64,000 nucleotides of DNA from Comamonas sp. GTDB taxonomy: Bacteria; Pseudomonadota; Gammaproteobacteria; Burkholderiales; Burkholderiaceae_C. The notes below the pieces were generated by a model. It did no database searches. It worked only from the letters and a program-made list of their open reading frames with translations, and was not told the origin of the DNA. Below are positions 1-64,000 of the stretch, piece by piece; position 1 is the first letter of the stretch; each line of letters begins with the position of its first letter. The stretch spans positions 62,001 to 126,000 of the forward strand of contig JAQVCA010000005.1 in the NCBI GenBank assembly GCA_028690035.1, given 5' to 3'. A program made the position numbers and the translations under genes.

Positions 1-2
1 AC

Positions 3-500
3 ATCGAGAACAAGCTCAAGTTCTTCTCGCACATCAAGGAAGCCGTGTGCTTTGGCAACGGCAAGGACAAGGTGTGCGCCTTTGTCAACATCGACTACGA
101 AGCCGTGGGCAACTGGGCCGAACGCCAGGGCATTCCCTACGGGGGTTATGTGGATCTGGCCTCCAAGCCCCAGGTGCTGGATCTGATTGCCGACTGCGTG
201 CGCCAGGTCAACGCCACGCTGGCCGCCGAAGAAGGTATGGCCGACACACAGATTGCACGCTTTCTGGTGCTGCACAAAGAGCTGGACCCCGACGACGATG
301 AGCTGACCCGCACGCGCAAAGTGCGCCGCAACTTCATCGCCGACAAATACGGCGTGCTCATCGATGCGCTGTACAGCGGCAAGACCGAGCAGTTCATCGA
401 AACGCAGGTCAAGTTCGAAGACGGGCGTACCGGCAGCGTCAGCGCCACGCTCAAGATTTTGGACGCCCACGTCTTTGCTCCCACCAAGGCCGCCGCCTAA
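3..500 (+). CDS. AMP-forming acyl-CoA synthetase, C-terminal part (5' end outside window)
   Basis: The open frame enters from the left edge and ends at the TAA at 498-500, leaving about 165 residues. They match the C-terminal end of long-chain acyl-CoA synthetases of the FAA1-like AMP-binding family, including the late stretch DELTRTRKVRRNFI before a YGVLIDALY segment. The enzyme would activate a carboxylic acid to its CoA thioester in the cytoplasm. It is followed 35 bp later by the LivG-like ATPase on the same strand, so it likely belongs to the same operon and may activate what the transporter imports. The catalytic N-terminal domain is outside the window, so acyl specificity cannot be judged. 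Confidence 0.8.
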   Translation: MENKLKFFSHIKEAVCFGNGKDKVCAFVNIDYEAVGNWAERQGIPYGGYVDLASKPQVLDLIADCVRQVNATLAAEEGMADTQIARFLVLHKELDPDDDELTRTRKVRRNFIADKYGVLIDALYSGKTEQFIETQVKFEDGRTGSVSATLKILDAHVFAPTKAAA

Positions 501-535
501 GCACTCAGCCCCCTTGCCTGGAAAGAACTGCATCC

Positions 536-1321
536 ATGACCGACAAGAAAATTGGCGATGTCATTTTGGACATCAAAAACATCAGCCTGCGTTTTGGCGG
601 CGTCAAAGCGCTGACCGACATCTCGTTCAACGTGCGCGAGCACGAGATCCGCTCGATCATCGGCCCCAACGGAGCGGGTAAATCGTCGATGCTCAACTGC
701 ATCAACGGCGTCTATACCCCGTCGGAAGGCTCCATCACATTCCGGGGGCAGACTTTTGCCCACATGAACAGCCGCCAGGTGGCCGAAATGGGCGTGGCAC
801 GCACCTTCCAGAACCTGGCCCTGTTCAAAGGCATGAGCGTGATCGACAACATCATGACCGGGCGCAACCTCAAGATCAAAAGCAACCTGCTCATGCAGGC
901 ACTGCACTTGGGGCCAGCACGGCGCGAGGAAATCGCGCACCGCGAGTTTGTCGAGCACATCATCGACTTCCTGGAAATCCAGGCCTTTCGCAAAACGCCC
1001 GTGGGCCAGCTGCCCTACGGCCTGCAAAAGCGCGTGGACCTGGGCCGCGCCCTGGCCATGGAGCCCCAGGTGCTGCTGCTGGACGAGCCCATGGCCGGCA
1101 TGAACGTCGAGGAAAAGCAGGACATGTGCCGCTTCATTCTGGATGTGAACGACGAGTTCGGCACCACCATCGTGCTCATTGAGCACGACATGGGCGTGGT
1201 GATGGACATCTCGGACCGCGTCGTCGTGCTGGATTACGGCAAGAAGATTGGCGACGGCGCCCCCGAAGAAGTGCGCAACAACGAAGACGTGATCCGTGCC
1301 TACCTGGGCACTTCCCACTAA
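536..1321 (+). CDS. LivG-type ABC transporter ATP-binding protein
   Basis: A 261-residue ABC ATPase of the branched-chain amino acid (HAAT) type, which powers uptake through the two permeases encoded next. Visible motifs are the Walker A loop GPNGAGKSS at residues 43-51, a signature region LPYGLQKRVDLGRAL, Walker B VLLLDEPMAGMN and the switch histidine in IEHDM. Its C-terminal extension beyond the H-loop is typical of LivG. The signature LPYGLQ departs from the usual LSYGQQ, as in many members linked to CoA ligases. Start ATG 536. The substrate is unknown; the flanking CoA ligases suggest an organic or aromatic acid rather than leucine. Confidence 0.9.
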   Translation: MTDKKIGDVILDIKNISLRFGGVKALTDISFNVREHEIRSIIGPNGAGKSSMLNCINGVYTPSEGSITFRGQTFAHMNSRQVAEMGVARTFQNLALFKGMSVIDNIMTGRNLKIKSNLLMQALHLGPARREEIAHREFVEHIIDFLEIQAFRKTPVGQLPYGLQKRVDLGRALAMEPQVLLLDEPMAGMNVEEKQDMCRFILDVNDEFGTTIVLIEHDMGVVMDISDRVVVLDYGKKIGDGAPEEVRNNEDVIRAYLGTSH

Positions 1322-1360
1322 GCAGATTTAGGCAAAAAAGAGAAGTAAAGGAGCAGGAGC

Positions 1361-2290
1361 ATGGCGTTCTTCCTAGAAACCCTGTTTGGCGGCCTCATGG
1401 TAGGCACGCTGTACGCACTGGTAGCCATCGGCTTTGTGCTGATTTTCAAGGCCTCGGGTGTCTTCAACTTCGGCCAAGGTGCCATGGTGCTGTTTGCAGC
1501 GCTGATGATGGCGCGCTTTGCCGAATGGATTCCCGCTGCGCTGGGCATGCAGCCGGGCATGGTGGGCAACCTGCTGGCCATCGTCGTCACCCTGGCAGGC
1601 ATGGTGGTGCTGGCCTGGCTGATCGAGCGCCTGGCGCTGCGCCATCTGGTCAACCAGGAGCCGATCGCGCTGCTCATGGCCACGCTGGGCATTGCCTACC
1701 TGCTGGACGGCTTTGGCCCGATGGTGCTGGGCTCGGAGGTGTACAGCATCGATGTGGGCATGCCCAAAGACCCGGTGTTCATTCTGGATTCGATGTTCCC
1801 CGGCGGTCTGATGATCAGCCTGGAAGACCTGTACGCCGCAGGCATCGCTGCCGTGCTGGTGGCCGCACTGAGCATCTTTTTCCAGAAAACCAAAACCGGT
1901 CGTGCGCTGCGCGCCGTGGCCGACGACCACCAGGCTGCGCAATCGATCGGCATTCCGCTGTCGCGCATCTGGGTCATCGTCTGGTCGGTGGCCGGGGGGG
2001 TGGCCCTGGTGGTGGGCGTGATCTGGGGCTCCAAGCTGGGCGTGCAGTACTCGCTGTCGCTGGTGGCCCTGAAAGCCCTGCCCGTGGTGATTCTGGGCGG
2101 CCTCACTTCGCTGCCCGGCGCCATCATCGGCGGCCTGATCATCGGTGTGGGTGAAAAGCTTTCCGAGGTGTACGTCGGCCCCATGGTGGGCGGTGGCATC
2201 GAAACCTGGTTTGCCTACGGCCTGGCACTGTGCTTCCTGCTGGTGCGTCCCCAGGGCCTGTTTGGCGACAAGATCATTGACCGCGTGTAA
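1361..2290 (+). CDS. LivH-type ABC transporter permease
   Basis: A 309-residue polytopic inner-membrane protein. It opens with the LivH-like hydrophobic stretch containing GTLYALVAIGFVLIFKASG and FNFGQG, and has a cytoplasmic EAA-like coupling loop around residues 180-198 (GRALRAVADD). It forms half of the membrane channel with the LivM-like protein encoded 18 bp downstream. Translation begins at ATG 1361, preceded by a purine-rich aaggagcaggag. The gene lies 39 bp after the LivG-like ATPase, consistent with one operon. Confidence 0.9.
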   Translation: MAFFLETLFGGLMVGTLYALVAIGFVLIFKASGVFNFGQGAMVLFAALMMARFAEWIPAALGMQPGMVGNLLAIVVTLAGMVVLAWLIERLALRHLVNQEPIALLMATLGIAYLLDGFGPMVLGSEVYSIDVGMPKDPVFILDSMFPGGLMISLEDLYAAGIAAVLVAALSIFFQKTKTGRALRAVADDHQAAQSIGIPLSRIWVIVWSVAGGVALVVGVIWGSKLGVQYSLSLVALKALPVVILGGLTSLPGAIIGGLIIGVGEKLSEVYVGPMVGGGIETWFAYGLALCFLLVRPQGLFGDKIIDRV

Positions 2291-2308
2291 GTCGGGAGGA
2301 ACCACAAC

Positions 2309-3373
2309 ATGTTTTATCGTGAGAACGGTCAATTCAAGACCAGCTACGCTGCCGATCAGCAAATCTTCACCGTCAGCCAAGACCGCTACGCCATTTTGGG
2401 CATTCTGGCCTTTGCCTTCCTGGCGGTGCCGCTGCTGGCCAACGACTACACCTTCCAGGCCATCCTGATCCCCTTCCTGATCATGAGCCTGGGCGCTCTG
2501 GGCTTGAACATTCTGGTGGGCTATTGCGGCCAGATTTCGCTGGGCACCGCCGCCTTCATGGCCGTGGGCGCCTACGCGGCCTACAACCTGCAGGTGCGCT
2601 TTGACGGCATGCCCCTGCTGCTGGCCCTGATCGGTGGTGGCCTGTGCGCCATGCTGGTGGGGGTGGTGTTTGGTCTGCCCTCGCTGCGCATTCGCGGCCT
2701 GTATCTGGCCGTGGCCACGCTGGCAGCGCAGTTCTTTGTGGACTGGATTGCCACGCGCGCCTCGTGGGTGACGAACAACTCCTCGTCGGGCTCGGTCAGT
2801 GCGCGGGCGCTGGAAATTGCCGGCTGGCAAATCGACACCCCCATGGAGAAATACCTGCTGTGCTTGGCCATCTTGACGCTGCTGGCACTGATGACCAAAA
2901 ACCTGGTGCGCAGCTCGGTAGGCCGTGAATGGATGGCCATGCGCGACATGGACGTGGCCGCCAGCGTGATCGGTATCCGCCCCGTGTACGCCAAGCTGTC
3001 GGCGTTTGCCGTGAGCTCGTTTGTGGTGGGCATCGCCGGTGCGCTGTGGGCCTTTGTCCACCTGGGCTCCTGGGAGCCAGCGGCCTTCAGCCTGGATCGC
3101 TCGCTGCAACTGCTGTTCATGATCATCATCGGCGGCCTGGGCTCCATCGTGGGCAGCATTTTCGGCGCGGCCTTCTTCGTGCTGCTGCCGCTGTTCCTCA
3201 ACCAGGTGCCGCACTGGCTGGGCCTGCCCATCTCCACGGCCACGGCCACGTACCTGGAGCACATGATTTTTGGTGCCCTGATCGTATTTTTCCTGATTGT
3301 GGAGCCGCACGGTTTCGCCAAACTGTGGGCCACCGCACGCCAGAAACTGCGCGTTTGGCCCTTCCCCCACTGA
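2309..3373 (+). CDS. LivM-type ABC transporter permease
   Basis: A 354-residue membrane protein of the LivM family. It has a soluble N-terminus of about 30 residues, then repeated hydrophobic segments, the family stretch LGLNILVGYCGQISLG and a coupling loop with AMRDMDVAASVIGI. It pairs with the preceding LivH-like permease. ATG 2309 follows a gggagga ribosome-binding site. The gap to the binding-protein gene is 127 bp and carries one arm of the dispersed repeat. Confidence 0.9.
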   Translation: MFYRENGQFKTSYAADQQIFTVSQDRYAILGILAFAFLAVPLLANDYTFQAILIPFLIMSLGALGLNILVGYCGQISLGTAAFMAVGAYAAYNLQVRFDGMPLLLALIGGGLCAMLVGVVFGLPSLRIRGLYLAVATLAAQFFVDWIATRASWVTNNSSSGSVSARALEIAGWQIDTPMEKYLLCLAILTLLALMTKNLVRSSVGREWMAMRDMDVAASVIGIRPVYAKLSAFAVSSFVVGIAGALWAFVHLGSWEPAAFSLDRSLQLLFMIIIGGLGSIVGSIFGAAFFVLLPLFLNQVPHWLGLPISTATATYLEHMIFGALIVFFLIVEPHGFAKLWATARQKLRVWPFPH

Positions 3374-3374
3374 T

Positions 3375-3436
3375 CAAAAAACAGAGCTGGCCGCGCTTAT
3401 CCAGCAAGCCTCTCCTCCATTTTTGACTGTTTTTTA
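3375..3436. repeat. Dispersed palindromic repeat, single-arm copy
   Basis: The gap between the LivM-like and binding-protein genes contains AGAGCTGGCCGCGCTT at 3383-3398, one arm of the family found throughout this window, followed by a decayed T-rich tail. The matching second arm is not visible, so this is a truncated or eroded copy. Confidence 0.55.
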
Positions 3437-3500
3437 ACCACGACACCACAGAGTGCCGACACCCGGGGCCGCCAGCCCCACCTTAACCAGGAGACCTTCC

Positions 3501-4814
3501 ATGAAGTTCAAAACCATCGCCATGGCTGCCGCCACCATCGCAGCGGGCCTGAGCACCGTGCTCGCCACCCCCGCCGCCCACGCAGAAGACCAGTTCATGC
3601 CGCTGCTGGTGTACCGCACGGGCCAGTTCGCACCCCTGGGCATCCCATGGGCCGATGGCAAGATGGACTACCTCAAGCTGGTGAACGCGCGCGGTGGGGT
3701 GAATGGCGTCAAGCTGACGTTTGAAGAGTGCGAAACCGCCTACGACACCGGCAAGGGCGTGGAATGCTACGAGCGCCTGAAGGGCCGTGCAGGCGGATCG
3801 GGCAGCTTTGACACCCAGTCCACGGGTATCACCTTTGCCGTCAGCGACAAGGCACCCAACGACAAGACCACCATCGTGACCCCCGGCTATGGTCTGTCGC
3901 AATCGGCCGATGGTCGCGTGTTTGAGTGGAATTTCCCGCTGCTGGGCACCTACTGGACGGCCGCCGACACGATGATTCAAGACATCCTGAAGAAGGAAAA
4001 AGGCAGCCTCAAGGGCAAGAAAATCGCGCTGGTGTACCACGACTCGCCCTATGGCAAGGAGCCCATCCCGCTGCTGGAAAAGCGCGCGGCCAAAGAAGGC
4101 TTTGAGCTGCTCAAGCTGCCCGTCACCCCCCCGGGTGTGGAGCAAAAATCGACCTGGCTGCAAGTGCGCCAGCAGCGCCCCGACTACGTGCTGCTGTGGT
4201 CGGCCGGCGTGATGACGCCCACCGCCGTGCGTGAAGCGCAGGCCACGGGCTACCCGCGCGACAAGGTGTACAGCATCTGGTGGGCGGGCTCTGAGCACGA
4301 CGTGCGCGACATTGGCGCCGGTGCCAAGGGCTACAACACCATCACCATCCACAACACCGCCGAGCACGACAAGGTGCACGACGACCTCAAGGCCATGGTG
4401 TACGACAAGGGCGAAGGCGCCTCCAAGGATGGCCGCAGCGTCGGCTCGCTGGCGCACACCCGGGGCATGGTGATCGCCATGCTGCAGGTGGAAGCCGTGC
4501 GCACCGCCCAGGAAAAGTTCGGCAAGGGCAAGGCCATGACGTCCGAGCAAGTGCGCTGGGGCCTGGAAAACCTGAACCTGACGCAAGAGCGCCTGAACGA
4601 ACTGGGCTTTGGCAAGGTGCTGCGCCCCGTCAAGACCAGCTGCGACAACCACATGGGCACCGACTGGGCACGCATTGCCCAGTGGAACGGCAGCAAGTTT
4701 GAAGTGGTCTCCGACTGGTACCAGTCCGACAAGAGCATGATCGACCCGCTGGTGAAAGAGTACGGCGAGAAATACGCCAAGGAGAAAAACGTCAAGGTAC
4801 GCAGCTGTAACTAA
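3501..4814 (+). CDS. Periplasmic substrate-binding protein of the HAAT (LivK-like) family
   Basis: A 437-residue binding protein delivering substrate to the neighbouring permeases. The start chosen is ATG 3501, preceded by the site aggagacc; an in-frame GTG at 3453 would add 16 residues ahead of the signal peptide and is unlikely. A Sec signal peptide is clear (MKFKTIAMAAATIAAGL, cleavage near AHA-ED). The mature part has the type I periplasmic fold pattern: an early ligand-binding region (FAPLGIPWADG), the GKKIALVYHDSPYGKE hinge region and a long C-terminal lobe. It is about 60 residues longer than E. coli LivK, as in members associated with CoA ligases. Ligand unknown. Confidence 0.9.
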   Translation: MKFKTIAMAAATIAAGLSTVLATPAAHAEDQFMPLLVYRTGQFAPLGIPWADGKMDYLKLVNARGGVNGVKLTFEECETAYDTGKGVECYERLKGRAGGSGSFDTQSTGITFAVSDKAPNDKTTIVTPGYGLSQSADGRVFEWNFPLLGTYWTAADTMIQDILKKEKGSLKGKKIALVYHDSPYGKEPIPLLEKRAAKEGFELLKLPVTPPGVEQKSTWLQVRQQRPDYVLLWSAGVMTPTAVREAQATGYPRDKVYSIWWAGSEHDVRDIGAGAKGYNTITIHNTAEHDKVHDDLKAMVYDKGEGASKDGRSVGSLAHTRGMVIAMLQVEAVRTAQEKFGKGKAMTSEQVRWGLENLNLTQERLNELGFGKVLRPVKTSCDNHMGTDWARIAQWNGSKFEVVSDWYQSDKSMIDPLVKEYGEKYAKEKNVKVRSCN

Positions 4815-4903
4815 AACAATAGCTGCAACCGGCCTACCCTGGCCGGTTTGGTAGTAAAAAACACTGCAAGTGCTTATCCAATAAGCGCTTGCAGCTATCA
4901 AAA
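4815..4903. repeat. Dispersed palindromic repeat between binding-protein and LivF-like genes
   Basis: Two arms, CTGCAAGTGCTTAT at 4864-4877 and ATAAGCGCTTGCAG at 4881-4894, form a near-perfect palindrome. A further arm start (AATAGCTGCAA, 4818-4828) lies upstream and is interrupted by an independent hairpin AACCGGCC-taccct-GGCCGGTT at 4827-4848. The hairpins might reduce read-through or set mRNA stability after the highly expressed binding-protein gene. No U tract follows, so a classical terminator is not claimed. Confidence 0.75.
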
Positions 4904-4923
4904 CAAAGAAATCAGGTGATGGT

Positions 4924-5775
4924 ATGAGCGCTAGCCCCCACGCAACCCCCGCATCGACTGCTGCAGCGACCCCGGCACGCACGCTGGTCGAAGTCAATGG
5001 CATTGAAGTCATCTACAACCACGTCATTCTGGTGCTCAAGGGCGTGTCGCTGAAAGTGCCCGAGCATGGCGTCGTCGCCCTCATGGGGGGCAACGGCGCG
5101 GGCAAGACCACCACGCTGCGCGCCATCTCCAACCTGCTCAAAGGCGAGCGTGGCGAGGTCACCAAAGGCAGCGTGCTGCTCGAAGGCCAAGAAATTCACA
5201 ACCTCTCGCCCGCCGACCTGGTCAAGCGCGGCGTGGTGCAGGTCATGGAAGGGCGCCACTGCTTTGCCCACCTGACCATCGAAGAAAACCTCATGACCGG
5301 CTCCTACACGCGCACCGATCGGGCCGAAATCGCGCGCAACCTGGAGAAGGTCTACAACTACTTCCCGCGCCTGAAAACGCGCCGCACCAGCCAAGCGGCC
5401 TACACCTCGGGCGGCGAGCAGCAAATGTGCGCCATTGGCCGCGCGCTGATGAGCAACCCGCGCATGGTGCTGCTCGATGAGCCCTCCATGGGTCTGGCGC
5501 CGCAGATCGTGGAAGAGGTGTTCAACATCGTGCAAGACCTGAACCAGAAAGAAAAAGTCACGTTCATGCTGGCCGAACAGAACACCAACATGGCGCTCAA
5601 ATACTCCGATTACGGTTACATCATGGAAAGTGGGCGCATCGTCATGGACGGCCCTGCCAAAGACCTGGCCAGCAACGAAGACGTCAAAGAGTTCTACCTG
5701 GGCGTTGGCGGCAGCGAGCGCAAGAGCTTCAAAGACGTCAAAAGCTACAAACGCCGCAAGCGCTGGCTGGCTTAA
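4924..5775 (+). CDS. LivF-type ABC transporter ATP-binding protein
   Basis: A 283-residue second ATPase of the HAAT transporter. Motifs: Walker A GGNGAGKTT at residues 55-63, signature SGGEQQMCAIGRAL, Walker B VLLDEPSMGLAP and the LivF-typical AEQNTN switch region. The N-terminus carries about 20 extra Ala/Thr/Pro-rich residues before the conserved start, and the C-terminus ends in a basic tail (KSYKRRKRWLA), both common in the CoA-ligase-associated subgroup. It works with the LivG-like protein on the LivH/LivM pair. Confidence 0.9.
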   Translation: MSASPHATPASTAAATPARTLVEVNGIEVIYNHVILVLKGVSLKVPEHGVVALMGGNGAGKTTTLRAISNLLKGERGEVTKGSVLLEGQEIHNLSPADLVKRGVVQVMEGRHCFAHLTIEENLMTGSYTRTDRAEIARNLEKVYNYFPRLKTRRTSQAAYTSGGEQQMCAIGRALMSNPRMVLLDEPSMGLAPQIVEEVFNIVQDLNQKEKVTFMLAEQNTNMALKYSDYGYIMESGRIVMDGPAKDLASNEDVKEFYLGVGGSERKSFKDVKSYKRRKRWLA

Positions 5776-5879
5776 GGCCTGGGCAACGCTGCAAGGCCCC
5801 TGTAGCCATTGCCGTTTACGCTTTCCCGCTTTGAGACCAGTTAGACGACCCCTTCCCACCCCATAAAGGACACCACGGC

Positions 5880-7127
5880 ATGAGCCTGTTCTACGACGCC
5901 CTGGAAACCCGTGCTCCCCAAGAGCGCGAAGCCGCCCTGCTGGCCGCCCTGCCCCAGCAGATTGCCCACGCCCAAGCCCACAGCCCGGCGTTTGCCGACA
6001 TCCTGGCCGGGGTGGATGCAGCGGGCATCACCACGCGCGCGGCACTGACGCAGCTGCCCGTCACGCGCAAATACCAGCTCCTTGAGCGCCAGCAGGCCCT
6101 GCGTGCCCAAGGGCCCTTTGGCGGCTTTGCCACCCAGGGTTTTGGCAAGGCCATGCCGCGCGTGTTCTCCAGCCCCGGCCCGATCTACGAGCCCGAAGGC
6201 CTGCGCAGCGACTACTGGCGCATGGCGCGCGCTATTTACGCCGCAGGCTTTCGCCCAGGCGAGCTGATCCACAACTGCTTCAGCTACCACTTTGTCCCGG
6301 CGGGGGCGATGATGGAAAACGGCGCCCATGCGGTGGGCTGCACGGTGTTTGCCGGTGGCACGGGCCAGACCGAGCAACAGGTGCAGGCCATGGCCGAGCT
6401 GCGGCCTGCGGGCTACATTGGCACGCCCAGCTTTTTGAAGCTGATCCTGGAAAAAGCCCAGGCCCAGGGCATTGCCCTGCCCAGCCTGACCAAGGCGCTG
6501 GTGTCGGGCGAGGCTTTCCCCCCCTCGCTGCAGCAGTGGATGCAGGAGCACGGTGTGGATGGCTACCAATGCTATGCCACCGCCGATCTGGGGCTGATTG
6601 CCTACGAAACCTCCGCCCGCCAGGGCCTGGTCGTCGATGAGGGCGTGCTCATCGAAATCGTGCGCCCCGGCACCGGCGACCCCGTGCCCGAGGGCGAAGT
6701 CGGTGAGCTGGTCATCACCACCCTGAACCCCGACTACCCGCTGATCCGCTTTGGCACGGGCGACCTATCGGCCATCCTGCCGGGCAGCTGCCCCACAGGC
6801 CGCACCAACGTGCGCATCAAGGGCTGGCTGGGCCGCGCCGACCAGACCACCAAGGTGCGTGGCATGTTCGTACACCCGGGTCAGGTGGCCGAGGTGGTCA
6901 AGCGCTTCCCGCAAATCCAGCGCGCGCGCCTGATCGTCACCGGCGAAATGGCCAACGACCAAATGACGCTGCACGTCGAAACCCTGGAAACTGCGGGCGG
7001 CTTTGTCCAGCTGGTGCAGGATGCGGTGCGCGAAATCACCAAACTGCGCTGCGATGTGCAGCTGCGCCACCCCGGCAGCCTGGCCAACGATGGCAAGGTG
7101 ATTGAAGACGCACGCAGCTACGCCTGA
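5880..7127 (+). CDS. Phenylacetate-CoA ligase-like AMP-binding protein
   Basis: A 415-residue member of the PaaK-like branch of the adenylate-forming superfamily, expected to make an acyl- or aryl-CoA from an acid, ATP and CoA. Recognisable elements are the adenylate-binding region CYATADLGLIAYE, the later LIRFGTGDLSAI segment and a C-terminal small domain (KVRGMFVHPGQ onward). ATG 5880 follows an aaagga site. It closes the transporter operon 104 bp after the LivF-like gene. With the FadD-like ligase at the left edge, the operon offers two activating enzymes around one importer. Substrate not determinable from sequence. Confidence 0.85.
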   Translation: MSLFYDALETRAPQEREAALLAALPQQIAHAQAHSPAFADILAGVDAAGITTRAALTQLPVTRKYQLLERQQALRAQGPFGGFATQGFGKAMPRVFSSPGPIYEPEGLRSDYWRMARAIYAAGFRPGELIHNCFSYHFVPAGAMMENGAHAVGCTVFAGGTGQTEQQVQAMAELRPAGYIGTPSFLKLILEKAQAQGIALPSLTKALVSGEAFPPSLQQWMQEHGVDGYQCYATADLGLIAYETSARQGLVVDEGVLIEIVRPGTGDPVPEGEVGELVITTLNPDYPLIRFGTGDLSAILPGSCPTGRTNVRIKGWLGRADQTTKVRGMFVHPGQVAEVVKRFPQIQRARLIVTGEMANDQMTLHVETLETAGGFVQLVQDAVREITKLRCDVQLRHPGSLANDGKVIEDARSYA

Positions 7128-7156
7128 GCAGCCCCACAGCCCGCGCGCTGCCCCAT

Positions 7157-7189
7157 AAAAAAACCGCTGCACATGGCAGCGGTTTTTTT
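7157..7189 (+). terminator. Strong intrinsic terminator closing the transporter operon
   Basis: The sequence AACCGCTGC-acatg-GCAGCGGTT sits between an A run and a T run, giving a 9 bp stem and a 7 T tail. Because A and T tracts flank both sides it can act on both strands, which suits the convergent DUF1840 gene ending at 7219. Confidence 0.9.
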
Positions 7190-7218
7190 ATGGCTTTTTC
7201 AGCGCCAAGCACCAGCGC

Positions 7219-7572
7219 TCAATGGTGCTTGGGGTGCCAGGTCACGTCCTTGTTTTCGGCCAAGCTGGCGCGCAGCATGTCGGCCAAAGGGGCCACACGC
7301 TGGCGCAGCGTGACAGCACCCAGCTCGGACGACTCTTGTCCGGCCTTGGCGATGACGGCAGCATCGGGCGAGCGCATGGCCTCTGCCAGAGCCTTGCGGC
7401 GCTCGTCGTCGGCATGCACGGCTTTGTCCAGCACCTCCAAAGCAGCAGGAATCTGCGCCACGGTCAGGATGCCGGGCTCGCCCGGGGTCTTGTCCAGCAG
7501 TTGCAGCAGGTGTTTGGCGGTGTCGTCCAGCATCAGCATGTCGGCAGCGGCGCGGGATTGGAAGGTGTACAT
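7219..7572 (-). CDS. DUF1840 family protein
   Basis: A 117-residue soluble protein. It fits the DUF1840 family of betaproteobacteria: an N-terminal YTFQSRAAADMLML stretch, a proline-containing middle (ILTVAQIPAALEVL) and a C-terminal TLRQRVAPLADMLRASLAEN helix. No catalytic motif is visible and the family has no established function. It is monocistronic, with the bidirectional terminator immediately downstream. Start ATG at 7572 is preceded by a good aggaggc site. Confidence 0.8.
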   Translation of the reverse strand: MYTFQSRAAADMLMLDDTAKHLLQLLDKTPGEPGILTVAQIPAALEVLDKAVHADDERRKALAEAMRSPDAAVIAKAGQESSELGAVTLRQRVAPLADMLRASLAENKDVTWHPKHH

Positions 7573-7681
7573 AGGGGCCTCCTGGTGTCTCGTGGTGGTA
7601 GTTTGCTAATCAGAAAATCTGAACTTCTAAGAATCAAAAATCCTTAATCGTCTAGTGTAGGCGCAGTTGCGCAGCGACGGC

Positions 7682-8299
7682 TTATGTTGTGGCACCCACG
7701 AGGCGCAGATAGGCCTGGCGCGTGCTGGGCTGCACCGACTGCAGCACTTTCTCGTACGGGGTTTTGTGGCGCGCCAGCAAGCGCACGGAGGCCACCGTGC
7801 GCGACTTGCCAAACCAGTGGCAGGTGTGCTGCATGAGCAGCAGCTCGGCCGTCATGGTGAAGGCACGGTCGCGCCGCGCTGTGCCCTGCAGCTCGTCAGG
7901 GGCACAGGCGCTGCGGATGGCCTGGGCGTGCAGTTGCAAGGCCTCGCGCATGTCAAAGCTGTAGCGGGGAAAAATCCGGTCAAAGTAGGGCAAGGCCCAC
8001 GGCAGGGTGCTGACGCGGGTGTGGTCGGCGGGCTCCTTGGCAAAACCATCAACAAAGCGCTGGAAATGCTCCACCAGCCGCTGCTCCTGCTGGTTGAGCT
8101 GCAGCCACATTTGCTGTTGGCGCTCGGGGTTGGTTTCAGCGGCGGCATTCAGGTAGCCATCGATGAGCGTGCCCAAAATTTTTTCCACCTGCGTCGGTGC
8201 CAGGTGCTTGGCCAATAGGCCCACGCGCTGGCGCTGCACCTGGGTTTGCAACCAAAACACGCCAATGGCGGCGATCAGAAACCAACTCAATCCGTCCAT
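7682..8299 (-). CDS. Conserved hypothetical protein with one N-terminal membrane helix
   Basis: I do not recognise this 205-residue protein. It starts with a hydrophobic helix (LSWFLIAAIGVFWLQ, about residues 4-18), then a charged, helical, Gln/Arg-rich part, and has several Trp and His residues in the C-terminal half. ATG 8299 is chosen because it puts the membrane helix at the N-terminus and overlaps the end of the Nudix gene by 13 bp; longer in-frame starts run into that gene. The tight overlap suggests translational coupling with the Nudix and DUF815 genes. Confidence 0.6.
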   Translation of the reverse strand: MDGLSWFLIAAIGVFWLQTQVQRQRVGLLAKHLAPTQVEKILGTLIDGYLNAAAETNPERQQQMWLQLNQQEQRLVEHFQRFVDGFAKEPADHTRVSTLPWALPYFDRIFPRYSFDMREALQLHAQAIRSACAPDELQGTARRDRAFTMTAELLLMQHTCHWFGKSRTVASVRLLARHKTPYEKVLQSVQPSTRQAYLRLVGATT

Positions 8300-8766
8300 G
8301 CCCCACCTTTGTTTGGTTGATCGGGTGCCAGCCCGCGCTCTTGCGCCAGCCACTGCAGCGCGGGCATGGCCCCTTCCAGCACCGGCTGCACCTGCAGCGG
8401 CAGTTGCTGCCAGGCCATGGTCTGGCCCTCGCGCATGTGCAGCTGCCCCTGCCAGCGCGTGACCTTGCACCAGTGCAGACGCACCTGCGCGTGCTCGTAG
8501 TCGTGCGTGGTCACGTGCCAGGGCAGGCAGTTGTCGATGGTGATGCCCAGCTCTTCGTGCAGCTCACGGCGCAGGGCCTGCTCCACGGTTTCACCGGCTT
8601 CGAGCTTGCCGCCGGGAAACTCCCACCAGCCTGCACGCACTTTGCCGGGCGGGCGGCTGGTGAGCAGCAAAGCGCCGTCTGCTTCGCGGATCAGAATGCC
8701 CACGGCCACTTCGGTGCGGCGCACTGGCGCCTGCTCGACGTTGCTGACCTCAGAGGGTTGCGCCAT
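8287..8766 (-). CDS. Nudix hydrolase, MutT-like (8-oxo-dGTP diphosphatase candidate)
   Basis: A 159-residue protein with a complete Nudix box: G53-x5-E59-x7-R67-E68-L69-x-E71-E72-x-G74-I75. The preceding PPGKVRAGWWEFPGGKLE is characteristic of MutT, which removes 8-oxo-dGTP from the nucleotide pool. The N-terminal 20 residues before TEVAVGIL are an extension. Its start overlaps the end of the DUF815 ATPase gene by 17 bp, so three genes here are overlapped head to tail. Exact substrate is inferred from family similarity only. Confidence 0.85.
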   Translation of the reverse strand: MAQPSEVSNVEQAPVRRTEVAVGILIREADGALLLTSRPPGKVRAGWWEFPGGKLEAGETVEQALRRELHEELGITIDNCLPWHVTTHDYEHAQVRLHWCKVTRWQGQLHMREGQTMAWQQLPLQVQPVLEGAMPALQWLAQERGLAPDQPNKGGAWTD

Positions 8767-9721
8767 CGCTCAACCCTTCCACATCGGCAATGCGTGCGTG
8801 CTGCTGCACGGGGCTGCCTTGGGCGCAGCGCGCCGCGTAATCGCGCGCAAATTGCTGGGCCACGCGGCCACTGCGCGAGCCGCGCTCCAGCGCCCAGACC
8901 AGCGCCTCGGGCTCGGCAGCGGCCACTTGCTCGGCGCTCAAACCCAGGCTGGTGAGCCATTGGGCCACCACGCGCAGGTATTCGGGCTGGCTAAAAGGAT
9001 AAAAGCTCACCCACAGGCCAAAGCGCTCGGACAGGGATATTTTTTCTTCCACCACCTCGCCCGGATGAATTTCGCCGTCCTGGCCTTTTTGCGTTTGCAG
9101 GTTCTCGCTCAGGTACTCGGGCAGCAAATGGCGGCGGTTGCTGGTGGCGTACACCAGCACATTGGGCGTGGCAGCGGCCACCGAGCCATCCAGAATGGAT
9201 TTCATCGCCTTGTAGCCCGGCTCGCCTTCTTCAAAGCTCAAGTCGTCGCAATAGATGATGAATTTCTCGGGCCGCGCGGCCACCACTTCAACGATGTCGG
9301 GCAGATCGGTCAAATCGGCCTTGTCCACTTCGATCAAACGCAGGCCCTGAGCGGCAAACGCATGCAAACACGCGCGAATCAGCGACGATTTGCCCGTGCC
9401 GCGTGCGCCTGTCAGCAGCACATTGTTGGCCGTGCGCCCGGCGACAAAATGCGCGGTGTTGGCCACGATTTTTTCTTTTTGCGTGTCGATGTTTTGCAGG
9501 TCGGCCAGCTGCATGGCCCCGACGTGGCGCACCGGCTCCAGCACACCGCAGCCGTTGGCACGCTTGCGATAGCGCCAGGCGATGGCCGCGCCCCAGTCGG
9601 CGGGCGCTTGCAGGGGCTGGGGCAAGACGGCTTCAATGCGCTGCATGAGCTGCTCGGCGCGCAGCACCAGACGCTCCAGCGCCGCAAAGGCCACAGGGAC
9701 AGAAGAACTCGTATCGGTCAT
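8750..9721 (-). CDS. DUF815 family AAA-type ATPase
   Basis: A 323-residue P-loop ATPase. The Walker A motif GARGTGKS is at residues 105-112, followed by LIEVDKADLTDLPDIVE, a Walker B-like FIIYCDDLSFE and an arginine-rich C-terminal lid, the layout of DUF815. The family is related to AAA+ ATPases but its role is not established. The gene is the first of an overlapping set with the Nudix gene and the unknown 205-residue gene. Upstream lies a dispersed repeat separating it from argJ. Confidence 0.8.
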   Translation of the reverse strand: MTDTSSSVPVAFAALERLVLRAEQLMQRIEAVLPQPLQAPADWGAAIAWRYRKRANGCGVLEPVRHVGAMQLADLQNIDTQKEKIVANTAHFVAGRTANNVLLTGARGTGKSSLIRACLHAFAAQGLRLIEVDKADLTDLPDIVEVVAARPEKFIIYCDDLSFEEGEPGYKAMKSILDGSVAAATPNVLVYATSNRRHLLPEYLSENLQTQKGQDGEIHPGEVVEEKISLSERFGLWVSFYPFSQPEYLRVVAQWLTSLGLSAEQVAAAEPEALVWALERGSRSGRVAQQFARDYAARCAQGSPVQQHARIADVEGLSDGATL

Positions 9722-9723
9722 AA

Positions 9724-9813
9724 AAAAAGGAGCTTATCGCGCTTGATCAGCAAGGTTTTCAGCATCTTTTATATCTAAAAACCTTACCTTTCAAGCGCAA
9801 CCAGCTATGAAAT
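9724..9813. repeat. Dispersed composite palindromic repeat between argJ and the DUF815 gene
   Basis: Outer arms GAGCTTATCGCGCTTG (about 9731-9745) and CAAGCGCAACCAGCTAT (9792-9808) enclose an inner hairpin of AAGGTTTT and AAAACCTT with the core TTTCAGCATC between. This is the full two-level architecture of the family. It fills almost the whole gap. Confidence 0.85.
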
Positions 9814-11043
9814 TTAAGAACGGTAATCGGCGTTGATGGTCACGTAGTCGTGACTCAGATCGCAGGTCCACACCGTTTGGCTGGCGCTGCCACGGCCCAG
9901 ATGCACACGCACGGTGATTTCGCTTTGCTGCATCACGCGCTGGCCGTCTTCTTCGCGGTAAGCCGGGTTGCGCCCACCTTGGGTGACGACATGTACGTCG
10001 TCCAGGTGCAACTCGATCCGGGTCTGGTCCAGATCGGCAATGCCAGCGTAGCCCACGGCGGCCAGGATGCGGCCCAGGTTCGGGTCAGAGGCAAAGAACG
10101 CGGTCTTGACCAAGGGCGAGTGCGCGATCGAGTACGCCACCAGACGGCATTCTTCTTCGGTCTTGCCGCCATCGACTTGCACGCTGATGAACTTGGTGGC
10201 GCCTTCGCCATCGCGCACGATGGCCTGGGCCAGCAGACGCGCCACGTCCAGCAGCGCCGCTTTCAGCGCCTGGGCATCGGCACCGTTCCAGTTGCTGATG
10301 GGCGCATTGCCTGCCCGGTGCGTGGCCACGACGATGAAGGAGTCGTTGGTGGAGGTGTCGCCATCGATGGTCACGCGGTTGAACGAGCCATCGGCCAGCT
10401 CTTTGGCCAAGGCGGGCAGCAGCGCCGGATCGATGGCCGCATCGGTGGCCAAAAAGCCCAGCATGGTGGCCATGTTGGGGCGGATCATGCCCGCGCCTTT
10501 GCTGATGCCGGTCACGGTGACGGTCTTGCCGCCCACCTGCACCTGGCGGCTGTAGGCCTTGGGCTGGGTGTCGGTGGTCATGATGCCTTCGGCGGCAGCC
10601 AGCCAGTGGTCGGCTTGGGCGTTAGCCAGGGCGGCGGGCAGGCCAGCGACGATGCGCTCGACGGGCAGCGGCTCCATGATCACGCCAGTGGAAAACGGCA
10701 GGATGTTCTGCGGCGCCACGCCCAGCGTGTCGGCCAGCGCGGCGCAGGTGGCGCGTGCACGCGCCAGACCATCGGCCCCCGTACCGGCATTGGCGTTGCC
10801 GGTGTTGATCACCATGGCGCGAATGGGCGCGCCTGCGGCCAGATGCTCGCGGCACACCTGCACAGGGGCGGCGCAGTAGCGGTTTTGTGTGAATACGCCC
10901 GCCACGCTGGCGCCTTCGTCGAGCAAGAAGACGCTCAGGTCTTTACGATTGGCTTTGCGAACGCCCGCTTCGGCAACGCCGATGCGCACACCGGCCACTG
11001 GGTGCAGGTCTTGGGCTTGGGGCAGGGGAAGGTTGACGGGCAT
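9814..11043 (-). CDS. argJ: Bifunctional ornithine acetyltransferase / N-acetylglutamate synthase
   Basis: A 409-residue ArgJ. It transfers acetyl from N-acetylornithine to glutamate (and from acetyl-CoA in bifunctional members) in the cyclic arginine pathway. The autocatalytic cleavage site is evident as MA-TMLGF, with Ala192 and Thr193; Thr193 becomes the N-terminal nucleophile of the beta chain. Other family blocks are NTGNANAGTG (80-89) and GAGMIRPN (183-190). Full length for the family. It lies 121 bp downstream of secA on the same strand, with a terminator between. Whether the enzyme is mono- or bifunctional cannot be decided here. Confidence 0.95.
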
Positions 11044-11096
11044 GGAGCTCTTTCTACAACAACAGCAAAACGCGCATTATGCGGTGGCATGGGTGC

Positions 11097-11126
11097 ATAA
11101 AAAAACGGGCCGCAGCCCGTTGTTGT
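11097..11126 (-). terminator. Intrinsic terminator downstream of secA
   Basis: Read on the minus strand, ACGGGC-tgcg-GCCCGT forms a 6 bp GC-rich stem with a short loop, followed directly by seven T. It sits between the secA stop and the argJ start, so argJ probably needs its own promoter. Confidence 0.85.
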
Positions 11127-11164
11127 GGAGGCACTGCATGGTGGCGGTGCCGGCAGACGGTCGT

Positions 11165-13894
<2,730 letters not shown>

Positions 13895-14071
13895 GCACGT
13901 CAAGCCTGCTGACATCCGCCTGCGCTTGCACGGCAGCCCAGAGGCCCAATCCTTAAAGTTGTATGTTGCTATTGAAGTGGTGCTGCAGATAAGGACTACA
14001 TGGCACCAGCACAAGGTGTGGGATGGCAAAAAGCCAATCGACGATTCTAACTACCGCATCATAATCAACCT

Positions 14072-14386
14072 ATGAACACCCGCCGCCACCACCCCATCAG
14101 CGTGCAGCAGGCCAGCCAAGAGGCCCCCGCCTTGGCTGGGTTGATACGTCAGGCACAGGAGTCGCGCCAACGCTTGCGCAGTGTGCTGCCGTTGATCCCC
14201 TTGGGGCTGCATACCGCCATCCAGCCTGGGCCCATTGATGGCACGCAATGGAGTCTGCTGGTCAGCAGTCCAGCGGCAGCCACGAAATTGCGCCAATTGG
14301 TGCCTGCGCTGCTGGCGCATCTGCGCAGCAAGGGCTGGCAGGTGGAACACATTCACCTGCGCGTGTTGCACTCCACAGGCCACTGA
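14072..14386 (+). CDS. dciA: Short DciA-like (DUF721) protein, candidate replicative-helicase loader
   Basis: A 104-residue protein with the DUF721/DciA pattern: an N-terminal helix (LAGLIRQAQESRQRLRSVLP), a beta segment with WSLLVSSPAAATKLRQLVPALL, and a C-terminal strand IHLRVLHS. DciA is the ancestral loader or operator of DnaB in bacteria lacking DnaC. This copy is shorter than most (about 150 residues). Identification rests on the conserved hydrophobic pattern and the position divergent from secA. Start ATG 14072; no strong ribosome-binding site is visible. Confidence 0.65.
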   Translation: MNTRRHHPISVQQASQEAPALAGLIRQAQESRQRLRSVLPLIPLGLHTAIQPGPIDGTQWSLLVSSPAAATKLRQLVPALLAHLRSKGWQVEHIHLRVLHSTGH

Positions 14387-14431
14387 TGCCTATGGAACGG
14401 ACAGGAGGTTCGGAATTTTTTTGGGGGGATA

Positions 14432-14507
14432 TGGTGCCGGTTGTCGGATTCGAACTGACGACCTACCGCTTACAAGGCGGGTGCTCTACCAACTGAGCTA
14501 AACCGGC
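14432..14507 (-). tRNA. tRNA-Thr(UGU), copy 1
   Basis: The reverse complement folds as a full tRNA of 76 nt with encoded CCA. The acceptor arm is GCCGGTT/AACCGGC, the D arm contains GCTCAGTTGGTAGAGC, the anticodon loop is CTTGTAA (anticodon TGT) and the T loop is TTCGAAT. It is identical to the copy at 14541-14616, 33 bp away. Confidence 0.95.
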
Positions 14508-14540
14508 AAAGACACAGCTTGATGCTGACAGAGATATTTT

Positions 14541-14616
14541 TGGTGCCGGTTGTCGGATTCGAACTGACGACCTACCGCTTACAAGGCGGGTGCTCTACCA
14601 ACTGAGCTAAACCGGC
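14541..14616 (-). tRNA. tRNA-Thr(UGU), copy 2
   Basis: Identical in all 76 positions to the tandem copy downstream, including the encoded CCA and anticodon TGT. Located 45 bp after sspB on the same strand, so it may share its transcript. Confidence 0.95.
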
Positions 14617-14661
14617 GAGGCCCCAGATTCTAAGCGAAGAAACTCGCAAAAAATACAAACG

Positions 14662-15240
14662 CTATTTGATGCGTTTGAACACAGGTCGTTTACCCGAAAC
14701 ACTGCCCGCAGGCGGTGCTGGCTCGGGTTCGTCGGGTTCGTCGGCGGCATCGGCTGAAACAGCGCTTTCAGTACCCTCAGCGTTGGGTGCGGCGGGAGCT
14801 TCTGGCGCATGGGGCACCAAGTGCACCACCGGTGCGGGGCGGTTGGCCGCTACATCGGCTTTCGCATCGGCAACAGCATCCTCTGCCTCGGCACTGGTGT
14901 CGGACGCCCGTACGCTGTCTTCCGGAGGAAAGGACATGCCTTGTCCGGTTTCCCGTGCGTAAATGGCCACCACCCGCCCCACCGGCACCATGATGTCGTG
15001 GGGCTTGCCGCCAAAGCGCGCTTTGAAACTGATGTAGTCGTTGCCCATGTGCAGGCCGCTGGTAGCCTCGTAGCCAGCATTGAGCACGATGTGCCCATCC
15101 TGCACAAAAGCCATTGGCACCTGCACGCTGGCATCTACCTGCACAGCCAAGTAAGGGGTCAAACCATGGTCCGAGCACCACTCATGCAAAGCACGCAGCA
15201 GATAGGGGCGGGTAGAAGGTGTGGCGACGTCATCGTGCAT
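14662..15240 (-). CDS. sspB: ClpXP protease specificity-enhancing factor SspB
   Basis: A 192-residue SspB, the adaptor that brings ssrA-tagged proteins to ClpXP. The conserved N-terminal domain is clear: STRPYLLRALHEWCSDHGLTP, VLNAGYEATSGLHMGND, ISFKARFGGK and VPVGRVVAIYARETGQGM. The second half is a long Ala/Glu/Asp/Pro-rich linker ending in a short conserved tail PVFKRIK, which in SspB docks on ClpX. Start ATG 15240 chosen; an in-frame ATG at 15270 would add ten residues. It lies 45 bp downstream of sspA, the usual operon. Confidence 0.9.
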   Translation of the reverse strand: MHDDVATPSTRPYLLRALHEWCSDHGLTPYLAVQVDASVQVPMAFVQDGHIVLNAGYEATSGLHMGNDYISFKARFGGKPHDIMVPVGRVVAIYARETGQGMSFPPEDSVRASDTSAEAEDAVADAKADVAANRPAPVVHLVPHAPEAPAAPNAEGTESAVSADAADEPDEPEPAPPAGSVSGKRPVFKRIK

Positions 15241-15285
15241 GGGCAAGACTCTCTTTTTTTCTGCGCGCAAAACAGCGACTGCTGT

Positions 15286-15900
15286 TTACTTGCGCATCAC
15301 TTTTTCTGATGGGGTCAGGGCCTCGATATAGGCAGGACGCGAGAAGATGCGCTCTGCATATTTGAGCAAAGGTGCGGCATTTTTGGATAGTTCAATACCG
15401 TAGTAATCTAGGCGCCAGAGCAAAGGCGCAATGGCCACATCCAGCATCGAAAAGCTTTCGCCCAACATGTACTTGTTTTTCAAGAACACCGGTGCCAATT
15501 GCGTCAGACGATCACGGATATGGCTGCGGGCTTTTTCCAGCTCTTTGTCACTGCCTTTTTTTCCATTGCACTGCTCCAGCGTGTTGACATGGGTGAACAG
15601 CTCTTTCTCGAAGTTGAGCAAGAACAGTCGTACACGCGCACGATCTACCGGATCGCCGGGCATGAGCTGTGGATGCGGAAAACGCTCATCAATGTACTCA
15701 TTGATGATGTTGGACTCATAAAGAATCAGGTCGCGCTCCACCAGGATAGGCACTTGGCCGTAGGGATTCATGGCCATGATCTCCTCGGGCTTGCTGAACA
15801 AGTCCACATCACGGATTTCAAAGTCCATTCCCTTTTCAAACAGCACAAAGCGGCTGCGGTGGGAGTAAGGACAGGTGGTCCCCGAATAAAGCACCATCAT
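15286..15900 (-). CDS. sspA: Stringent starvation protein A, glutathione S-transferase fold
   Basis: A 204-residue SspA. In E. coli it is an RNA polymerase-associated regulator with a glutathione S-transferase fold. The thioredoxin-like N-terminal part shows LYSGTTCPYSHRSRFVL, then GQVPILVERDLILYESNIINEYIDE. The PYSHR region and the acidic GST C-terminal domain fit SspA rather than a catalytic GST. First gene of sspA-sspB, downstream of petABC, which is common gene order in Burkholderiales. Confidence 0.92.
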   Translation of the reverse strand: MMVLYSGTTCPYSHRSRFVLFEKGMDFEIRDVDLFSKPEEIMAMNPYGQVPILVERDLILYESNIINEYIDERFPHPQLMPGDPVDRARVRLFLLNFEKELFTHVNTLEQCNGKKGSDKELEKARSHIRDRLTQLAPVFLKNKYMLGESFSMLDVAIAPLLWRLDYYGIELSKNAAPLLKYAERIFSRPAYIEALTPSEKVMRK

Positions 15901-15920
15901 GGCGAAAGCTCCTAAAAGTC

Positions 15921-15957
15921 AAAAAGAGTGGGATGCCACAGCGGCACCCACTCTGTA
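15921..15957 (-). terminator. Intrinsic terminator after petC
   Basis: On the minus strand AGAGTGGG pairs with CCCACTCT around an inner TGCC/GGCA extension, followed by TTTTT. It separates petABC from sspA. Confidence 0.85.
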
Positions 15958-16008
15958 CATCCAGCCGCGCACCCACCAGGGTTGGTGCGCGCGCAGCGTC
16001 ACACGGTT

Positions 16009-16740
16009 TTACTTGACGTCTTTCCAGAACACCGCGTTCAAACGCCAGGCGATCAGGATAAAGATACCCAAGAAAATCAACACCCCTGTGCCAATGCGCA
16101 CACGCGCAGCCTGAGCAGGCTCGCCCATCCACTGCAGGTAGTTGACCAGATCGCCCACGGCCTGATCGTACTGCTGCTCAGTCATGGTGCCAGGAGTGAC
16201 CTGCTCCCAGGCCTTGAAATGATCTCCTTCAAACACTGCGCGACGTTGGCCTTGGAGTTCCCACAGCGCGTGGGGCATGCCTACATTGGGAAAAGCCAAG
16301 TTGTTCCAGCCCGTGGCCTTGGTTTCGTCGCGGTAGAAGGTACGCAAGAAGGTGTACAGATAGTCGGCACCCGAGCCACCTGCACCAGCACGCGAGCGTG
16401 CAATCACCGTCAGATCAGGCGGATTGGCACCGAACCACGCTTTGGCCTGCTTGGGATCGATCGCCGACACCATGGTATCGCCCACCTTATCGGTGGTGAA
16501 CAGCAGGTTGTCTTTGATCTCCTGCTCGGACAGACCAATGTCGGTCAGGCGATTGAAGCGCATGAACGCAGCCGAGTGGCAGCTCAGGCAGTAGTTGACG
16601 AACAGTTTGGCACCGTTTTGCAGCGATGCCTGGTTGCTCACATCCACGGGCGCCTTGTCCCAGGTCATCGAGGGGCCAGCGGCCTGCGCACCTGTGGCAA
16701 TACCCAGGGCAGCGACCAGAGAAAGTATCAGTTTTTTCAT
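16009..16740 (-). CDS. petC: Ubiquinol-cytochrome c reductase, cytochrome c1
   Basis: A 243-residue cytochrome c1, which passes electrons from the Rieske centre to a soluble or membrane cytochrome c. It has a signal peptide (residues 1-20), a heme c site C51-LS-C54-H55, the NVGMPHALWELQG region containing the likely axial methionine, and one C-terminal membrane anchor (about 218-235). Last gene of petABC, 21 bp after petB. Confidence 0.95.
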   Translation of the reverse strand: MKKLILSLVAALGIATGAQAAGPSMTWDKAPVDVSNQASLQNGAKLFVNYCLSCHSAAFMRFNRLTDIGLSEQEIKDNLLFTTDKVGDTMVSAIDPKQAKAWFGANPPDLTVIARSRAGAGGSGADYLYTFLRTFYRDETKATGWNNLAFPNVGMPHALWELQGQRRAVFEGDHFKAWEQVTPGTMTEQQYDQAVGDLVNYLQWMGEPAQAARVRIGTGVLIFLGIFILIAWRLNAVFWKDVK

Positions 16741-16761
16741 GGTGGTATTACTCCTGGCCGA

Positions 16762-18177
16762 TTAGTGGGGCTTGAAAGTCACGCGCGAAGGCACGGGCTT
16801 GGTCGCACCCAACTGACTCCACCAGGGCATGAGCAAGAAGAAGCCAAAGTACAGCAGCGTGCCCGCCTGCGAGACCTTTTCACCCAGCGGGAAAGGTGGC
16901 AGCACACCCAGATAACCCAGCACGACAAAATTCACCACAAATACGGCATACAGCCATTTGTGCCAGCCCGGACGGTAGCGGATGGATTTGACAGCGCAAT
17001 GATCCAGCCAAGGCAGGCCAAACAGGATCACCACGGCACCACCCATCACGACCACGCCCCAGAATTTGGCGTCGATGGCCAGCATCAGCACGATGGCCAC
17101 AGCACCAACACCCACAGCGGCCAGCTTGAATAGGCCCGGCAGCTTGGACTTGAAGGCAGCAAACGCGACACCCAAGCCAACGCAGGCGATGAGAACGTAC
17201 ATCATCTCAGTGGTGATGGCACGCAGCATCGAATAGAAAGGCGTGAAGTACCACACTGGCGCAATATGGTTGGGCGTCTTCAGCGGGTCAGCAGGGATGA
17301 AGTTGTTGTACTCCAAGAAGTAGCCGCCGAACTCAGGCGCAAAGAACAGCACTGCAGAGAACAGGAACAGGAACACAGCCACGCCAAAAATGTCGTGTAC
17401 GGTGTAGTAGGGGTGGAAGGGCACGCCATCCAGCGGATTGCCTTTGGCATCCTTGGGCGCGCTGGGGGCCTTGATTTCCACGCCATCGGGGTTGTTGGAG
17501 CCGACATCGTGCAGCGCCAGCAAGTGGGCCACCACCAGACCGATCAGCACCAGCGGCACCGCAATCACGTGGAAGCTGAAGAAGCGGTTCAGCGTCGCAT
17601 CGCCCACCACGTAGTCACCACGAATCAGCAGTGCCAGATCTGGGCCAACCAAGGGCACCGCAGCGAACAGGTTCACGATCACCTGGGCGCCCCAGTAGGA
17701 CATCTGGCCCCAGGGCAGCAAGTAGCCCATGAAGGCTTCGGCCATCAACGCCAGGAAAATGGCACAACCAAAGATCCAGACCAGCTCGCGCGGCTTGCGG
17801 TAGGAGCCGTAGAGCAGACCACGGAACATGTGCAGATACACCACCACAAAGAAGGCCGAAGCGCCTGTGGAATGCATGTAGCGAATCAGCCAGCCCCAGG
17901 GCACATCGCGCATGATGTATTCCACAGAGGCAAAGGCTTTTTCTGCATCGGGCTTGTAGTTCATCACCAGGAAAATCCCGGTAACGATCTGAATCACCAG
18001 CACCAGCAGCGCCAGAGAGCCGAAGATGTACCAAAAGTTGAAGTTCTTCGGAGCGTAGTACTCCGACATGTGTACCTTGTAGGCCGAGAACGCTGTGGGA
18101 AAGCGGTTCTCAAACCAGTTCATCACCTTCGCGCCCGTGGGCGCGTTGGGATCGATATCCTTGAATTCGTGAGCCAT
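16762..18177 (-). CDS. petB: Ubiquinol-cytochrome c reductase, cytochrome b
   Basis: A 471-residue cytochrome b with about eight membrane helices carrying hemes bL and bH and both quinone sites. Seen: the histidine-bearing helices (RYMHSTGASAFF and FFSFHVIAVPL), GYLLPWGQMSYW, the Qo-site region with PPFP-type sequence near the C-terminus, and the N-terminal helix NWFENRFPTAFSAYK. Longer than mitochondrial cytochrome b because of inserted loops (for example KAPSAPKDAKGNPLDG), usual in betaproteobacteria. Confidence 0.96.
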   Translation of the reverse strand: MAHEFKDIDPNAPTGAKVMNWFENRFPTAFSAYKVHMSEYYAPKNFNFWYIFGSLALLVLVIQIVTGIFLVMNYKPDAEKAFASVEYIMRDVPWGWLIRYMHSTGASAFFVVVYLHMFRGLLYGSYRKPRELVWIFGCAIFLALMAEAFMGYLLPWGQMSYWGAQVIVNLFAAVPLVGPDLALLIRGDYVVGDATLNRFFSFHVIAVPLVLIGLVVAHLLALHDVGSNNPDGVEIKAPSAPKDAKGNPLDGVPFHPYYTVHDIFGVAVFLFLFSAVLFFAPEFGGYFLEYNNFIPADPLKTPNHIAPVWYFTPFYSMLRAITTEMMYVLIACVGLGVAFAAFKSKLPGLFKLAAVGVGAVAIVLMLAIDAKFWGVVVMGGAVVILFGLPWLDHCAVKSIRYRPGWHKWLYAVFVVNFVVLGYLGVLPPFPLGEKVSQAGTLLYFGFFLLMPWWSQLGATKPVPSRVTFKPH

Positions 18178-18189
18178 GACGTCTCCCTG

Positions 18190-18789
18190 TTAGGCCTTCT
18201 TGTCTTCACCAATGAGCAGCTTGGTGTCCGACAAATACATGTGCGGGGGCACCGGCAGGTTGTCGGGCGAAGGTTTGTTTTTGAACACACGCCCGGCCAG
18301 GTCGAACGTCGAACCATGGCAAGGGCACAGAAAACCGCCCTGCCAGTCATCGGGCAGCGAAGGCTGCGGGCCGGAGACAAACTTGTCGGACGGGGAGCAG
18401 CCCAGGTGCGGGCAAATACCCACAGCCACCAGTATTTCCGGTTTGATCGAGCGATGGATGTTTTGCGCGTATTCCGGCGTGAACTCTGCAGGGTTGCGCT
18501 GCGACTCGGGGTCAGCAAGCTGGCCATCGAGCGCGGGCAGTGCTTCAAGCTGCGCCTTGGAGCGTTTGACGATCCACACGGGCTTGCCACGCCATTCCAC
18601 GGTGATTTTTTCACCTTCCTGCAGCGCAGAGATGTCCACCTCTACGGCCGCGCCTGCGGCCTTGGCCCGCTCTGAAGGCTGAAAGGAACTTACAAAGGGG
18701 ACAGCGGCTGCCACGCCGCCCACCGCGCCAGCACAGGCCGACGTGATAATCCACGTCCGTTTGCTGGAGTCGACAGGAGTTTCACTCAT
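18190..18789 (-). CDS. petA: Ubiquinol-cytochrome c reductase, Rieske iron-sulfur protein
   Basis: A 199-residue Rieske protein. The 2Fe-2S ligands are in C126-P-H128-LG-C131 and C155-P-C157-H158-GS. An uncleaved N-terminal anchor (about residues 12-34) follows a short basic start (SSKRTW), consistent with Tat-dependent insertion as for bacterial Rieske proteins; tatABC lies nearby in the window. First gene of petABC, 12 bp before petB. Confidence 0.96.
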   Translation of the reverse strand: MSETPVDSSKRTWIITSACAGAVGGVAAAVPFVSSFQPSERAKAAGAAVEVDISALQEGEKITVEWRGKPVWIVKRSKAQLEALPALDGQLADPESQRNPAEFTPEYAQNIHRSIKPEILVAVGICPHLGCSPSDKFVSGPQPSLPDDWQGGFLCPCHGSTFDLAGRVFKNKPSPDNLPVPPHMYLSDTKLLIGEDKKA

Positions 18790-18834
18790 GGGGATCCTCG
18801 ATTAAACATCGCTAGATTGGGGAATAACTGGCAA

Positions 18835-18863
18835 ATTGTAGCGGAGCGCTCCCCTTGCTCCAA
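18835..18863 (-). promoter_or_regulatory. Candidate sigma70 promoter of petABC
   Basis: On the minus strand TTGGAG (-35) and TACAAT (-10) are separated by 17 bp, and the start site would fall about 38 nt before the petA ATG. Found by eye; no experimental support. Confidence 0.5.
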
Positions 18864-18954
18864 ACCCGGTGTCCCCGACAGAGTGCAAAAGTTCCCGTTG
18901 GCAAGAGGCCAGACCCGTATTTCTTCAGGCGAGATGCCCCCCGGCCTCAGCCCC

Positions 18955-20010
18955 TTACGCACCGCCCCCTGAAAGATGCCGCGCCATCACTGTCGCCTGC
19001 ACCAAGCTGCTGGCACTGGCCACGCCCTGACCAGCAATGTCAAAGGCGGTGCCATGATCGGGGCTGGTGCGTACCAGCGGCAGCCCCAAGGTTACGTTCA
19101 CGCCTTGCTCAACGCCCAGGTACTTCACCGGAATCAGCCCCTGGTCGTGGTACATCGCCAACACCACGTCAAATTCTCCCGGGTGGCCGGCTGCGTTGCG
19201 TGCGCGCATGAACACCGTATCGGGCGCATAGGGGCCATGGGCATCCACACCAGCGCAGCGCGCTGCAGCAATGGCCGGGGCAATGGTGTCGATTTCTTCG
19301 CGCCCGAACAGCCCCCCCTCTCCCGCATGCGGATTGAGTCCCGCCACGGCAATGCGCGGGCGCCGACCCAGCACCGCCTGCAGTGCGGCATCGGTAATAT
19401 GCAGCGTCTGCAACACGTTGTCGAACGTGACCGCCTCCAGCGCCTGGCGCAGACCGACATGGATGCTCACCAGCACGGTGCGCAGCTCCTCATTGGCCAG
19501 CATCATGCGCACCGGCATCTGCTCCAGAGGCACGCCAGCGTGGCGCGCGGCCTCGGCCTGCAGCAGCTCGGTGTGACCGGGATAGTCCACCCCGGCCGCA
19601 TGCAAGGCCTCCTTGTGCAACGGCGCCGTCACCAGCGCGGCGATCTCGCCCGCCAAGGCCGCACGGGCGGCCCAGCGCACACTGGCTGCCGCCGCAGCAC
19701 CGGCCTGGGCACTGATCTGTCCCCAGGGTGCCGGGCCGGGCAGGTCGGGCAACTGCAACACGGGCAGGCAACGCTCGGGCACCTGCCAAGCATCCTGTGG
19801 CTGTGCGATCAGCGCCACCGGCAGCGCGGGCTGGCCGGGGCGCTGCACCACCTGCGCGGCGCGGCGCAAGGTGGCCGCGTCGCCCGCCACAAAGCAGCCG
19901 CGCATCTGCGCCGGATGGTCGCGAAAGGCCAGCGCGATGATTTCCGGGCCAATGCCAGCGCTATCACCCTGGGTGATCGCCATCGGCAGGGCAGAAAGGT
20001 TTTTTTGCAT
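18955..20010 (-). CDS. pdxA: 4-hydroxythreonine-4-phosphate dehydrogenase
   Basis: A 351-residue PdxA, the NAD-dependent enzyme of the deoxyxylulose-dependent pyridoxal phosphate pathway. Family features: ITQGDSAGIGPEI near the start, PLHKEALHAAGVDYPGHTELL with a metal-ligand histidine, GLNPHAGEGGLFG, AMYHDQGLIPVK and TSPDHGTAFDIAG. It is downstream of the Nif3 gene on the same strand and separated from it by a repeat. Confidence 0.94.
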   Translation of the reverse strand: MQKNLSALPMAITQGDSAGIGPEIIALAFRDHPAQMRGCFVAGDAATLRRAAQVVQRPGQPALPVALIAQPQDAWQVPERCLPVLQLPDLPGPAPWGQISAQAGAAAAASVRWAARAALAGEIAALVTAPLHKEALHAAGVDYPGHTELLQAEAARHAGVPLEQMPVRMMLANEELRTVLVSIHVGLRQALEAVTFDNVLQTLHITDAALQAVLGRRPRIAVAGLNPHAGEGGLFGREEIDTIAPAIAAARCAGVDAHGPYAPDTVFMRARNAAGHPGEFDVVLAMYHDQGLIPVKYLGVEQGVNVTLGLPLVRTSPDHGTAFDIAGQGVASASSLVQATVMARHLSGGGA

Positions 20011-20011
20011 A

Positions 20012-20058
20012 AAAAGCGCCTATAACGCTTGCTGGACAAGCGCCAGCAGCTATCAAAA
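20012..20058. repeat. Dispersed palindromic repeat between pdxA and the Nif3 gene
   Basis: AGCGCC ... GCTTGCTGGACAAGCG and CCAGCAGCTATC form imperfect arms of the same family seen elsewhere, occupying nearly the entire 54 bp gap. Confidence 0.7.
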
Positions 20059-20064
20059 ATTAAA

Positions 20065-20853
20065 TTACGCCGGATTGTCGATATCGATAAAGCGGTGGCC
20101 AATGCCCAGCGTTTGCGCCACCTGCGCCCCCAGCGCAGCAGCGCCATAGCGCTCGGTGGCATGGTGCCCAGCGGCGATGAAGGTCACGCCCATCTCCCGC
20201 GCCAGATGCGCCTGCGGCTCTGAAATCTCTCCGGTGATAAAGGCCTGCGCCCCTGCGGTAACGGCGCTTTCAAAAAAGCCCTGGGCGCCGCCAGTGCACC
20301 AGGCCAGGCGCGTGATGGGCGCCTCCGGCGCGCCGCTCACCCAGGTGGCACGCCGCCCCAGCGCCGCCTCCACATGGGCCACCAAAGCCGCCGCATGCGC
20401 AAACTGGCACGCGCCCAGCAGCCCCAGGTCTTGCTCGCCAAAGGTGGCATCGTGGGCCACGCCCAGCACGCGCCCCAGCTGGGCGTTGTTGCCCAGCAGC
20501 GGGTGCGCGTCCAGGGGCAGGTGGTAGGCGATCAGGTTGATATCGTGCGCCAGCAGCAGACGCAGGCGCTCTTTCATCCAGCCGGTGATACGGCCATCCA
20601 TGCCGCGCCAGAACAGCCCGTGGTGTACCAGGATGGCATCGGCGCCATCGGCAATCGCCGCCTCCATCAGCGCACGACTGGCGGTAACACCGCTGACCAG
20701 GTGGCGCACTTGGGCGCGACCCTCCACCTGCAGGCCATTGGGGCCATAGTCCTTGAAGCGCTCGGGCTGCAGCAACTCATTGCACAGGGCCAGCAAAGCA
20801 GTGCGCTCAACGCCAACCGTCGAAGAAACCATCGTGAAAGCAGTGTGTGACAT
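20065..20853 (-). CDS. Nif3-like / YbgI-type dinuclear metal center protein
   Basis: A 262-residue Nif3 family protein (annotated in databases as GTP cyclohydrolase 1 type 2-like). It has the short prokaryotic architecture with metal ligands in ILVHHGLFW near residues 70-80 and a late AGHHATERYG. True function is unsettled. ATG 20853 is used; the frame continues upstream but toward the divergent protease promoter, and a start a few codons later (MVSST) is equally possible. In Burkholderiales this gene is typically next to the DegS-type protease. Confidence 0.85.
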   Translation of the reverse strand: MSHTAFTMVSSTVGVERTALLALCNELLQPERFKDYGPNGLQVEGRAQVRHLVSGVTASRALMEAAIADGADAILVHHGLFWRGMDGRITGWMKERLRLLLAHDINLIAYHLPLDAHPLLGNNAQLGRVLGVAHDATFGEQDLGLLGACQFAHAAALVAHVEAALGRRATWVSGAPEAPITRLAWCTGGAQGFFESAVTAGAQAFITGEISEPQAHLAREMGVTFIAAGHHATERYGAAALGAQVAQTLGIGHRFIDIDNPA

Positions 20854-20961
20854 GGTGCGATTGTGCCTGCCAACGCCCGTACTGCCCGGCTGTGCGCTGC
20901 CTGCTTGGGGGACAATACCGGTCTCTGTGCACCGCACACTTCCTCCCCTGTCTGCCCTGTT

Positions 20962-22119
20962 ATGCGACGCTACTGGCTTTTATTCTCCCAAACCGTGACC
21001 GTGCTTTTGGCCGCCTATTTTGTGGTGGCCACCCTGCAGCCCAGCTGGCTGCGCCAGGGCAACGAGGCCACGGTCACGCTGCTGCAGGCCGTCTCCAGCC
21101 CGCACACCGAGCCCGTGGCCGGCAGCCTGAGCGCCGCCGCCAAGACCGCCCTGCCCGCCGTGGTCAGCATCACCACCAGCCAAGCGGTGCGCCATCCGCG
21201 TGCCAACGACCCGTGGTTCCAGTTCTTCTTTGGCGACCTGGGCACGCAGCAAAAAACCGGCCTGGGCAGCGGCGTCATTTTGAGCACCGATGGCTACATC
21301 CTGACCAACAACCATGTGGTCGAGGGGGCCGACGAAATCGAAATCAGCCTGACCGATGGCCGCCGCACGCGCGCCGCGATCATTGGCACCGACCCTGAAT
21401 CGGACTTGGCCGTGCTGAAAATCGACCTCGACCAGCTGCCGGCGATCGTGCTGGGCAACTCCGACCACATCGCCGTGGGCGACAGCGTGCTGGCCATCGG
21501 CAACCCGTTTGGCGTGGGCCAGACGGTGACCAGTGGCATCGTCAGCGCACTGGGGCGCAACCAGCTGGGCATCAACACCTTTGAAAATTTCATCCAGACC
21601 GATGCGGCCATCAACCCTGGCAATTCGGGCGGCGCGCTGGTGGACGTGAACGGCCACCTGCTGGGTATCAACACCGCGATCTACTCGCGCTCGGGCGGCA
21701 GCATGGGCATTGGTTTTGCCATTCCGGTGACCACTGCCAAGATGGTGCTCGAAGGCATCGTGCGCGACGGGCGCGTGACGCGCGGCTGGATTGGCGTGGA
21801 GCCGGGCGAACTCACCCCTGAGCTGGCGCAGGCCTTTGGCATCAGCGGCGAGGTCGGGGTGCTGATGACCGGCATCCTGCAGGCAGGCCCGGCCGCGCAG
21901 GCCGGGTTGCAGCCCGGCGACGTGGTCACGCACATCGATCACAAGCCCGTACGCAATGTGGCCGAGCTGATGAGCACCGTGGCTGCGTTGCGCCCCGGCC
22001 AAGACTACCCCATTGACCTGCTGCGCGCCGGTCAAGAGCAACAGGTGCAGATCACGCCGCTGGCACGACCCAATCCCAATCGGGCCAAAGTACAAAATCG
22101 TAGCTGGCCGCGCCAATAA
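20962..22119 (+). CDS. DegS/HtrA-like membrane-anchored serine protease
   Basis: A 385-residue protease. It has one N-terminal membrane anchor (about residues 8-24), a trypsin-like domain with His118 (TNNHVV), Asp148 (SDLAVLKID) and Ser222 (NPGNSGGAL), and a single C-terminal PDZ domain (VGVLMTGILQAGPAAQAGLQPGDVV region). That layout matches DegS, the sigma-E pathway protease, rather than two-PDZ DegP. ATG 20962 is used because it places the anchor at the N-terminus. The last residues (NRSWPRQ) are encoded by one arm of a dispersed repeat. Confidence 0.9.
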   Translation: MRRYWLLFSQTVTVLLAAYFVVATLQPSWLRQGNEATVTLLQAVSSPHTEPVAGSLSAAAKTALPAVVSITTSQAVRHPRANDPWFQFFFGDLGTQQKTGLGSGVILSTDGYILTNNHVVEGADEIEISLTDGRRTRAAIIGTDPESDLAVLKIDLDQLPAIVLGNSDHIAVGDSVLAIGNPFGVGQTVTSGIVSALGRNQLGINTFENFIQTDAAINPGNSGGALVDVNGHLLGINTAIYSRSGGSMGIGFAIPVTTAKMVLEGIVRDGRVTRGWIGVEPGELTPELAQAFGISGEVGVLMTGILQAGPAAQAGLQPGDVVTHIDHKPVRNVAELMSTVAALRPGQDYPIDLLRAGQEQQVQITPLARPNPNRAKVQNRSWPRQ

Positions 22120-22182
22120 ACAAAGGGTTTCAGCATCTTTTAATACTGAAACCTTTGCTTAATGAGCGCGAACAGCTATCTT
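22100..22182. repeat. Dispersed composite palindromic repeat between degS-like and tatC
   Basis: Outer arms GTAGCTGGCCGCGCC (22100-22114) and GAGCGCGAACAGCTAT (22164-22179) enclose an inner stem AAAGGGTTTCAG (22122-22133) and CTGAAACCTTT (22146-22156). It lies between convergent genes, where the inner hairpin could end both transcripts. The left arm overlaps the protease stop codon. Confidence 0.85.
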
Positions 22183-22184
22183 TT

Positions 22185-22970
22185 TTACGAGCCGTTTCCT
22201 GCAGTTTCTTCTGCGGGGCGTGCTTTGGCAAACCAGCCGGCGGCGATGATGCCCACTTCGTACAGCAGGCACATCGGCACGGCCAGCGCCAGCTGCGAGA
22301 TCACGTCCGGCGGCGTCACCACGGCGGCAATCACAAACGCCAGCACGATGAAGTAGCCGCGAAACGCCTTGAGCTTGGCGATATCGACAATGCCAAAACG
22401 CACCAGCAGCATGACCACGATCGGCACCTGAAACGCCAGGCCAAAGGCCAGGTACAGGGACAAGATCGCTTCCACATACGAGGCAATATCGGGCGTGGCC
22501 GCCACGCTGGCCGGGGTAAAGCCCTGGATGAAGGCAAACATCTTGTCCAGCACAAAAAACTGCACGAACGCAATGCCCAAGTAGGCCAGGATGCTGCCAA
22601 AAATGATCAACGGCAGGGCAAAGCGCTTTTCGTGGCTGTACAGGCCCGGGGCGACAAAGGCCCAAATCTGGTACATCAGCCAAGGCAGCACCACCAGCAT
22701 GCCCACCATCATCAACACCTTGAGCGGCACAAAAAACGGCGAGAACACGCCCACAGCAATCAGTTTGGCATCGGGCGGCATGTGCGCTTTGATGGGCTGG
22801 GCAATGAAGTCGATCAGCCCATTGGGGCCGGGCCAGATGGCCAGTACCACCACGGCCAGTGCAATGCCATAGACGCAGTACAACAGGCGGTCGCGCAGCT
22901 CAATCAGGTGCTGGACGAAGGGTTGTTCGGTGCCAGCCAGTTCGTCATCGGGGGAGGGAGTGGGGGACAT
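22185..22970 (-). CDS. tatC: Twin-arginine translocase subunit TatC
   Basis: A 261-residue six-helix inner-membrane protein that recognises twin-arginine signal peptides with TatB. Seen: FVQHLIELRDRLL at the N-terminus with the essential ELR, FVAPGLYSHEKR after helix 2, FGLAFQVPIVVMLLV, and VTPPDVISQ in the late loop. ATG 22970 chosen, two bases after the tatB stop, indicating tight coupling. Confidence 0.95.
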   Translation of the reverse strand: MSPTPSPDDELAGTEQPFVQHLIELRDRLLYCVYGIALAVVVLAIWPGPNGLIDFIAQPIKAHMPPDAKLIAVGVFSPFFVPLKVLMMVGMLVVLPWLMYQIWAFVAPGLYSHEKRFALPLIIFGSILAYLGIAFVQFFVLDKMFAFIQGFTPASVAATPDIASYVEAILSLYLAFGLAFQVPIVVMLLVRFGIVDIAKLKAFRGYFIVLAFVIAAVVTPPDVISQLALAVPMCLLYEVGIIAAGWFAKARPAEETAGNGS

Positions 22971-22972
22971 GT

Positions 22973-23482
22973 TTAGCGTTTGGGCCGAAAGCGCGCCACG
23001 CGCGCTGCGCCCGATTGCACGTGCGTGCGCACACCCTGGCGCGACTTGTACCAACGGGGAACGGCACTGCGCTTCAAGCGGAAATTCTTACCGGGGTGTT
23101 GGTAGGTGGGCACCACCTGGGTGGTGCTGTGGTGGCCGGAATAGTCCCACGGCTGCGTGAAGTCGCCATCTGCACGCGCGCTGTGCTCCAGGCTGTGCAG
23201 CTCGGTGCCGACGCTGCCCAAGTCGCGCTCCAGCTCCGAGGCCGTAGAGCGCACCGACGATTCCACATCGCGCGCCGCCGACTCGACCGTCTCTTTCATC
23301 TTGCGCAGCTCGTCCAAGTCCATGGAGCGGTTGACCTCGGCTTTCACATCGGCCACGTAGCGCTGGGCACGCCCCAGCAAAGAGCCCACGGTGCGGGCCA
23401 CGCGCGGCAGCTTCTCGGGGCCGATAACCACCAGAGCCACGGCACCGATCAGCGCCATTTTGGAAAGACCTAACTCAATCAT
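22973..23482 (-). CDS. tatB: Twin-arginine translocase subunit TatB
   Basis: A 169-residue TatB with one N-terminal membrane helix ([13 protein letters not shown]), the hinge [12 protein letters not shown] and a long amphipathic, charged region ([16 protein letters not shown]), ending in a basic tail. It receives Tat substrates together with TatC. Start ATG 23482 gives the expected short N-terminus MIELGLSK. Confidence 0.93.
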
Positions 23483-23529
23483 GCTCAATCGTGCAGAGGG
23501 CGTGCGCGCCCCAAAGGGCGCACCGCAGC

Positions 23530-23778
23530 TCAGCCCTTGTGCTTGGCCTGCACGTCGATGGTGGACGCATCGGCATGGCTTTGGTTGGCAACTTGGCCTG
23601 CTGCAGGCTGGTTGGCGTCGGCATCGGTCGCACTGGCGTTGCCGTCCTTGATGCCATCCTTGAAGCCCTTGACTGCACCACCCAAATCCTGGCCGATGTT
23701 CTTCAGCTTTTTGGTACCAAACACCAGCACCACGATGAGCAGCACGATAAGCCAGTGCCACAGGGAAAAAGTACCCAT
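23530..23778 (-). CDS. tatA: Twin-arginine translocase subunit TatA
   Basis: An 82-residue TatA with the membrane helix [16 protein letters not shown], hinge [20 protein letters not shown], and a polar C-terminus. It oligomerises to form the translocation pore. ATG 23778 preferred over an upstream ATG six codons earlier because MGTFSLWHW is the conserved start. First gene of tatABC. Confidence 0.94.
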
Positions 23779-23865
23779 ATCCAATACTCCTTGCAAACGT
23801 CGCGCATTGTAGTCGCGCCCTGCCTACCCCTGAGGGCGGCCAGGACGCATCCGAGCCTGAAAGCA

Positions 23866-24270
23866 TCAGGGCTTTTTCCACGGACGCGGGCCGCCGATCA
23901 CATGCACATGCAGGTGGTGTACTTCTTGTCCGCCTTCGACTCCGGTGTTGATCTGCACGCGAAAACCGCCCTCCGGGTAGGGGTTGCAACCCTCTTGCGC
24001 AGCCAGCTGGGGGGCCAGCAGCAAGATGCGTCCCAGCAAGGCGGCATCGCTGGCCTGGGCATGCGCCAGCGAGGGCAGGTGGCGCTTGGGAATGATGAGA
24101 AAGTGCACCGGCGCCCAGGGTGCGATGTCGTGGAAGGCGAGCAGCTCCTCGTCTTCATAGACCTTGCGGCACGGAATCTGCCCGGCGGCGATCTTGCAAA
24201 AAATGCAATCGGGATCGTGCGCCAGCGCAGAAGTGGTGGCAGCAGGGGTGTGGGAGTGGTGTTCAGCCAT
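23866..24270 (-). CDS. HIT family (HinT-like) purine nucleotide phosphoramidase
   Basis: A 134-residue histidine-triad protein with CIFCKI (zinc-type cysteines), the ALLAFHDI-like [13 protein letters not shown] block and the triad [10 protein letters not shown] near the C-terminus. HinT-type enzymes hydrolyse adenosine phosphoramidates. An N-terminal extension of about 18 residues precedes the domain; an ATG four codons further upstream is also possible. It sits between the patatin gene and tatA, a position held by HIT genes in related genomes. Confidence 0.9.
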
Positions 24271-24291
24271 GGCGTTCAACAATCAACGGAC

Positions 24292-25329
24292 TCAACAATG
24301 GTCCAGGATTTGCAAAGTCTGGCGCACGCCCACATCGGCAAAATGGGTCTGCGCCCACAGTTGCCCCTGGGCGCGCCCCAGTTCAAACAGCTTGAGCACA
24401 AAAGCCAGGTCGGCGCGCGTCTTGCTGGCCGCGCCCAGCGTGCTCAGGGCCGCGCCACCGTCGATGCGGTGCAGCAGCACGTTTTTATAGCGCTGGGGAT
24501 CCAGCTTGCCCTCAGCCAGCAGGCGGCGCACAAAGTCGATGGCGCGCAGCTCGCCCAGCAGGCTGGCGTTGAAGGTGACTTCGTTGACGCGCTCGGCAAT
24601 CTCGGCGGCGGTGCTGGGCAGGCTGGTCTGCTCGACCGGATTGATCTGCACCAGCAGCAGATCGGCACAAGCCGTCTCGTAAATCAGCGGGTACAGCGCC
24701 GGGTTGCCGGAAAAACCGCCATCCCAGTAGTGCTCGCCCTCCACCTCGACGGCCTTGTACAGCTGGGGCAGGCAGGCCGAGGCCATCACCGCATCGGTGG
24801 ACACGCGCTGGCTGGTAAACACCTCGCCCTTGCCCGTGCGCACGTTGGTGGCGCAGATGAACAACTTGGGCATGCCGGGCAGGGCATCGGCGCAGCGCAG
24901 CTGCTCAAAATCGACCGTGCGCTGCAGCAGCATGCGCAGGGGATTGATGTCCAGCGGATTGGCCTGGTAGGGCGACAGCCACTGGCTCATCATGCCCAGC
25001 AGCGGGTTGCCCGACATGCCCAGCGTGAAGTAGCCCAGCGTGCCCACCCCCTCCCACAGCGCGCGCAGACTTTTGCGCGCACGCGCGCATGCCGCCATGT
25101 GGCGCTGGTGAGGATGCAGGTGCGGGTCTTGGGCCGCGCTGGCAAAGCCATGCGCCAGCGCCACGGCGTTCATGGCACCGGCGCTGGTGCCGCTGATGCC
25201 GGGGAACTCAAAGCGCCCGTCCTCCAGCAGCGCATCGAGCACGCCCCAGGTAAAGGCACCATGCGAGCCGCCGCCTTGCAGCGCGAGGTTGAGCGCGCGG
25301 CGCTCAGAGGGGCATGGGTTTGTGCTCAT
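24292..25329 (-). CDS. Patatin-like phospholipase
   Basis: A 345-residue patatin-domain protein: oxyanion motif GGGSHG (19-24), nucleophile elbow GTSAG with Ser49, and the dyad aspartate D203 in DGGFSGNP. No signal peptide is visible, so it is probably cytoplasmic or membrane-associated and acts on phospholipids or other acyl esters. The start overlaps the end of the preceding membrane-protein gene by 26 bp. Natural substrate unknown. Confidence 0.88.
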   Translation of the reverse strand: MSTNPCPSERRALNLALQGGGSHGAFTWGVLDALLEDGRFEFPGISGTSAGAMNAVALAHGFASAAQDPHLHPHQRHMAACARARKSLRALWEGVGTLGYFTLGMSGNPLLGMMSQWLSPYQANPLDINPLRMLLQRTVDFEQLRCADALPGMPKLFICATNVRTGKGEVFTSQRVSTDAVMASACLPQLYKAVEVEGEHYWDGGFSGNPALYPLIYETACADLLLVQINPVEQTSLPSTAAEIAERVNEVTFNASLLGELRAIDFVRRLLAEGKLDPQRYKNVLLHRIDGGAALSTLGAASKTRADLAFVLKLFELGRAQGQLWAQTHFADVGVRQTLQILDHC

Positions 25330-25684
25330 TCCAAAACAGCAGGCCTTTCACCATGCGATAAATAGACCAGATACCGGCCACCAGCAAAATCACAAAGCCC
25401 ACGCCGATCAGCAGCGTGATCGCGCCCAGCACGGCCCAACCCAGGCTCCACCAAAAGGTGCGGATTTGCCAATTGAAGTGGCTCTCGTACAGCGTGCCTG
25501 CCGCATCTTCGCGCTTGAGGTAATTGAGCACGATGGCCACGATGGCCGGGATGCCCCCCAACACCCAGCTCAGGGCGTACAGGGCGTAAATGATGAGCGT
25601 GAGCTGGCGCAAGCTGGCAATCTGCTGCTCGGTCTTGTTGCCGCCACCGACTTGCACCCACACTTCTGGGTCTTGCTGGTTCAT
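25304..25684 (-). CDS. Small membrane protein, DUF4870-like
   Basis: A 126-residue protein with a short polar N-terminus and about three hydrophobic segments (LIIYALYALSWVLGGIPAIVAIVL; WWSLGWAVLGAITLLIGVGFVILL). The GGIPAIVAIVLNYLKR stretch and the following ESHFNWQIRTFWWSL are typical of the DUF4870 / Tic20-like group found beside hisE in betaproteobacteria. Function unknown. Confidence 0.75.
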   Translation of the reverse strand: MNQQDPEVWVQVGGGNKTEQQIASLRQLTLIIYALYALSWVLGGIPAIVAIVLNYLKREDAAGTLYESHFNWQIRTFWWSLGWAVLGAITLLIGVGFVILLVAGIWSIYRMVKGLLFWNEHKPMPL

Positions 25685-25751
25685 ACGCCGTCCTTTCTGC
25701 TGTGTGATGACCGGAGGCCGAATGACCGCCGTTGGGTTTGCCCGCTTGCCG

Positions 25752-26099
25752 TTAGGGCGTGCTGCGCTGGGCTTTTTCCTGCAGGCCGCTCAGGCCCTCG
25801 CGCCGCTCCAGCTCGGCCACCACATCGGCAGGGCTCAGGCCATAGTGCGCCAGCGCCACTATGCTGTGGAACCACAAGTCGGCCACCTCGTAGAGCAGCT
25901 TGGCCGGCTCGGCGCCATGGTCCACATCTTTGGCGGCCATGACCACCTCGGTGGCCTCTTCGCCGATTTTTTTCAGGAACGCATCCGGCCCCTTGTGCAG
26001 CAGGCGCGCCACGTAGCTGGTGGCCGGGTCGCCGCCATGGGCAGGCTTGCGGCTTTCGATCACGGCGGCCAGGCGCGCCAGGGAGTCTTGTGTCGTCAT
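25752..26099 (-). CDS. hisE: Phosphoribosyl-ATP pyrophosphatase
   Basis: A 115-residue HisE, hydrolysing phosphoribosyl-ATP to phosphoribosyl-AMP in step 2 of histidine synthesis. MazG-like helices are visible with [15 protein letters not shown] and [13 protein letters not shown], which carry the acidic metal ligands. Separate from hisI, as usual in betaproteobacteria. 24 bp downstream of hisI. Confidence 0.95.
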
Positions 26100-26123
26100 A
26101 CGGCTTTTCTGTGAAATGGGCGG

Positions 26124-26513
26124 TTATTGGTAGATGCTGGCCGGGTCTTTGAGCACCGGCTCCACGGCCTGCCACTGGCCATCGCGCAGCACGCTGAAAA
26201 AGCACGAATGGCGCCCAGTGTGGCAGGCAATGCCCGGCTCGTGCCCCGTCTGGGTGATGGTGAGCAGCACCACGTCCTGATCGCAATCGACGCGGATCTC
26301 GTGCACGGTCTGCACATGGCCCGATTCTTCGCCCTTGAACCACAGCTTGCCGCGCGAGCGGCTGAAGTACACCGCGCGCCCCAGCTCGGCGGTTTTTTGC
26401 AGCGCCTCGCGGTTCATCCAGGCAAACATGAGCACATCGCCCGTGCCTTTTTCCTGGGCGATGGCGGGGATCAGCCCCTTCTCGTCCCAGCGCAGCTGTT
26501 CCAGCCAATCCAT
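26124..26513 (-). CDS. hisI: Phosphoribosyl-AMP cyclohydrolase
   Basis: A 129-residue HisI, opening the adenine ring of phosphoribosyl-AMP. It shows [33 protein letters not shown] and the cysteine-bearing HTGRHSCFF motif that binds zinc. Followed directly by hisE; separated from hisF by a dispersed repeat of about 90 bp. Confidence 0.95.
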
Positions 26514-26527
26514 GCGTTTACTCCATT

Positions 26528-26618
26528 TTTAAGAGCATGTTGCGCTGGACTGTATTGTTTTTCAGCATAAAAATATACGAAAAACCACTACTACCCAGCG
26601 CAAACAGCTCCTTTTTTG
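26528..26618. repeat. Dispersed composite palindromic repeat between hisF and hisI
   Basis: Arms GAGCATGTTGCGCTGG (26533-26548) and CCCAGCGCAAACAGCTCC (26594-26611) surround an inner TTTTTC/GAAAAA hairpin with the core TTTCAGCAT. It interrupts what would otherwise be a compact operon. Confidence 0.8.
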
Positions 26619-26629
26619 ATAACGATCGC

Positions 26630-27430
26630 TTACAAGCGCACGGGGATGCCGCGCTCGCGCAGGTACGCTTTGGCCTGGCGCACAGTGTATTCACCATAGT
26701 GGAAGATGCTGGCCGCCAGCACGGCATCGGCGCCGCCTTCGGTCACACCATCGGCCAGGTGCTGCAGGTTGCCCACGCCGCCCGAGGCAATCACCGGCAC
26801 ATCCACCGCGTCGCTGACGGCGCGGGTGAGCTGCAGGTCAAAGCCGCTTTTGGTGCCATCGCGGTCCATGCTGGTGAGCAAAATCTCGCCCGCGCCGCGC
26901 TGCGCCATTTCACGCGCCCACTGCACGGCGTCCAGCCCGGTGTTCTTGCGCCCGCCGTGGCTGTACACGTCCCAGCCCGCGCCCACGGGCTGGCCGTCGG
27001 CGCCCAGGCGTTGCGCATCTTCGGGCGTGCGGCGTTTGGCATCGATGGCCACCACGATGCACTGCGCGCCAAACTTGGCCGAGGCCGCGGTGATGACCTC
27101 GGGCGTGCTGATGGCCGCCGAGTTGAAGCTGGTCTTGTCCGCACCCGCATTGAGCAGGCGGCGCACATCGTCCACCGTACGCACGCCCCCGCCCACCGTG
27201 AGCGGGATAAAGACTTGGCGCGCCACCGCTTCGATGATGGGCAGGATCAGATCGCGCCCATCGCTGGTGGCGGTGATGTCCAAAAAGGTGAGCTCATCGG
27301 CGCCTTGCTCGTTGTAGCGCGCGGCGATTTCGACCGGGTCGCCCGCGTCGCGCAGCTCAACAAAATTGACGCCTTTTACCACGCGACCACCGGTCACGTC
27401 CAGGCAGGGGATGATGCGTTTGGCAAGCAT
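26630..27430 (-). CDS. hisF: Imidazole glycerol phosphate synthase cyclase subunit
   Basis: A 266-residue (beta/alpha)8-barrel HisF that uses ammonia from HisH to form imidazole glycerol phosphate and AICAR. The catalytic Asp11 is in [11 protein letters not shown]; the family blocks [16 protein letters not shown] (second catalytic aspartate) and SGGVG are present. A small insertion ([21 protein letters not shown]) is common in this family branch. 18 bp after hisA. Confidence 0.97.
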
Positions 27431-27448
27431 GGCAGTCTCTTGGGTCTT

Positions 27449-28192
27449 TCAGACCACTTCGGTCAGTTCATCGGCGCGCACTTGGGCGGCGGCAAAGTCC
27501 AGGTCGCCCGAGTAGATGGCGCGGCCACAGATCACGCCCTCGATGCCCTCATCCTGCACGGCGCACAGGGCTTCGATGTCTTTCATGCCCGCCAGGCCGC
27601 CCGAGGCGATGATGGGCATGCGCACCGCTTGCGAGAGCTTGACGGTGGCCTCGATGTTGATGCCCGTGAGCATGCCGTCGCGCCCGATGTCGGTATAGAT
27701 GATGGATTCGACGCCCCAGTCCTCAAAGCGCTTGGCGGTGGGGATGACTTCCTGGCCGGTGAGCTTGCCCCAGCCATCGACGGCCACTTTGCCGTCCTTG
27801 GCGTCCAGGCCGACGATGATGTGCCCGGCAAAGGCGGTGCAGGCATCTTGCAGAAAGCCGGGGTTTTTCACCGCAGCGGTGCCGATGATGATGTACTCCA
27901 TGCCCAGATCGATGTAGCGCTCGATCGTGTCCAGATCACGGATGCCCCCGCCCAGCTGCACGGGGATTTCACCGTTGACCTCCTTCAAAATGGCCTTGAT
28001 GGCGGCCAAATTTTTGGGCTGCCCGGCAAAAGCGCCGTTCAAGTCCACCAGATGTAGGCGCCGGGCCCCGGCATCGAGCCAGCGCCGCGCCATTTCGGCG
28101 GGGTCACCGAACACGGTGGATTGGTCCATATCGCCTTGTTTAAGGCGTACACATTGGCCGTCTTTGAGGTCGATGGCAGGAATCAGCAGCAT
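27449..28192 (-). CDS. hisA: Phosphoribosylformimino-5-aminoimidazole carboxamide ribotide isomerase
   Basis: A 247-residue HisA barrel enzyme performing the Amadori rearrangement before HisHF. Catalytic Asp8 lies in [16 protein letters not shown] and the second in [18 protein letters not shown] and SGGLAGMKD are the phosphate-binding turns. The 105 bp between hisH and hisA hold no gene or clear motif. Confidence 0.97.
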
Positions 28193-28297
28193 GGGTGATG
28201 AAGTGCAAAAAGTGGCCGTTCAGAACAAGTGATATGGCCGGGGTTGAAGAAACGGGTGCGCCCAATGGTAGAGCGCGTTCAGCGTGCCAGCGCCCAG

Positions 28298-28969
28298 TTA
28301 CGGCTGCCAGTGCAGGAAGTTGCGGTACAGGCGCAGGCCCTGCTCGGCACTTTTTTCCGGGTGGAACTGGGTGGCGAACATCGTAGCGTGGGCCAGCGCG
28401 CTGGTAAAACGAATTCCGTATTCGGTGGTGGCGGCGCTGTCCTGGGCGCGCGCCGGTGCCGCGTAGTAGCTGTGCACAAAGTAAAAGTAGGTGCCATCGT
28501 CCACGCCCTGCCACAGCGGGTGGCGCTGGCCGCCGGGGGCGCTGGGCCAGACGCGGTTCCAGCCCATTTGCGGCACTTTGAAGCGGCTGCCATCGGCCTG
28601 GTGCTGTCCGGCCAGATCAAAACGGCGCACCTGCCCCGGGATCAGGCCCAAGGCGGTGGTGTCGCCCTCCTCGCTGTGCTCGAGCAGCATTTGCATACCC
28701 ACGCACACGCCAAACAACGGCTTGCTGACGGCGGCCTCGCGCACGGCCTCTTCCAGGCCGCTGGCGCGCAGCGCGGCCATGCTGTCGCGCATGGCGCCCT
28801 GGCCGGGCAGCACCACGCGGCTGGCCGCGCGCACGACGGCTGGGTCGTCGGTGACGCGCACGGTGATGCGCGCATCGGCCGCAGCCGTTTGCACCGCGTG
28901 CGCCACCGAGCGCAGGTTGCCCACGCCGTAATCGACCACGGCCACGGTGGAGGGGTTCATTGTTTGCAT
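28298..28969 (-). CDS. hisH: Imidazole glycerol phosphate synthase glutaminase subunit
   Basis: A 223-residue class I glutamine amidotransferase giving ammonia to HisF. The nucleophile is Cys89 in GVCVGMQML; the His-Glu pair is in QFHPEKS near the C-terminus, and DYGVGNLRS opens the domain. ATG 28969 overlaps the end of a dispersed-repeat arm; a second ATG three codons later is also possible. No strong ribosome-binding site is visible at either. Confidence 0.95.
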
Positions 28970-29056
28970 AGCTGTTAGCGCCTATAGATAAATGATTTCA
29001 GATGGTTTTCATGCGCAAACTTAATCATCATGAGCGCCAGCAGCTATGTTTTTCAT
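28967..29056. repeat. Dispersed composite palindromic repeat between hisB and hisH
   Basis: Arms ATAGCTGTTAGCGC (28968-28980) and GAGCGCCAGCAGCTATG (29032-29048) flank about 50 bp of low-GC sequence. The left arm begins at the hisH start codon and the right one touches the hisB 3' end. Confidence 0.8.
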
Positions 29057-29673
29057 AGAGCGCCCTTGGTCGAGGGGATGACGCCGGCCATGCGCGCATC
29101 GTGCTCCAGCGCAAAACGCAGGGCGCGAGCGAAGGCCTTGAAGATGGTTTCGCATTGGTGGTGGGCGTTTTTGCCCTTGAGGTTGTCGATGTGCAGCGTC
29201 ACGCCCGCGTGGTTCACAAAGCCTTGGAAGAACTCATAGACCAGCTGCGTATCGAGCTGGCCGATGCGCGCGGCGGTGAAGGCCACGTCCATACACAGGC
29301 CGGGACGACCGGAAAAATCGATCACCACGCGCGACAGCGCCTCATCCAGGGGCACATAGGCGTGGCCGTAGCGGCGAATGCCTTTTTTGTCGCCCACGGC
29401 CTGGGCAAAAGCCTGGCCCAGGGTGATGCCGATGTCTTCCACGGTGTGGTGGCCGTCGATGTGCAGGTCACCGGCGCATTCCACGTCCAGATCGATCAGG
29501 CCGTGGCGCGCAATCTGGTCCAGCATGTGGTCCAGAAAGCCGATACCGGAATTGAGGCGGGCAACGCCGGTGCCGTCCAGGTTGATACGCACGCGCACGC
29601 GCGTTTCGGCGGTGTTGCGCTGCACCTCGGCGGTGCGCGCCGGGGCGGTGGTCACAAGTGCATGGCTGCTCAT
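29053..29673 (-). CDS. hisB: Imidazoleglycerol-phosphate dehydratase
   Basis: A 206-residue monofunctional IGP dehydratase, without the phosphatase domain of E. coli HisB. The manganese-binding histidine clusters are seen: [24 protein letters not shown] and [17 protein letters not shown]. It overlaps the end of hisC by 4 bp (ATGA), showing translational coupling. Confidence 0.97.
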
Positions 29674-30800
29674 ACAGACTCCTTTAAAGCCAACAACATC
29701 TGAGAATTTTCTTCGGCACTGCCCACGGTCAAACGCAGGCAGTTGGCCAATAAGGGATGTAGGGCCGAGACGTTTTTAATCAACACGCCACGCGCTTTCA
29801 TGCCCGCCTGCGTCTGCGCCGCATCGCGCACGCGCAGCAGCACCATGTTGGCCTCAGACGGCCAGACCTGCTCCACGCCGGGCATATCGTGCAGCGCTTG
29901 CAGCAACAGGCCGCGCTGGGTGCGCAGCTCCTGCGCTTGCTGGGCAAAGACGTCGGCATGCTCCAGCGCAAACAGCGCTGCTTCGCAGTTGAGCACGCTG
30001 ATGTTGTAGGGCGGGCGCACTTTGTCGATTTCAGCCACCAGCGCCTGCGGGCCGATCAGGTAGCCCAGGCGCACACCGGCCAAGCCAAACTTGCTCAGCG
30101 TGCGCATGAGCAGCACATGGGCGTTGCGCTGCGGGTGGGCGCGCATTTCGTCCAGCCAGGTGCGGCTGGCAAAGGGCTGGTAGGCCTCGTCCATGACCAC
30201 GATGCCGCCCACTTGCGCGGCGGCGTCGATCACGGCCTGCACCTTGTCCACCGCCCACAGCGTGGCCGTGGGGTTGTTGGGGTAGGCCAGATAGGTGATG
30301 GCCGGGCGCTGCGCGGCAATGGCGGCGCACAGGGCGGGCACGTCCAGATCGAAGTCGGGCGTCAAGTCCACGCCGACAAACTCCAAGCCTTGCAGCTGGG
30401 CGCTCATGCCGTACATCACAAAGCCGGGCAGCGGCGCCAGCACTTTGGCACCGGGCTGTGCGCAGGCCAGGGCGATCAGGCTGATGAGTTCGTCCGAGCC
30501 ATTGCCCAGCACGATGGCGGCGCCTTGCGGTGCCTGCGCGTAGGCCAGCAGGCGCTCTTGCAGCAGCTGCGTGCGCTCGCCCGGATAGCGGTTGAGGGCC
30601 AGTGCGCCCAGGCGCGCACCCAGGGCCTGCTGCAGCGGCTGGGGCAGCGGGAAGGGGTTTTCCATGGCGTCCAGCTTGACCATGCCCGCCGCAGGCTGCA
30701 CGTGGTAAGCGTGCATGGCGCGCACATCGGGGCGGATGCGCGCCAGCACCGCATCGGGCACAGGGGCAGAAACAACGGCGGGGGGAGCAACAACGGTCAT
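29670..30800 (-). CDS. hisC: Histidinol-phosphate aminotransferase
   Basis: A 376-residue PLP-dependent class II aminotransferase. Seen: [39 protein letters not shown], the lysine in [14 protein letters not shown] and a C-terminal [10 protein letters not shown] 30800 is chosen; upstream in-frame codons are GC-rich leader. It is the first his gene here: hisD and hisG, normally directly upstream in related genomes, are replaced by a toxin-antitoxin pair. Confidence 0.95.
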
Positions 30801-30813
30801 GGTCTTCTTTCTT

Positions 30814-31251
30814 TCACACGGCGGCGGCCGGGGCCGCTTGCTGCAGCGGGTGCCACACGGTGACGCCACCAAACTGTGCCCCATGGGGCAGGTACAAACT
30901 CAGCATGTGCGCGCAGCCGCTGTGCTGGGCGCAGGCCAGCGCCAGGCAATCGCCCCAGTCCAGCGCGTGGCGCGCTTCCATGGCCCAGGCGGTTTCCAGC
31001 GTGGCGGCATCGGTTTTCCAGGGTGTCCAGGTCTGGTAGCGGCGCATGGCAGCGCGTGCATCGCCGCGCGGCATGGGCTGGGGCGCGGTGGTGACCTGGT
31101 CGTAAAACTCCACCAGCGCCTGGGTGCCGGTGCGCCCGCTGCGCGCATGCCACAGCGCATCCAGCCAGGCCAGGCAGGCGCGGTACAGCGCCCCGCCCGA
31201 GACATCCTCTGCCGCAATCAGCACCGAGGTATCGACAAACACCGGTTTCAT
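30814..31251 (-). CDS. PIN-domain protein, VapC-like toxin with an altered acidic site
   Basis: A 145-residue PIN domain. Acidic residues Asp7 (FVDTSVLIAAED), Glu48 (QALVEFYDQ) and Asp101 (DWGDCLALA) are present. The C-terminal motif that usually reads LLSEDMQHG in this VapC group reads MLSLYLPHG, so the expected Glu-Asp is replaced by Leu-Tyr. VapC toxins are RNases that cut tRNA or rRNA. The start overlaps the antitoxin stop by 4 bp. Whether it is still active is uncertain. Confidence 0.8.
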   Translation of the reverse strand: MKPVFVDTSVLIAAEDVSGGALYRACLAWLDALWHARSGRTGTQALVEFYDQVTTAPQPMPRGDARAAMRRYQTWTPWKTDAATLETAWAMEARHALDWGDCLALACAQHSGCAHMLSLYLPHGAQFGGVTVWHPLQQAAPAAAV

Positions 31252-31544
31252 GCCTGCGCCCCCTGTGGGTTCAGCGATGGGGCAGATATTTCAGCATCTT
31301 TTTGGGCTTTTACCCTTGCTGGGCTTGCGCTTCTAGCTTCTGTTTTTGCCACTGGTGCTGCGGCGTGCCAACTGCGCTCATCGGTGCGCCAGGCCAAGTA
31401 GGCGCGTTCGTAGGCGTCTTCGCGCTGCTGCATCTCGGCCATGAAATCGCCCACCATGCGCGACACGCTGGTGCCCCGGCGCGCCGCTTCGATGCGTGCC
31501 CATTCCAGCACGCTGTCTTGCACGGTGATGGTCAGATTCTTCAT
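31248..31544 (-). CDS. Ribbon-helix-helix antitoxin
   Basis: A 98-residue protein with an N-terminal ribbon-helix-helix DNA-binding domain (KNLTITVQDSVLEWARIEAARRGTSVSRMV). The C-terminal half should bind the PIN toxin. ATG 31544 is used. The last 25 or so residues (KAQKDAEISAPSL region) are encoded by sequence resembling the dispersed repeat core, suggesting the reading frame was extended into a repeat. A palindromic operator lies just upstream. Confidence 0.8.
   Translation of the reverse strand: MKNLTITVQDSVLEWARIEAARRGTSVSRMVGDFMAEMQQREDAYERAYLAWRTDERSWHAAAPVAKTEARSASPARVKAQKDAEISAPSLNPQGAQA
31283..31345. repeat. Partial dispersed repeat inside the antitoxin gene
   Basis: TTTCAGCATC, the inner core of the family, is followed by GCTTGCGCTTCTAGC, a recognisable but decayed right arm. 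It lies within the 3' coding part of the antitoxin gene. The left arm is not evident. Confidence 0.5.
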
Positions 31545-31566
31545 GCGGCCATGGTAGCGCAAAAAT

Positions 31567-31599
31567 CACACGAATTTCGTGTTGCACGAATTTGGTGTG
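31567..31599. promoter_or_regulatory. Candidate autoregulatory operator of the toxin-antitoxin pair
   Basis: Two tandem 13 bp palindromes, CACGAATTTCGTG (31569-31581) and CACGAATTTGGTG (31585-31597), repeat with a 16 bp period; the whole block is also an imperfect inverted repeat. They lie 23-55 bp before the antitoxin ATG, where ribbon-helix-helix antitoxins usually bind. Confidence 0.65.
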
Positions 31600-31618
31600 C
31601 GTAACTTGCACCCCATGT

Positions 31619-32461
31619 TCACCCCGGCAGGCGCGCGCCCTGGTGGATGTGCAGGCCCTGCGCCTGCAGGGCGTGGGCAAAGTCGTCGCTGCGCAGATAG
31701 GCGTATTCCACCGTGCGCGCCGCAGCGATGGCATCGCCCGGCACCGGCCCGGCGGCGGGGTGGCACATCACCAGGCTGCCCGCCTGCACCTGCGCCAGCC
31801 AGCCCTGCATGTGCGCGCCGTAGGCCGCAGGCGTGGGCGCATCAAAGCCGTACACGCCGCCAAAACCCCGGTTGGTGTGCAGCCCGGCGCGCTGCCAGCA
31901 GCGGGTGGCGGCCCAGCCACCCAGCAGCGCGATGGTGAGCGCCTTGGGCGCGCGCCACAGCTGCCCTGCCGGGGCGGTGGAGCGCAGCCAGGGGCGCTCG
32001 TGTGCGGCGTAGCGCGTGGTGATTTCGTCCTGCAGCGCCTGGCGCACCCCGGGCAGCTGGTGTACATGCTGGTGGCCGTCGATGAAGTCGGGCGGCGTGC
32101 CCAGGGCGGCCTCAAAGGCGTCGAGCTGCGTGCGCAGCCGCGCCTGCCAGTGCTGGATGCACGCACGCGAGCGCTGGGTGTAGGTCTGGACAATTGCCTG
32201 CTTCAGCCCCAGCGCCGGGTACGCACCAGCGTGGCTTTCGGTCAGGTTGACATGCAGCCCCACGGCCAGTTGTGGGCGCAGCGCCACCAGGGCGGGCGCT
32301 GCGCCAGCCCAGCCCGGCGCTGTGGTCATGCAGCTGGTGGCCGACAGCCGCCCCAAGCGGGCCAGTTGCACCACAGCGGCGTCGATCAGCGGGTGCAGGG
32401 CGTAGTCGTCGGCGCACAGCACCAGCGGACGCGTCGAGGTAGCGGCAAGGGCAGCGGTCAT
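31619..32461 (-). CDS. YdjC/ChbG-superfamily carbohydrate deacetylase (NaxD-like)
   Basis: A 280-residue member of the YdjC/ChbG/HpnK superfamily. The metal-binding pattern is present: Asp18-Asp19 (LVLCADDYALH), His70 (VGLHVNLTE) and the cluster His130-x-His132-x-His134 (DGHQHVHQLP). Superfamily members remove N-acetyl groups from sugars. Neighbours (GT2, GtrA, GT39) suggest the substrate is an N-acetylated sugar on a polyprenyl phosphate, as for NaxD in Francisella lipid A modification. ATG 32461 sits two bases after the GtrA stop. Confidence 0.8.
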   Translation of the reverse strand: MTAALAATSTRPLVLCADDYALHPLIDAAVVQLARLGRLSATSCMTTAPGWAGAAPALVALRPQLAVGLHVNLTESHAGAYPALGLKQAIVQTYTQRSRACIQHWQARLRTQLDAFEAALGTPPDFIDGHQHVHQLPGVRQALQDEITTRYAAHERPWLRSTAPAGQLWRAPKALTIALLGGWAATRCWQRAGLHTNRGFGGVYGFDAPTPAAYGAHMQGWLAQVQAGSLVMCHPAAGPVPGDAIAAARTVEYAYLRSDDFAHALQAQGLHIHQGARLPG

Positions 32462-32463
32462 GC

Positions 32464-32877
32464 TCAGTGCCGGGCCTTGAAGGCCCAGAATTTGCTCAAA
32501 AGAAAGGTGCCCAGCGCCACCAGCACCAAGATGGCGGCCTGGCCCCAGAAATAGTGCCAATGCAGGCGCTGCAAGGCCAGGGCGTAGAGCAGCTCATTCA
32601 CGGCAAACGAGGCACTGGCCACTGCAAAAAAGCGCAACAGCGCCCCCCGGCCGCGCACCTGGTCTGCGACAAAGGTCAACCGGGCATGGCCGTGGTAGCT
32701 GACGACAAAGGCCAGCAAAAACGCCCACATGTTGGCCACCAGAGGGGACAAGCCCAGCCCGGCGACCAGCGCGCCCACAGCCAGCAAATGCGTGGCCGCT
32801 GCCGCACCACCCACCACCACAAATCGTAGCGCTTGTGGCAAGCCCAGCAAGGGCTGGAGCCAGTTTTTATGCTGCAT
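32464..32877 (-). CDS. GtrA-like flippase family protein
   Basis: A 137-residue protein with four predicted membrane helices (LRFVVVGGAAAATHLLAVG; WAFLLAFVVSYHGHARLTF; FFAVASASFAVNELLYA; AILVLVALGTFLLSKFWAF). The FVVVGG start and the C-terminal LSKFWAF are GtrA hallmarks. GtrA proteins are thought to flip polyprenyl-phosphate-linked sugars to the periplasm. ATG 32877 (11 bp overlap with the GT2 gene) is chosen; ATG 32901 is an alternative. Confidence 0.85.
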   Translation of the reverse strand: MQHKNWLQPLLGLPQALRFVVVGGAAAATHLLAVGALVAGLGLSPLVANMWAFLLAFVVSYHGHARLTFVADQVRGRGALLRFFAVASASFAVNELLYALALQRLHWHYFWGQAAILVLVALGTFLLSKFWAFKARH

Positions 32878-33904
32878 CACGCCAGGGGGTGCGGTCTGCA
32901 TCGCACGCCACCAGGTAGCTGGGGCGCTGCTTGACTTCGTCGTAAATGCGCCCGATGTATTCGCCCAGAATGCCGATCGACATCAGCTGCACGCCCGAAA
33001 ACAGCATGATGCCCGCCGCCAGCGTGGGCCAGCCGGCCAGATCGGCGCCAAAGAGCAGGGTCTCCAGCGTGATCCAGCCGCCGTAGAGCAGCGCCACCAG
33101 CGCCACCAGCCCGCCGATGACGCTCCACACGCGCAGCGGCAAGGTGGTGAACGAGGTCAGCCCCAGCAGCGCCAGCGAGCCCAGCCGCCGCAGGTTGAAG
33201 CTGGAGGCGCCAGCGGCCCGATCCAGCGGCACAAACGGCAGCGCCACGGTCTTGAAGCCGACCCAGGCGTACAGGCCTTTCATGAAGCGGTGGCGCTCGG
33301 GCAGCGCCTTGAGCGCATCGGCCACCTTGCGATCGAGCCAGCGAAAGTCCCCGGCGTTGGGCGGCAGCTTGACGGTGTTGCCCGAGTTCATGATGCGGTA
33401 GAACAGGTCGGTGCCCAGACGTTTGGCGCCATGCTCGGCCGCGCGGTCCACGATCACGCCGTACACCATGTCGTAGCCGCCCTGCCACAGCGCATGCATC
33501 TGGGGCAGCAGCGCCAGGGGGTGCTGGAAGTCGGCATCGATGAGCAGCACGGCATTGCCGCGCGCGTGGTCGATGCCCGCCGACAGCGCCGCCTCTTTGC
33601 CAAAGTTGCGCGACAGGGCCAGGTAGCGCAGCGGCAGGCCGCTGTCTTGCACCAGCTGCAGCGCCACCTCATGGGTGCCATCGCGGCTGCCGTCGTTGAC
33701 GATGAGGATTTCAAAATCTGCCGTCAGCGCCTGCACGGCCTGGGCCAGTGCCTGCACGAAGGCAGGCAGATTGGCTTCTTCGTTGTGCGCAGGCACCACG
33801 CAGCTCAGGCGCAGCGGCGCCCGGGGCAAGGCCGCTGGTGGTGCAGCAGGGGCGTATTCGGCATAAAAATCCGCAGCAGGCGGGGCAGAGGGCGCATCGG
33901 TCAT
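32867..33904 (-). CDS. Family 2 glycosyltransferase, polyprenyl-phosphate sugar synthase type
   Basis: A 345-residue GT2 enzyme of the ArnC/DPM1/GtrB group. The catalytic domain shows VVPAHNEEANLP, IVNDGSRDGT and the metal-binding DAD at 123-125, then FRWLDRKV. Two C-terminal membrane helices (about 255-278 and 290-315) anchor it. It should transfer a sugar from a nucleotide donor to undecaprenyl phosphate on the cytoplasmic face. A Pro/Ala-rich extension of about 30 residues precedes the domain. Confidence 0.88.
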   Translation of the reverse strand: MTDAPSAPPAADFYAEYAPAAPPAALPRAPLRLSCVVPAHNEEANLPAFVQALAQAVQALTADFEILIVNDGSRDGTHEVALQLVQDSGLPLRYLALSRNFGKEAALSAGIDHARGNAVLLIDADFQHPLALLPQMHALWQGGYDMVYGVIVDRAAEHGAKRLGTDLFYRIMNSGNTVKLPPNAGDFRWLDRKVADALKALPERHRFMKGLYAWVGFKTVALPFVPLDRAAGASSFNLRRLGSLALLGLTSFTTLPLRVWSVIGGLVALVALLYGGWITLETLLFGADLAGWPTLAAGIMLFSGVQLMSIGILGEYIGRIYDEVKQRPSYLVACDADRTPWRDAA

Positions 33905-33919
33905 GGCGCAGATTGTCGC

Positions 33920-35419
33920 TTACCGTGCGCAGGCCGCTGGCACGTAGGCGCGCCAATGCACGCGCCAGGGCGTGCCGTCGTGGGGCCAGGCCAGCGTCCA
34001 GGTGCCGGCATGCCAGCCGGGGCCATCCTGGGGCAGCTGGTTCAGTGGAGCGGGCGGTGGCGGGGTGGGCGTGGACGCGCCCTGCGCTTCCCACAGCCAC
34101 AACGCGCCCTGCGCCTGCAGCCGCGCCACATCCACCCAGGGCGAATAGCGCGCGTCGTGCTCAATCAAGACCGAGGGGCCTGGCACCTGGGCGGTGGCCA
34201 CCAGCCCCACCAGCCAGTAGTTGCCTGCCACCACCTGCAGCGGGCAGGTGCTCAGGCGCTGCCAGGTGTCCTGCGCCTGCTGTGCCAAGGCCGCCTGGGG
34301 CCAGTCGGTGCGCGACGGGCGTTTGCGCCACTGCGCGCCGTAGGCCAGAAACAGGCTGCTGAGCAGCGAAATCAGCACCAGCCAGACCACCAGTCCGCGC
34401 AGCAAACGGGGACGAGCGGCCTGCAGCCAGGCTTGCGGCCACAGCGCCATGAGCAGCGTGGCGCTGAAGGCCCACATGGGCACGCCCCACATATCGCGCA
34501 AGCGCAGGCCCGTGGCCACGCCCAGCGCTGTCACCAGCAGACCCGAGCCGATGGCCAGCGTCAGCACATAACCGGGCATGCGGCACTGCCAGCGCCACAC
34601 GCCCTGCCCCGGCGCGGCCTTGCGCGCGGCCCACCAAGCCACCACGGCGATCACCGCCAGCGGCAGGTGGTTGAGCAGCTGGGTGGCCAAGAAACCCAGT
34701 GCAGCCAGCCGGGGATAGGCCTGCGCAGTCTCGGCCCGGCCACTGGCATAGGCCATGGGCAACCAGTCGGTCTGCTGCAGCCAGTACAGATGGGGCGCAA
34801 AAATGGCCAGCCCCAGCAGCACCGCCAGCCACGGGCCCGGCTGGCGCAGCACGTGGCGCTGCGCGGCCAGCAGGTACACGCCCTGCACGCACAGCAAAAT
34901 CGCCACGGAATATTTGGTCAGCATGCCCAAGCCCGCACACAGCCCCCACAGCAGCCAGTGGCGCAAACGCCCCTCCTGCAGGGCCAGCAGCAGGGTGCAG
35001 CCCAGCGCGGCCCACAGCGGCATTTGCGCGATGTTGTGGTTGAACTCCAGCGCCGGGCGGGTGTAGTAGGCCACGCCCATGGTGAGCAGCGCCGCCAGCC
35101 AGGCGCGGTCGGCATCCATCAGGCGCGCGGCGGTGCGCCACACCAGCCACAGCGTCAGCGCAATGCAGACCTGGCTGAGCAAAAACGGCCCGACATCGCC
35201 CAGCAGCACATAAAACACATGCAGCACCCAGGGCGCCAGCGGGGGGTGCTTGTAGTAGCCCCATTGCCACTCACGGCCCCAGGTCAGGCTCTCGGTCACA
35301 TCCAGGGGAAAGCTGCTCGACAGCAGCGGCGGGAGCACCGACCAGACCAGCACATAGGCCAGCGCCAGCGCGCCCAATGCGCGGGCACCTGAGGCGCGCG
35401 CAAACACAGAAGTTGCCAT
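33920..35419 (-). CDS. Family 39 glycosyltransferase (ArnT/PMT-like)
   Basis: A 499-residue polytopic protein. The first periplasmic loop has the expected acidic motif (PLDVTESLTWGREW, Asp40 and Glu43) and YYKHPPL, the lipid-linked sugar-binding signature of ArnT-type enzymes, followed by about ten further membrane helices and a periplasmic C-terminal domain. It would move a sugar from its polyprenyl carrier to lipid A or another acceptor outside the inner membrane. 15 bp upstream of the GT2 gene. Confidence 0.85.
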   Translation of the reverse strand: MATSVFARASGARALGALALAYVLVWSVLPPLLSSSFPLDVTESLTWGREWQWGYYKHPPLAPWVLHVFYVLLGDVGPFLLSQVCIALTLWLVWRTAARLMDADRAWLAALLTMGVAYYTRPALEFNHNIAQMPLWAALGCTLLLALQEGRLRHWLLWGLCAGLGMLTKYSVAILLCVQGVYLLAAQRHVLRQPGPWLAVLLGLAIFAPHLYWLQQTDWLPMAYASGRAETAQAYPRLAALGFLATQLLNHLPLAVIAVVAWWAARKAAPGQGVWRWQCRMPGYVLTLAIGSGLLVTALGVATGLRLRDMWGVPMWAFSATLLMALWPQAWLQAARPRLLRGLVVWLVLISLLSSLFLAYGAQWRKRPSRTDWPQAALAQQAQDTWQRLSTCPLQVVAGNYWLVGLVATAQVPGPSVLIEHDARYSPWVDVARLQAQGALWLWEAQGASTPTPPPPAPLNQLPQDGPGWHAGTWTLAWPHDGTPWRVHWRAYVPAACAR

Positions 35420-35425
35420 AAAGAA

Positions 35426-35640
35426 CTACGAACCCCTCAACACTCCGTGCCCCGTCAGCAACGCCACCGCCGCCGAGAAGCTGAAAAAGGACAGCACCGT
35501 GCTGACCAAGATGACGCGCGCCACACGCCCGCCGTGGGCATCGAAGCGCTCGGCCAGCAGTGCGGCATTGCTGGCGCTGGGCAGCGCGGCGGACAGCCAG
35601 CCAGCTAGCACGGGCGCGATTGTCGCAGTTGGCACGCAGC
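35426..35640 (-). pseudogene. C-terminal remnant of an AEC-family transporter
   Basis: About 70 codons encode a segment resembling the last two helices of auxin-efflux-carrier family permeases: LPSASNAALLAERFDAHGGRVARVIL followed by a final helix ending VALLTGHGV. The rest of the gene (normally about 310 residues) is missing; upstream sequence is non-coding and then the rep gene begins on the other strand. The only start, a GTG at 35635, has no ribosome-binding site. The fragment probably marks a deletion breakpoint. Confidence 0.65.
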
Positions 35641-35710
35641 GCCCAGGGAAACTGGCAGGCTTTGGCTATCATGTGCGGCTTTTTTACGGGCGCCTGCCTG
35701 CGCATCTTTT

Positions 35711-37771
35711 ATGTCTGGACTCAACCTTGCCCAACTTCAGGCCGTGCATTTCATCCATGGCCCCAGCCTGGTGCTGGCCGGTGCGGGCTCGGGCAAGACA
35801 CGGGTGATCACGCACAAGATCGCCCACTTGATCCACAACGGCACCCCCGCCAGGCGCATTGCCGCCATCACCTTCACCAACAAGGCCGCCGCCGAGATGC
35901 GCGAGCGCGCCAGCGGACTGATTGGCCGCCAGGCCAAAGAGGTGCTGATCTGCACCTTCCACGCGCTGGGGGTGCGCATGGTGCGCGAAGACGGGCACGT
36001 GCTGGGCCTCAAACCCAACTTCAGCATTCTGGATGCCGACGATGTCACCAGCATCCTGAAAGACTGCGCCGGTGGCAGCACCGATGCCGCCACGGCGCGC
36101 CAGTGGCAATGGGGCATCAGCGCCTGGAAAAACCAGGGCTGGAACGCACGCACCGCTCTGGCGATGGCCCAGGACGACCACGAGCGCAGCCTCGCCCTCA
36201 TCATGCAGCGCTACGAAGAGCGCCTGACGGCGTACCAGAGCGTGGATTTTGACGACCTGATCGGCATGCCCATGCGCTTGCTCAAGAACCACCCCGAGGT
36301 GCGTGAGAAGTGGCAAAAACTGCTGGCCCACGTGCTGGTGGATGAATACCAGGACACCAACGCCACCCAGTACGAGCTGCTCAAGCTGCTGGTGGGCAGC
36401 AGAGCCCACTTCACCGCCGTGGGCGACGACGACCAGAGCATCTACGGCTGGCGCGGCGCCACGCTGGACAACCTCAAACGCCTGCCGGTGGATTTTCCGC
36501 AGCTGCAAGTGATCAAGCTGGAACAAAACTACCGCTCCACCAGCGCCATCTTGCGCGCGGCCAACAACGTGATTGGCCCCAACCCCAAGCTGTTTCCCAA
36601 AACCTTGTTTTCTGAGTTGGGCGAGGGCGAGCCGGTGCGTGTCGTGGCCTGCGACACCGAAGAGCACGAGGCCGAACGCGCCCTGGCCCGCATTCAAACG
36701 CTGCGCGCCAGCAGCAACCCACCGCCGGCGTGGAAGGACTTTGCCATCCTCTACCGCGCCAACCACCAGGCCAAGCCCTTTGAAAAGGCGCTGCGCCGCG
36801 CCAATATTCCGTACAAAGTGTCGGGCGGCACCAGCTTTTTTGACCGCGCCGAAATCAAGGATCTGTGCGCCTGGTTTCGCCTGTGGAGCAACAACAACGA
36901 CGACCCGGCCTTCCTGCGCGCCATCACCACGCCCCGGCGTGGCATCGGCCACACCACCTTGGGCAAGCTGGGCGAGTTTGCCGCCCAGCACAAGACCAGC
37001 ATGTTCGGCGCACTGTTCAGCCCGATGCTGCCCGCGCTGCTGAGCAAAAAGGCGCTGGATGGCCTGCTGGAGTTTGGCCGCAGCATCAACGATCTGGAAT
37101 ACCGCGCACGCCACTGCCTGGGGCATGAAGCCAGCCGCGGCTTTTTGCTGGACTGGCTCCAAGACATCGGCTACGAACAGTACCTGTACGACAGCGAAGA
37201 CAGCGACACCGTGGCCGCAGCGCGCTGGAGCAATGTGCTGGAGTTTTGCGACTGGATGGCCCAGCGCGCCGGTGGCCAGATTGCCGATGCGGCGGGCACC
37301 AGCGCGCACACCGAAGTCAAAAGCCTGCTGGAGGTGGCGCAAAACATTGCGCTGCTGTCCACCATCTCCGAACGCGACAGCGATCAAGACCAGGTGGTGC
37401 TGTCCACTTTGCACGCCAGCAAGGGCCTGGAGTGGCCGCACGTGCAACTCGTCGGCGTCACCGAAGGCATGCTGCCTTTCAAGCTGGACGACGACGAAGG
37501 GCGCCAGCAAAAGGTGAGCGATGACATCGCCGCACGCCTGCAAGAAGAGCGCCGCCTGATGTACGTGGGCATCACCCGCGCGCAGCGCACCCTGACGGTG
37601 AGCTGGACCAAGCGCCGCAAAAAAGGCCGCGACATGGTGGCCTGCCTGCCCAGCCGCTTCATTGCCGAGATGCAGCTGGACGCGACCACCGCCACCGAAA
37701 ACCCGCGCGACCGCTTGCGCCAGCTGCGTGCCGAGTTTGCCGCGCGCAGCCAGGCCACCCCGAGCACGTGA
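35711..37771 (+). CDS. rep: ATP-dependent DNA helicase Rep (UvrD family)
   Basis: A 686-residue superfamily 1 helicase. Motifs: Walker A AGAGSGKT (23-30), TFTNKAAAEMRER, VDEYQDTNATQYELL (Walker B), GDDDQSIYGWRGA, and the late VVLSTLHASKGLEWPHV and YVGITRAQRTL. Length and the ASKGLEW motif favour Rep over UvrD. Rep unwinds DNA 3'-5' and helps forks pass bound proteins. The ATG lies about 70 bp from the AEC remnant on the opposite strand. Confidence 0.93.
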   Translation: MSGLNLAQLQAVHFIHGPSLVLAGAGSGKTRVITHKIAHLIHNGTPARRIAAITFTNKAAAEMRERASGLIGRQAKEVLICTFHALGVRMVREDGHVLGLKPNFSILDADDVTSILKDCAGGSTDAATARQWQWGISAWKNQGWNARTALAMAQDDHERSLALIMQRYEERLTAYQSVDFDDLIGMPMRLLKNHPEVREKWQKLLAHVLVDEYQDTNATQYELLKLLVGSRAHFTAVGDDDQSIYGWRGATLDNLKRLPVDFPQLQVIKLEQNYRSTSAILRAANNVIGPNPKLFPKTLFSELGEGEPVRVVACDTEEHEAERALARIQTLRASSNPPPAWKDFAILYRANHQAKPFEKALRRANIPYKVSGGTSFFDRAEIKDLCAWFRLWSNNNDDPAFLRAITTPRRGIGHTTLGKLGEFAAQHKTSMFGALFSPMLPALLSKKALDGLLEFGRSINDLEYRARHCLGHEASRGFLLDWLQDIGYEQYLYDSEDSDTVAAARWSNVLEFCDWMAQRAGGQIADAAGTSAHTEVKSLLEVAQNIALLSTISERDSDQDQVVLSTLHASKGLEWPHVQLVGVTEGMLPFKLDDDEGRQQKVSDDIAARLQEERRLMYVGITRAQRTLTVSWTKRRKKGRDMVACLPSRFIAEMQLDATTATENPRDRLRQLRAEFAARSQATPST

Positions 37772-38081
37772 CCGGGGCACGCCACACAACCCATTGAATT
37801 TGATAGCTGCTTGCGCTTGCCGGGTAAGCGTTAATGACCAAAATCATATAAAACTTTACACTCCTCTCATCGAAAGGTTCTGCCCCTGTCGTGCGGGAAT
37901 CTACCGCCCGATCTGGCCCCAAGCCCGCACACAGGGCGCGTGGTCGTGGCGTAGGGACATGTTCTTGGCGCACAATCGGTCACTTGCGCCGGCCTGTGGC
38001 TGGAAGCAAGCCGGGTTCCGCCCGGCAGTTTGGCCATTCACCCCCACCGTTTTGACCTACCATGCGGCCCCGAGGTCTTCC
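37772..38081. other. Intergenic region without a recognisable gene
   Basis: 310 bp between rep and the 130-residue unknown gene. The first 75 bp hold a dispersed-repeat arm. The rest has ordinary GC content and a small hairpin near 38010-38030 (GCCGGG/CCCGGC), but no coding frame with conserved features, tRNA or known RNA was recognised. Confidence 0.6.
37797..37845. repeat. Dispersed palindromic repeat, eroded copy
   Basis: The left arm TTTGATAGCTGCTTGCGCTT (37799-37818) is intact; the right part, AAGCG then CAAAATC, is diverged so only part of the palindrome remains. It follows rep by 28 bp. Confidence 0.7.
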
Positions 38082-38474
38082 ATGGATTTGCAATACCAGC
38101 TCAAAGCCGGCAGTTACTACCTGTACGACATGCGCGACACCCCCAGCGCAGTCACGGGCGAGCGTCGCTTCAAGCTGAAAACCGACCTGCTGGCCATCGC
38201 CTTCGATGCCTACACCGGCGAGCTGCACCAGCATGGCACGCCGGCGCGCATCCAGTCCTGGGCCATGACCAAGCGCCGCCGCCTGCGCGCTGCAGGCCTG
38301 TGGCAGGAGGCCGAGGACATCGTCGTCATCAGCGGCCCGTTTCCGGTGGAAGAAATCAACAAATGCCTGTGGGTGAAAGGCTACTGCCGCCGCCTGCTGC
38401 AGCGCCTCTCCACCCTGCCCCACGGCAAGCTCCAGGGCTGGAGCAAGGCCTACCAGCAGCGCCAGGCTGCGTAG
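38082..38474 (+). CDS. Hypothetical protein of 130 residues
   Basis: I do not recognise this protein. It is soluble, without signal peptide or membrane segment, starts MDLQYQLKAGSYYLYDMRD and has a basic middle (MTKRRRLRAAG). The pattern of a well-formed hydrophobic core and normal codon use suggests a real gene. ATG 38082 is chosen; the frame stays open upstream through the intergenic region. No operon partner: rep is 310 bp upstream and the next gene is convergent. Confidence 0.55.
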   Translation: MDLQYQLKAGSYYLYDMRDTPSAVTGERRFKLKTDLLAIAFDAYTGELHQHGTPARIQSWAMTKRRRLRAAGLWQEAEDIVVISGPFPVEEINKCLWVKGYCRRLLQRLSTLPHGKLQGWSKAYQQRQAA

Positions 38475-38499
38475 GCGGTCGCGCTTTTTCCCCCCAGCG

Positions 38500-39423
38500 T
38501 CAGTACCACGCGTCCTTCAAGCTGTACAGCACGCCCAGACGCAGGGCGCCCTGCGCAGGCCGCATGGCCTTCAGCCCCAGGGTGTCGAACACGGCCAACA
38601 GCACGCACAACCCCCCTGCGACCACCGGCACCCGGTCGGCGCGCAAGCCCGGCAGTTGCAGATGTTGTACATCGCCACAGCACAGCACTTGCTCCTGCAG
38701 CCACAGCACATCCTGGCGCGTGATGCGGTCGGCAGGCTGGCCGCTGGCTGTCAGCACCTCACACGCGGCGCTGGCCATGCTGGCCGAGGCGTAGGCGCAA
38801 TCCCAGCTGCCGCACACAAACTGTCGGGCGGCAGGCTGCAGCACCTGGAGCGCAGCCTCGTACGCCTGGGCAAAGGCACTGGGCGTGAACACGCCCTCGG
38901 GAAAAAAGCGCCTGCTCCACAGCGCGCTGCCCAGCGGGTAAGAGGCCACCTGGTGTGCCTGCGTGCCTTGGCCCAGAGCCAGCTCGGTGGAGCGCCCTCC
39001 CAAGTCCATCACCAGGCGCCGCTCCGCGCTGGGCGGCAGCAGGCCCACCACCCCGCGAAACATGAAATGCGCCTCTTGCGCGCCGGAAATCACCTGAATG
39101 GGCACGCCCAGCAGGTCGCTGCCCCGGGCAATGAATTCCGCGCCATTGCTGGCCTCACGCAGGGTTTGCGTGGCCACGGCACAGGCGTGCGCCACCCGTT
39201 GGGCACGCAGGCGTGCCCCAAAATCTTGCAGGCACTCCCAGCCCTGTTGCAGAGCCTGTGCCCCCAAAGCACCGCCAGGCTGCAGGCTGTCACCCTGACG
39301 CAGGATGTGCTTGGCATAGCTGGTGCGCTGGAAATGCGGGCCGACGAAGTAGCCCGTCTCCATCCGAAAGCTGTTGGAACCCAGATCCAGTGCCGCCAGT
39401 ACCGGTGGTGTGTGCATCGACAT
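38500..39423 (-). CDS. Ppx/GppA-type phosphatase, short form
   Basis: A 307-residue member of the ASKHA-fold Ppx/GppA family, covering only the two N-terminal lobes. Seen: ALDLGSNSFRME (phosphate 1), a TQTLREASNG block, ISGAQEAHFMFRGV and MDLGGRSTEL (usually GGGSTE), and AGGLCVLLAVFD. Members hydrolyse polyphosphate or pppGpp. It lacks the C-terminal HD-like domain of E. coli Ppx, as short homologues do. Substrate undetermined. 18 bp downstream of the histidine kinase gene on the same strand. Confidence 0.85.
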   Translation of the reverse strand: MSMHTPPVLAALDLGSNSFRMETGYFVGPHFQRTSYAKHILRQGDSLQPGGALGAQALQQGWECLQDFGARLRAQRVAHACAVATQTLREASNGAEFIARGSDLLGVPIQVISGAQEAHFMFRGVVGLLPPSAERRLVMDLGGRSTELALGQGTQAHQVASYPLGSALWSRRFFPEGVFTPSAFAQAYEAALQVLQPAARQFVCGSWDCAYASASMASAACEVLTASGQPADRITRQDVLWLQEQVLCCGDVQHLQLPGLRADRVPVVAGGLCVLLAVFDTLGLKAMRPAQGALRLGVLYSLKDAWY

Positions 39424-39440
39424 GCCTCGCTTGTCTGTGG

Positions 39441-40802
39441 TTAAAAGTTGGGGGAGGGTGAGAGCGCGGCTTTGTGCTCAACCGGCAAGGCCAAGCTGGC
39501 AGCAAAGCCCTGGGAACTGCCCGGGCGCGGCGACTGCAGCTGCAGCACGCTGCCTGTGCGCTGGGCAATCGCGTGCACGATAGACAACCCCAGACCGCTG
39601 CCCTGCACGCGTGCGGTGGCGCGCTCAAAGCGCTCGCCCAGACGACGGAGGGCTTCAGGGGGCAACGCTGGGCCGTCGTTGGCCACCGTCAGCAGACCAT
39701 CGGCGCCCAATGCCACATCGATGGGCGCATCCTCGGCGCCATGGCGCAGTGCGTTTTCTAATAAGTTGCGGTAGAGGATGGCAAAAACATCCGGATCTAG
39801 GTCCGAATGCACTGGCGCCTGCGGCAGCTGCAGCACCACACGCCCCGGAGGTAAAGAACGCGTCAGTTCATCGGTCAGCAAGCGCGCCAGCATGCACAGG
39901 TCGGTGCTCTGCGCCAGGCGCAGGCGCCCGCCTTCGGCGCGTGCCAGTTGCAGCAGGCGTTCGGCAAAGCGCGTCAGGCGTTTGAGGGTGGCTTCCATCT
40001 CGGCAGCACGGGCTTTAGCAGCAGGATCGGTGGTTTCCGCCTGCAGGCGTTGCGCTTGGGCAATTGCCCCGGCCAGCGGGGTACGCAGCTCGTGGGCGGC
40101 ATTGGCCGCAAAGCTGCGCTCGGCTTCGAAAGCGGCCGCGAGGCGCAGCAACAAGCCATTGAGCGCCTCGGCCACAGGGGTGACCTCGGTCGGCAGCCCC
40201 TGTGTGGGCACAGGCGACAAATCGCGCGCACTGCGCGCGGCCAAGCGGTCGCGCAATCGGCGCAATGGGGCCAGGTTGGCGCGCACCACCCACACAATCG
40301 CCAGCAGCGCCAGCGGTACCACCACCAGCAAAGGCAGAACCAGGCCCATTTGAATTTCGCGGGCCACGGTCTGGCGGTGGGCCAGTGGTTCAGCCACCGT
40401 CAGGCGCACGCTGCCTTGCAAGGCTTCTTCGCTGTAGAAGCGGTGCGTCGCGGACTGGCTCAAGCCCACCCCAGACCAGGGGGCAAAATCGGTGGCATCG
40501 GCCGTGTGGGACAGCAGCAGCACACGCCCTTGTGCATTGCGCACGATGTAGGCCAACAGTTCATCATGTTCGCGCACTTCTGCCAGGCGCTGGATGACGC
40601 CATCGTCTTCACGCTCGAGCACCTCCGCCACAGCCAGCGGCAGGATGCGCTGTGCCGTTTCCTGCAGACCTGCATCGAACACCTCCTCCATCGCATGGCG
40701 CACCAGCAGCGCAGTGACGGCCGCCGTTCCCAGCCAGAGCAGCGTCAGCAGCACCCCCAAAGCGAGCAGCAAACGCCGTTGCAGGCTGCGCGGCAGGTTC
40801 AT
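39441..40802 (-). CDS. Sensor histidine kinase, QseC/TctE-like
   Basis: A 453-residue membrane kinase. Order: TM1 (about 11-34), a periplasmic sensor of about 115 residues, TM2 (151-173), HAMP, dimerisation domain with His237 in FAANAAHELRTP, and ATPase domain with Asn350 (LLENALRHG), NDGPALP (375-381) and GSGLGLSIVH (401-410). The regulator gene overlaps it by 4 bp upstream. The pair is divergent from the PepSY/ApbE cluster, which is its probable target. The signal is unknown; a metal or redox cue is plausible from the neighbours. Confidence 0.9.
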   Translation of the reverse strand: MNLPRSLQRRLLLALGVLLTLLWLGTAAVTALLVRHAMEEVFDAGLQETAQRILPLAVAEVLEREDDGVIQRLAEVREHDELLAYIVRNAQGRVLLLSHTADATDFAPWSGVGLSQSATHRFYSEEALQGSVRLTVAEPLAHRQTVAREIQMGLVLPLLVVVPLALLAIVWVVRANLAPLRRLRDRLAARSARDLSPVPTQGLPTEVTPVAEALNGLLLRLAAAFEAERSFAANAAHELRTPLAGAIAQAQRLQAETTDPAAKARAAEMEATLKRLTRFAERLLQLARAEGGRLRLAQSTDLCMLARLLTDELTRSLPPGRVVLQLPQAPVHSDLDPDVFAILYRNLLENALRHGAEDAPIDVALGADGLLTVANDGPALPPEALRRLGERFERATARVQGSGLGLSIVHAIAQRTGSVLQLQSPRPGSSQGFAASLALPVEHKAALSPSPNF

Positions 40803-41458
40803 GCCGTCCCCAGCCGATAGCCCAGGCCACGCTCGGTTTCAATAATCTGAGCGCCCAGTTTTTTGCGCAGGCGGCTGACATGCACTTCGATGGTGTTGCT
40901 TTCGATTTCGGTATCGAAGGTGTAGAGCTTTTCTTCGAGCTGCGCCTTAGAAAAAATCTGACCAGGTCGGGACAACAACGCTTCCAGCAAGGCCCATTCA
41001 CGTGCGGTCAGCACCACGGACTGCCCATCACGCTGAAGCTGACGGGCAGCCAGATCGATACGCAGCACACCATGAACAAGCACCGGGCTAGGGTTGCCAC
41101 CGTAGCGACGCGCCACCGAGCCGATGCGTGCCGACAACTCGGCCAAGTCAAAGGGTTTGACCAGATAGTCGTCGGCACCGGCATTCAGTCCGGCAATGCG
41201 ATCCGATACCTGATCGAGCGCGGTCAGGATGATGATGGGCGTGAGCACATGCCCGGCACGCAGGTTGCGCAAGAAAGGGATACCCAGGCCATCGGGCAGC
41301 ATCAGATCAAGCAACACCAGGTCGTAGGCAACGCTCGCCATTGCATGGCTGGCAGCATCCAAACGCTGTACCCAGTCCACGCAGTGGCCATCGCCCGCCA
41401 CTTGGTCGCGCACGGCAGCGCCCAGCACGGCATCGTCTTCAATCAACAGGATACGCAT
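40799..41458 (-). CDS. OmpR-family response regulator
   Basis: A 219-residue regulator. Receiver domain with acidic pocket Asp8/Asp9, phosphoacceptor Asp51 (LLDLMLPDG) and Lys101 (YLVKPFD); C-terminal winged helix with TAREWALLEALLSRPG and ESNTIEVHVSRLRKKLG. Closest in pattern to QseB/TctD/PmrA regulators. It likely controls both its own operon and the divergent genes through the shared TCAGGTTG sites between them. Confidence 0.92.
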   Translation of the reverse strand: MRILLIEDDAVLGAAVRDQVAGDGHCVDWVQRLDAASHAMASVAYDLVLLDLMLPDGLGIPFLRNLRAGHVLTPIIILTALDQVSDRIAGLNAGADDYLVKPFDLAELSARIGSVARRYGGNPSPVLVHGVLRIDLAARQLQRDGQSVVLTAREWALLEALLSRPGQIFSKAQLEEKLYTFDTEIESNTIEVHVSRLRKKLGAQIIETERGLGYRLGTA

Positions 41459-41492
41459 GGGGTGGTTCCATATAGGTGCTTGCGCCGGTGTT

Positions 41493-41538
41493 CAACCTGA
41501 CGGGAAGCTGAAGCATTTTTTGCGTAGGGCTCAGGTTG
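41493..41538. promoter_or_regulatory. Paired TCAGGTTG boxes in the divergent regulatory region
   Basis: TCAGGTTG occurs at 41531-41538 on the plus strand and at 41500-41493 on the minus strand, an exact 8 bp inverted repeat. Each copy has the same orientation relative to the promoter it would serve. They are candidate binding half-sites for the response regulator encoded at 40799-41458. Confidence 0.5.
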
Positions 41539-41548
41539 CCGTCATATA
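41520..41548 (+). promoter_or_regulatory. Candidate promoter of the PepSY/ApbE cluster
   Basis: TTGCGT and CATATA are 17 bp apart on the plus strand, about 40 bp before the first ATG. One TCAGGTTG box lies in the spacer, consistent with control by a regulator. Weak match to consensus. Confidence 0.35.
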
Positions 41549-41590
41549 GAAAAAGCATCCTAGAGGCTTCAATCATAAAGGAGCTCTGCT

Positions 41591-41983
41591 ATGAAACATT
41601 TCCCTGCCATTACCCTTGCTGCTGCTTTGTTTGCCTCTGGTGCCGCTTGGGCAGACAGCGATTGCCACCAGCCTATGGCGCAGTGGCAGCCGCGCGAAGC
41701 GGTCAGCGCCCATGTGCTGGAGCGCGGCATCACCACCGATCGTCTGCGCATCGACGATGGTTGCTATGAAGTGCGTGGCCGCGACAGCGATGGCAACCCA
41801 GTGGAGCTGAAGCTGGATCCAGCATCGCTGGAAATCATGGAGTTCGAGGTGCATTTCCGCCCAGGTGCCGATACCTCGCGCTACCTGCCTGCCGCACGCA
41901 ACACGCCCAGCAAGCCGGCTACTTCTGTAACGCCAGCAGCGCCTGTAGCACCTGTGACACCCACCACGGCCACCATTAACTGA
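41591..41983 (+). CDS. Periplasmic PepSY-domain protein
   Basis: A 130-residue exported protein with a Sec signal peptide (residues 1 to about 21, ending AWA-DS). The mature part shows a PepSY-like unit (RGITTDRLRIDDGCYEVRGRD and PVELKLDPASLEIMEFE) and a Pro/Thr/Ala-rich tail. Two cysteines (in SDCHQ and DGCYE) could pair. It starts the cluster, with an aaaggag site before ATG 41591. PepSY domains are thought to modulate partner enzymes; here the partner is probably the PepSY-reductase downstream. Confidence 0.8.
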   Translation: MKHFPAITLAAALFASGAAWADSDCHQPMAQWQPREAVSAHVLERGITTDRLRIDDGCYEVRGRDSDGNPVELKLDPASLEIMEFEVHFRPGADTSRYLPAARNTPSKPATSVTPAAPVAPVTPTTATIN

Positions 41984-41992
41984 AAGCCAATC

Positions 41993-42481
41993 ATGAAACC
42001 TATCTCGCTCCACACGCTGCTGCCTGTTGCCGCTGTCACCGCCGCACTGCTATCCCCCAGCATGGCCGCTGCGCGGCCTGTGACCGTGACCACGACCCTG
42101 AAAAACTACGGTGGTGATGGCGCCTATTTGGCGCTGTACCTAACCGACCCATCCGGCGCCTATGTACGCACCTTGTGGGTGGCAGGTAAAAAAACCAAGT
42201 ACTACAAACACCTGACCGATTGGTACCGCGCCACGGGTGGCAACCGGTCGCACATCGACGGCATCACCGGTGCCAGTGTGGGAGCAGGACGCACGCTCAA
42301 GGTCACGGTGGAACTGGCCGATGCACTGCTGGATGCCGGTTACCGGCTGAACGTGGATGCCGCCGCCGAGGATATGCAGGACAGCCCTCGCGATGCTGCG
42401 GTGCCACTGAGCAAAGCCGGCGTGGGCAAGCCCACCACAGGACGGCGTTATGTGGCCGATCTGACCTACCGCTTTGAATGA
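41993..42481 (+). CDS. DUF2271 periplasmic protein, candidate FMN-carrying protein
   Basis: A 162-residue exported protein with a Sec signal peptide (cleavage near AAA-RP, about residue 28). The core matches DUF2271: YLALYLTDPSGAYVRTLWVAG, KYYKHLTDWYRATGG, a late RRYVADLTYRFE. It contains D89-G90-I91-T92-G93-A94-S95, which fits the ApbE target pattern D-G-x-(S/T)-G-A-(S/T); Ser95 would carry FMN by phosphoester bond. An ApbE gene lies in the same operon. FMN attachment is an inference. Confidence 0.8.
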   Translation: MKPISLHTLLPVAAVTAALLSPSMAAARPVTVTTTLKNYGGDGAYLALYLTDPSGAYVRTLWVAGKKTKYYKHLTDWYRATGGNRSHIDGITGASVGAGRTLKVTVELADALLDAGYRLNVDAAAEDMQDSPRDAAVPLSKAGVGKPTTGRRYVADLTYRFE

Positions 42482-42494
42482 AGGAGGTGCTGCC

Positions 42495-44702
42495 ATGATG
42501 CGCTGGATACACCGCTGGCTGGGCTTGGGGATCGCGGTCTTGTTGTGTGTTACGGCGCTCAGCGGGGCAGCACTGTCGTTCTTTCCGGCCCAGGAAGCTG
42601 CACGCGCCCCGTCGCCAGAGCCTGGGTTGACCGTCGCTACTCTGGCAGCCCGGGTCCAGGCCAACCACCCTGGCATCGAGCAAATCCAGCGTGCGCCCTC
42701 CGGCAAAATCACCGCTTGGTGGTTTGAAGGGGAGCAACCTGGCTCTGCCGCGATCGACCCCGCCACGGGCCTGGACATCGCGGCTGCCGACCCCAGCCCC
42801 GTGCAGCGCTGGCTGACCACTCTGCACCGTTCGCTGTTTCTGGACGATACCGGACGCATCGCCAGCGCCTTGGGCGCCCTGGCCATGCTGGTTCTGTCGG
42901 TCTCTGGGACGGTGCTGGTGGTGCGGCGCTGTGGCGGCTGGAAAGCATGGCTTGCGCGGGTACAAGGCCCCACGGCTGGGCGCCTGCACACCCAAATCGG
43001 GCGTGTGGCCGTACTGGGACTGTTGCTGTCGTGCAGTACAGGGCTGTGGATGGCCGCCGAAACTTTTGACCTACTGCCCATGGAGCCTGCAAGCTTAGAC
43101 GCTGCCGCGCAAGGCAGTGGTTTGCCCCACCAAGCAATGGACTCCCTGGAAGCGCTTCGCGCCACCCCGGTGACGCAACTGCGCAAGCTGAGTTTTCCTG
43201 CACCTGCGGATGCACAAGATGTGCTGACGATTACCACCGACCAGGGCATGGGCTATGTCGATCCCGGTACTGGAGCAATATTGCACTGGCAGGATCTTGG
43301 CTGGGATCAGCAGGTGTCCGAAACCATTGCCATGCTCCACACCGGTCAAGGTGCGGCGGTGCTGGGGCTCATCCTAGGCTCCGCAGCTTTGTGCATTCCT
43401 ATTTTGAGCATCACGGGCCTCTTGGTGTGGTGGCGGGGTCACCATGCGCGTATCACATACGCCCACCAAGCACCGGTAGCTCAGGCCAAGACAGTAGTGC
43501 TGGTCGGCTCGGAAGGCGGCAGCACCTGGGGCTTTGCTACTACTTTGGCCGATGCGCTGCATGCTTGCGGACAACGGGTACATGTGGCCTCCATGAGCGA
43601 CTGGGACACTGCCCGCTATCGCCAAGCGCAGCGCTTCTTGGTGTTGACATCTACCTATGGGCAAGGTCAGGCCCCTACTGGGGCACAAGACTTTCTGCAC
43701 AAAATTCAAGCATGCTCAGCCGCCACCACCACGCCCATCGCAGTACTGGGCTTTGGCGACCGTAGCTTTCCCGACTTCTGTGCCTTCGCTGCATTGGTGG
43801 AACGTACGGTACGTGCGCAGGGCTGGCCCAGCCTGCTGCCCTACGACACGATTGACAGGCAATCACCACAGGATTTCGCCCGTTGGGGGCGTATGTTGGG
43901 CGAAGCACTGGGTACTCCACTGGAACTGGCCCATCAACCGGTTCGTCCTGCTGCGCAAACACTGACCCTGATTGAGCGCCGCGATTACGGTGCCGACGTG
44001 CAGGTGCCCATATCAATCCTGCGCTTTGCTTTGCCCAGTAGTTCCGTGTGGCAGCGCTTGCGTGGCAAAGGCTTCGCGCCGTTTGAAGCAGGTGATCTTT
44101 TGGGCATCCTGCCTGCAGGATCGGATGTGCCGCGCATGTACTCCCTGGCCTCTGGCAGCCAGGATGGTTTTGTTGAGATTGTGGTGCGCCAGCACCCTGG
44201 CGGTTTGGCGTCTGGTCAGCTGACACAGCTGACACTTGGACAAACCGTACAGGGGTTTCTCAGGCACCATCCGGCCTTTCATGCTCCAAAGGGGAAAGCA
44301 CCACTGGTGCTAATCGGCGCCGGCACAGGGATTGGCCCTTTAGCGGGCTTCATCCGAGCCAACGCTGGCCATCGCCCCATCCACCTGTTCTTTGGCATAC
44401 GACGCAGCAACAGCGATTTTCTCTATCAGCAAGAGCTGGCTGAGTGGCAAGCGGCTGGTCGGTTGAGTAGCCAAACGATTGCCGTCTCGCGCAGCGCATC
44501 ACCGCAGTATGTGCAAGATGCGCTGCGCCAAGCCTCCCCACAGGTGCTAGAGGCTCTGCGCCAGGGGGCCATCATCATGGTCTGCGGTGGTCGGGCCATG
44601 GCACAGGGCGTCAGGGATGCGCTGACCGAAATGCTGGCGCCTACCGGACAAACCCTCCATACATTGCAAGCCGAGCAACGCTATGTCGAAGACATCTACT
44701 GA
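42495..44702 (+). CDS. PepSY-TM protein fused to a CysJ-like flavodoxin/FAD reductase
   Basis: A 735-residue fusion. N-terminal PepSY-TM module with four helices (about 10-30, 124-144, 170-187, 288-313) and conserved helix-edge histidines His7, His111, His165 and His282. Then a flavodoxin domain (332-470, with VLVGSEGG and TSTYGQG), an FAD domain with RMYS (547-550) and a NADPH domain (LIGAGTGIGPLAG, CGGRAMAQGV) ending in the typical aromatic RYVEDIY. It should pass electrons from NADPH via FAD and FMN into or across the membrane. ATG 42495 follows a perfect aaggagg; an upstream TTG was not used. Confidence 0.88.
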   Translation: MMRWIHRWLGLGIAVLLCVTALSGAALSFFPAQEAARAPSPEPGLTVATLAARVQANHPGIEQIQRAPSGKITAWWFEGEQPGSAAIDPATGLDIAAADPSPVQRWLTTLHRSLFLDDTGRIASALGALAMLVLSVSGTVLVVRRCGGWKAWLARVQGPTAGRLHTQIGRVAVLGLLLSCSTGLWMAAETFDLLPMEPASLDAAAQGSGLPHQAMDSLEALRATPVTQLRKLSFPAPADAQDVLTITTDQGMGYVDPGTGAILHWQDLGWDQQVSETIAMLHTGQGAAVLGLILGSAALCIPILSITGLLVWWRGHHARITYAHQAPVAQAKTVVLVGSEGGSTWGFATTLADALHACGQRVHVASMSDWDTARYRQAQRFLVLTSTYGQGQAPTGAQDFLHKIQACSAATTTPIAVLGFGDRSFPDFCAFAALVERTVRAQGWPSLLPYDTIDRQSPQDFARWGRMLGEALGTPLELAHQPVRPAAQTLTLIERRDYGADVQVPISILRFALPSSSVWQRLRGKGFAPFEAGDLLGILPAGSDVPRMYSLASGSQDGFVEIVVRQHPGGLASGQLTQLTLGQTVQGFLRHHPAFHAPKGKAPLVLIGAGTGIGPLAGFIRANAGHRPIHLFFGIRRSNSDFLYQQELAEWQAAGRLSSQTIAVSRSASPQYVQDALRQASPQVLEALRQGAIIMVCGGRAMAQGVRDALTEMLAPTGQTLHTLQAEQRYVEDIY

Positions 44703-45627
44703 CGCGGTGCGTCACACCCTGAATGGCCCCACGATGGGGTCGCGCTGGACCGCTGTTTTTTATGCAGCACCAGGGTTACACAGAGAACCACTGCAGATGG
44801 CCCTACAAACCACGGTGGATCAAGTGGATGCGCAGATGTCCACTTGGCGAGACGATAGCGAGCTCATGCGCCTCAACCAAGTCCCCGTCGGCATGTGGTG
44901 TCCTACATCTCCAGAATTGCTGCATGTACTGACCTTGGGGCTGGCCGTGGGCCGAACCACCAGGGGTGCATTTGATATCGGCATGGGCGATGCAACCCAG
45001 GCTTGGGGTTTTGGCCGCCACCCAGCAGATGCACAACGCATCCGGCTAGCCCTGCAGGCGCAGCGCCGTCCGGCGTACGATTTACTAGAAGTATCCGGGC
45101 AACAAGTACGCAAAACAGGGCCAATTACCCTAGATTTGAATGGGATTGCCAAAGGTTATGGCGTGGATCGGCTGGCCGAGGTGCTAAAGGCACATGGCGT
45201 TCAGGCCGCGCTGGTAGGGATCGATGGAGAGATGCGCGCTTTAGGCCTACGTCCTGACAATGAACCTTGGGCTATTGCCATCGAAGCTCCCGACCCTGAA
45301 TGCCGCACCGCACACGCCATCCTGTCACTGGAGAGTGCTGCTGTAGCCACCTCGGGCGACTACCGGCACTGGGTTGAGGTGGGAGAGCGCCGCTTGGCTC
45401 ACACCATGGATCCCCACAGAAGAGCTCCACTCAGCGAATCTCCAGCATCGGTCACTGTGGTTGCAGCCAGCTGTGCCGAGGCCGATGCCTGGGCCACGGC
45501 ACTGATGGTGCTCGGCGCGGAAGAAGGGAAAAAACTGGCCATGCAACAAGGCATCAGTGCGCTTTTTTTGCTGCGCAGCAAGGACCAAGCAATCTGGACG
45601 GTTTCCTGCGGGCCAGTGTTCGCATAG
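44683..45627 (+). CDS. apbE: FAD:protein FMN transferase
   Basis: A 314-residue ApbE, which attaches FMN to Ser/Thr in target proteins using FAD. Seen: GPTMGSRWTAVF, FDIGMGDATQAWGFG, LDLNGIAKGYGVDRL, GIDGEMRALG, HTMDPHRRAP and DAWATALMVLG with magnesium ligands. It overlaps the reductase gene by 20 bp. Unlike most ApbE proteins it shows no signal peptide or lipobox, so it may act in the cytoplasm before export of its target. Probable target: the DUF2271 protein two genes upstream. Confidence 0.92.
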   Translation: MSKTSTDAVRHTLNGPTMGSRWTAVFYAAPGLHREPLQMALQTTVDQVDAQMSTWRDDSELMRLNQVPVGMWCPTSPELLHVLTLGLAVGRTTRGAFDIGMGDATQAWGFGRHPADAQRIRLALQAQRRPAYDLLEVSGQQVRKTGPITLDLNGIAKGYGVDRLAEVLKAHGVQAALVGIDGEMRALGLRPDNEPWAIAIEAPDPECRTAHAILSLESAAVATSGDYRHWVEVGERRLAHTMDPHRRAPLSESPASVTVVAASCAEADAWATALMVLGAEEGKKLAMQQGISALFLLRSKDQAIWTVSCGPVFA

Positions 45628-45657
45628 ATCAGCGCCGCCATTTCAGCAGCACTTAAC

Positions 45658-45693
45658 AGCAAAAAGGCTACGACATTGTCGTAGCCTTTTTTA
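45658..45693 (-). terminator. Bidirectional terminator after the initiator tRNA
   Basis: AAAAAGGCTACGAC-att-GTCGTAGCCTTTTTT gives a 14 bp stem with a 3 nt loop and T runs on both strands. It can end the rplQ/tRNA transcript on the minus strand and the apbE operon on the plus strand. Confidence 0.92.
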
Positions 45694-45695
45694 TT

Positions 45696-45772
<77 letters not shown>

Positions 45773-45794
45773 ATAAGTTGTCTATTGTAGCAGA

Positions 45795-46181
45795 TTATTC
45801 TGCCGCTTGTTCAGCAGACTCTTCAGCGCGCTCAACCAGTTCCACATAAGCCATGGGAGCGTTGTCGCCGACGCGGAAGCCCATTTTCAAAATACGGGTG
45901 TAACCACCGGGACGCTGTGCATTGCGGGGTCCCAGCACGTTGAACAGCTTGGTCACGCTGTCGCGGTCACGCAGACGGTCAAATGCCAAGCGGCGGTTAG
46001 CTACAGTGTCCACTTTAGCCAGAGTGATCATGGGCTCGATCACACGACGCAACTCTTTAGCCTTGGGCAGGGTGGTCTTGATGGCCTCGTGCTCGATCAA
46101 CGAGTTCATCATGTTTTGCAGCATCGCTTTGCGGTGTGCAGAAGTACGGTTCAGTTTACGTAGGCCGTTGCCGTGACGCAT
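45795..46181 (-). CDS. rplQ: Large ribosomal subunit protein bL17
   Basis: A 128-residue L17 with the conserved start [20 protein letters not shown] and the [24 protein letters not shown] block. Last gene of the alpha operon, 129 bp after rpoA, directly before the initiator tRNA. Confidence 0.97.
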
Positions 46182-46310
46182 GGTGCTTTCCTTGTTAGAT
46201 AGTTTGGTCGGGTGGCCGTATCAGGTACCACTCGGTGCACTTAAGATAAAAAATTTTAGCTCTTTGCCCCGTAGAACAAAAAGCCGATCATTGTAGCGCA
46301 GCCCGAAGGA

Positions 46311-47309
46311 TTAACGCTTTTCCAGACCTGCTGGTGGCCAGTTCTCGAGCTTCATGCCCAAAGTCAGACCACGGGAGGCCAAGACTTCCTTGATCTCATT
46401 GAGCGACTTGCGACCCAAATTGGGCGTCTTGAGCAGCTCATTTTCAGTGCGCTGAATCAGATCACCGATGTAGTAAATGTTTTCCGCCTTCAGGCAGTTC
46501 GCAGAGCGGACAGTGAGCTCCAGCTCGTCTACAGGGCGCAACAAGATGGGATCAAATGTCTGGGCACTGGCACGGCTGCTGCCAGCTTGTAACAGGCCGC
46601 CATCAGCGAAATCACCATCCAACTGGGCAAATACCGCCAGCTGCTCAACCAAAATTTTGGCCGAAGCACGCACGGCATCTTCTGCTTGGATAGCACCATT
46701 GGTCTCGATTTCCAGCACCAGCTTGTCTAGGTCAGTACGCTGCTCCACGCGCGCACTCTCCACGGTGTAGCTCACACGACGCACGGGCGAAAACGAAGCG
46801 TCTAGCACGATACGACCAATCGACTTGGTGGACTCATCGCCAAAGCGACGCATATTACCAGGCACGTAACCACGGCCTGTTTCCACCTTGATCTGCATGT
46901 CCAGCTTACCGCCTTGCGACAGCGTGGCGATGACATGATCCGGATTGATGATCTCTACATCGTGTGGAGTCTGAATATCGCGTGCAGTAACCACACCCTC
47001 GCTGTCCTTGCGCAGGCTCAAGGTCACTTCATCGCGGTTGTGCAGTTTGAACACCACGCCCTTGAGGTTCAGAAGGATGTTCACGACATCCTCTTGCACG
47101 CCATCCATCGACGAGTACTCGTGCAAGACACCCGCAATCGTCACTTCAGTCGCTGCATAGCCCACCATAGACGACAGCAACACGCGGCGCAGTGCATTGC
47201 CCAAGGTATGGCCATAACCACGCTCAAACGGCTCCATCGTGACCTTGGCACGGTTGGCGCCCAATTGCTCAACTTGAATGGTCTTGGGCTTCAGCAGATT
47301 TGTTTGCAT
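46311..47309 (-). CDS. rpoA: RNA polymerase subunit alpha
   Basis: A 332-residue alpha subunit. N-terminal assembly domain with [27 protein letters not shown]-terminal domain with [21 protein letters not shown] and [17 protein letters not shown], which contacts UP elements and activators. Lies between rpsD and rplQ, the usual alpha-operon order. Confidence 0.98.
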
Positions 47310-47364
47310 GCAAAACTTCCTCTCAATACCCCCGGCTCGTTACACCGGTAAGGCTGGTGAAGCA

Positions 47365-47392
47365 CCTACACCGCGATGCCTCGCGGTGTAGG
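47365..47392 (-). other. Intercistronic hairpin between rpsD and rpoA
   Basis: CCTACACCGCGA and TCGCGGTGTAGG form a perfect 12 bp stem with a TGCC loop. No U run follows on the minus strand, so it is unlikely to be a simple terminator. It could affect mRNA processing or the rpoA/rpsD expression ratio. Confidence 0.65.
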
Positions 47393-47429
47393 AACGGGAT
47401 GGTTGATTTTCTAAACCGCGAAGCGGCAA

Positions 47430-48053
47430 TTAGCGCGAATACAACTCAACGATCAGCGATTCGTTGATGTCTGCACCGTACTGGTCGCGATCAGGCACCT
47501 GCTTAAAAATGCCTTCTGCTTTATCTTTACTAACCTCAACCCAAGCAGGGAAACCGACTTGAGCAGCCAGTTCGAGAGCTTCGACGATACGAGCCTGCTT
47601 CTTGGATTTTTCACGCACAGCAACTACGTCGCCAGCCTTGACCAAATAGGAAGGGATGTTCACGCACTGACCATTGACAGTGATGGCTTTGTGTGAAACC
47701 AACTGACGGGCTTCAGCGCGTGTAGAACCAAAACCCATGCGGTACACCACGTTGTCCAGACGCGTTTCCAGCAAAGCGAGCAGATTGGCACCGGTATTGC
47801 CACGGCGACGGTCTGCTTCAGCGAAGTAACGGCGGAACTGCTTTTCCAGTACGCCATACATACGCTTCACTTTTTGCTTTTCACGCAACTGCAGGCCGTA
47901 GTCGGAAGTACGCTGACCGGAAGTGCGGCCATGCTGGCCTGGCTTAGAGTCGAACTTGGCTTTGTCAGCAATCGAGCGACGAGCGCTCTTCAAAAACAGA
48001 TCGGTGCCTTCGCGGCGGGAGAGTTTGGCTTTAGGGCCGATATAGCGTGCCAC
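47430..48053 (-). CDS. rpsD: Small ribosomal subunit protein uS4
   Basis: A 207-residue S4: [23 protein letters not shown] start, GQHG motif, an S4 RNA-binding domain ([27 protein letters not shown]) and the C-terminal LIVELYSR. In E. coli it also represses the alpha operon. The 95 bp before it (toward rpsK) hold a hairpin. Confidence 0.98.
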
Positions 48054-48075
48054 TTGAATTCCTTTATCTAACTAC

Positions 48076-48096
48076 CGCGTTTTTATTCAAAACGCG
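48076..48096 (-). other. Intercistronic hairpin between rpsK and rpsD
   Basis: CGCGTTTT and AAAACGCG form an 8 bp perfect stem with a 5 nt loop in the rpsK-rpsD gap. Not followed by a U run. Purpose unknown. Confidence 0.45.
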
Positions 48097-48148
48097 TGAG
48101 CCGCCCAAGTGGCATAAAGCAACTGGGCGGCGGTGGGCTTATGAAAAA

Positions 48149-48550
48149 TTAAATACGACGACGCTTTTGAGGGCGGCAGCCGTTGTGGGGAACTGGCGTC
48201 ACGTCCGAGATGGAAGTGATACGGATACCCAATGCACCCAAAGCACGAACCGAAGATTCACGGCCAGGACCGGGACCTTTGATTTCGACTTCCAGATTCT
48301 TAATACCTTGCTCCATGGCAGCACGACCGGCCACCTCGGAAGCCACCTGAGCAGCAAACGGAGTGGATTTACGCGAACCCTTGAAGCCCTGACCACCGGA
48401 AGAGGCCCAAGACAATGCATTGCCTTGACGATCTGTGATGGTAATGATGGTGTTGTTGAACGAAGCGTGCACGTGTGCAATACCGTCTGCAATGTTCTTG
48501 CGAACTTTCTTGCGAACGCGAGCAGCTGCGTTATTTGGAGATTTAGCCAT
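48149..48550 (-). CDS. rpsK: Small ribosomal subunit protein uS11
   Basis: A 133-residue S11 with [37 protein letters not shown] and the C-terminal [15 protein letters not shown]. Second gene of the alpha operon, 21 bp after rpsM. Confidence 0.98.
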
Positions 48551-48571
48551 AGTCAGTTAACTCTCAAGCTC

Positions 48572-48937
48572 TTATTTCTTCAGGGTGACGGCGCCTTTGC
48601 GCGGACCCTTGCGGGTGCGAGCATTCGTGCGGGTGCGCTGACCACGCATGGGCAAACCACGACGATGGCGGAAGCCACGATAGCAGCCAATGTCCATCAG
48701 ACGCTTGATGTTCATCGTCGTCTCACGACGCAGATCACCTTCAACAGTCATGCCGTTGATAAGGTCACGGATTTTTTCCAGATCGGCATCCGTCAGATCT
48801 TTGATCTTCTTGGAGTACTCGATACCGCAAGACTCACAAATCTTTCGAGCTGTGGTGCGACCAATGCCATAGATCGCAGTCAGGCCGATTTCAGCGTGCT
48901 TGTGCGGCGGGATATTAATGCCAGCGATACGTGCCAT
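48572..48937 (-). CDS. rpsM: Small ribosomal subunit protein uS13
   Basis: A 121-residue S13: [26 protein letters not shown], the helix-two-turn-helix region, and a basic [16 protein letters not shown] tail that contacts the P site. Follows rpmJ by 19 bp. Confidence 0.98.
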
Positions 48938-48956
48938 ATTATTCCTCTAAACCTTA

Positions 48957-49070
48957 TCAACCTTGGCGCTGCTTATGGCGCTGATCCGTGCAAATCACAC
49001 GTACCACACCGTGGCGACGGATGATTTTGCAGTTGCGGCAGATTTTTTTGACCGAAGCCGAAACTCTCAT
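48957..49070 (-). CDS. rpmJ: Large ribosomal subunit protein bL36
   Basis: A 37-residue protein: [19 protein letters not shown], then [17 protein letters not shown]. The C-x2-C and C-x4-H pattern is the zinc-binding L36 form. Lies between secY and rpsM. Start ATG 49070 is preceded by a ggagaaag site. Confidence 0.97.
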
Positions 49071-49172
49071 TTCTTTCTCCTAAAACTCTACATCGGGCAC
49101 TATGCTTCGACCTGGATACTGCCTGTAACCGCGAAGCCGTGCTCAGCTCTTCATTTCTAACTGTTCATACCT

Positions 49173-49190
49173 CTTGCCCCAGAGGGCAAG
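49173..49190 (-). other. Intercistronic hairpin between secY and rpmJ
   Basis: CTTGCCC-caga-GGGCAAG, a 7 bp stem with a tetraloop, 12 bp downstream of the secY stop on the minus strand. No U run. The 131 bp gap otherwise holds no gene; infA, often found here in other betaproteobacteria, is absent. Confidence 0.5.
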
Positions 49191-49201
49191 GGACAGTGCT
49201 C

Positions 49202-50512
49202 TCAAAGGGTAGTTTTGAAATTTGCCTTCTTGAGCAAGGACTCGTACTGCTGACTCATCATGTAGTTTTGCACCTGCGCCATGAAATCCATTGTCACCAC
49301 CACGATAATCAGTAGGGATGTACCACCGAAGTAGAACGGAACGTTGTACTTCAGGATCAGGAACTCGGGCAGCAAACACACAAACGTGATGTAGATGGCT
49401 CCAGCCAATGTCAGGCGCACCAAGATCTTGTCGATGTGGCGAGCAGTGTTTTCACCAGGACGAATCCCAGGGATAAACGCGCCACTCTTCTTCAGATTAT
49501 CCGCAGTCTCTCGACTGTTGAACACCAAGGCGGTGTAGAAGAAGCAGAAGAAAATGATGGCACTGGCATAGAGGATGACATAGATAGGCTGACCGGGGGT
49601 CAAGGTTCCTGCGATGTCCTTCAGCCAGCGCATGGATTCGCCTTCGCTAAACCAATTCACCACGGTAGCTGGCAGCAGGATGATGGAGGAAGCAAAGATG
49701 GGAGGGATGACCCCTGCCATATTCAGCTTTAAAGGCAAGTGCGAAGACTGCCCACCATATACCTTGTTGCCCACTTGGCGGCGTGCGTAGTTGACCAAAA
49801 TCTTGCGCTGTCCACGTTCCACAAACACGACAAAATATGTCACGGCGGCTACGACCAACACAATCAAGATAGCAACCAGAATAGGCATGGCGCCGGTACG
49901 AACCAGCTCCAGCAACCCACCGATTGAACTGGGTAAGCCTGCGGCGATACCAGCGAAAATCAGAATGGAGATGCCATTACCCAAACCACGCTCGGTGATT
50001 TGCTCACCTAACCACATGAGGAACATGGTTCCCGCTGTCAAACTAACTACCGCTGTCATGCGGAAGCCAACTCCGGGACTAAGCACGAGACCTGCCTGGC
50101 TTTCCAGAGCAACGGCAATCCCCAATGACTGAAAAATCGCCAAGCCCAACGTGCCATAGCGGGTGTACTGGGTAATCTTGCGACGCCCTGCCTCACCTTC
50201 TTTTTTCAGTTGTTCAAACGTCGGGACAACATAGGTCATCAGCTGCATGATGATCGATGCCGAGATGTACGGCATGATCCCCAGTGCAAACACGGTGAAG
50301 CGCTCCAGCGCCCCGCCCGAGAACATATTGAACAGATTGAGAATGCCCTGCTGGCCATTGAACAGCTGCTGAAGCTGTGCTGGATCGATGCCCGGCACGG
50401 GGATATGCGCCCCAATGCGGTACACGACCAGCGCAAGCAGCAGAAAAACCAAACGACGCTGTAAATCGCCGAATTTGCCGGTTTTTGCCATTTGAGCTGC
50501 GCTAGTAGCCAC
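49202..50512 (-). CDS. secY: Protein translocase subunit SecY
   Basis: A 436-residue SecY with ten membrane helices. Seen: [54 protein letters not shown] and [14 protein letters not shown] (the C5 loop that contacts SecA and ribosomes). Last gene of the spc operon core. Confidence 0.98.
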
Positions 50513-50531
50513 GGATGTCTCTTTCAGTTAA

Positions 50532-50963
50532 TCAAGCGACAGAGCCGCCTGCGGCTTCGATAGCAGCCTTAGCACCGGCAGTTGCACCGATGCCAGACAG
50601 CTTCACTGCCTTGGTAATTGCGCCACGCAGAATGACTTTGACCACTTGAGCCGAAGCAGGCACCAGATTGGCTTGCTTCAGTACAGCCATGTCAACTTCA
50701 GGCAGGCCCAGTTGCTCGAGCGTACGCAGAGTCACCTCAGCGTTGTACTTGAGCGTCATGGACTTGAAGCCACGCTTAGGCAAACGACGCTGCAGAGGCA
50801 TCTGACCGCCTTCAAAGCCGACTTTATGGTAGCCGCCCGAACGCGATTTCTGACCTTTGTGACCACGACCAGCAGTCTTGCCCAGGCCAGAGCCGATACC
50901 ACGACCAACGCGGCGCTTGGCGTGCTTGGCGCCTGCTGCGGGCTTGATGCTATTGAGTTCCAT
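50532..50963 (-). CDS. rplO: Large ribosomal subunit protein uL15
   Basis: A 143-residue L15 with the Gly-rich N-terminus ([39 protein letters not shown]) and RLPKRGF. 19 bp before secY. Confidence 0.98.
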
Positions 50964-50975
50964 CTCATCAATCCT

Positions 50976-51158
50976 TTACAGAACTTTCACCAAGTAGGCG
51001 ATTTTGTTGATCATGCCGCGCACTTCAGGGGTGTCCTGCAGTTCGCTGACGCTATTGAGCTTGCGCAGACCCAGGCCACGCACAGTCGCACGGTGCGACT
51101 CTTTGGTGCCAATGGGGCTACGTACCAGCTGAACCTTGATGGTTTGTTGTGCAGACAT
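50976..51158 (-). CDS. rpmD: Large ribosomal subunit protein uL30
   Basis: A 60-residue L30: [30 protein letters not shown], ending [13 protein letters not shown]. Start ATG 51158, 13 bp after the rpsE stop; longer in-frame starts overlap rpsE and are not used. Confidence 0.97.
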
Positions 51159-51171
51159 TACGTCACTCCAA

Positions 51172-51690
51172 TCAAGCGAACAGGTCTTCGACCGACTTAC
51201 CGCGTTTGGCAGCAATTTCAGCGGGCGTGTTGCCGTTCTTCAGTGCGTCAAAAGTGGCACGCACCATGTTGTAAGGGTTCGACGTGCCATGGCTCTTGGC
51301 CACGATATCGGTGATACCGACCACTTCGAAAACAGCACGCATAGGACCGCCGGCAATGATGCCAGTACCTTTGGGTGCTGGGTGCAGTTCAACGCGGGCA
51401 GCGCCATGGTGACCGGTCACACTGTGGTGGATCGTGCCGTCTTTCAAAGACACTTTCACCAAGTTGCGACGCGATTCTTCCATACCTTTTTGTACGGCGA
51501 CGGGCACTTCCTTGGATTTGCCTTTGCCCATACCCACGCGACCATCACCGTCGCCCACCACGGTCAGCGCAGCGAAGCCGAGGATACGACCGCCCTTGAC
51601 AACCTTGGTGACGCGGTTGACCGCAATCATTTTTTCGCGCAGACCGTCGTCACGACCTTCGTCTTGCACTTTGGGGGAAAATTTTGCCAT
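51172..51690 (-). CDS. rpsE: Small ribosomal subunit protein uS5
   Basis: A 172-residue S5 with [36 protein letters not shown] and [18 protein letters not shown]. Mutations here affect spectinomycin resistance in E. coli. Confidence 0.98.
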
Positions 51691-51705
51691 TTCTATCCGC
51701 TCCGC

Positions 51706-52074
51706 TTAGAACTGCAGGCCCGCTTCGCGAGCGGCTTCAGCCAGAGCCTTGACACGGCCGTGGTATGCAAAACCGGCACGATCAAAAGCTACTTTTTCAA
51801 CACCAGCAGCCTTGGCTTTCTCGGCAATACGCTTGCCAATCAGCGTGGCAGCTGCCACGTTGCCACCCTTGCCTGCAGCACCCAGCTGTGCGCGCACCTC
51901 GACCTCGGCAGTCGAAGCCGTCGCCAGCACCTTGGTGCCGTCTTCGGAAAACACGCTGGCATAGATATGCAAGTTGGTGCGATTGACGCTCAAACGCGCC
52001 ACGCCTTGCTGGGCAATACGGATGCGGGTTTGACGTGCACGGCGCAGACGCTGTTCTTTTTTGCTCAACATCAT
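51706..52074 (-). CDS. rplR: Large ribosomal subunit protein uL18
   Basis: A 122-residue L18 binding 5S r[38 protein letters not shown] and [23 protein letters not shown]. Two ATGs stand in tandem (52074 and 52071); either could be the true start, the second having better spacing to ggag. Confidence 0.97.
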
Positions 52075-52082
52075 GCAGCTCC

Positions 52083-52616
52083 TTACTTCTTCTTGGTCTC
52101 TTTGATCGTGACCTTCTCATCCGCATAGCGGATACCTTTGCCCTTATAAGGCTCAGGTGGGCGAACGGCACGGATCTCAGCGGCCAATTGACCAACGACC
52201 TGACGATCAGCACCCTTGATCACAACCTCTGTGGGGGTGGGGCAAGCCACGGTAATACCTGCAGGCATCACGAAATCGACCGGGTGCGAAAAGCCCACGT
52301 TCATATTCAGTTTATTGCCCGAAGCGGCGGCCTTGAAACCCACACCAATCAGGGTGAGTTTTTTCTCAAAGCCATCGGTCACACCCTTGACCATGTTGTT
52401 CACCAACTGGCGGAAGGTACCGGCCATGGCGTCGGCATCACGCGAGTCGTTAACCGGGGTGAAGGACAACTTGCCATCGTTATTGGCCACAGCCACCAGA
52501 GGATTCAGGGCCAGCGTCAGATCGCCGCCTTTGCCTTTGACCTGGATGGTGTTGGCTTTCAGGGCCACTTCCACACCAGCGGGAATGGCCACATTTGCTT
52601 TTGCTACGCGAGACAT
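52083..52616 (-). CDS. rplF: Large ribosomal subunit protein uL6
   Basis: A 177-residue L6 with [16 protein letters not shown], the two repeated folds, and C-terminal [17 protein letters not shown]. 8 bp before rplR. Confidence 0.98.
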
Positions 52617-52641
52617 TTCAGTATTTCTCCTTCAATGCTCG

Positions 52642-53037
52642 TTAGGCCACATAGCACAGCACTTCGCCACCGACGCCGGTAGCACGTGCTTTGCGGTCGG
52701 TCATCACGCCCTTGGGGGTGGTGACAATGGCCACGCCCAAGCCGTTCATGACTTGGGGGATTGCGTTACGCCCCTTGTACACACGCAGGCCAGGGCGGCT
52801 GACGCGCTCGATGCGCTCAATCACCGGACGACCAGCGTAGTACTTCAAGGTAATGACCAGCTCAGACTTACCGTCGGCGGATTGAACTTCAAAACCGTCG
52901 ATGTAGCCCTCGTCTTTCAACACCTGGGCAATCGCCACCTTCACCTTAGAGGCAGGTGCGGTCACTGTGGCCTTGGAGACCATCTGGGCGTTACGGATGC
53001 GGGTCAGCAAGTCGGCGATAGGATCACTCATGCTCAT
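52642..53037 (-). CDS. rpsH: Small ribosomal subunit protein uS8
   Basis: A 131-residue S8: [40 protein letters not shown], and the end [13 protein letters not shown]. In E. coli S8 is the autogenous repressor of the spc operon, binding near the start of rplE. Confidence 0.98.
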
Positions 53038-53055
53038 CTTATTTCTCCTACTTGC

Positions 53056-53361
53056 TTACCAGCTGGCCTTGGTCACGCCAGGAATGTCGCCGGCGAAGGC
53101 CAGTTCACGGATCTTGGAGCGGCCCAGACCGAATTGACGGAAGGTGCCACGGGGACGACCCGTGATTTCGCAACGTGCACGCTGACGCGTGGGGTTGGCA
53201 TTGCGGGGCAGTTTCTGCAGACCCAGGCGAGCGGCATCGCGCTCTTCGTCGGAACGCTTGGCGTCGCCGGCGATGGCCTTCAGTTCAGCATACTTGGCAG
53301 CGTACTTGGCGGCCAGTTTTTCGCGCTTGAGTTCGCGCTCGATCAAAGCTTTCTTAGCCAT
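53056..53361 (-). CDS. rpsN: Small ribosomal subunit protein uS14, zinc-free form
   Basis: A 101-residue S14 (long form lacking the CXXC zinc motif): [57 protein letters not shown] 53361 is the family start. Confidence 0.97.
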
Positions 53362-53369
53362 GCGCCACC

Positions 53370-53909
53370 TCAGTTCTTGAAGGGGAATTTGAACGCGGCG
53401 AGCAGTGCTTTGCACTCATCGTCGGTCTTGGCGGTGGTGGTGATGCTGATGTTCAGACCACGCAGAGCATCCACCTTGTCGTATTCGATTTCAGGGAAAA
53501 TGATCTGCTCTTTGACACCTACGTTGTAGTTGCCACGGCCATCGAACGAACGACCAGAGATACCACGGAAGTCACGCACGCGCGGCAGGGCCACGGTCAC
53601 GAAACGATCCAGGAACTCATACATCTGAACGCCACGCAGGGTCACCATGCAGCCAATGGCTTGGCCTTCACGGATTTTGAAGCCAGCGATAGCTTTCTTG
53701 GCTTTGGTTACCACGGGTTTTTGACCAGCAATCTTGGTCAGGTCGCCCACAGCGTTTTCCAACACCTTCTTGTCAGCCACGGCTTCGCCCACACCCATGT
53801 TCAGGGTGATTTTGCTCAGACGGGGCACTTCCATGACGGAGGTGTAACCGAACTTTTCTTTCAGTTCGGCCGCGATTTTTTCGCGATAGAGTTTTTGCAG
53901 TCGTGCCAT
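53370..53909 (-). CDS. rplE: Large ribosomal subunit protein uL5
   Basis: A 179-residue L5 binding 5S r[56 protein letters not shown] and the ferredoxin-like C-terminal part with [16 protein letters not shown]. Confidence 0.98.
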
Positions 53910-53919
53910 GTGTTACTCC

Positions 53920-54240
53920 TTAGGCGACCTTGATTTCGGCGCCGGTGGACTTGAACACGCGCACGCGCGTGCCGTCAGCATTCACCTTGATGCCCACACG
54001 ATCGGCCTTGCCGGTAGCGGCATTGAAGATAGCGACGTTGGACTGGTGGATAGGCATAGCCTTTTCCACGATGCCGCCTTCGGTACCCTTCATGGGATTG
54101 GGCTTGACGTGCTTTTTCACCAGGTTGATGCCTTCCACCAGGAGGCGGGACTCATCCTTGCGTTGCGTCACGACGCCACGCTTGCCTTTGTCACGGCCGG
54201 TCAGCACGATGACTTCGTCGCCAGTGCGAATCTTGTTCAT
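53920..54240 (-). CDS. rplX: Large ribosomal subunit protein uL24
   Basis: A 106-residue L24 with the KOW motif ([21 protein letters not shown]), [14 protein letters not shown] and [17 protein letters not shown]. 10 bp before rplE. Confidence 0.98.
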
Positions 54241-54250
54241 GGTGCTTCCT

Positions 54251-54619
54251 TTAGAGAACTTCAGGTGCCAGCGACACGATCTTCATGAACTTTTCGGTAC
54301 GCAGTTCACGTGTCACGGGGCCAAAAATGCGGGTGCCAATGGGTTCCAGCTTGGCGTTCAGCAGCACGGCGGCATTGGTATCGAACTTCACCAGGGAGCC
54401 GTCTGCACGACGGATGCCCTTGGCAGTGCGCACCACTACAGCGTTGTACACGTCACCTTTTTTGACGCGACCACGCGGAGCGGCTTCCTTGATGCTCACC
54501 TTGATGATGTCGCCAACACTGGCATAGCGACGATGAGAACCGCCAAGCACTTTAATGCACTGGACAGACTTCGCGCCGGTGTTGTCGGCAACCTCTAACC
54601 GAGATTCTGTTTGGATCAT
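54251..54619 (-). CDS. rplN: Large ribosomal subunit protein uL14
   Basis: A 122-residue L14: [41 protein letters not shown] and [18 protein letters not shown]. It is the first gene of this ribosomal block; rpsQ, which normally precedes it, is not present and proC lies upstream on the other strand. A strong promoter is found about 170 bp upstream. Confidence 0.98.
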
Positions 54620-54784
54620 TTCAATATTCCCAACTTGCTCCAGCAGTCGCGGACAGCCCCAGAGTCTTCTCAAGGGCTGAACTGGCAGCCGGTCAGTCTT
54701 GGGCCCGTCGTCCACCCTCCGGACCATTCCGTAGGGCTTCCCGCTGGGCAGATATTTTTCACGCTTTTACACGTGAAGCGGGCG

Positions 54785-54813
54785 ATTATCGCAGGGTTTG
54801 CCTGCTGCGTCAA
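54785..54813 (-). promoter_or_regulatory. Near-consensus sigma70 promoter for the rplN operon
   Basis: On the minus strand TTGACG (54813-54808) and GATAAT (54790-54785) are separated by exactly 17 bp. Both hexamers are one base from consensus. Transcription would start near 54778, leaving a leader of about 160 nt before the rplN ATG. Confidence 0.75.
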
Positions 54814-54867
54814 GGCGTACTATCGCAGATGGCTGCGTGCTGCCAACGCATCTGCGCATGGCGCTTA

Positions 54868-54962
54868 ATAAAAAAGTAGCGCTTATCGCTTGCCACACAA
54901 GGATTTTGGCAATAAATATTCCTTAAATTGTTACGCAATAAGCGCTAACAGCTCTTAAAAAG
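54868..54962. repeat. Dispersed composite palindromic repeat upstream of proC
   Basis: Arms AGTAGCGCTTATC (54875-54887) and AATAAGCGCTAACAGCT (54937-54953) flank a low-GC interior. The interior contains a possible proC promoter. Confidence 0.75.
54890..54918 (+). promoter_or_regulatory. Candidate proC promoter inside a repeat
   Basis: TTGCCA and TAAATA are 17 bp apart on the plus strand, 57 bp before the proC ATG, and lie within the spacer of the dispersed repeat. Prediction by eye. Confidence 0.35.
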
Positions 54963-54974
54963 AAAGCACTTTGT

Positions 54975-55811
54975 ATGCATACCAGCTCTATCTCTCCTCG
55001 CATTGCCTTTATTGGTGGTGGCAACATGGCCAGCGCCATTCTGGGCGGCCTGCTGCGCCAAGGTCTGCCAGCAGACCACATCACCGTGGTGGAGCCTTTT
55101 GCGCCCACGCGTGCGCAACTGGAGCAGCAATGGGCCATCACCGCCTGGCCAGACGCCCAGGCCGCTGCCAGCGCACTGGCGCAGGCCGATGTGGTGGTCT
55201 GGGCCGTCAAGCCGCAAATGTTTCGTGATGCCGCAGCGCCCGTGGCCGCGCACACCCGGCAGGCTCTGCACCTGAGTGTGGCCGCTGGTATTCCCAGCGC
55301 CAGCATCGCGCGCTGGCTGAACAACGCACGCGTCGTGCGGGCCATGCCCAACACCCCGGCCTTGATTGGTCAGGGCATGAGCGGCCTGTTTGCCTGCCCG
55401 CAGGTGGATAGCGCCGGTCGCACGTTGGTGGAGCGCATCATGGCCGGCACGGGGCAGTTCCTCTGGGTGCAGGAGGAGGCGCAGCTCGATGCCGTCACTG
55501 CGCTGTCGGGCTCCGGCCCCGCGTATGTGTTTCTGCTGCTGGAGGCCATGACCGAGGCGGGCACGGCCATGGGCCTGACAGCCGAGCAGTCTTACCAGCT
55601 GGCAGTGGCCACCTTCCAGGGTGCCTCGGCCCTGGCGGCGCAATCGCCGGAGGATGCCGGCACGCTGCGCCAGCGCGTCACCAGCAAGGGCGGCACCACG
55701 CATGCGGCCATCACGCACATGCAGGCCATGCAGGTGCCGGAGCACTTCAAAGCGGCCCTGCACCAGGCGCGCGTGCGCGCGCAGGAGCTGGCTGCCGAGT
55801 TTGGTGCCTAA
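54975..55811 (+). CDS. proC: Pyrroline-5-carboxylate reductase
   Basis: A 278-residue ProC, the last enzyme of proline synthesis. N-terminal Rossmann motif AFIGGGNMASAILGGLL, then VWAVKPQ, RAMPNTPALIGQGMSGLF, and the C-terminal dimer domain ALSGSGPAYVFLLLEAM and RQRVTSKGGTTHAAI. ATG 54975. It faces ubiA convergently. Confidence 0.96.
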   Translation: MHTSSISPRIAFIGGGNMASAILGGLLRQGLPADHITVVEPFAPTRAQLEQQWAITAWPDAQAAASALAQADVVVWAVKPQMFRDAAAPVAAHTRQALHLSVAAGIPSASIARWLNNARVVRAMPNTPALIGQGMSGLFACPQVDSAGRTLVERIMAGTGQFLWVQEEAQLDAVTALSGSGPAYVFLLLEAMTEAGTAMGLTAEQSYQLAVATFQGASALAAQSPEDAGTLRQRVTSKGGTTHAAITHMQAMQVPEHFKAALHQARVRAQELAAEFGA

Positions 55812-55820
55812 AGCACCCAC

Positions 55821-55849
55821 CAGGGGATGCTGCTGCGCTGTATCCCCTG
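55821..55849. terminator. Possible hairpin between convergent proC and ubiA
   Basis: CAGGGGAT (55821-55828) pairs with ATCCCCTG (55842-55849) around a 13 nt loop. No T tract follows, so termination strength is doubtful. Confidence 0.35.
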
Positions 55850-55865
55850 ACCCAGCCCGCCAGGG

Positions 55866-56744
55866 TCAGCGCAGCGCAAAGCCCAGCGCCACCCCGGCAA
55901 ACAGGGTGGCACCCATCCAATGGCTTTGACTGAACGCGGTAAAGCAACCGGGACGTTGACGGTGGCAGATCAGGCGGTAATGCCACAGCACCTGCGCCAC
56001 GGCCAGGGCCAGACCAGCCCACAGCGGCCAGCCCAACTGGTAGGGCTGCAGCACCCAGGCCGTCAGCGCCAAGCAAGTGACAAAAAATGCCATCACCGCG
56101 GCCACATCCCACCGCCCCAGGGTGATGGCCGAGGTTTTCAGGCCAATTTTCAGGTCGTCGTCGCGATCGACCATGGCGTACTCGGTGTCGTAGGCCAACA
56201 CCATGCACATATTGGCCAGCCACAGCAGCCAGCCGCTGCTGCCCACCTGCCCAGTCACCGCAGCAAAGGCGATCACGATGCCAAAGTTGAAGGCAATGCC
56301 CAAAAACGCCTGCGGCATGGCAAAAAAGCGTTTGGTGTAGGGATAGAGCACCGTGAACACCACCGCAGGCACGGCCCAGGCCACCGCCTCCCAGCGCGTG
56401 CTCAGCACCAGGGCCAGCGAAATCAACGCCAGCGCGGTGCCCACGCCTGCGGCCTCGCGCACGCTGACCTGGCCGCTGGTGATGGGGCGGGCTGTGGTGC
56501 GCTTGACGTGTTTGTCAAAGTGGCGATCGGCAATGTCGTTGATGGTGCAGCCCGCGCTGCGCATCAGCACCGTGCCCAGCACAAACACCAAGAGCAAATG
56601 CCAGCCAGGAAAGCCATCGGCCGCCACCCACAAGGCAGTGAGCGTGGGCCAGACCAATACCAGCCAACCGGCGGGCCGGTCAAAGCGAATCAAATCGAGG
56701 TACAGCGCCCATTTGGCGCGTGGGGCAGCAGCGATCGTGGTCAT
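55866..56744 (-). CDS. ubiA: 4-hydroxybenzoate polyprenyltransferase
   Basis: A 292-residue membrane prenyltransferase attaching the isoprenoid tail in ubiquinone synthesis. First Asp-rich motif N69-D70-x2-D73-x3-D77 ([18 protein letters not shown]) and second [12 protein letters not shown], with about eight helices. The start [26 protein letters not shown] contains the substrate region. About 20 kb of sequence separates it from other quinone-chain genes here. Confidence 0.95.
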
Positions 56745-56763
56745 ACCAGCCGATAATATTTAC

Positions 56764-56788
56764 AATAAAAAAGGGCCGAAGCCCTTGT
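56764..56788 (-). terminator. Intrinsic terminator downstream of dps
   Basis: On the minus strand AAGGGC-ttcg-GCCCTT is followed by TTTT, a stable UUCG tetraloop hairpin with U tail. It ends the dps transcript before ubiA. Confidence 0.9.
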
Positions 56789-56812
56789 GTAGCAAGCGCA
56801 AGCAGCTATCAA
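56789..56812. repeat. Single arm of the dispersed repeat at the dps 3' end
   Basis: CAAGCGCAAGCAGCTATC (56793-56810) is an intact arm directly touching the dps stop codon. The opposite arm is absent; the dps terminator occupies its place. Confidence 0.65.
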
Positions 56813-57381
56813 TCTTCAAGCAAAGAGCGCAGCATCCACGCGGTTTGCTCGTGCACGGTCAGGCGCTGGGTGAGCAGGTCGGCGGTGGGTTCATCGCTGG
56901 CTTTGTCGGCCAGTGGGAACAACTCGCGCGCGGTGCGCGCCACGGCCTCGTGGCCCTCGACCAAAATGCGCACCATCTCCAGCGCTTTGGGCGGCTGCGC
57001 CGGGGCATCTGGCAGCGAAGACAGCGCGCCAAAGGCCGCATACGAGCCCGGCGCCTGATGGCCCAGGGAGCGAATGCGCTCGGCAATCGGATCGACGGCG
57101 TTCCACAGCTCGGTGTACTGCGCCATGAACATGGTGTGCAGGGTGTTGAACATCGGGCCGGTGACGTTCCAGTGAAAATTGTGCGTGGTCAGGTACAGGG
57201 TGTAGGTGTCGGCCAGCAGGCGCGACAGGCCCTGTGCGATGGCGGCGCGATCCTTCTCGCTGATGCCAATGTTGATCGCCACTGCGCCCACGTTGGCCGA
57301 GGCTACGGCTTTTTCAGCTTTCTCGGCTCGTTCGGCTTTGCTGTGCTTGCTGGTGCTGGATTTGGCTGCCATGGTGCTCAT
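56809..57381 (-). CDS. dps: Dps family DNA-protecting ferritin-like protein
   Basis: A 190-residue Dps with a Lys/Ala-rich N-terminal extension (about 30 residues) that could bind DNA. The ferroxidase region is clear: [16 protein letters not shown], then [17 protein letters not shown], bearing the conserved His, His, Asp, Asp and Glu. It stores iron and protects DNA from peroxide. oxyR is directly upstream on the same strand, fitting OxyR control of dps known in E. coli. Confidence 0.95.
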
Positions 57382-57483
57382 TCTCCTGAGGTCAACATCT
57401 TGATTTCAACGCGGTGCCACCCTGTGTGGACCGAGCAAACACTGTAGCGCATTGGGCCGTGCCCAAGTGGGTGAACGGCCTGT

Positions 57484-58446
57484 TTACCCTAGGCGCTTCA
57501 CGCCGGGCAAAGGGCAGCTGTACACCGCATTGCGCAGCGCGGCAATCGCCTCGTAGCGCGTAAAGCTGCGGCGCCACACCAGCACCACACGGCGCTGGGG
57601 CGGCAGGCTGCCGTCGGGCTCCACGATGGGCAGATAGCGGATGAAGGGCTCATCGGCGCGGCGGCGGCGGGGGCTGTCCAGCGCATCAGGCGGTACCGAC
57701 AGACGCGGCACCACCGTTACCCCCATGCCAGCGGCCACCATGTGCTTGATGGTTTCCAGGGACGAGCCCTCAAAGCTGCGGCGGATGCCTTCGGCATTGC
57801 TGGCATAGCGCGCAAACTCGGGACACACCTCCAGCACATGGTCGCGAAAGCAGTGCCCCGTACCCAACAGCAGCATGGTTTCATCGCGCAGCTGCGCAGT
57901 GCTGATCGACTGCTGCTGCGCCAGGGCGTGGGTGCTGGGCACGGCAGCGTAAAACGGCTCGTCGTACAGCGGCGCGGTGGCCAAGCCCGAGTCGGGAAAA
58001 GGCTCGGCCAAGATGGCGCAGTCGATCTCGCCCGTGCGCAGCATCTCCAGCAGTTTGGTGGTGAAGTTCTCCTGCAGCATGAGCGGCATTTGCGGCGTGC
58101 GGGCGATGGAGTTGCGCACCAAATCGGGCAACAGATAGGGGCCAATGGTGTAAATCACGCCCAGGGTCAGCACCCCAGCCAGAGGGTCTTTACCGCGCTT
58201 GGCAATTTCTCGGATCTCTGCTGCCTGGTCCAGCACGATTTGCGCTTGGCGCACGATTTCTTCGCCCAGTGCGGTGACGCTGACCTCGTTGGAGCTGCGC
58301 TCAAACAACTTCACATCCAGCTCTTCCTCGAGCTTTTTCACCGCCACCGACAGCGTGGGCTGGGAGACGAAGCAAGCCTCTGCTGCACGGCCAAAGTGCT
58401 TTTCGCGGGCCACGGCAACGATGTACTTCAATTCAGTCAAAGTCAT
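57484..58446 (-). CDS. oxyR: LysR-family peroxide sensor OxyR
   Basis: A 320-residue OxyR. N-terminal helix-turn-helix (HFGRAAEACFVSQPTLSVAVKKLE) and a regulatory domain with redox cysteines Cys199 and Cys208 in GTGHCFRDHVLEVC, the same numbers as E. coli OxyR. Oxidation by peroxide forms a disulfide and activates target genes. Immediate neighbour dps is the likely target; recG precedes it. Confidence 0.96.
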   Translation of the reverse strand: MTLTELKYIVAVAREKHFGRAAEACFVSQPTLSVAVKKLEEELDVKLFERSSNEVSVTALGEEIVRQAQIVLDQAAEIREIAKRGKDPLAGVLTLGVIYTIGPYLLPDLVRNSIARTPQMPLMLQENFTTKLLEMLRTGEIDCAILAEPFPDSGLATAPLYDEPFYAAVPSTHALAQQQSISTAQLRDETMLLLGTGHCFRDHVLEVCPEFARYASNAEGIRRSFEGSSLETIKHMVAAGMGVTVVPRLSVPPDALDSPRRRRADEPFIRYLPIVEPDGSLPPQRRVVLVWRRSFTRYEAIAALRNAVYSCPLPGVKRLG

Positions 58447-58532
58447 GGGAGATGCACAAAATAAGAATAGATTTCAATTAGTAACAGTTGAGAATAGCGG
58501 TAAGCGTACAACCTGCACATGCCCTTCACTAT

Positions 58533-60650
<2,118 letters not shown>

Positions 60651-60746
60651 AACTTCGAGGCAGGCAAGGGGCAAAGACAGGGGAACTGCGCCACAGGCTA
60701 CCACGCTAGCCGCCTTGATCTAAGGTGTTGGCGTGCCGACCAGCGA

Positions 60747-61874
60747 CTAGGCCGACCAGCGATTGCGCCCCTGCATCTTGGCGCGGTACAGCGCTTCTTC
60801 AGCGCAGGTCATCAGCGCAGTCGCACCGCCGCCGACCTGCGCCATGGGGTAAGGCACATGCGCGCAGGCACCGACACTGACCGTCACAAACGGCCCCACG
60901 CTGGAGTTCTCGTGCGGCAGCTGCAACGCTTGCACCGCATGCAGCATGTGCTGTGCCACCTCTTGCGTGCCTTCTTGGTTGGTATCGGGCAACAGCACGG
61001 CCAGCTCCTCGCCGCCGTAACGCGCCAGCAGGTCGGTGCTGCGGTGCAGACAAGCCTGCACCGCAGCCGTCACCGCACGCAGGCACTCATCGCCCTGCAG
61101 CTGGCCGTAGGTGTCGTTGTAACTTTTGAAATGATCCAGGTCGATGAGCAGCACGCCCACCGGACGCTCTCCGCGCAAGCCCAGCGCGCAGGCTTGCTCC
61201 AAGCGCTCATGGAAATAGCTGCGATTGGCAATACCCAGCAGCACATCGGTGCGCGCCAGATTTTTCACGCGCAGCTGGGCGGCAGCCAGCTCATGCGCCC
61301 CCACCACCAAACGCTCCTGCAAGGCCTGGTTTTCTGCCGCCAGCTGCACGTTGTGCGCCGACAAGGCGCTGTACATGCTGCCCATCATGCCCAGCAGCTC
61401 GTGCATGCTCTGATCGGGGTTCTGCCCCACCTGCTCAAAGGCCTGCTGGGGTGTTTGCCCCTCCTGAATGGCGTGGATCTGGCGTGCCATCGCGTGGTCG
61501 AAACCCAGAATGTGCAACCCTAACCACGCCGAGAGAAAGCCCGCCAAGGTGGCATCCGGGTCTTTCATGGTGGCACGCTGCGTCCACAGCGCGCGCAGCT
61601 GCGTCATGAACTGCGCGTGCGCCTGAGCATGGGCCTGGTAGTGGCGCACATCCAGGCCAAAACGCAGCATCTTCTCCTCCTCTTCTTGGAAGTGGAATTC
61701 GGTGTACGCCAGCAGGCGGCCATACACATCGGCCTGAATGCCATCACGCTCACCTTCCTGCAGAAAGAAGGCCCAGTGCAACTCATTGAACAGGCGCACG
61801 ATGGTCTGGTGCTGCTCATCGACGTCTGGCAAACCGGTGCTGAGGTTGTCGTTCCACATAAAAACCGTTTCCAT
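60747..61874 (-). CDS. Bacteriohemerythrin-GGDEF diguanylate cyclase
   Basis: A 375-residue protein. N-terminal hemerythrin domain (about 1-135) with the diiron ligands His22, His61, Glu65, a central histidine near 78-86, His121 and Asp126. A helical linker (160-205) leads to a GGDEF domain with GGEEL at 287-291 and inhibitory site R278-STD281. The active-site Phe is Leu here. It should make cyclic-di-GMP in response to oxygen, nitric oxide or iron. No signal peptide. ATG 61874 chosen. Divergent from queA across 223 bp. Confidence 0.88.
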   Translation of the reverse strand: METVFMWNDNLSTGLPDVDEQHQTIVRLFNELHWAFFLQEGERDGIQADVYGRLLAYTEFHFQEEEEKMLRFGLDVRHYQAHAQAHAQFMTQLRALWTQRATMKDPDATLAGFLSAWLGLHILGFDHAMARQIHAIQEGQTPQQAFEQVGQNPDQSMHELLGMMGSMYSALSAHNVQLAAENQALQERLVVGAHELAAAQLRVKNLARTDVLLGIANRSYFHERLEQACALGLRGERPVGVLLIDLDHFKSYNDTYGQLQGDECLRAVTAAVQACLHRSTDLLARYGGEELAVLLPDTNQEGTQEVAQHMLHAVQALQLPHENSSVGPFVTVSVGACAHVPYPMAQVGGGATALMTCAEEALYRAKMQGRNRWSA

Positions 61875-62097
61875 AGCGCCCCCTTGAACGGTGAAATTAA
61901 AACCTCCAAAGGCTACGCACGCCACACGACCACGGCTCAACGCCGACCCTTGGGTGTCTGCATGGTTTCAGGTTTTGCCCCGTCCGGCAATGCCCAGATG
62001 GCACCGCCTGAACGCCGTGCTGGCCATGTGGTGATTTTTGCGACAATCGCGCCCTTGTTTTTTTCTTGGAACGGGCTTGTCCAGCCCTCAAGCACCC

Positions 62098-63183
62098 ATG
62101 CCTACCCAGCGCTATAGCCTGCATGATTTCGACTTTCACCTACCCCCTGAGCTGATTGCTCAGCACCCGTGCGCCCAGCGCAGCGCCTCGCGCCTGCTCG
62201 ACGGGCGCACCAGCCCCCCGGTAGATCGCATCTTTCACCAATTGCCCAGCCTGCTGCAGCCCGGCGACCTGCTCGTCTTCAACGACACCCAGGTGGTCAA
62301 GGCGCGCATCTTTGGCGAGAAGGCCAGCGGCGGCAAGCTGGAGCTGCTCATCGAGCGCGTGCTGCCCGGCGGCAACGAGGTCGTGGCGCACATGAAGGTC
62401 AGCAAAAAGCCCCAGCCCGGCGCGCGTTTGCACCTGGCCGGTGGCCTGGCCCACGGTGGTTTTGATGCCACGCTGCTGGGGCGCTGGCCCGATGCCAATG
62501 GGCCGCTGTTTCGCTTGGCATTGCACGGTGCCCACGGTGAAACGCCCTGGCAGCTGATGCAGCAGTTTGGCCACCTGCCACTGCCGCCCTACATCGAACG
62601 CAACCAGAACGCCGAAGAAGACCCGGACGAGCAGGAAGACGCCGAACGCTACCAGACCGTGTTCGCCCGTCACCCCGGTGCCGTCGCCGCCCCCACGGCT
62701 GCCCTGCACTTTGATGCCGACGTGCTGGCCAACCTGAAAACCCAAGGCGTAGAGACGGCCAACGTCACGCTGCATGTGGGCGCAGGCACCTTCCAGCCCG
62801 TCAAAACCGAAGACCTGAGCCAGCACCAAATGCACAGCGAGTGGTACGACATCCCGCTGACCACCCTGGCCGCACTGGAGCGCTGCCGCCAGCGTGGCGG
62901 GCGCATTCTGGCCGTGGGCACCACCAGCGTGCGCACGCTGGAATCGTGGGCCGCCAGCGGCAAGACCACAGGCGACACCAACATCTTCATTACGCCGGGC
63001 TTTGCGTTCCAGGTGGTCGATCTGCTGCTGACCAACTTCCACCTGCCCAAGAGCACGCTGATGATGCTGGTCAGCGCCTTTGCCGGGTACGAGCACATCC
63101 GCGCCCTGTACCAGCACGCCATCGGCCAACAGTACCGCTTCTTCAGCTATGGCGATGCCATGCTGCTGGAGCGTCAGCGCTAA
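62098..63183 (+). CDS. queA: S-adenosylmethionine:tRNA ribosyltransferase-isomerase
   Basis: A 361-residue QueA making epoxyqueuosine in tRNA. Seen: [59 protein letters not shown] and [12 protein letters not shown] 62098 is chosen; an upstream start would add unrelated leader. Faces ung convergently. Confidence 0.96.
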
Positions 63184-63216
63184 ACCAGCGATAGCAGCAG
63201 CTCCGCTCCCGCACCA

Positions 63217-63945
63217 TCAGTAGCCGTGCTGCGCGCGAAAAGCGCGCGCGGCGCTGAAGTGGCCGTTGCCGATAAAAGGCACCGGCGGGCGCAGCGCCGA
63301 CAGCGGCGAGGGGTGGTTGCTGGTGAGCACCAAGTGCCCACGATCGCCGGGAATGAGTTTGCGCTTGGCCTGCGCGTGGCTGCCCCAAAGCATGAACACC
63401 GTCGGGCGCCCCTGCTGGGCCACGTGGGTGATGATGGCGTCGGTCAGCACCTCCCAGCCCTTGCCCGCGTGGCTGGCCGGTTGGCCCTCTTCCACCGTCA
63501 GGCAGGTGTTCAAAAGCAGCACACCGTTGTGCGCCCACTTCACCAGCGAGCCACCGGGCTGCGGAAACGGCGGAAACGGCACGCCCAGATCGCGCTGCAT
63601 TTCTTTAAAAATATTTTGCAGCGACGGCGGCAAGCGCACGCCCGGCGCCACAGAAAACGCCAGCCCCTCGGCTTGCCCGCGCCCGTGGTACGGGTCTTGC
63701 CCGAGGATGACCAGGCGCACTGCATCGGCATCGGTCAACTCCAGCGCACGCAGGGGCTGGGGCGGAAAGATCACCGCACCGGCATCCAAGCGCTGCTGCA
63801 AAAATTTTTGCAACGCCTGGCCTGTGGCACTGGCAAAGAAATCATGCACCAGCGGTTGCCAACCTGGGGCCACAGGCCAATCGGCAAGGGTGGCAGAGAG
63901 CAGTTGAGAAGGGATGGGGGCAAAGGCCGGGGCAGAAGCAGGCAT
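63217..63945 (-). CDS. ung: Uracil-DNA glycosylase
   Basis: A 242-residue family 1 UDG that removes uracil from DNA. The water-activating loop GQDPYHG, LLNTCLTVEEGQ and the leucine loop HPSPLSAL are present. N-terminal extension of about 20 residues. A dispersed-repeat arm lies upstream at the window edge. Confidence 0.96.
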   Translation of the reverse strand: MPASAPAFAPIPSQLLSATLADWPVAPGWQPLVHDFFASATGQALQKFLQQRLDAGAVIFPPQPLRALELTDADAVRLVILGQDPYHGRGQAEGLAFSVAPGVRLPPSLQNIFKEMQRDLGVPFPPFPQPGGSLVKWAHNGVLLLNTCLTVEEGQPASHAGKGWEVLTDAIITHVAQQGRPTVFMLWGSHAQAKRKLIPGDRGHLVLTSNHPSPLSALRPPVPFIGNGHFSAARAFRAQHGY

Positions 63946-63954
63946 AGAAGTCTC

Positions 63955-64000
63955 TTTTTAATAGCTGGAGACGCCCATTCAGATTGGGCTAAAGCCTGAT
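63955..64000. repeat. Partial dispersed repeat at the right edge
   Basis: AATAGCTG at 63960-63967 followed by a degenerate interior (ATTCAGATTGGGC) resembles the left half of the family. The copy is cut by the window end. Confidence 0.45.

Follow-up and report, generated by a model that had tools for sequence, protein, structure and literature searches.

Organization of the locus

The window analyzed here, a 64,000-nucleotide stretch of Comamonas sp. DNA, contains a six-gene module, comprising a four-gene operon and a divergent kinase/regulator pair. A preliminary description, made from the sequence alone, had recognized four co-directional, nearly overlapping genes, and all of these indeed lie on the plus strand, each with Pfam support. 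The first two encode proteins with signal peptides, namely a PepSY_2 protein (41591-41983; PF13670, E = 1.4e-23) and a DUF2271 protein (41993-42481; PF10029, E = 1.8e-35); the third (42495-44702) encodes a fusion of PepSY_TM, flavodoxin, FAD, and NAD(P) domains, as assigned from Pfam, alignment, AlphaFold2, and PDB matches; and the last (44683-45627; PF02424, E = 2.1e-77) encodes ApbE, an FAD:protein FMN transferase with no signal peptide. From PepSY_2 to ApbE, the genes are spaced by gaps of 9 nt and 13 nt and then by a 20-nt overlap. For the fusion, we preferred the ATG at 42495, which is preceded by AGGAGG, to the TTG at 42474 at which the mechanical open reading frame begins.

The kinase/regulator pair (39441-41458), which did not figure in the preliminary description, consists of minus-strand genes for a QseC/PmrB-like histidine kinase (39441-40802; HATPase_c and HisKA over cut-off) and a PmrA/QseB-like response regulator of the OmpR type (40799-41458; Response_reg and Trans_reg_C). 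On the 3' side of the operon, a plus-strand terminator-like hairpin (45661-45691) comprises a 14-pair stem followed by a T-rich tail; its stem is the longest among the four terminator-like sites in 41300-45800, where 3.4 are expected. A consensus scan of the same interval returned no sigma-70 promoter. The GC content of the module (0.617) falls between those of its left (0.651) and right (0.592) flanks, and it thus gives no compositional sign of transfer.

The DUF2271 protein and its acceptor motif

The DUF2271 protein scores 122 bits against a Pfam cut-off of 27.3 and carries, at residues 89-95 (nt 42257-42277, plus strand), the DGITGAS sequence that had been read as an ApbE acceptor motif. 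Conservation of this motif had been named beforehand as a check, and it was found to hold: Thr92, Gly93, Ala94, and Ser95 are invariant in the window protein and its 80 DUF2271 relatives alike (81/81), which argues that the motif is not there by chance, and GAS is present in 29/29 sequences of a wider DUF2271 alignment. A search for co-occurrence, also suggested at the outset, found apbE in 53 of the 56 clusters with enough sequence. The association of this family with flavinylation, mentioned in the preliminary description, is on firm ground, as Méheust et al. 2021 (PMC8238504) demonstrated a DUF2271 protein as an ApbE substrate, with covalent FMN demonstrated for A. ursilacus. The protein of the window is a predicted FMN carrier, with Ser95 as the putative attachment site. 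In its structural model, DGITGAS lies in the least confident loop (residues 89-94, pLDDT <50); a Foldseek search of the PDB with this model gave zero matches at E ≤0.001, and a profile search for the fold gave zero at 0.1.

The fusion protein as a candidate transmembrane diflavin reductase

Pfam resolves the fusion into PepSY_TM (9.1e-35), Flavodoxin_1 (5.4e-13), FAD_binding_6 (7.6e-05), and NAD_binding_1 (1.2e-13) domains. Its membrane part, previously described as having four helices, does show four long helices in the AlphaFold2 model, spanning residues 2-37, 118-146, 160-190, and 288-318. Four histidines are conserved in 79/79 fusions (78 relatives and the window), so that their presence is not attributable to chance; His111, His165, and His282 had been picked correctly, while the alignment places the first at His6 rather than His7. 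We regard these residues as candidate heme ligands. FoxB is a PepSY_TM protein with two heme sites, and it is the only PDB entry (7ABW; E = 0.0011) that a profile of the membrane domain retrieved at E up to 1. His6, His111, and His282 align with histidines of FoxB, in a weak alignment with single-domain E-values of 0.52 and 4.7. The top PDB matches of the fusion, by sequence as well as by fold, are diflavin reductases, and the best 50 Foldseek matches listed for the full-length model are all diflavin reductases or fusions holding one; the similarity to FoxB therefore rests on sequence.

The domain content, the diflavin-reductase matches, and the weak profile match to FoxB fit the route from NADPH through FAD and FMN to the membrane that had been proposed earlier. 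Cytoplasmic NADPH would first reduce the FAD and next the FMN of the flavodoxin domain; from there, electrons may traverse the membrane via two hemes held by His6, His111, His165, and His282, and would then reach the exported DUF2271 protein at its predicted covalent FMN on Ser95. CysJ, of assimilatory sulphite reductase, was rejected as the function of the fusion (NCBIfam TIGR01931, 143 bits versus a cut-off of 668).

A linked sensor pair, conserved promoter boxes, and the PepSY_2 protein

The kinase has a periplasmic sensor domain after TM1 (Pfam 2CSK_N, below cut-off). Of the 55 clusters that allowed a test, 50 link the kinase gene to the operon, and the regulator and PepSY_2 genes give the same count. 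Neither QseBC (QseC, 197 bits versus a cut-off of 475; QseB, 190 versus 345) nor PmrAB (PmrB, 159 versus 314; PmrA, 205 versus 330) could be retained as the identity of the pair by NCBIfam. Twelve same-family relatives keep the operon with no regulator match >196 bits, the counted loci being mostly at ≥310 bits, which indicates that the operon can do without the sensor pair. In related kinases, an acidic pair comprises Glu37 (56/72) and Glu40 (59/72), of which the window has Ala37 and Glu40. This ExxE spacing, in the periplasmic domain, would mark an Fe(II)-sensing kinase of the BqsS kind; ExxE occurs in the window kinase at 60, 75, and 78, and no other acidic pair of this spacing is conserved.

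Two predicted regulator boxes lie between the divergent genes. Box 1 (CTGACGGGAAGCTGAAG; 41497-41513, plus strand) is an 11-bp direct repeat, and 56 of the 63 distinct upstream regions contain its pattern, CTGA-N7-CTGA, as against 0.13 expected from mononucleotide shuffles. Box 2 (41530-41544, minus strand; reverse complement TGACGGCAACCTGAG) is degenerate and inverted relative to box 1, the window copy being one base off the strict pattern; where both boxes are present, the predicted inverted partner begins 34-35 nt from the start of box 1 in 39 of 41 distinct regions. The regulator would drive both transcription units from these paired boxes in the shared promoter, with the kinase sensing a periplasmic cue, perhaps a metal or a redox signal. 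Control by Fur was rejected both for the operon (best 19-mer, 10/19; shuffled mean 10, 95th centile 12) and for a second DUF2271-ApbE cluster in the same genome (11/19, not above chance), as scored against a crude consensus. As the module mostly comes with its own sensor kinase and conserved candidate operator boxes, a promoter assay could seek its natural inducer, which would in turn point to the likely electron acceptor.

The preliminary description had listed the exported PepSY_2 protein within an electron-transfer module. DbfQ is a small PepSY protein that regulates an adjacent kinase, and the window has the same arrangement of a small exported PepSY protein adjoining a kinase and a regulator. 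Because of this resemblance to DbfQ and its position beside the kinase, the PepSY_2 protein more likely modulates the kinase than carries electrons.

The likely electron acceptor

Taken together, the locus reads as a module that exports electrons across the membrane under sensor control, with Fe(III) as the likeliest acceptor, an interpretation that we hold with reasonable confidence and that has support in the literature (PMC8238504, PMC11334425, PMC12714742, and PMC12666569). The final acceptor would be an oxidized periplasmic metal, and electrons most likely reduce metals such as iron. Extended operons of relatives include a ferric-reductase-like gene in 8/55 clusters, and a heavy-metal ATPase and VIT1 in 7/39 clusters each. 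That metal genes occur in only a minority of clusters counts against a metal acceptor; the window operon contains no iron gene, and the genome itself no VIT1.

The system may instead serve to reduce, or to confer tolerance of, a metal of the copper, nickel, manganese, and zinc family, in which case the mobile Rhodobacterales island would be a metal-resistance island. The ATPase of this island exceeds the NCBIfam cut-offs both for heavy-metal translocating ATPases (TIGR01525, 512 bits) and for the cadmium family (TIGR01512, 471 bits); moreover, the PepSY_TM protein CrpH is a proposed copper reductase (PMC13038864), and UzcRS senses U, Zn, and Cu in Caulobacter (PMC8963506). As VIT1, the ferric-reductase-like partners, and the PepSY literature indicate iron, we consider a non-iron substrate rather unlikely, albeit worth keeping in view.

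For an oxidized periplasmic protein as the acceptor, in disulphide or methionine sulphoxide repair, MsrPQ, under HprRS control in E. coli, offers a precedent. Cys25 and Cys58 of PepSY_2, conserved in ≥97% of 78 sequences, could make this protein the disulphide partner, and its gene is linked to the kinase/regulator pair; some relatives also have a Ferric_reduct flavocytochrome (PF01794), the Pfam family to which the MsrQ-like proteins of PMC8238504 belong. In the annotated loci, however, the genes that join the operon are a heavy-metal ATPase and VIT1, and repair of a protein substrate appears improbable next to metal reduction.

ApbE lacks export signals

A periplasmic ApbE acting on periplasmic DUF2271, as usually drawn, does not agree with the distribution of export signals. 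That ApbE lacks such a signal had escaped the preliminary description, as had the second DUF2271-ApbE cluster of the genome. By a simple home-made rule, a signal peptide was called on 0/97 window-type ApbEs (75 named loci, 10 phylum loci, the window, and 11 family loci), on all 93 DUF2271 partners tested (80 named, the window, and 12 family loci), and on 28/28 control ApbEs without an adjacent DUF2271. No lipobox was found in 85 window-type ApbEs, and none of the 97 gained a signal from any start ≤90 codons from the core; mostly, an in-frame stop lies ∼18-30 codons upstream of the core, with the nearest start at ∼13. In the window, an upstream start adding a signal can be discarded, as there is no ATG, GTG, or TTG from the in-frame stop at 44623 to 44683. 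Tat export of a folded, flavinylated DUF2271 protein was likewise rejected, with the Tat pattern in 0/80 DUF2271 signals. The genome has two ApbEs only, neither with an export signal. This pairing of an ApbE lacking any recognizable signal with a substrate that is exported is conserved across alpha-, beta-, and gamma-Proteobacteria; several genomes yielded no other ApbE.

These signals suggest that DUF2271 probably receives its flavin in the cytoplasm, either ahead of Sec export or in its course. More broadly, we lean slightly toward a class of exported flavoproteins that are flavinylated in the cytoplasm, in which a signal-less ApbE would place FMN on DUF2271 before or during Sec translocation. 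If so, a covalent flavin would cross SecYEG on an unfolded chain and periplasmic FAD would no longer be required, in contrast to the picture of an ApbE located at the final place of its substrate. The case for attachment in the cytoplasm is indirect, and several points count against it: a cytosol-retained ApbE is reported to have failed to replace the exported enzyme in an apbE knock-out (PMC12052999), the ApbE of the A. ursilacus pair is described as 'signal peptide-truncated' (PMC8238504), and 4/17 ApbEs of DUF4198-type clusters are signal-like. The conserved pairing of signal-less enzyme and exported protein offers a clean and cheap test of flavin addition before Sec.

ApbE might alternatively reach the periplasm by an unrecognized route and act there, as ApbE for secreted targets is an exported, lipid-anchored enzyme whose periplasmic location mattered in an early knock-out test (PMC12052999); that none of the 97 window-type ApbEs has a start giving a signal in the 90 codons around its core makes this doubtful. 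Least probable is another cytoplasmic target, as for Klebsiella fumarate reductase, with DUF2271 lacking covalent flavin here: cytoplasmic ApbEs with cytoplasmic targets do exist (PMC12052999), but a search of the genome for FMN_bind proteins gave none, DUF2271 is conserved along with ApbE and its acceptor motif is invariant, and the A. ursilacus DUF2271 protein became flavinylated in E. coli when it and its ApbE had both been stripped of their signals (PMC8238504).

Comparison with known systems

The core idea of flavin-based electron export by DUF2271, PepSY, and ApbE is largely in print, and as this chemistry is known, the find itself is modest. PMC8238504 catalogs PepSY/DUF2271/ApbE clusters as likely iron reductases, and its PepSY-like systems share with the window a PepSY_TM protein, ApbE, and a DUF2271 protein with [S/T]GA[S/T], as well as, in a subset, an NAD-binding domain such as that of the fusion. 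They differ from the window operon, which has no DUF4198, has its reductase fused to PepSY_TM, and adds a PepSY_2 gene, the divergent kinase/regulator pair, and a signal-less ApbE; a two-component-linked type is not among the systems described in the passages of that paper considered here. Outside supplementary files, the literature covered on DUF2271, PepSY, ApbE, and two-component control contained no description of a two-component-linked DUF2271 module, nor of an exported substrate served by an ApbE that lacks a signal. New here are the sensor pair with its paired boxes, the proposed modulator role of PepSY_2, the signal-less ApbE, and the metal-gene extensions in some relatives.

The second cluster of the same genome, L003, is built differently and belongs to the DUF4198 type. 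It resembles the window module in its PepSY_TM, DUF2271, signal-less ApbE, and flavodoxin-FAD-NAD reductase, but has these as separate genes together with DUF4198 and the motif DGVSSPT, and no kinase or regulator match lies within its 14-kb stretch.

CysJ and cytochrome P450 reductase have the same order of flavodoxin, FAD, and NAD(P) domains as the fusion, which in contrast to them carries a membrane domain and has FAD_binding_6 and no FAD_binding_1 (Pfam, at the threshold used). With FoxB (7ABW) and other PepSY_TM bis-heme reductases, the fusion shares the PepSY_TM domain and four conserved histidines, whereas its own diflavin reductase and a DUF2271 partner protein set it apart from FoxB. 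Finally, DbfQRS of Vibrio cholerae and BqsS-PA2658 of Pseudomonas aeruginosa, where BqsS is an Fe(II) sensor, likewise have a small Sec-exported PepSY protein beside a kinase/regulator pair; unlike in these systems, the PepSY_2 gene (PF13670) of the window sits on the opposite strand, in a flavin reductase operon.

Conservation of the flavin operon and its divergent sensor pair

The four genes assigned to a flavin electron-transfer operon in the preliminary description were recovered at 41591-45627 (+ strand), where gaps of 9 and 13 nt and a 20-nt overlap make them look like a single transcription unit; a terminator-like hairpin of 14 pairs lies 3′ of the operon at 45661-45691. Their Pfam names are PepSY_2; DUF2271; PepSY_TM, Flavodoxin_1, FAD_binding_6, and NAD_binding_1 (the fusion); and ApbE. 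In the DUF2271 protein, the DGITGAS motif was correctly placed at residues 89-95, and its TGAS portion is kept in 81/81 DUF2271 sequences (the window being one row). ApbE motifs often begin with Asp; the opening Asp is not kept, this position being N in 64 and D in 15 of the 81 sequences. In the DUF2271 model, residues 89-94 (the predicted acceptor loop) are the least ordered part (pLDDT <50), in line with ApbE working on a flexible stretch. Of the conserved membrane histidines proposed for the fusion, His111, His165, and His282 stand, but the first is His6 rather than His7; all four are kept in 79/79 aligned fusions, including the window's.

A scan of named genomes with a DUF2271 alignment gave at least 584 relatives, of which the best 80, representing alpha-, beta-, and gamma-Proteobacteria, were combined with 12 window-type loci of a phylum sample; when mature DUF2271 sequences were grouped at 93% identity, these 92 loci formed 58 clusters, with 12 same-family loci (L021-L032) left out. 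Among the clusters from these best 80 and 12 phylum loci that had enough sequence, the fusion occurs in 55/56 and apbE in 53/56, bearing out the suggested DUF2271-ApbE co-occurrence, while PepSY_2, the kinase, and the divergent regulator each occur in 50/55. The module extends beyond the four-gene operon: the divergent sensor pair (39441-41458, - strand), a histidine kinase and an OmpR-type response regulator, belongs to it. In the same-family loci, the operon exists without this sensor pair: PepSY_2, DUF2271, and the fusion are present in 12/12 and ApbE in 11/12 (L023, lacking it, is cut by a contig end), and the top regulator (196 bits) and kinase (107 bits) matches fall far under those of the counted loci. 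Only distantly similar regulator matches lie nearby in five of the 12 (L022, L023, L025, L027, and L030), four of which also have a kinase match.

ApbE without an export signal beside exported DUF2271

Export signals in all ApbE and DUF2271 sets were called by one home-made rule, namely a charge-free, 10-residue hydrophobic stretch after a basic residue, with each candidate start within 90 codons upstream of the core considered. By this rule, window-type ApbE carried a signal in 0/97 cases, comprising (i) 75 of the 80 named loci (ApbE being absent or cut in five), (ii) 10 of the 12 phylum loci (two having no ApbE in the stretch), (iii) 11 same-family ApbEs, one with its far end cut, and (iv) the window; a lipobox pattern was found in 0/85. 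The DUF2271 partners were signal-positive in 80/80 named loci, 12/12 same-family loci, and the window, the 12 phylum loci being outside this count. As a control, DUF2271 was sought in the 1.5-kb flanks of the 30 ApbEs that scored best in a 200-genome sample: those without it were signal-positive in 28/28 cases (L170, with a badly placed core, is doubtful), and the remaining two, both DUF2271-DUF4198-linked, were signal-negative. A slightly looser lipobox pattern matched 21/30 control ApbEs.

In clusters with DUF2271 and DUF4198 (DUF4198-type), ApbE lies in the stretch in 17 of 28 loci and is signal-positive in 4/17, with a lipobox pattern in 2/17; the L198 ApbE is a clear lipoprotein. The other 11/28 (L187, L190, L195, L200, L202-L204, L206, L207, L209, and L211) have no ApbE in the fetched stretch, and two genomes of such ApbE-less clusters encode a signal-bearing ApbE elsewhere (G310, L180; G594, L155). 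The window's genome contains one such DUF4198-type cluster (L003 2409-7010, G000:C22:98408-103009, - strand), encoding PepSY_TM (207 aa), DUF2271, DUF4198, a signal-less ApbE, and a separate flavodoxin-FAD-NAD reductase. Its DUF2271 has DGVSSPT where the window type has TGAS, and the motif varies among DUF4198-type loci (L184-L211: DGVTGAT, DGVTGPT, DGVTSPT, DGVSSAT, and DALSSAT). Given this variation, the pattern [S/T]GA[S/T], by which Méheust et al. (2021; PMC8238504) recognised DUF2271 as a target of ApbE, may need widening; alternatively, some DUF4198-type DUF2271 proteins may be unmodified.

An exported DUF2271 beside a signal-less ApbE could be served by a second, exported ApbE. The window's genome (99.79% complete) encodes two ApbEs, both signal-less, with two DUF2271, two PepSY_TM, and no FMN_bind; in six further genomes of the 200-genome sample, the sole ApbE match adjoins DUF2271 and is signal-less by the rule (DUF4198-type in G161, G313, G439, G503, and G604; window-type in G500). 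Since these seven genomes lack a signal-bearing ApbE by the home-made rule, another ApbE does not appear to explain the arrangement. In G128, the sole ApbE match also adjoins DUF2271, but scores as signal-like when read from a start lying 72 codons upstream of the core (L197). The most interesting point about the window module is where its flavin is attached. Bonardi et al. 2011 reportedly deals with the ability of SecYEG to pass chains that bear bulky attachments. In the passages of a review on cytoplasmic ApbEs (PMC12052999), each one named either has a cytoplasmic target or is fused to its target; the review also reports that a cytosolic ApbE could not replace the exported ApbE in a knock-out.

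Predicted promoter boxes and the kinase sensor region

The 170 nt upstream of the regulator start were collected from 79 of 83 regulator-bearing loci (the start pattern was not recognised in four) and the window, giving 63 distinct regions. CTGA-N7-CTGA occurs in 56/63, against 0.13 expected from mononucleotide shuffles, and an inverted pattern in 48/63; both occur in order in 41 of 63, spaced 34-35 nt start to start in 39/41. In the window, box 1 (41497-41513) is an 11-bp direct repeat, CTGA-N7-CTGA, and box 2 (41530-41544) is the inverted pattern, one base off its strict form. An 11-bp direct repeat fits an OmpR-type regulator, and we infer that the sensor pair's regulator binds at these predicted boxes.

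Acidic residues at 37, 39, 40, 43, and 48 and histidines at 79, 99, 120, and 142 are conserved in the sensor region of the kinase. The window kinase has Ala at 37, breaking the ExxE pair, so Fe(II) sensing through ExxE is at most a possibility.

Origin of the window copy and links to metals

Window-like DUF2271 (E up to 1e-6) is present in only 13/150 same-family genomes, the window's included, and the 12 other loci share 54-60% identity with it; among the best 80 of at least 584 relatives, one Nevskiales and one Burkholderiales assembly reach 77-79%. In an ApbE tree of 54 rows, the window lies within 25 rows with the sensor pair (support 99/96), nine same-family loci fall in a separate clade of ten (100/98), and same-family L031 is placed elsewhere. 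The same-genus genomes G128 and G604 have the DUF4198 type only. Together, these observations suggest horizontal acquisition of the window module; base composition gave no extra support for it.

Several Rhodobacterales genera share a segment of ∼13-14 kb at 95-99% identity, a sign of recent transfer (L081 518-14414; near-identical in L071, L083-L085, L090, L094, L096, L100, and others). In L081 it carries a ParB_N-domain gene, the kinase/regulator pair, and the flavin operon, with a Ferric_reduct-family flavoprotein gene flanked on both sides by PepSY_2 genes, and a heavy-metal P-type ATPase and VIT1 after apbE; the other near-identical loci have the same added families by similarity. The segment looks like a mobile metal-handling island. 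Per cluster with enough sequence (best 80 of at least 584 relatives and 12 phylum loci), ferric-reductase-like proteins occur in 8/55, the ATPase in 7/39, and VIT1 in 7/39; none of the three is in the window operon, and VIT1 is absent from the window's genome.

Comparison with known systems

The window PepSY_2 (130 aa) has a signal peptide by the home-made rule, and its Cys25 and Cys58 are kept in at least 97% of 78 aligned sequences, the window being one row. Vibrio cholerae DbfQ, likewise a small exported PepSY protein (135 aa, Sec-exported), adjoins dbfRS and controls the kinase, and PepSY proteins are found close to kinases or regulators >60 times more often than by chance (PMC12714742). 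The same source predicts that PA2658 binds BqsS, which senses Fe(II) (PMC12666569). Because it is placed by the kinase as DbfQ is, the window PepSY_2 more probably modulates the kinase or binds metal than carries electrons.

The Brucella ovis flavoproteome splits a PepSY_TM-flavodoxin-FAD-NAD gene cluster into several entries, named assimilatory sulphite reductase alpha, and gives ApbE under the following locus tag (PMC9045290). For this family, the name CysJ is probably mistaken.

Méheust et al. (2021; PMC8238504) counted 3220 PepSY-like clusters, with DUF2271 in 2833, DUF4198 in 1500, and 1077 PepSY-like genes with an NAD-binding domain; argued for a role in iron reduction; and found the A. 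ursilacus DUF2271 protein flavinylated, the flavin being lost on change of the acceptor Thr. The P. aeruginosa FoxB structure has two heme sites and conserved His pairs (PMC11334425). In Caulobacter, iron-homeostasis mutants show raised expression of a PepSY/DUF2271/DUF4198 operon, which adds to fitness in EDTA (PMC11870441). Because these sources describe such systems, the electron-transfer route proposed in the preliminary description is an instance of an already published one, and the window locus is a sensor-linked, fused-reductase variant of the PepSY/DUF2271/ApbE electron-export kind.
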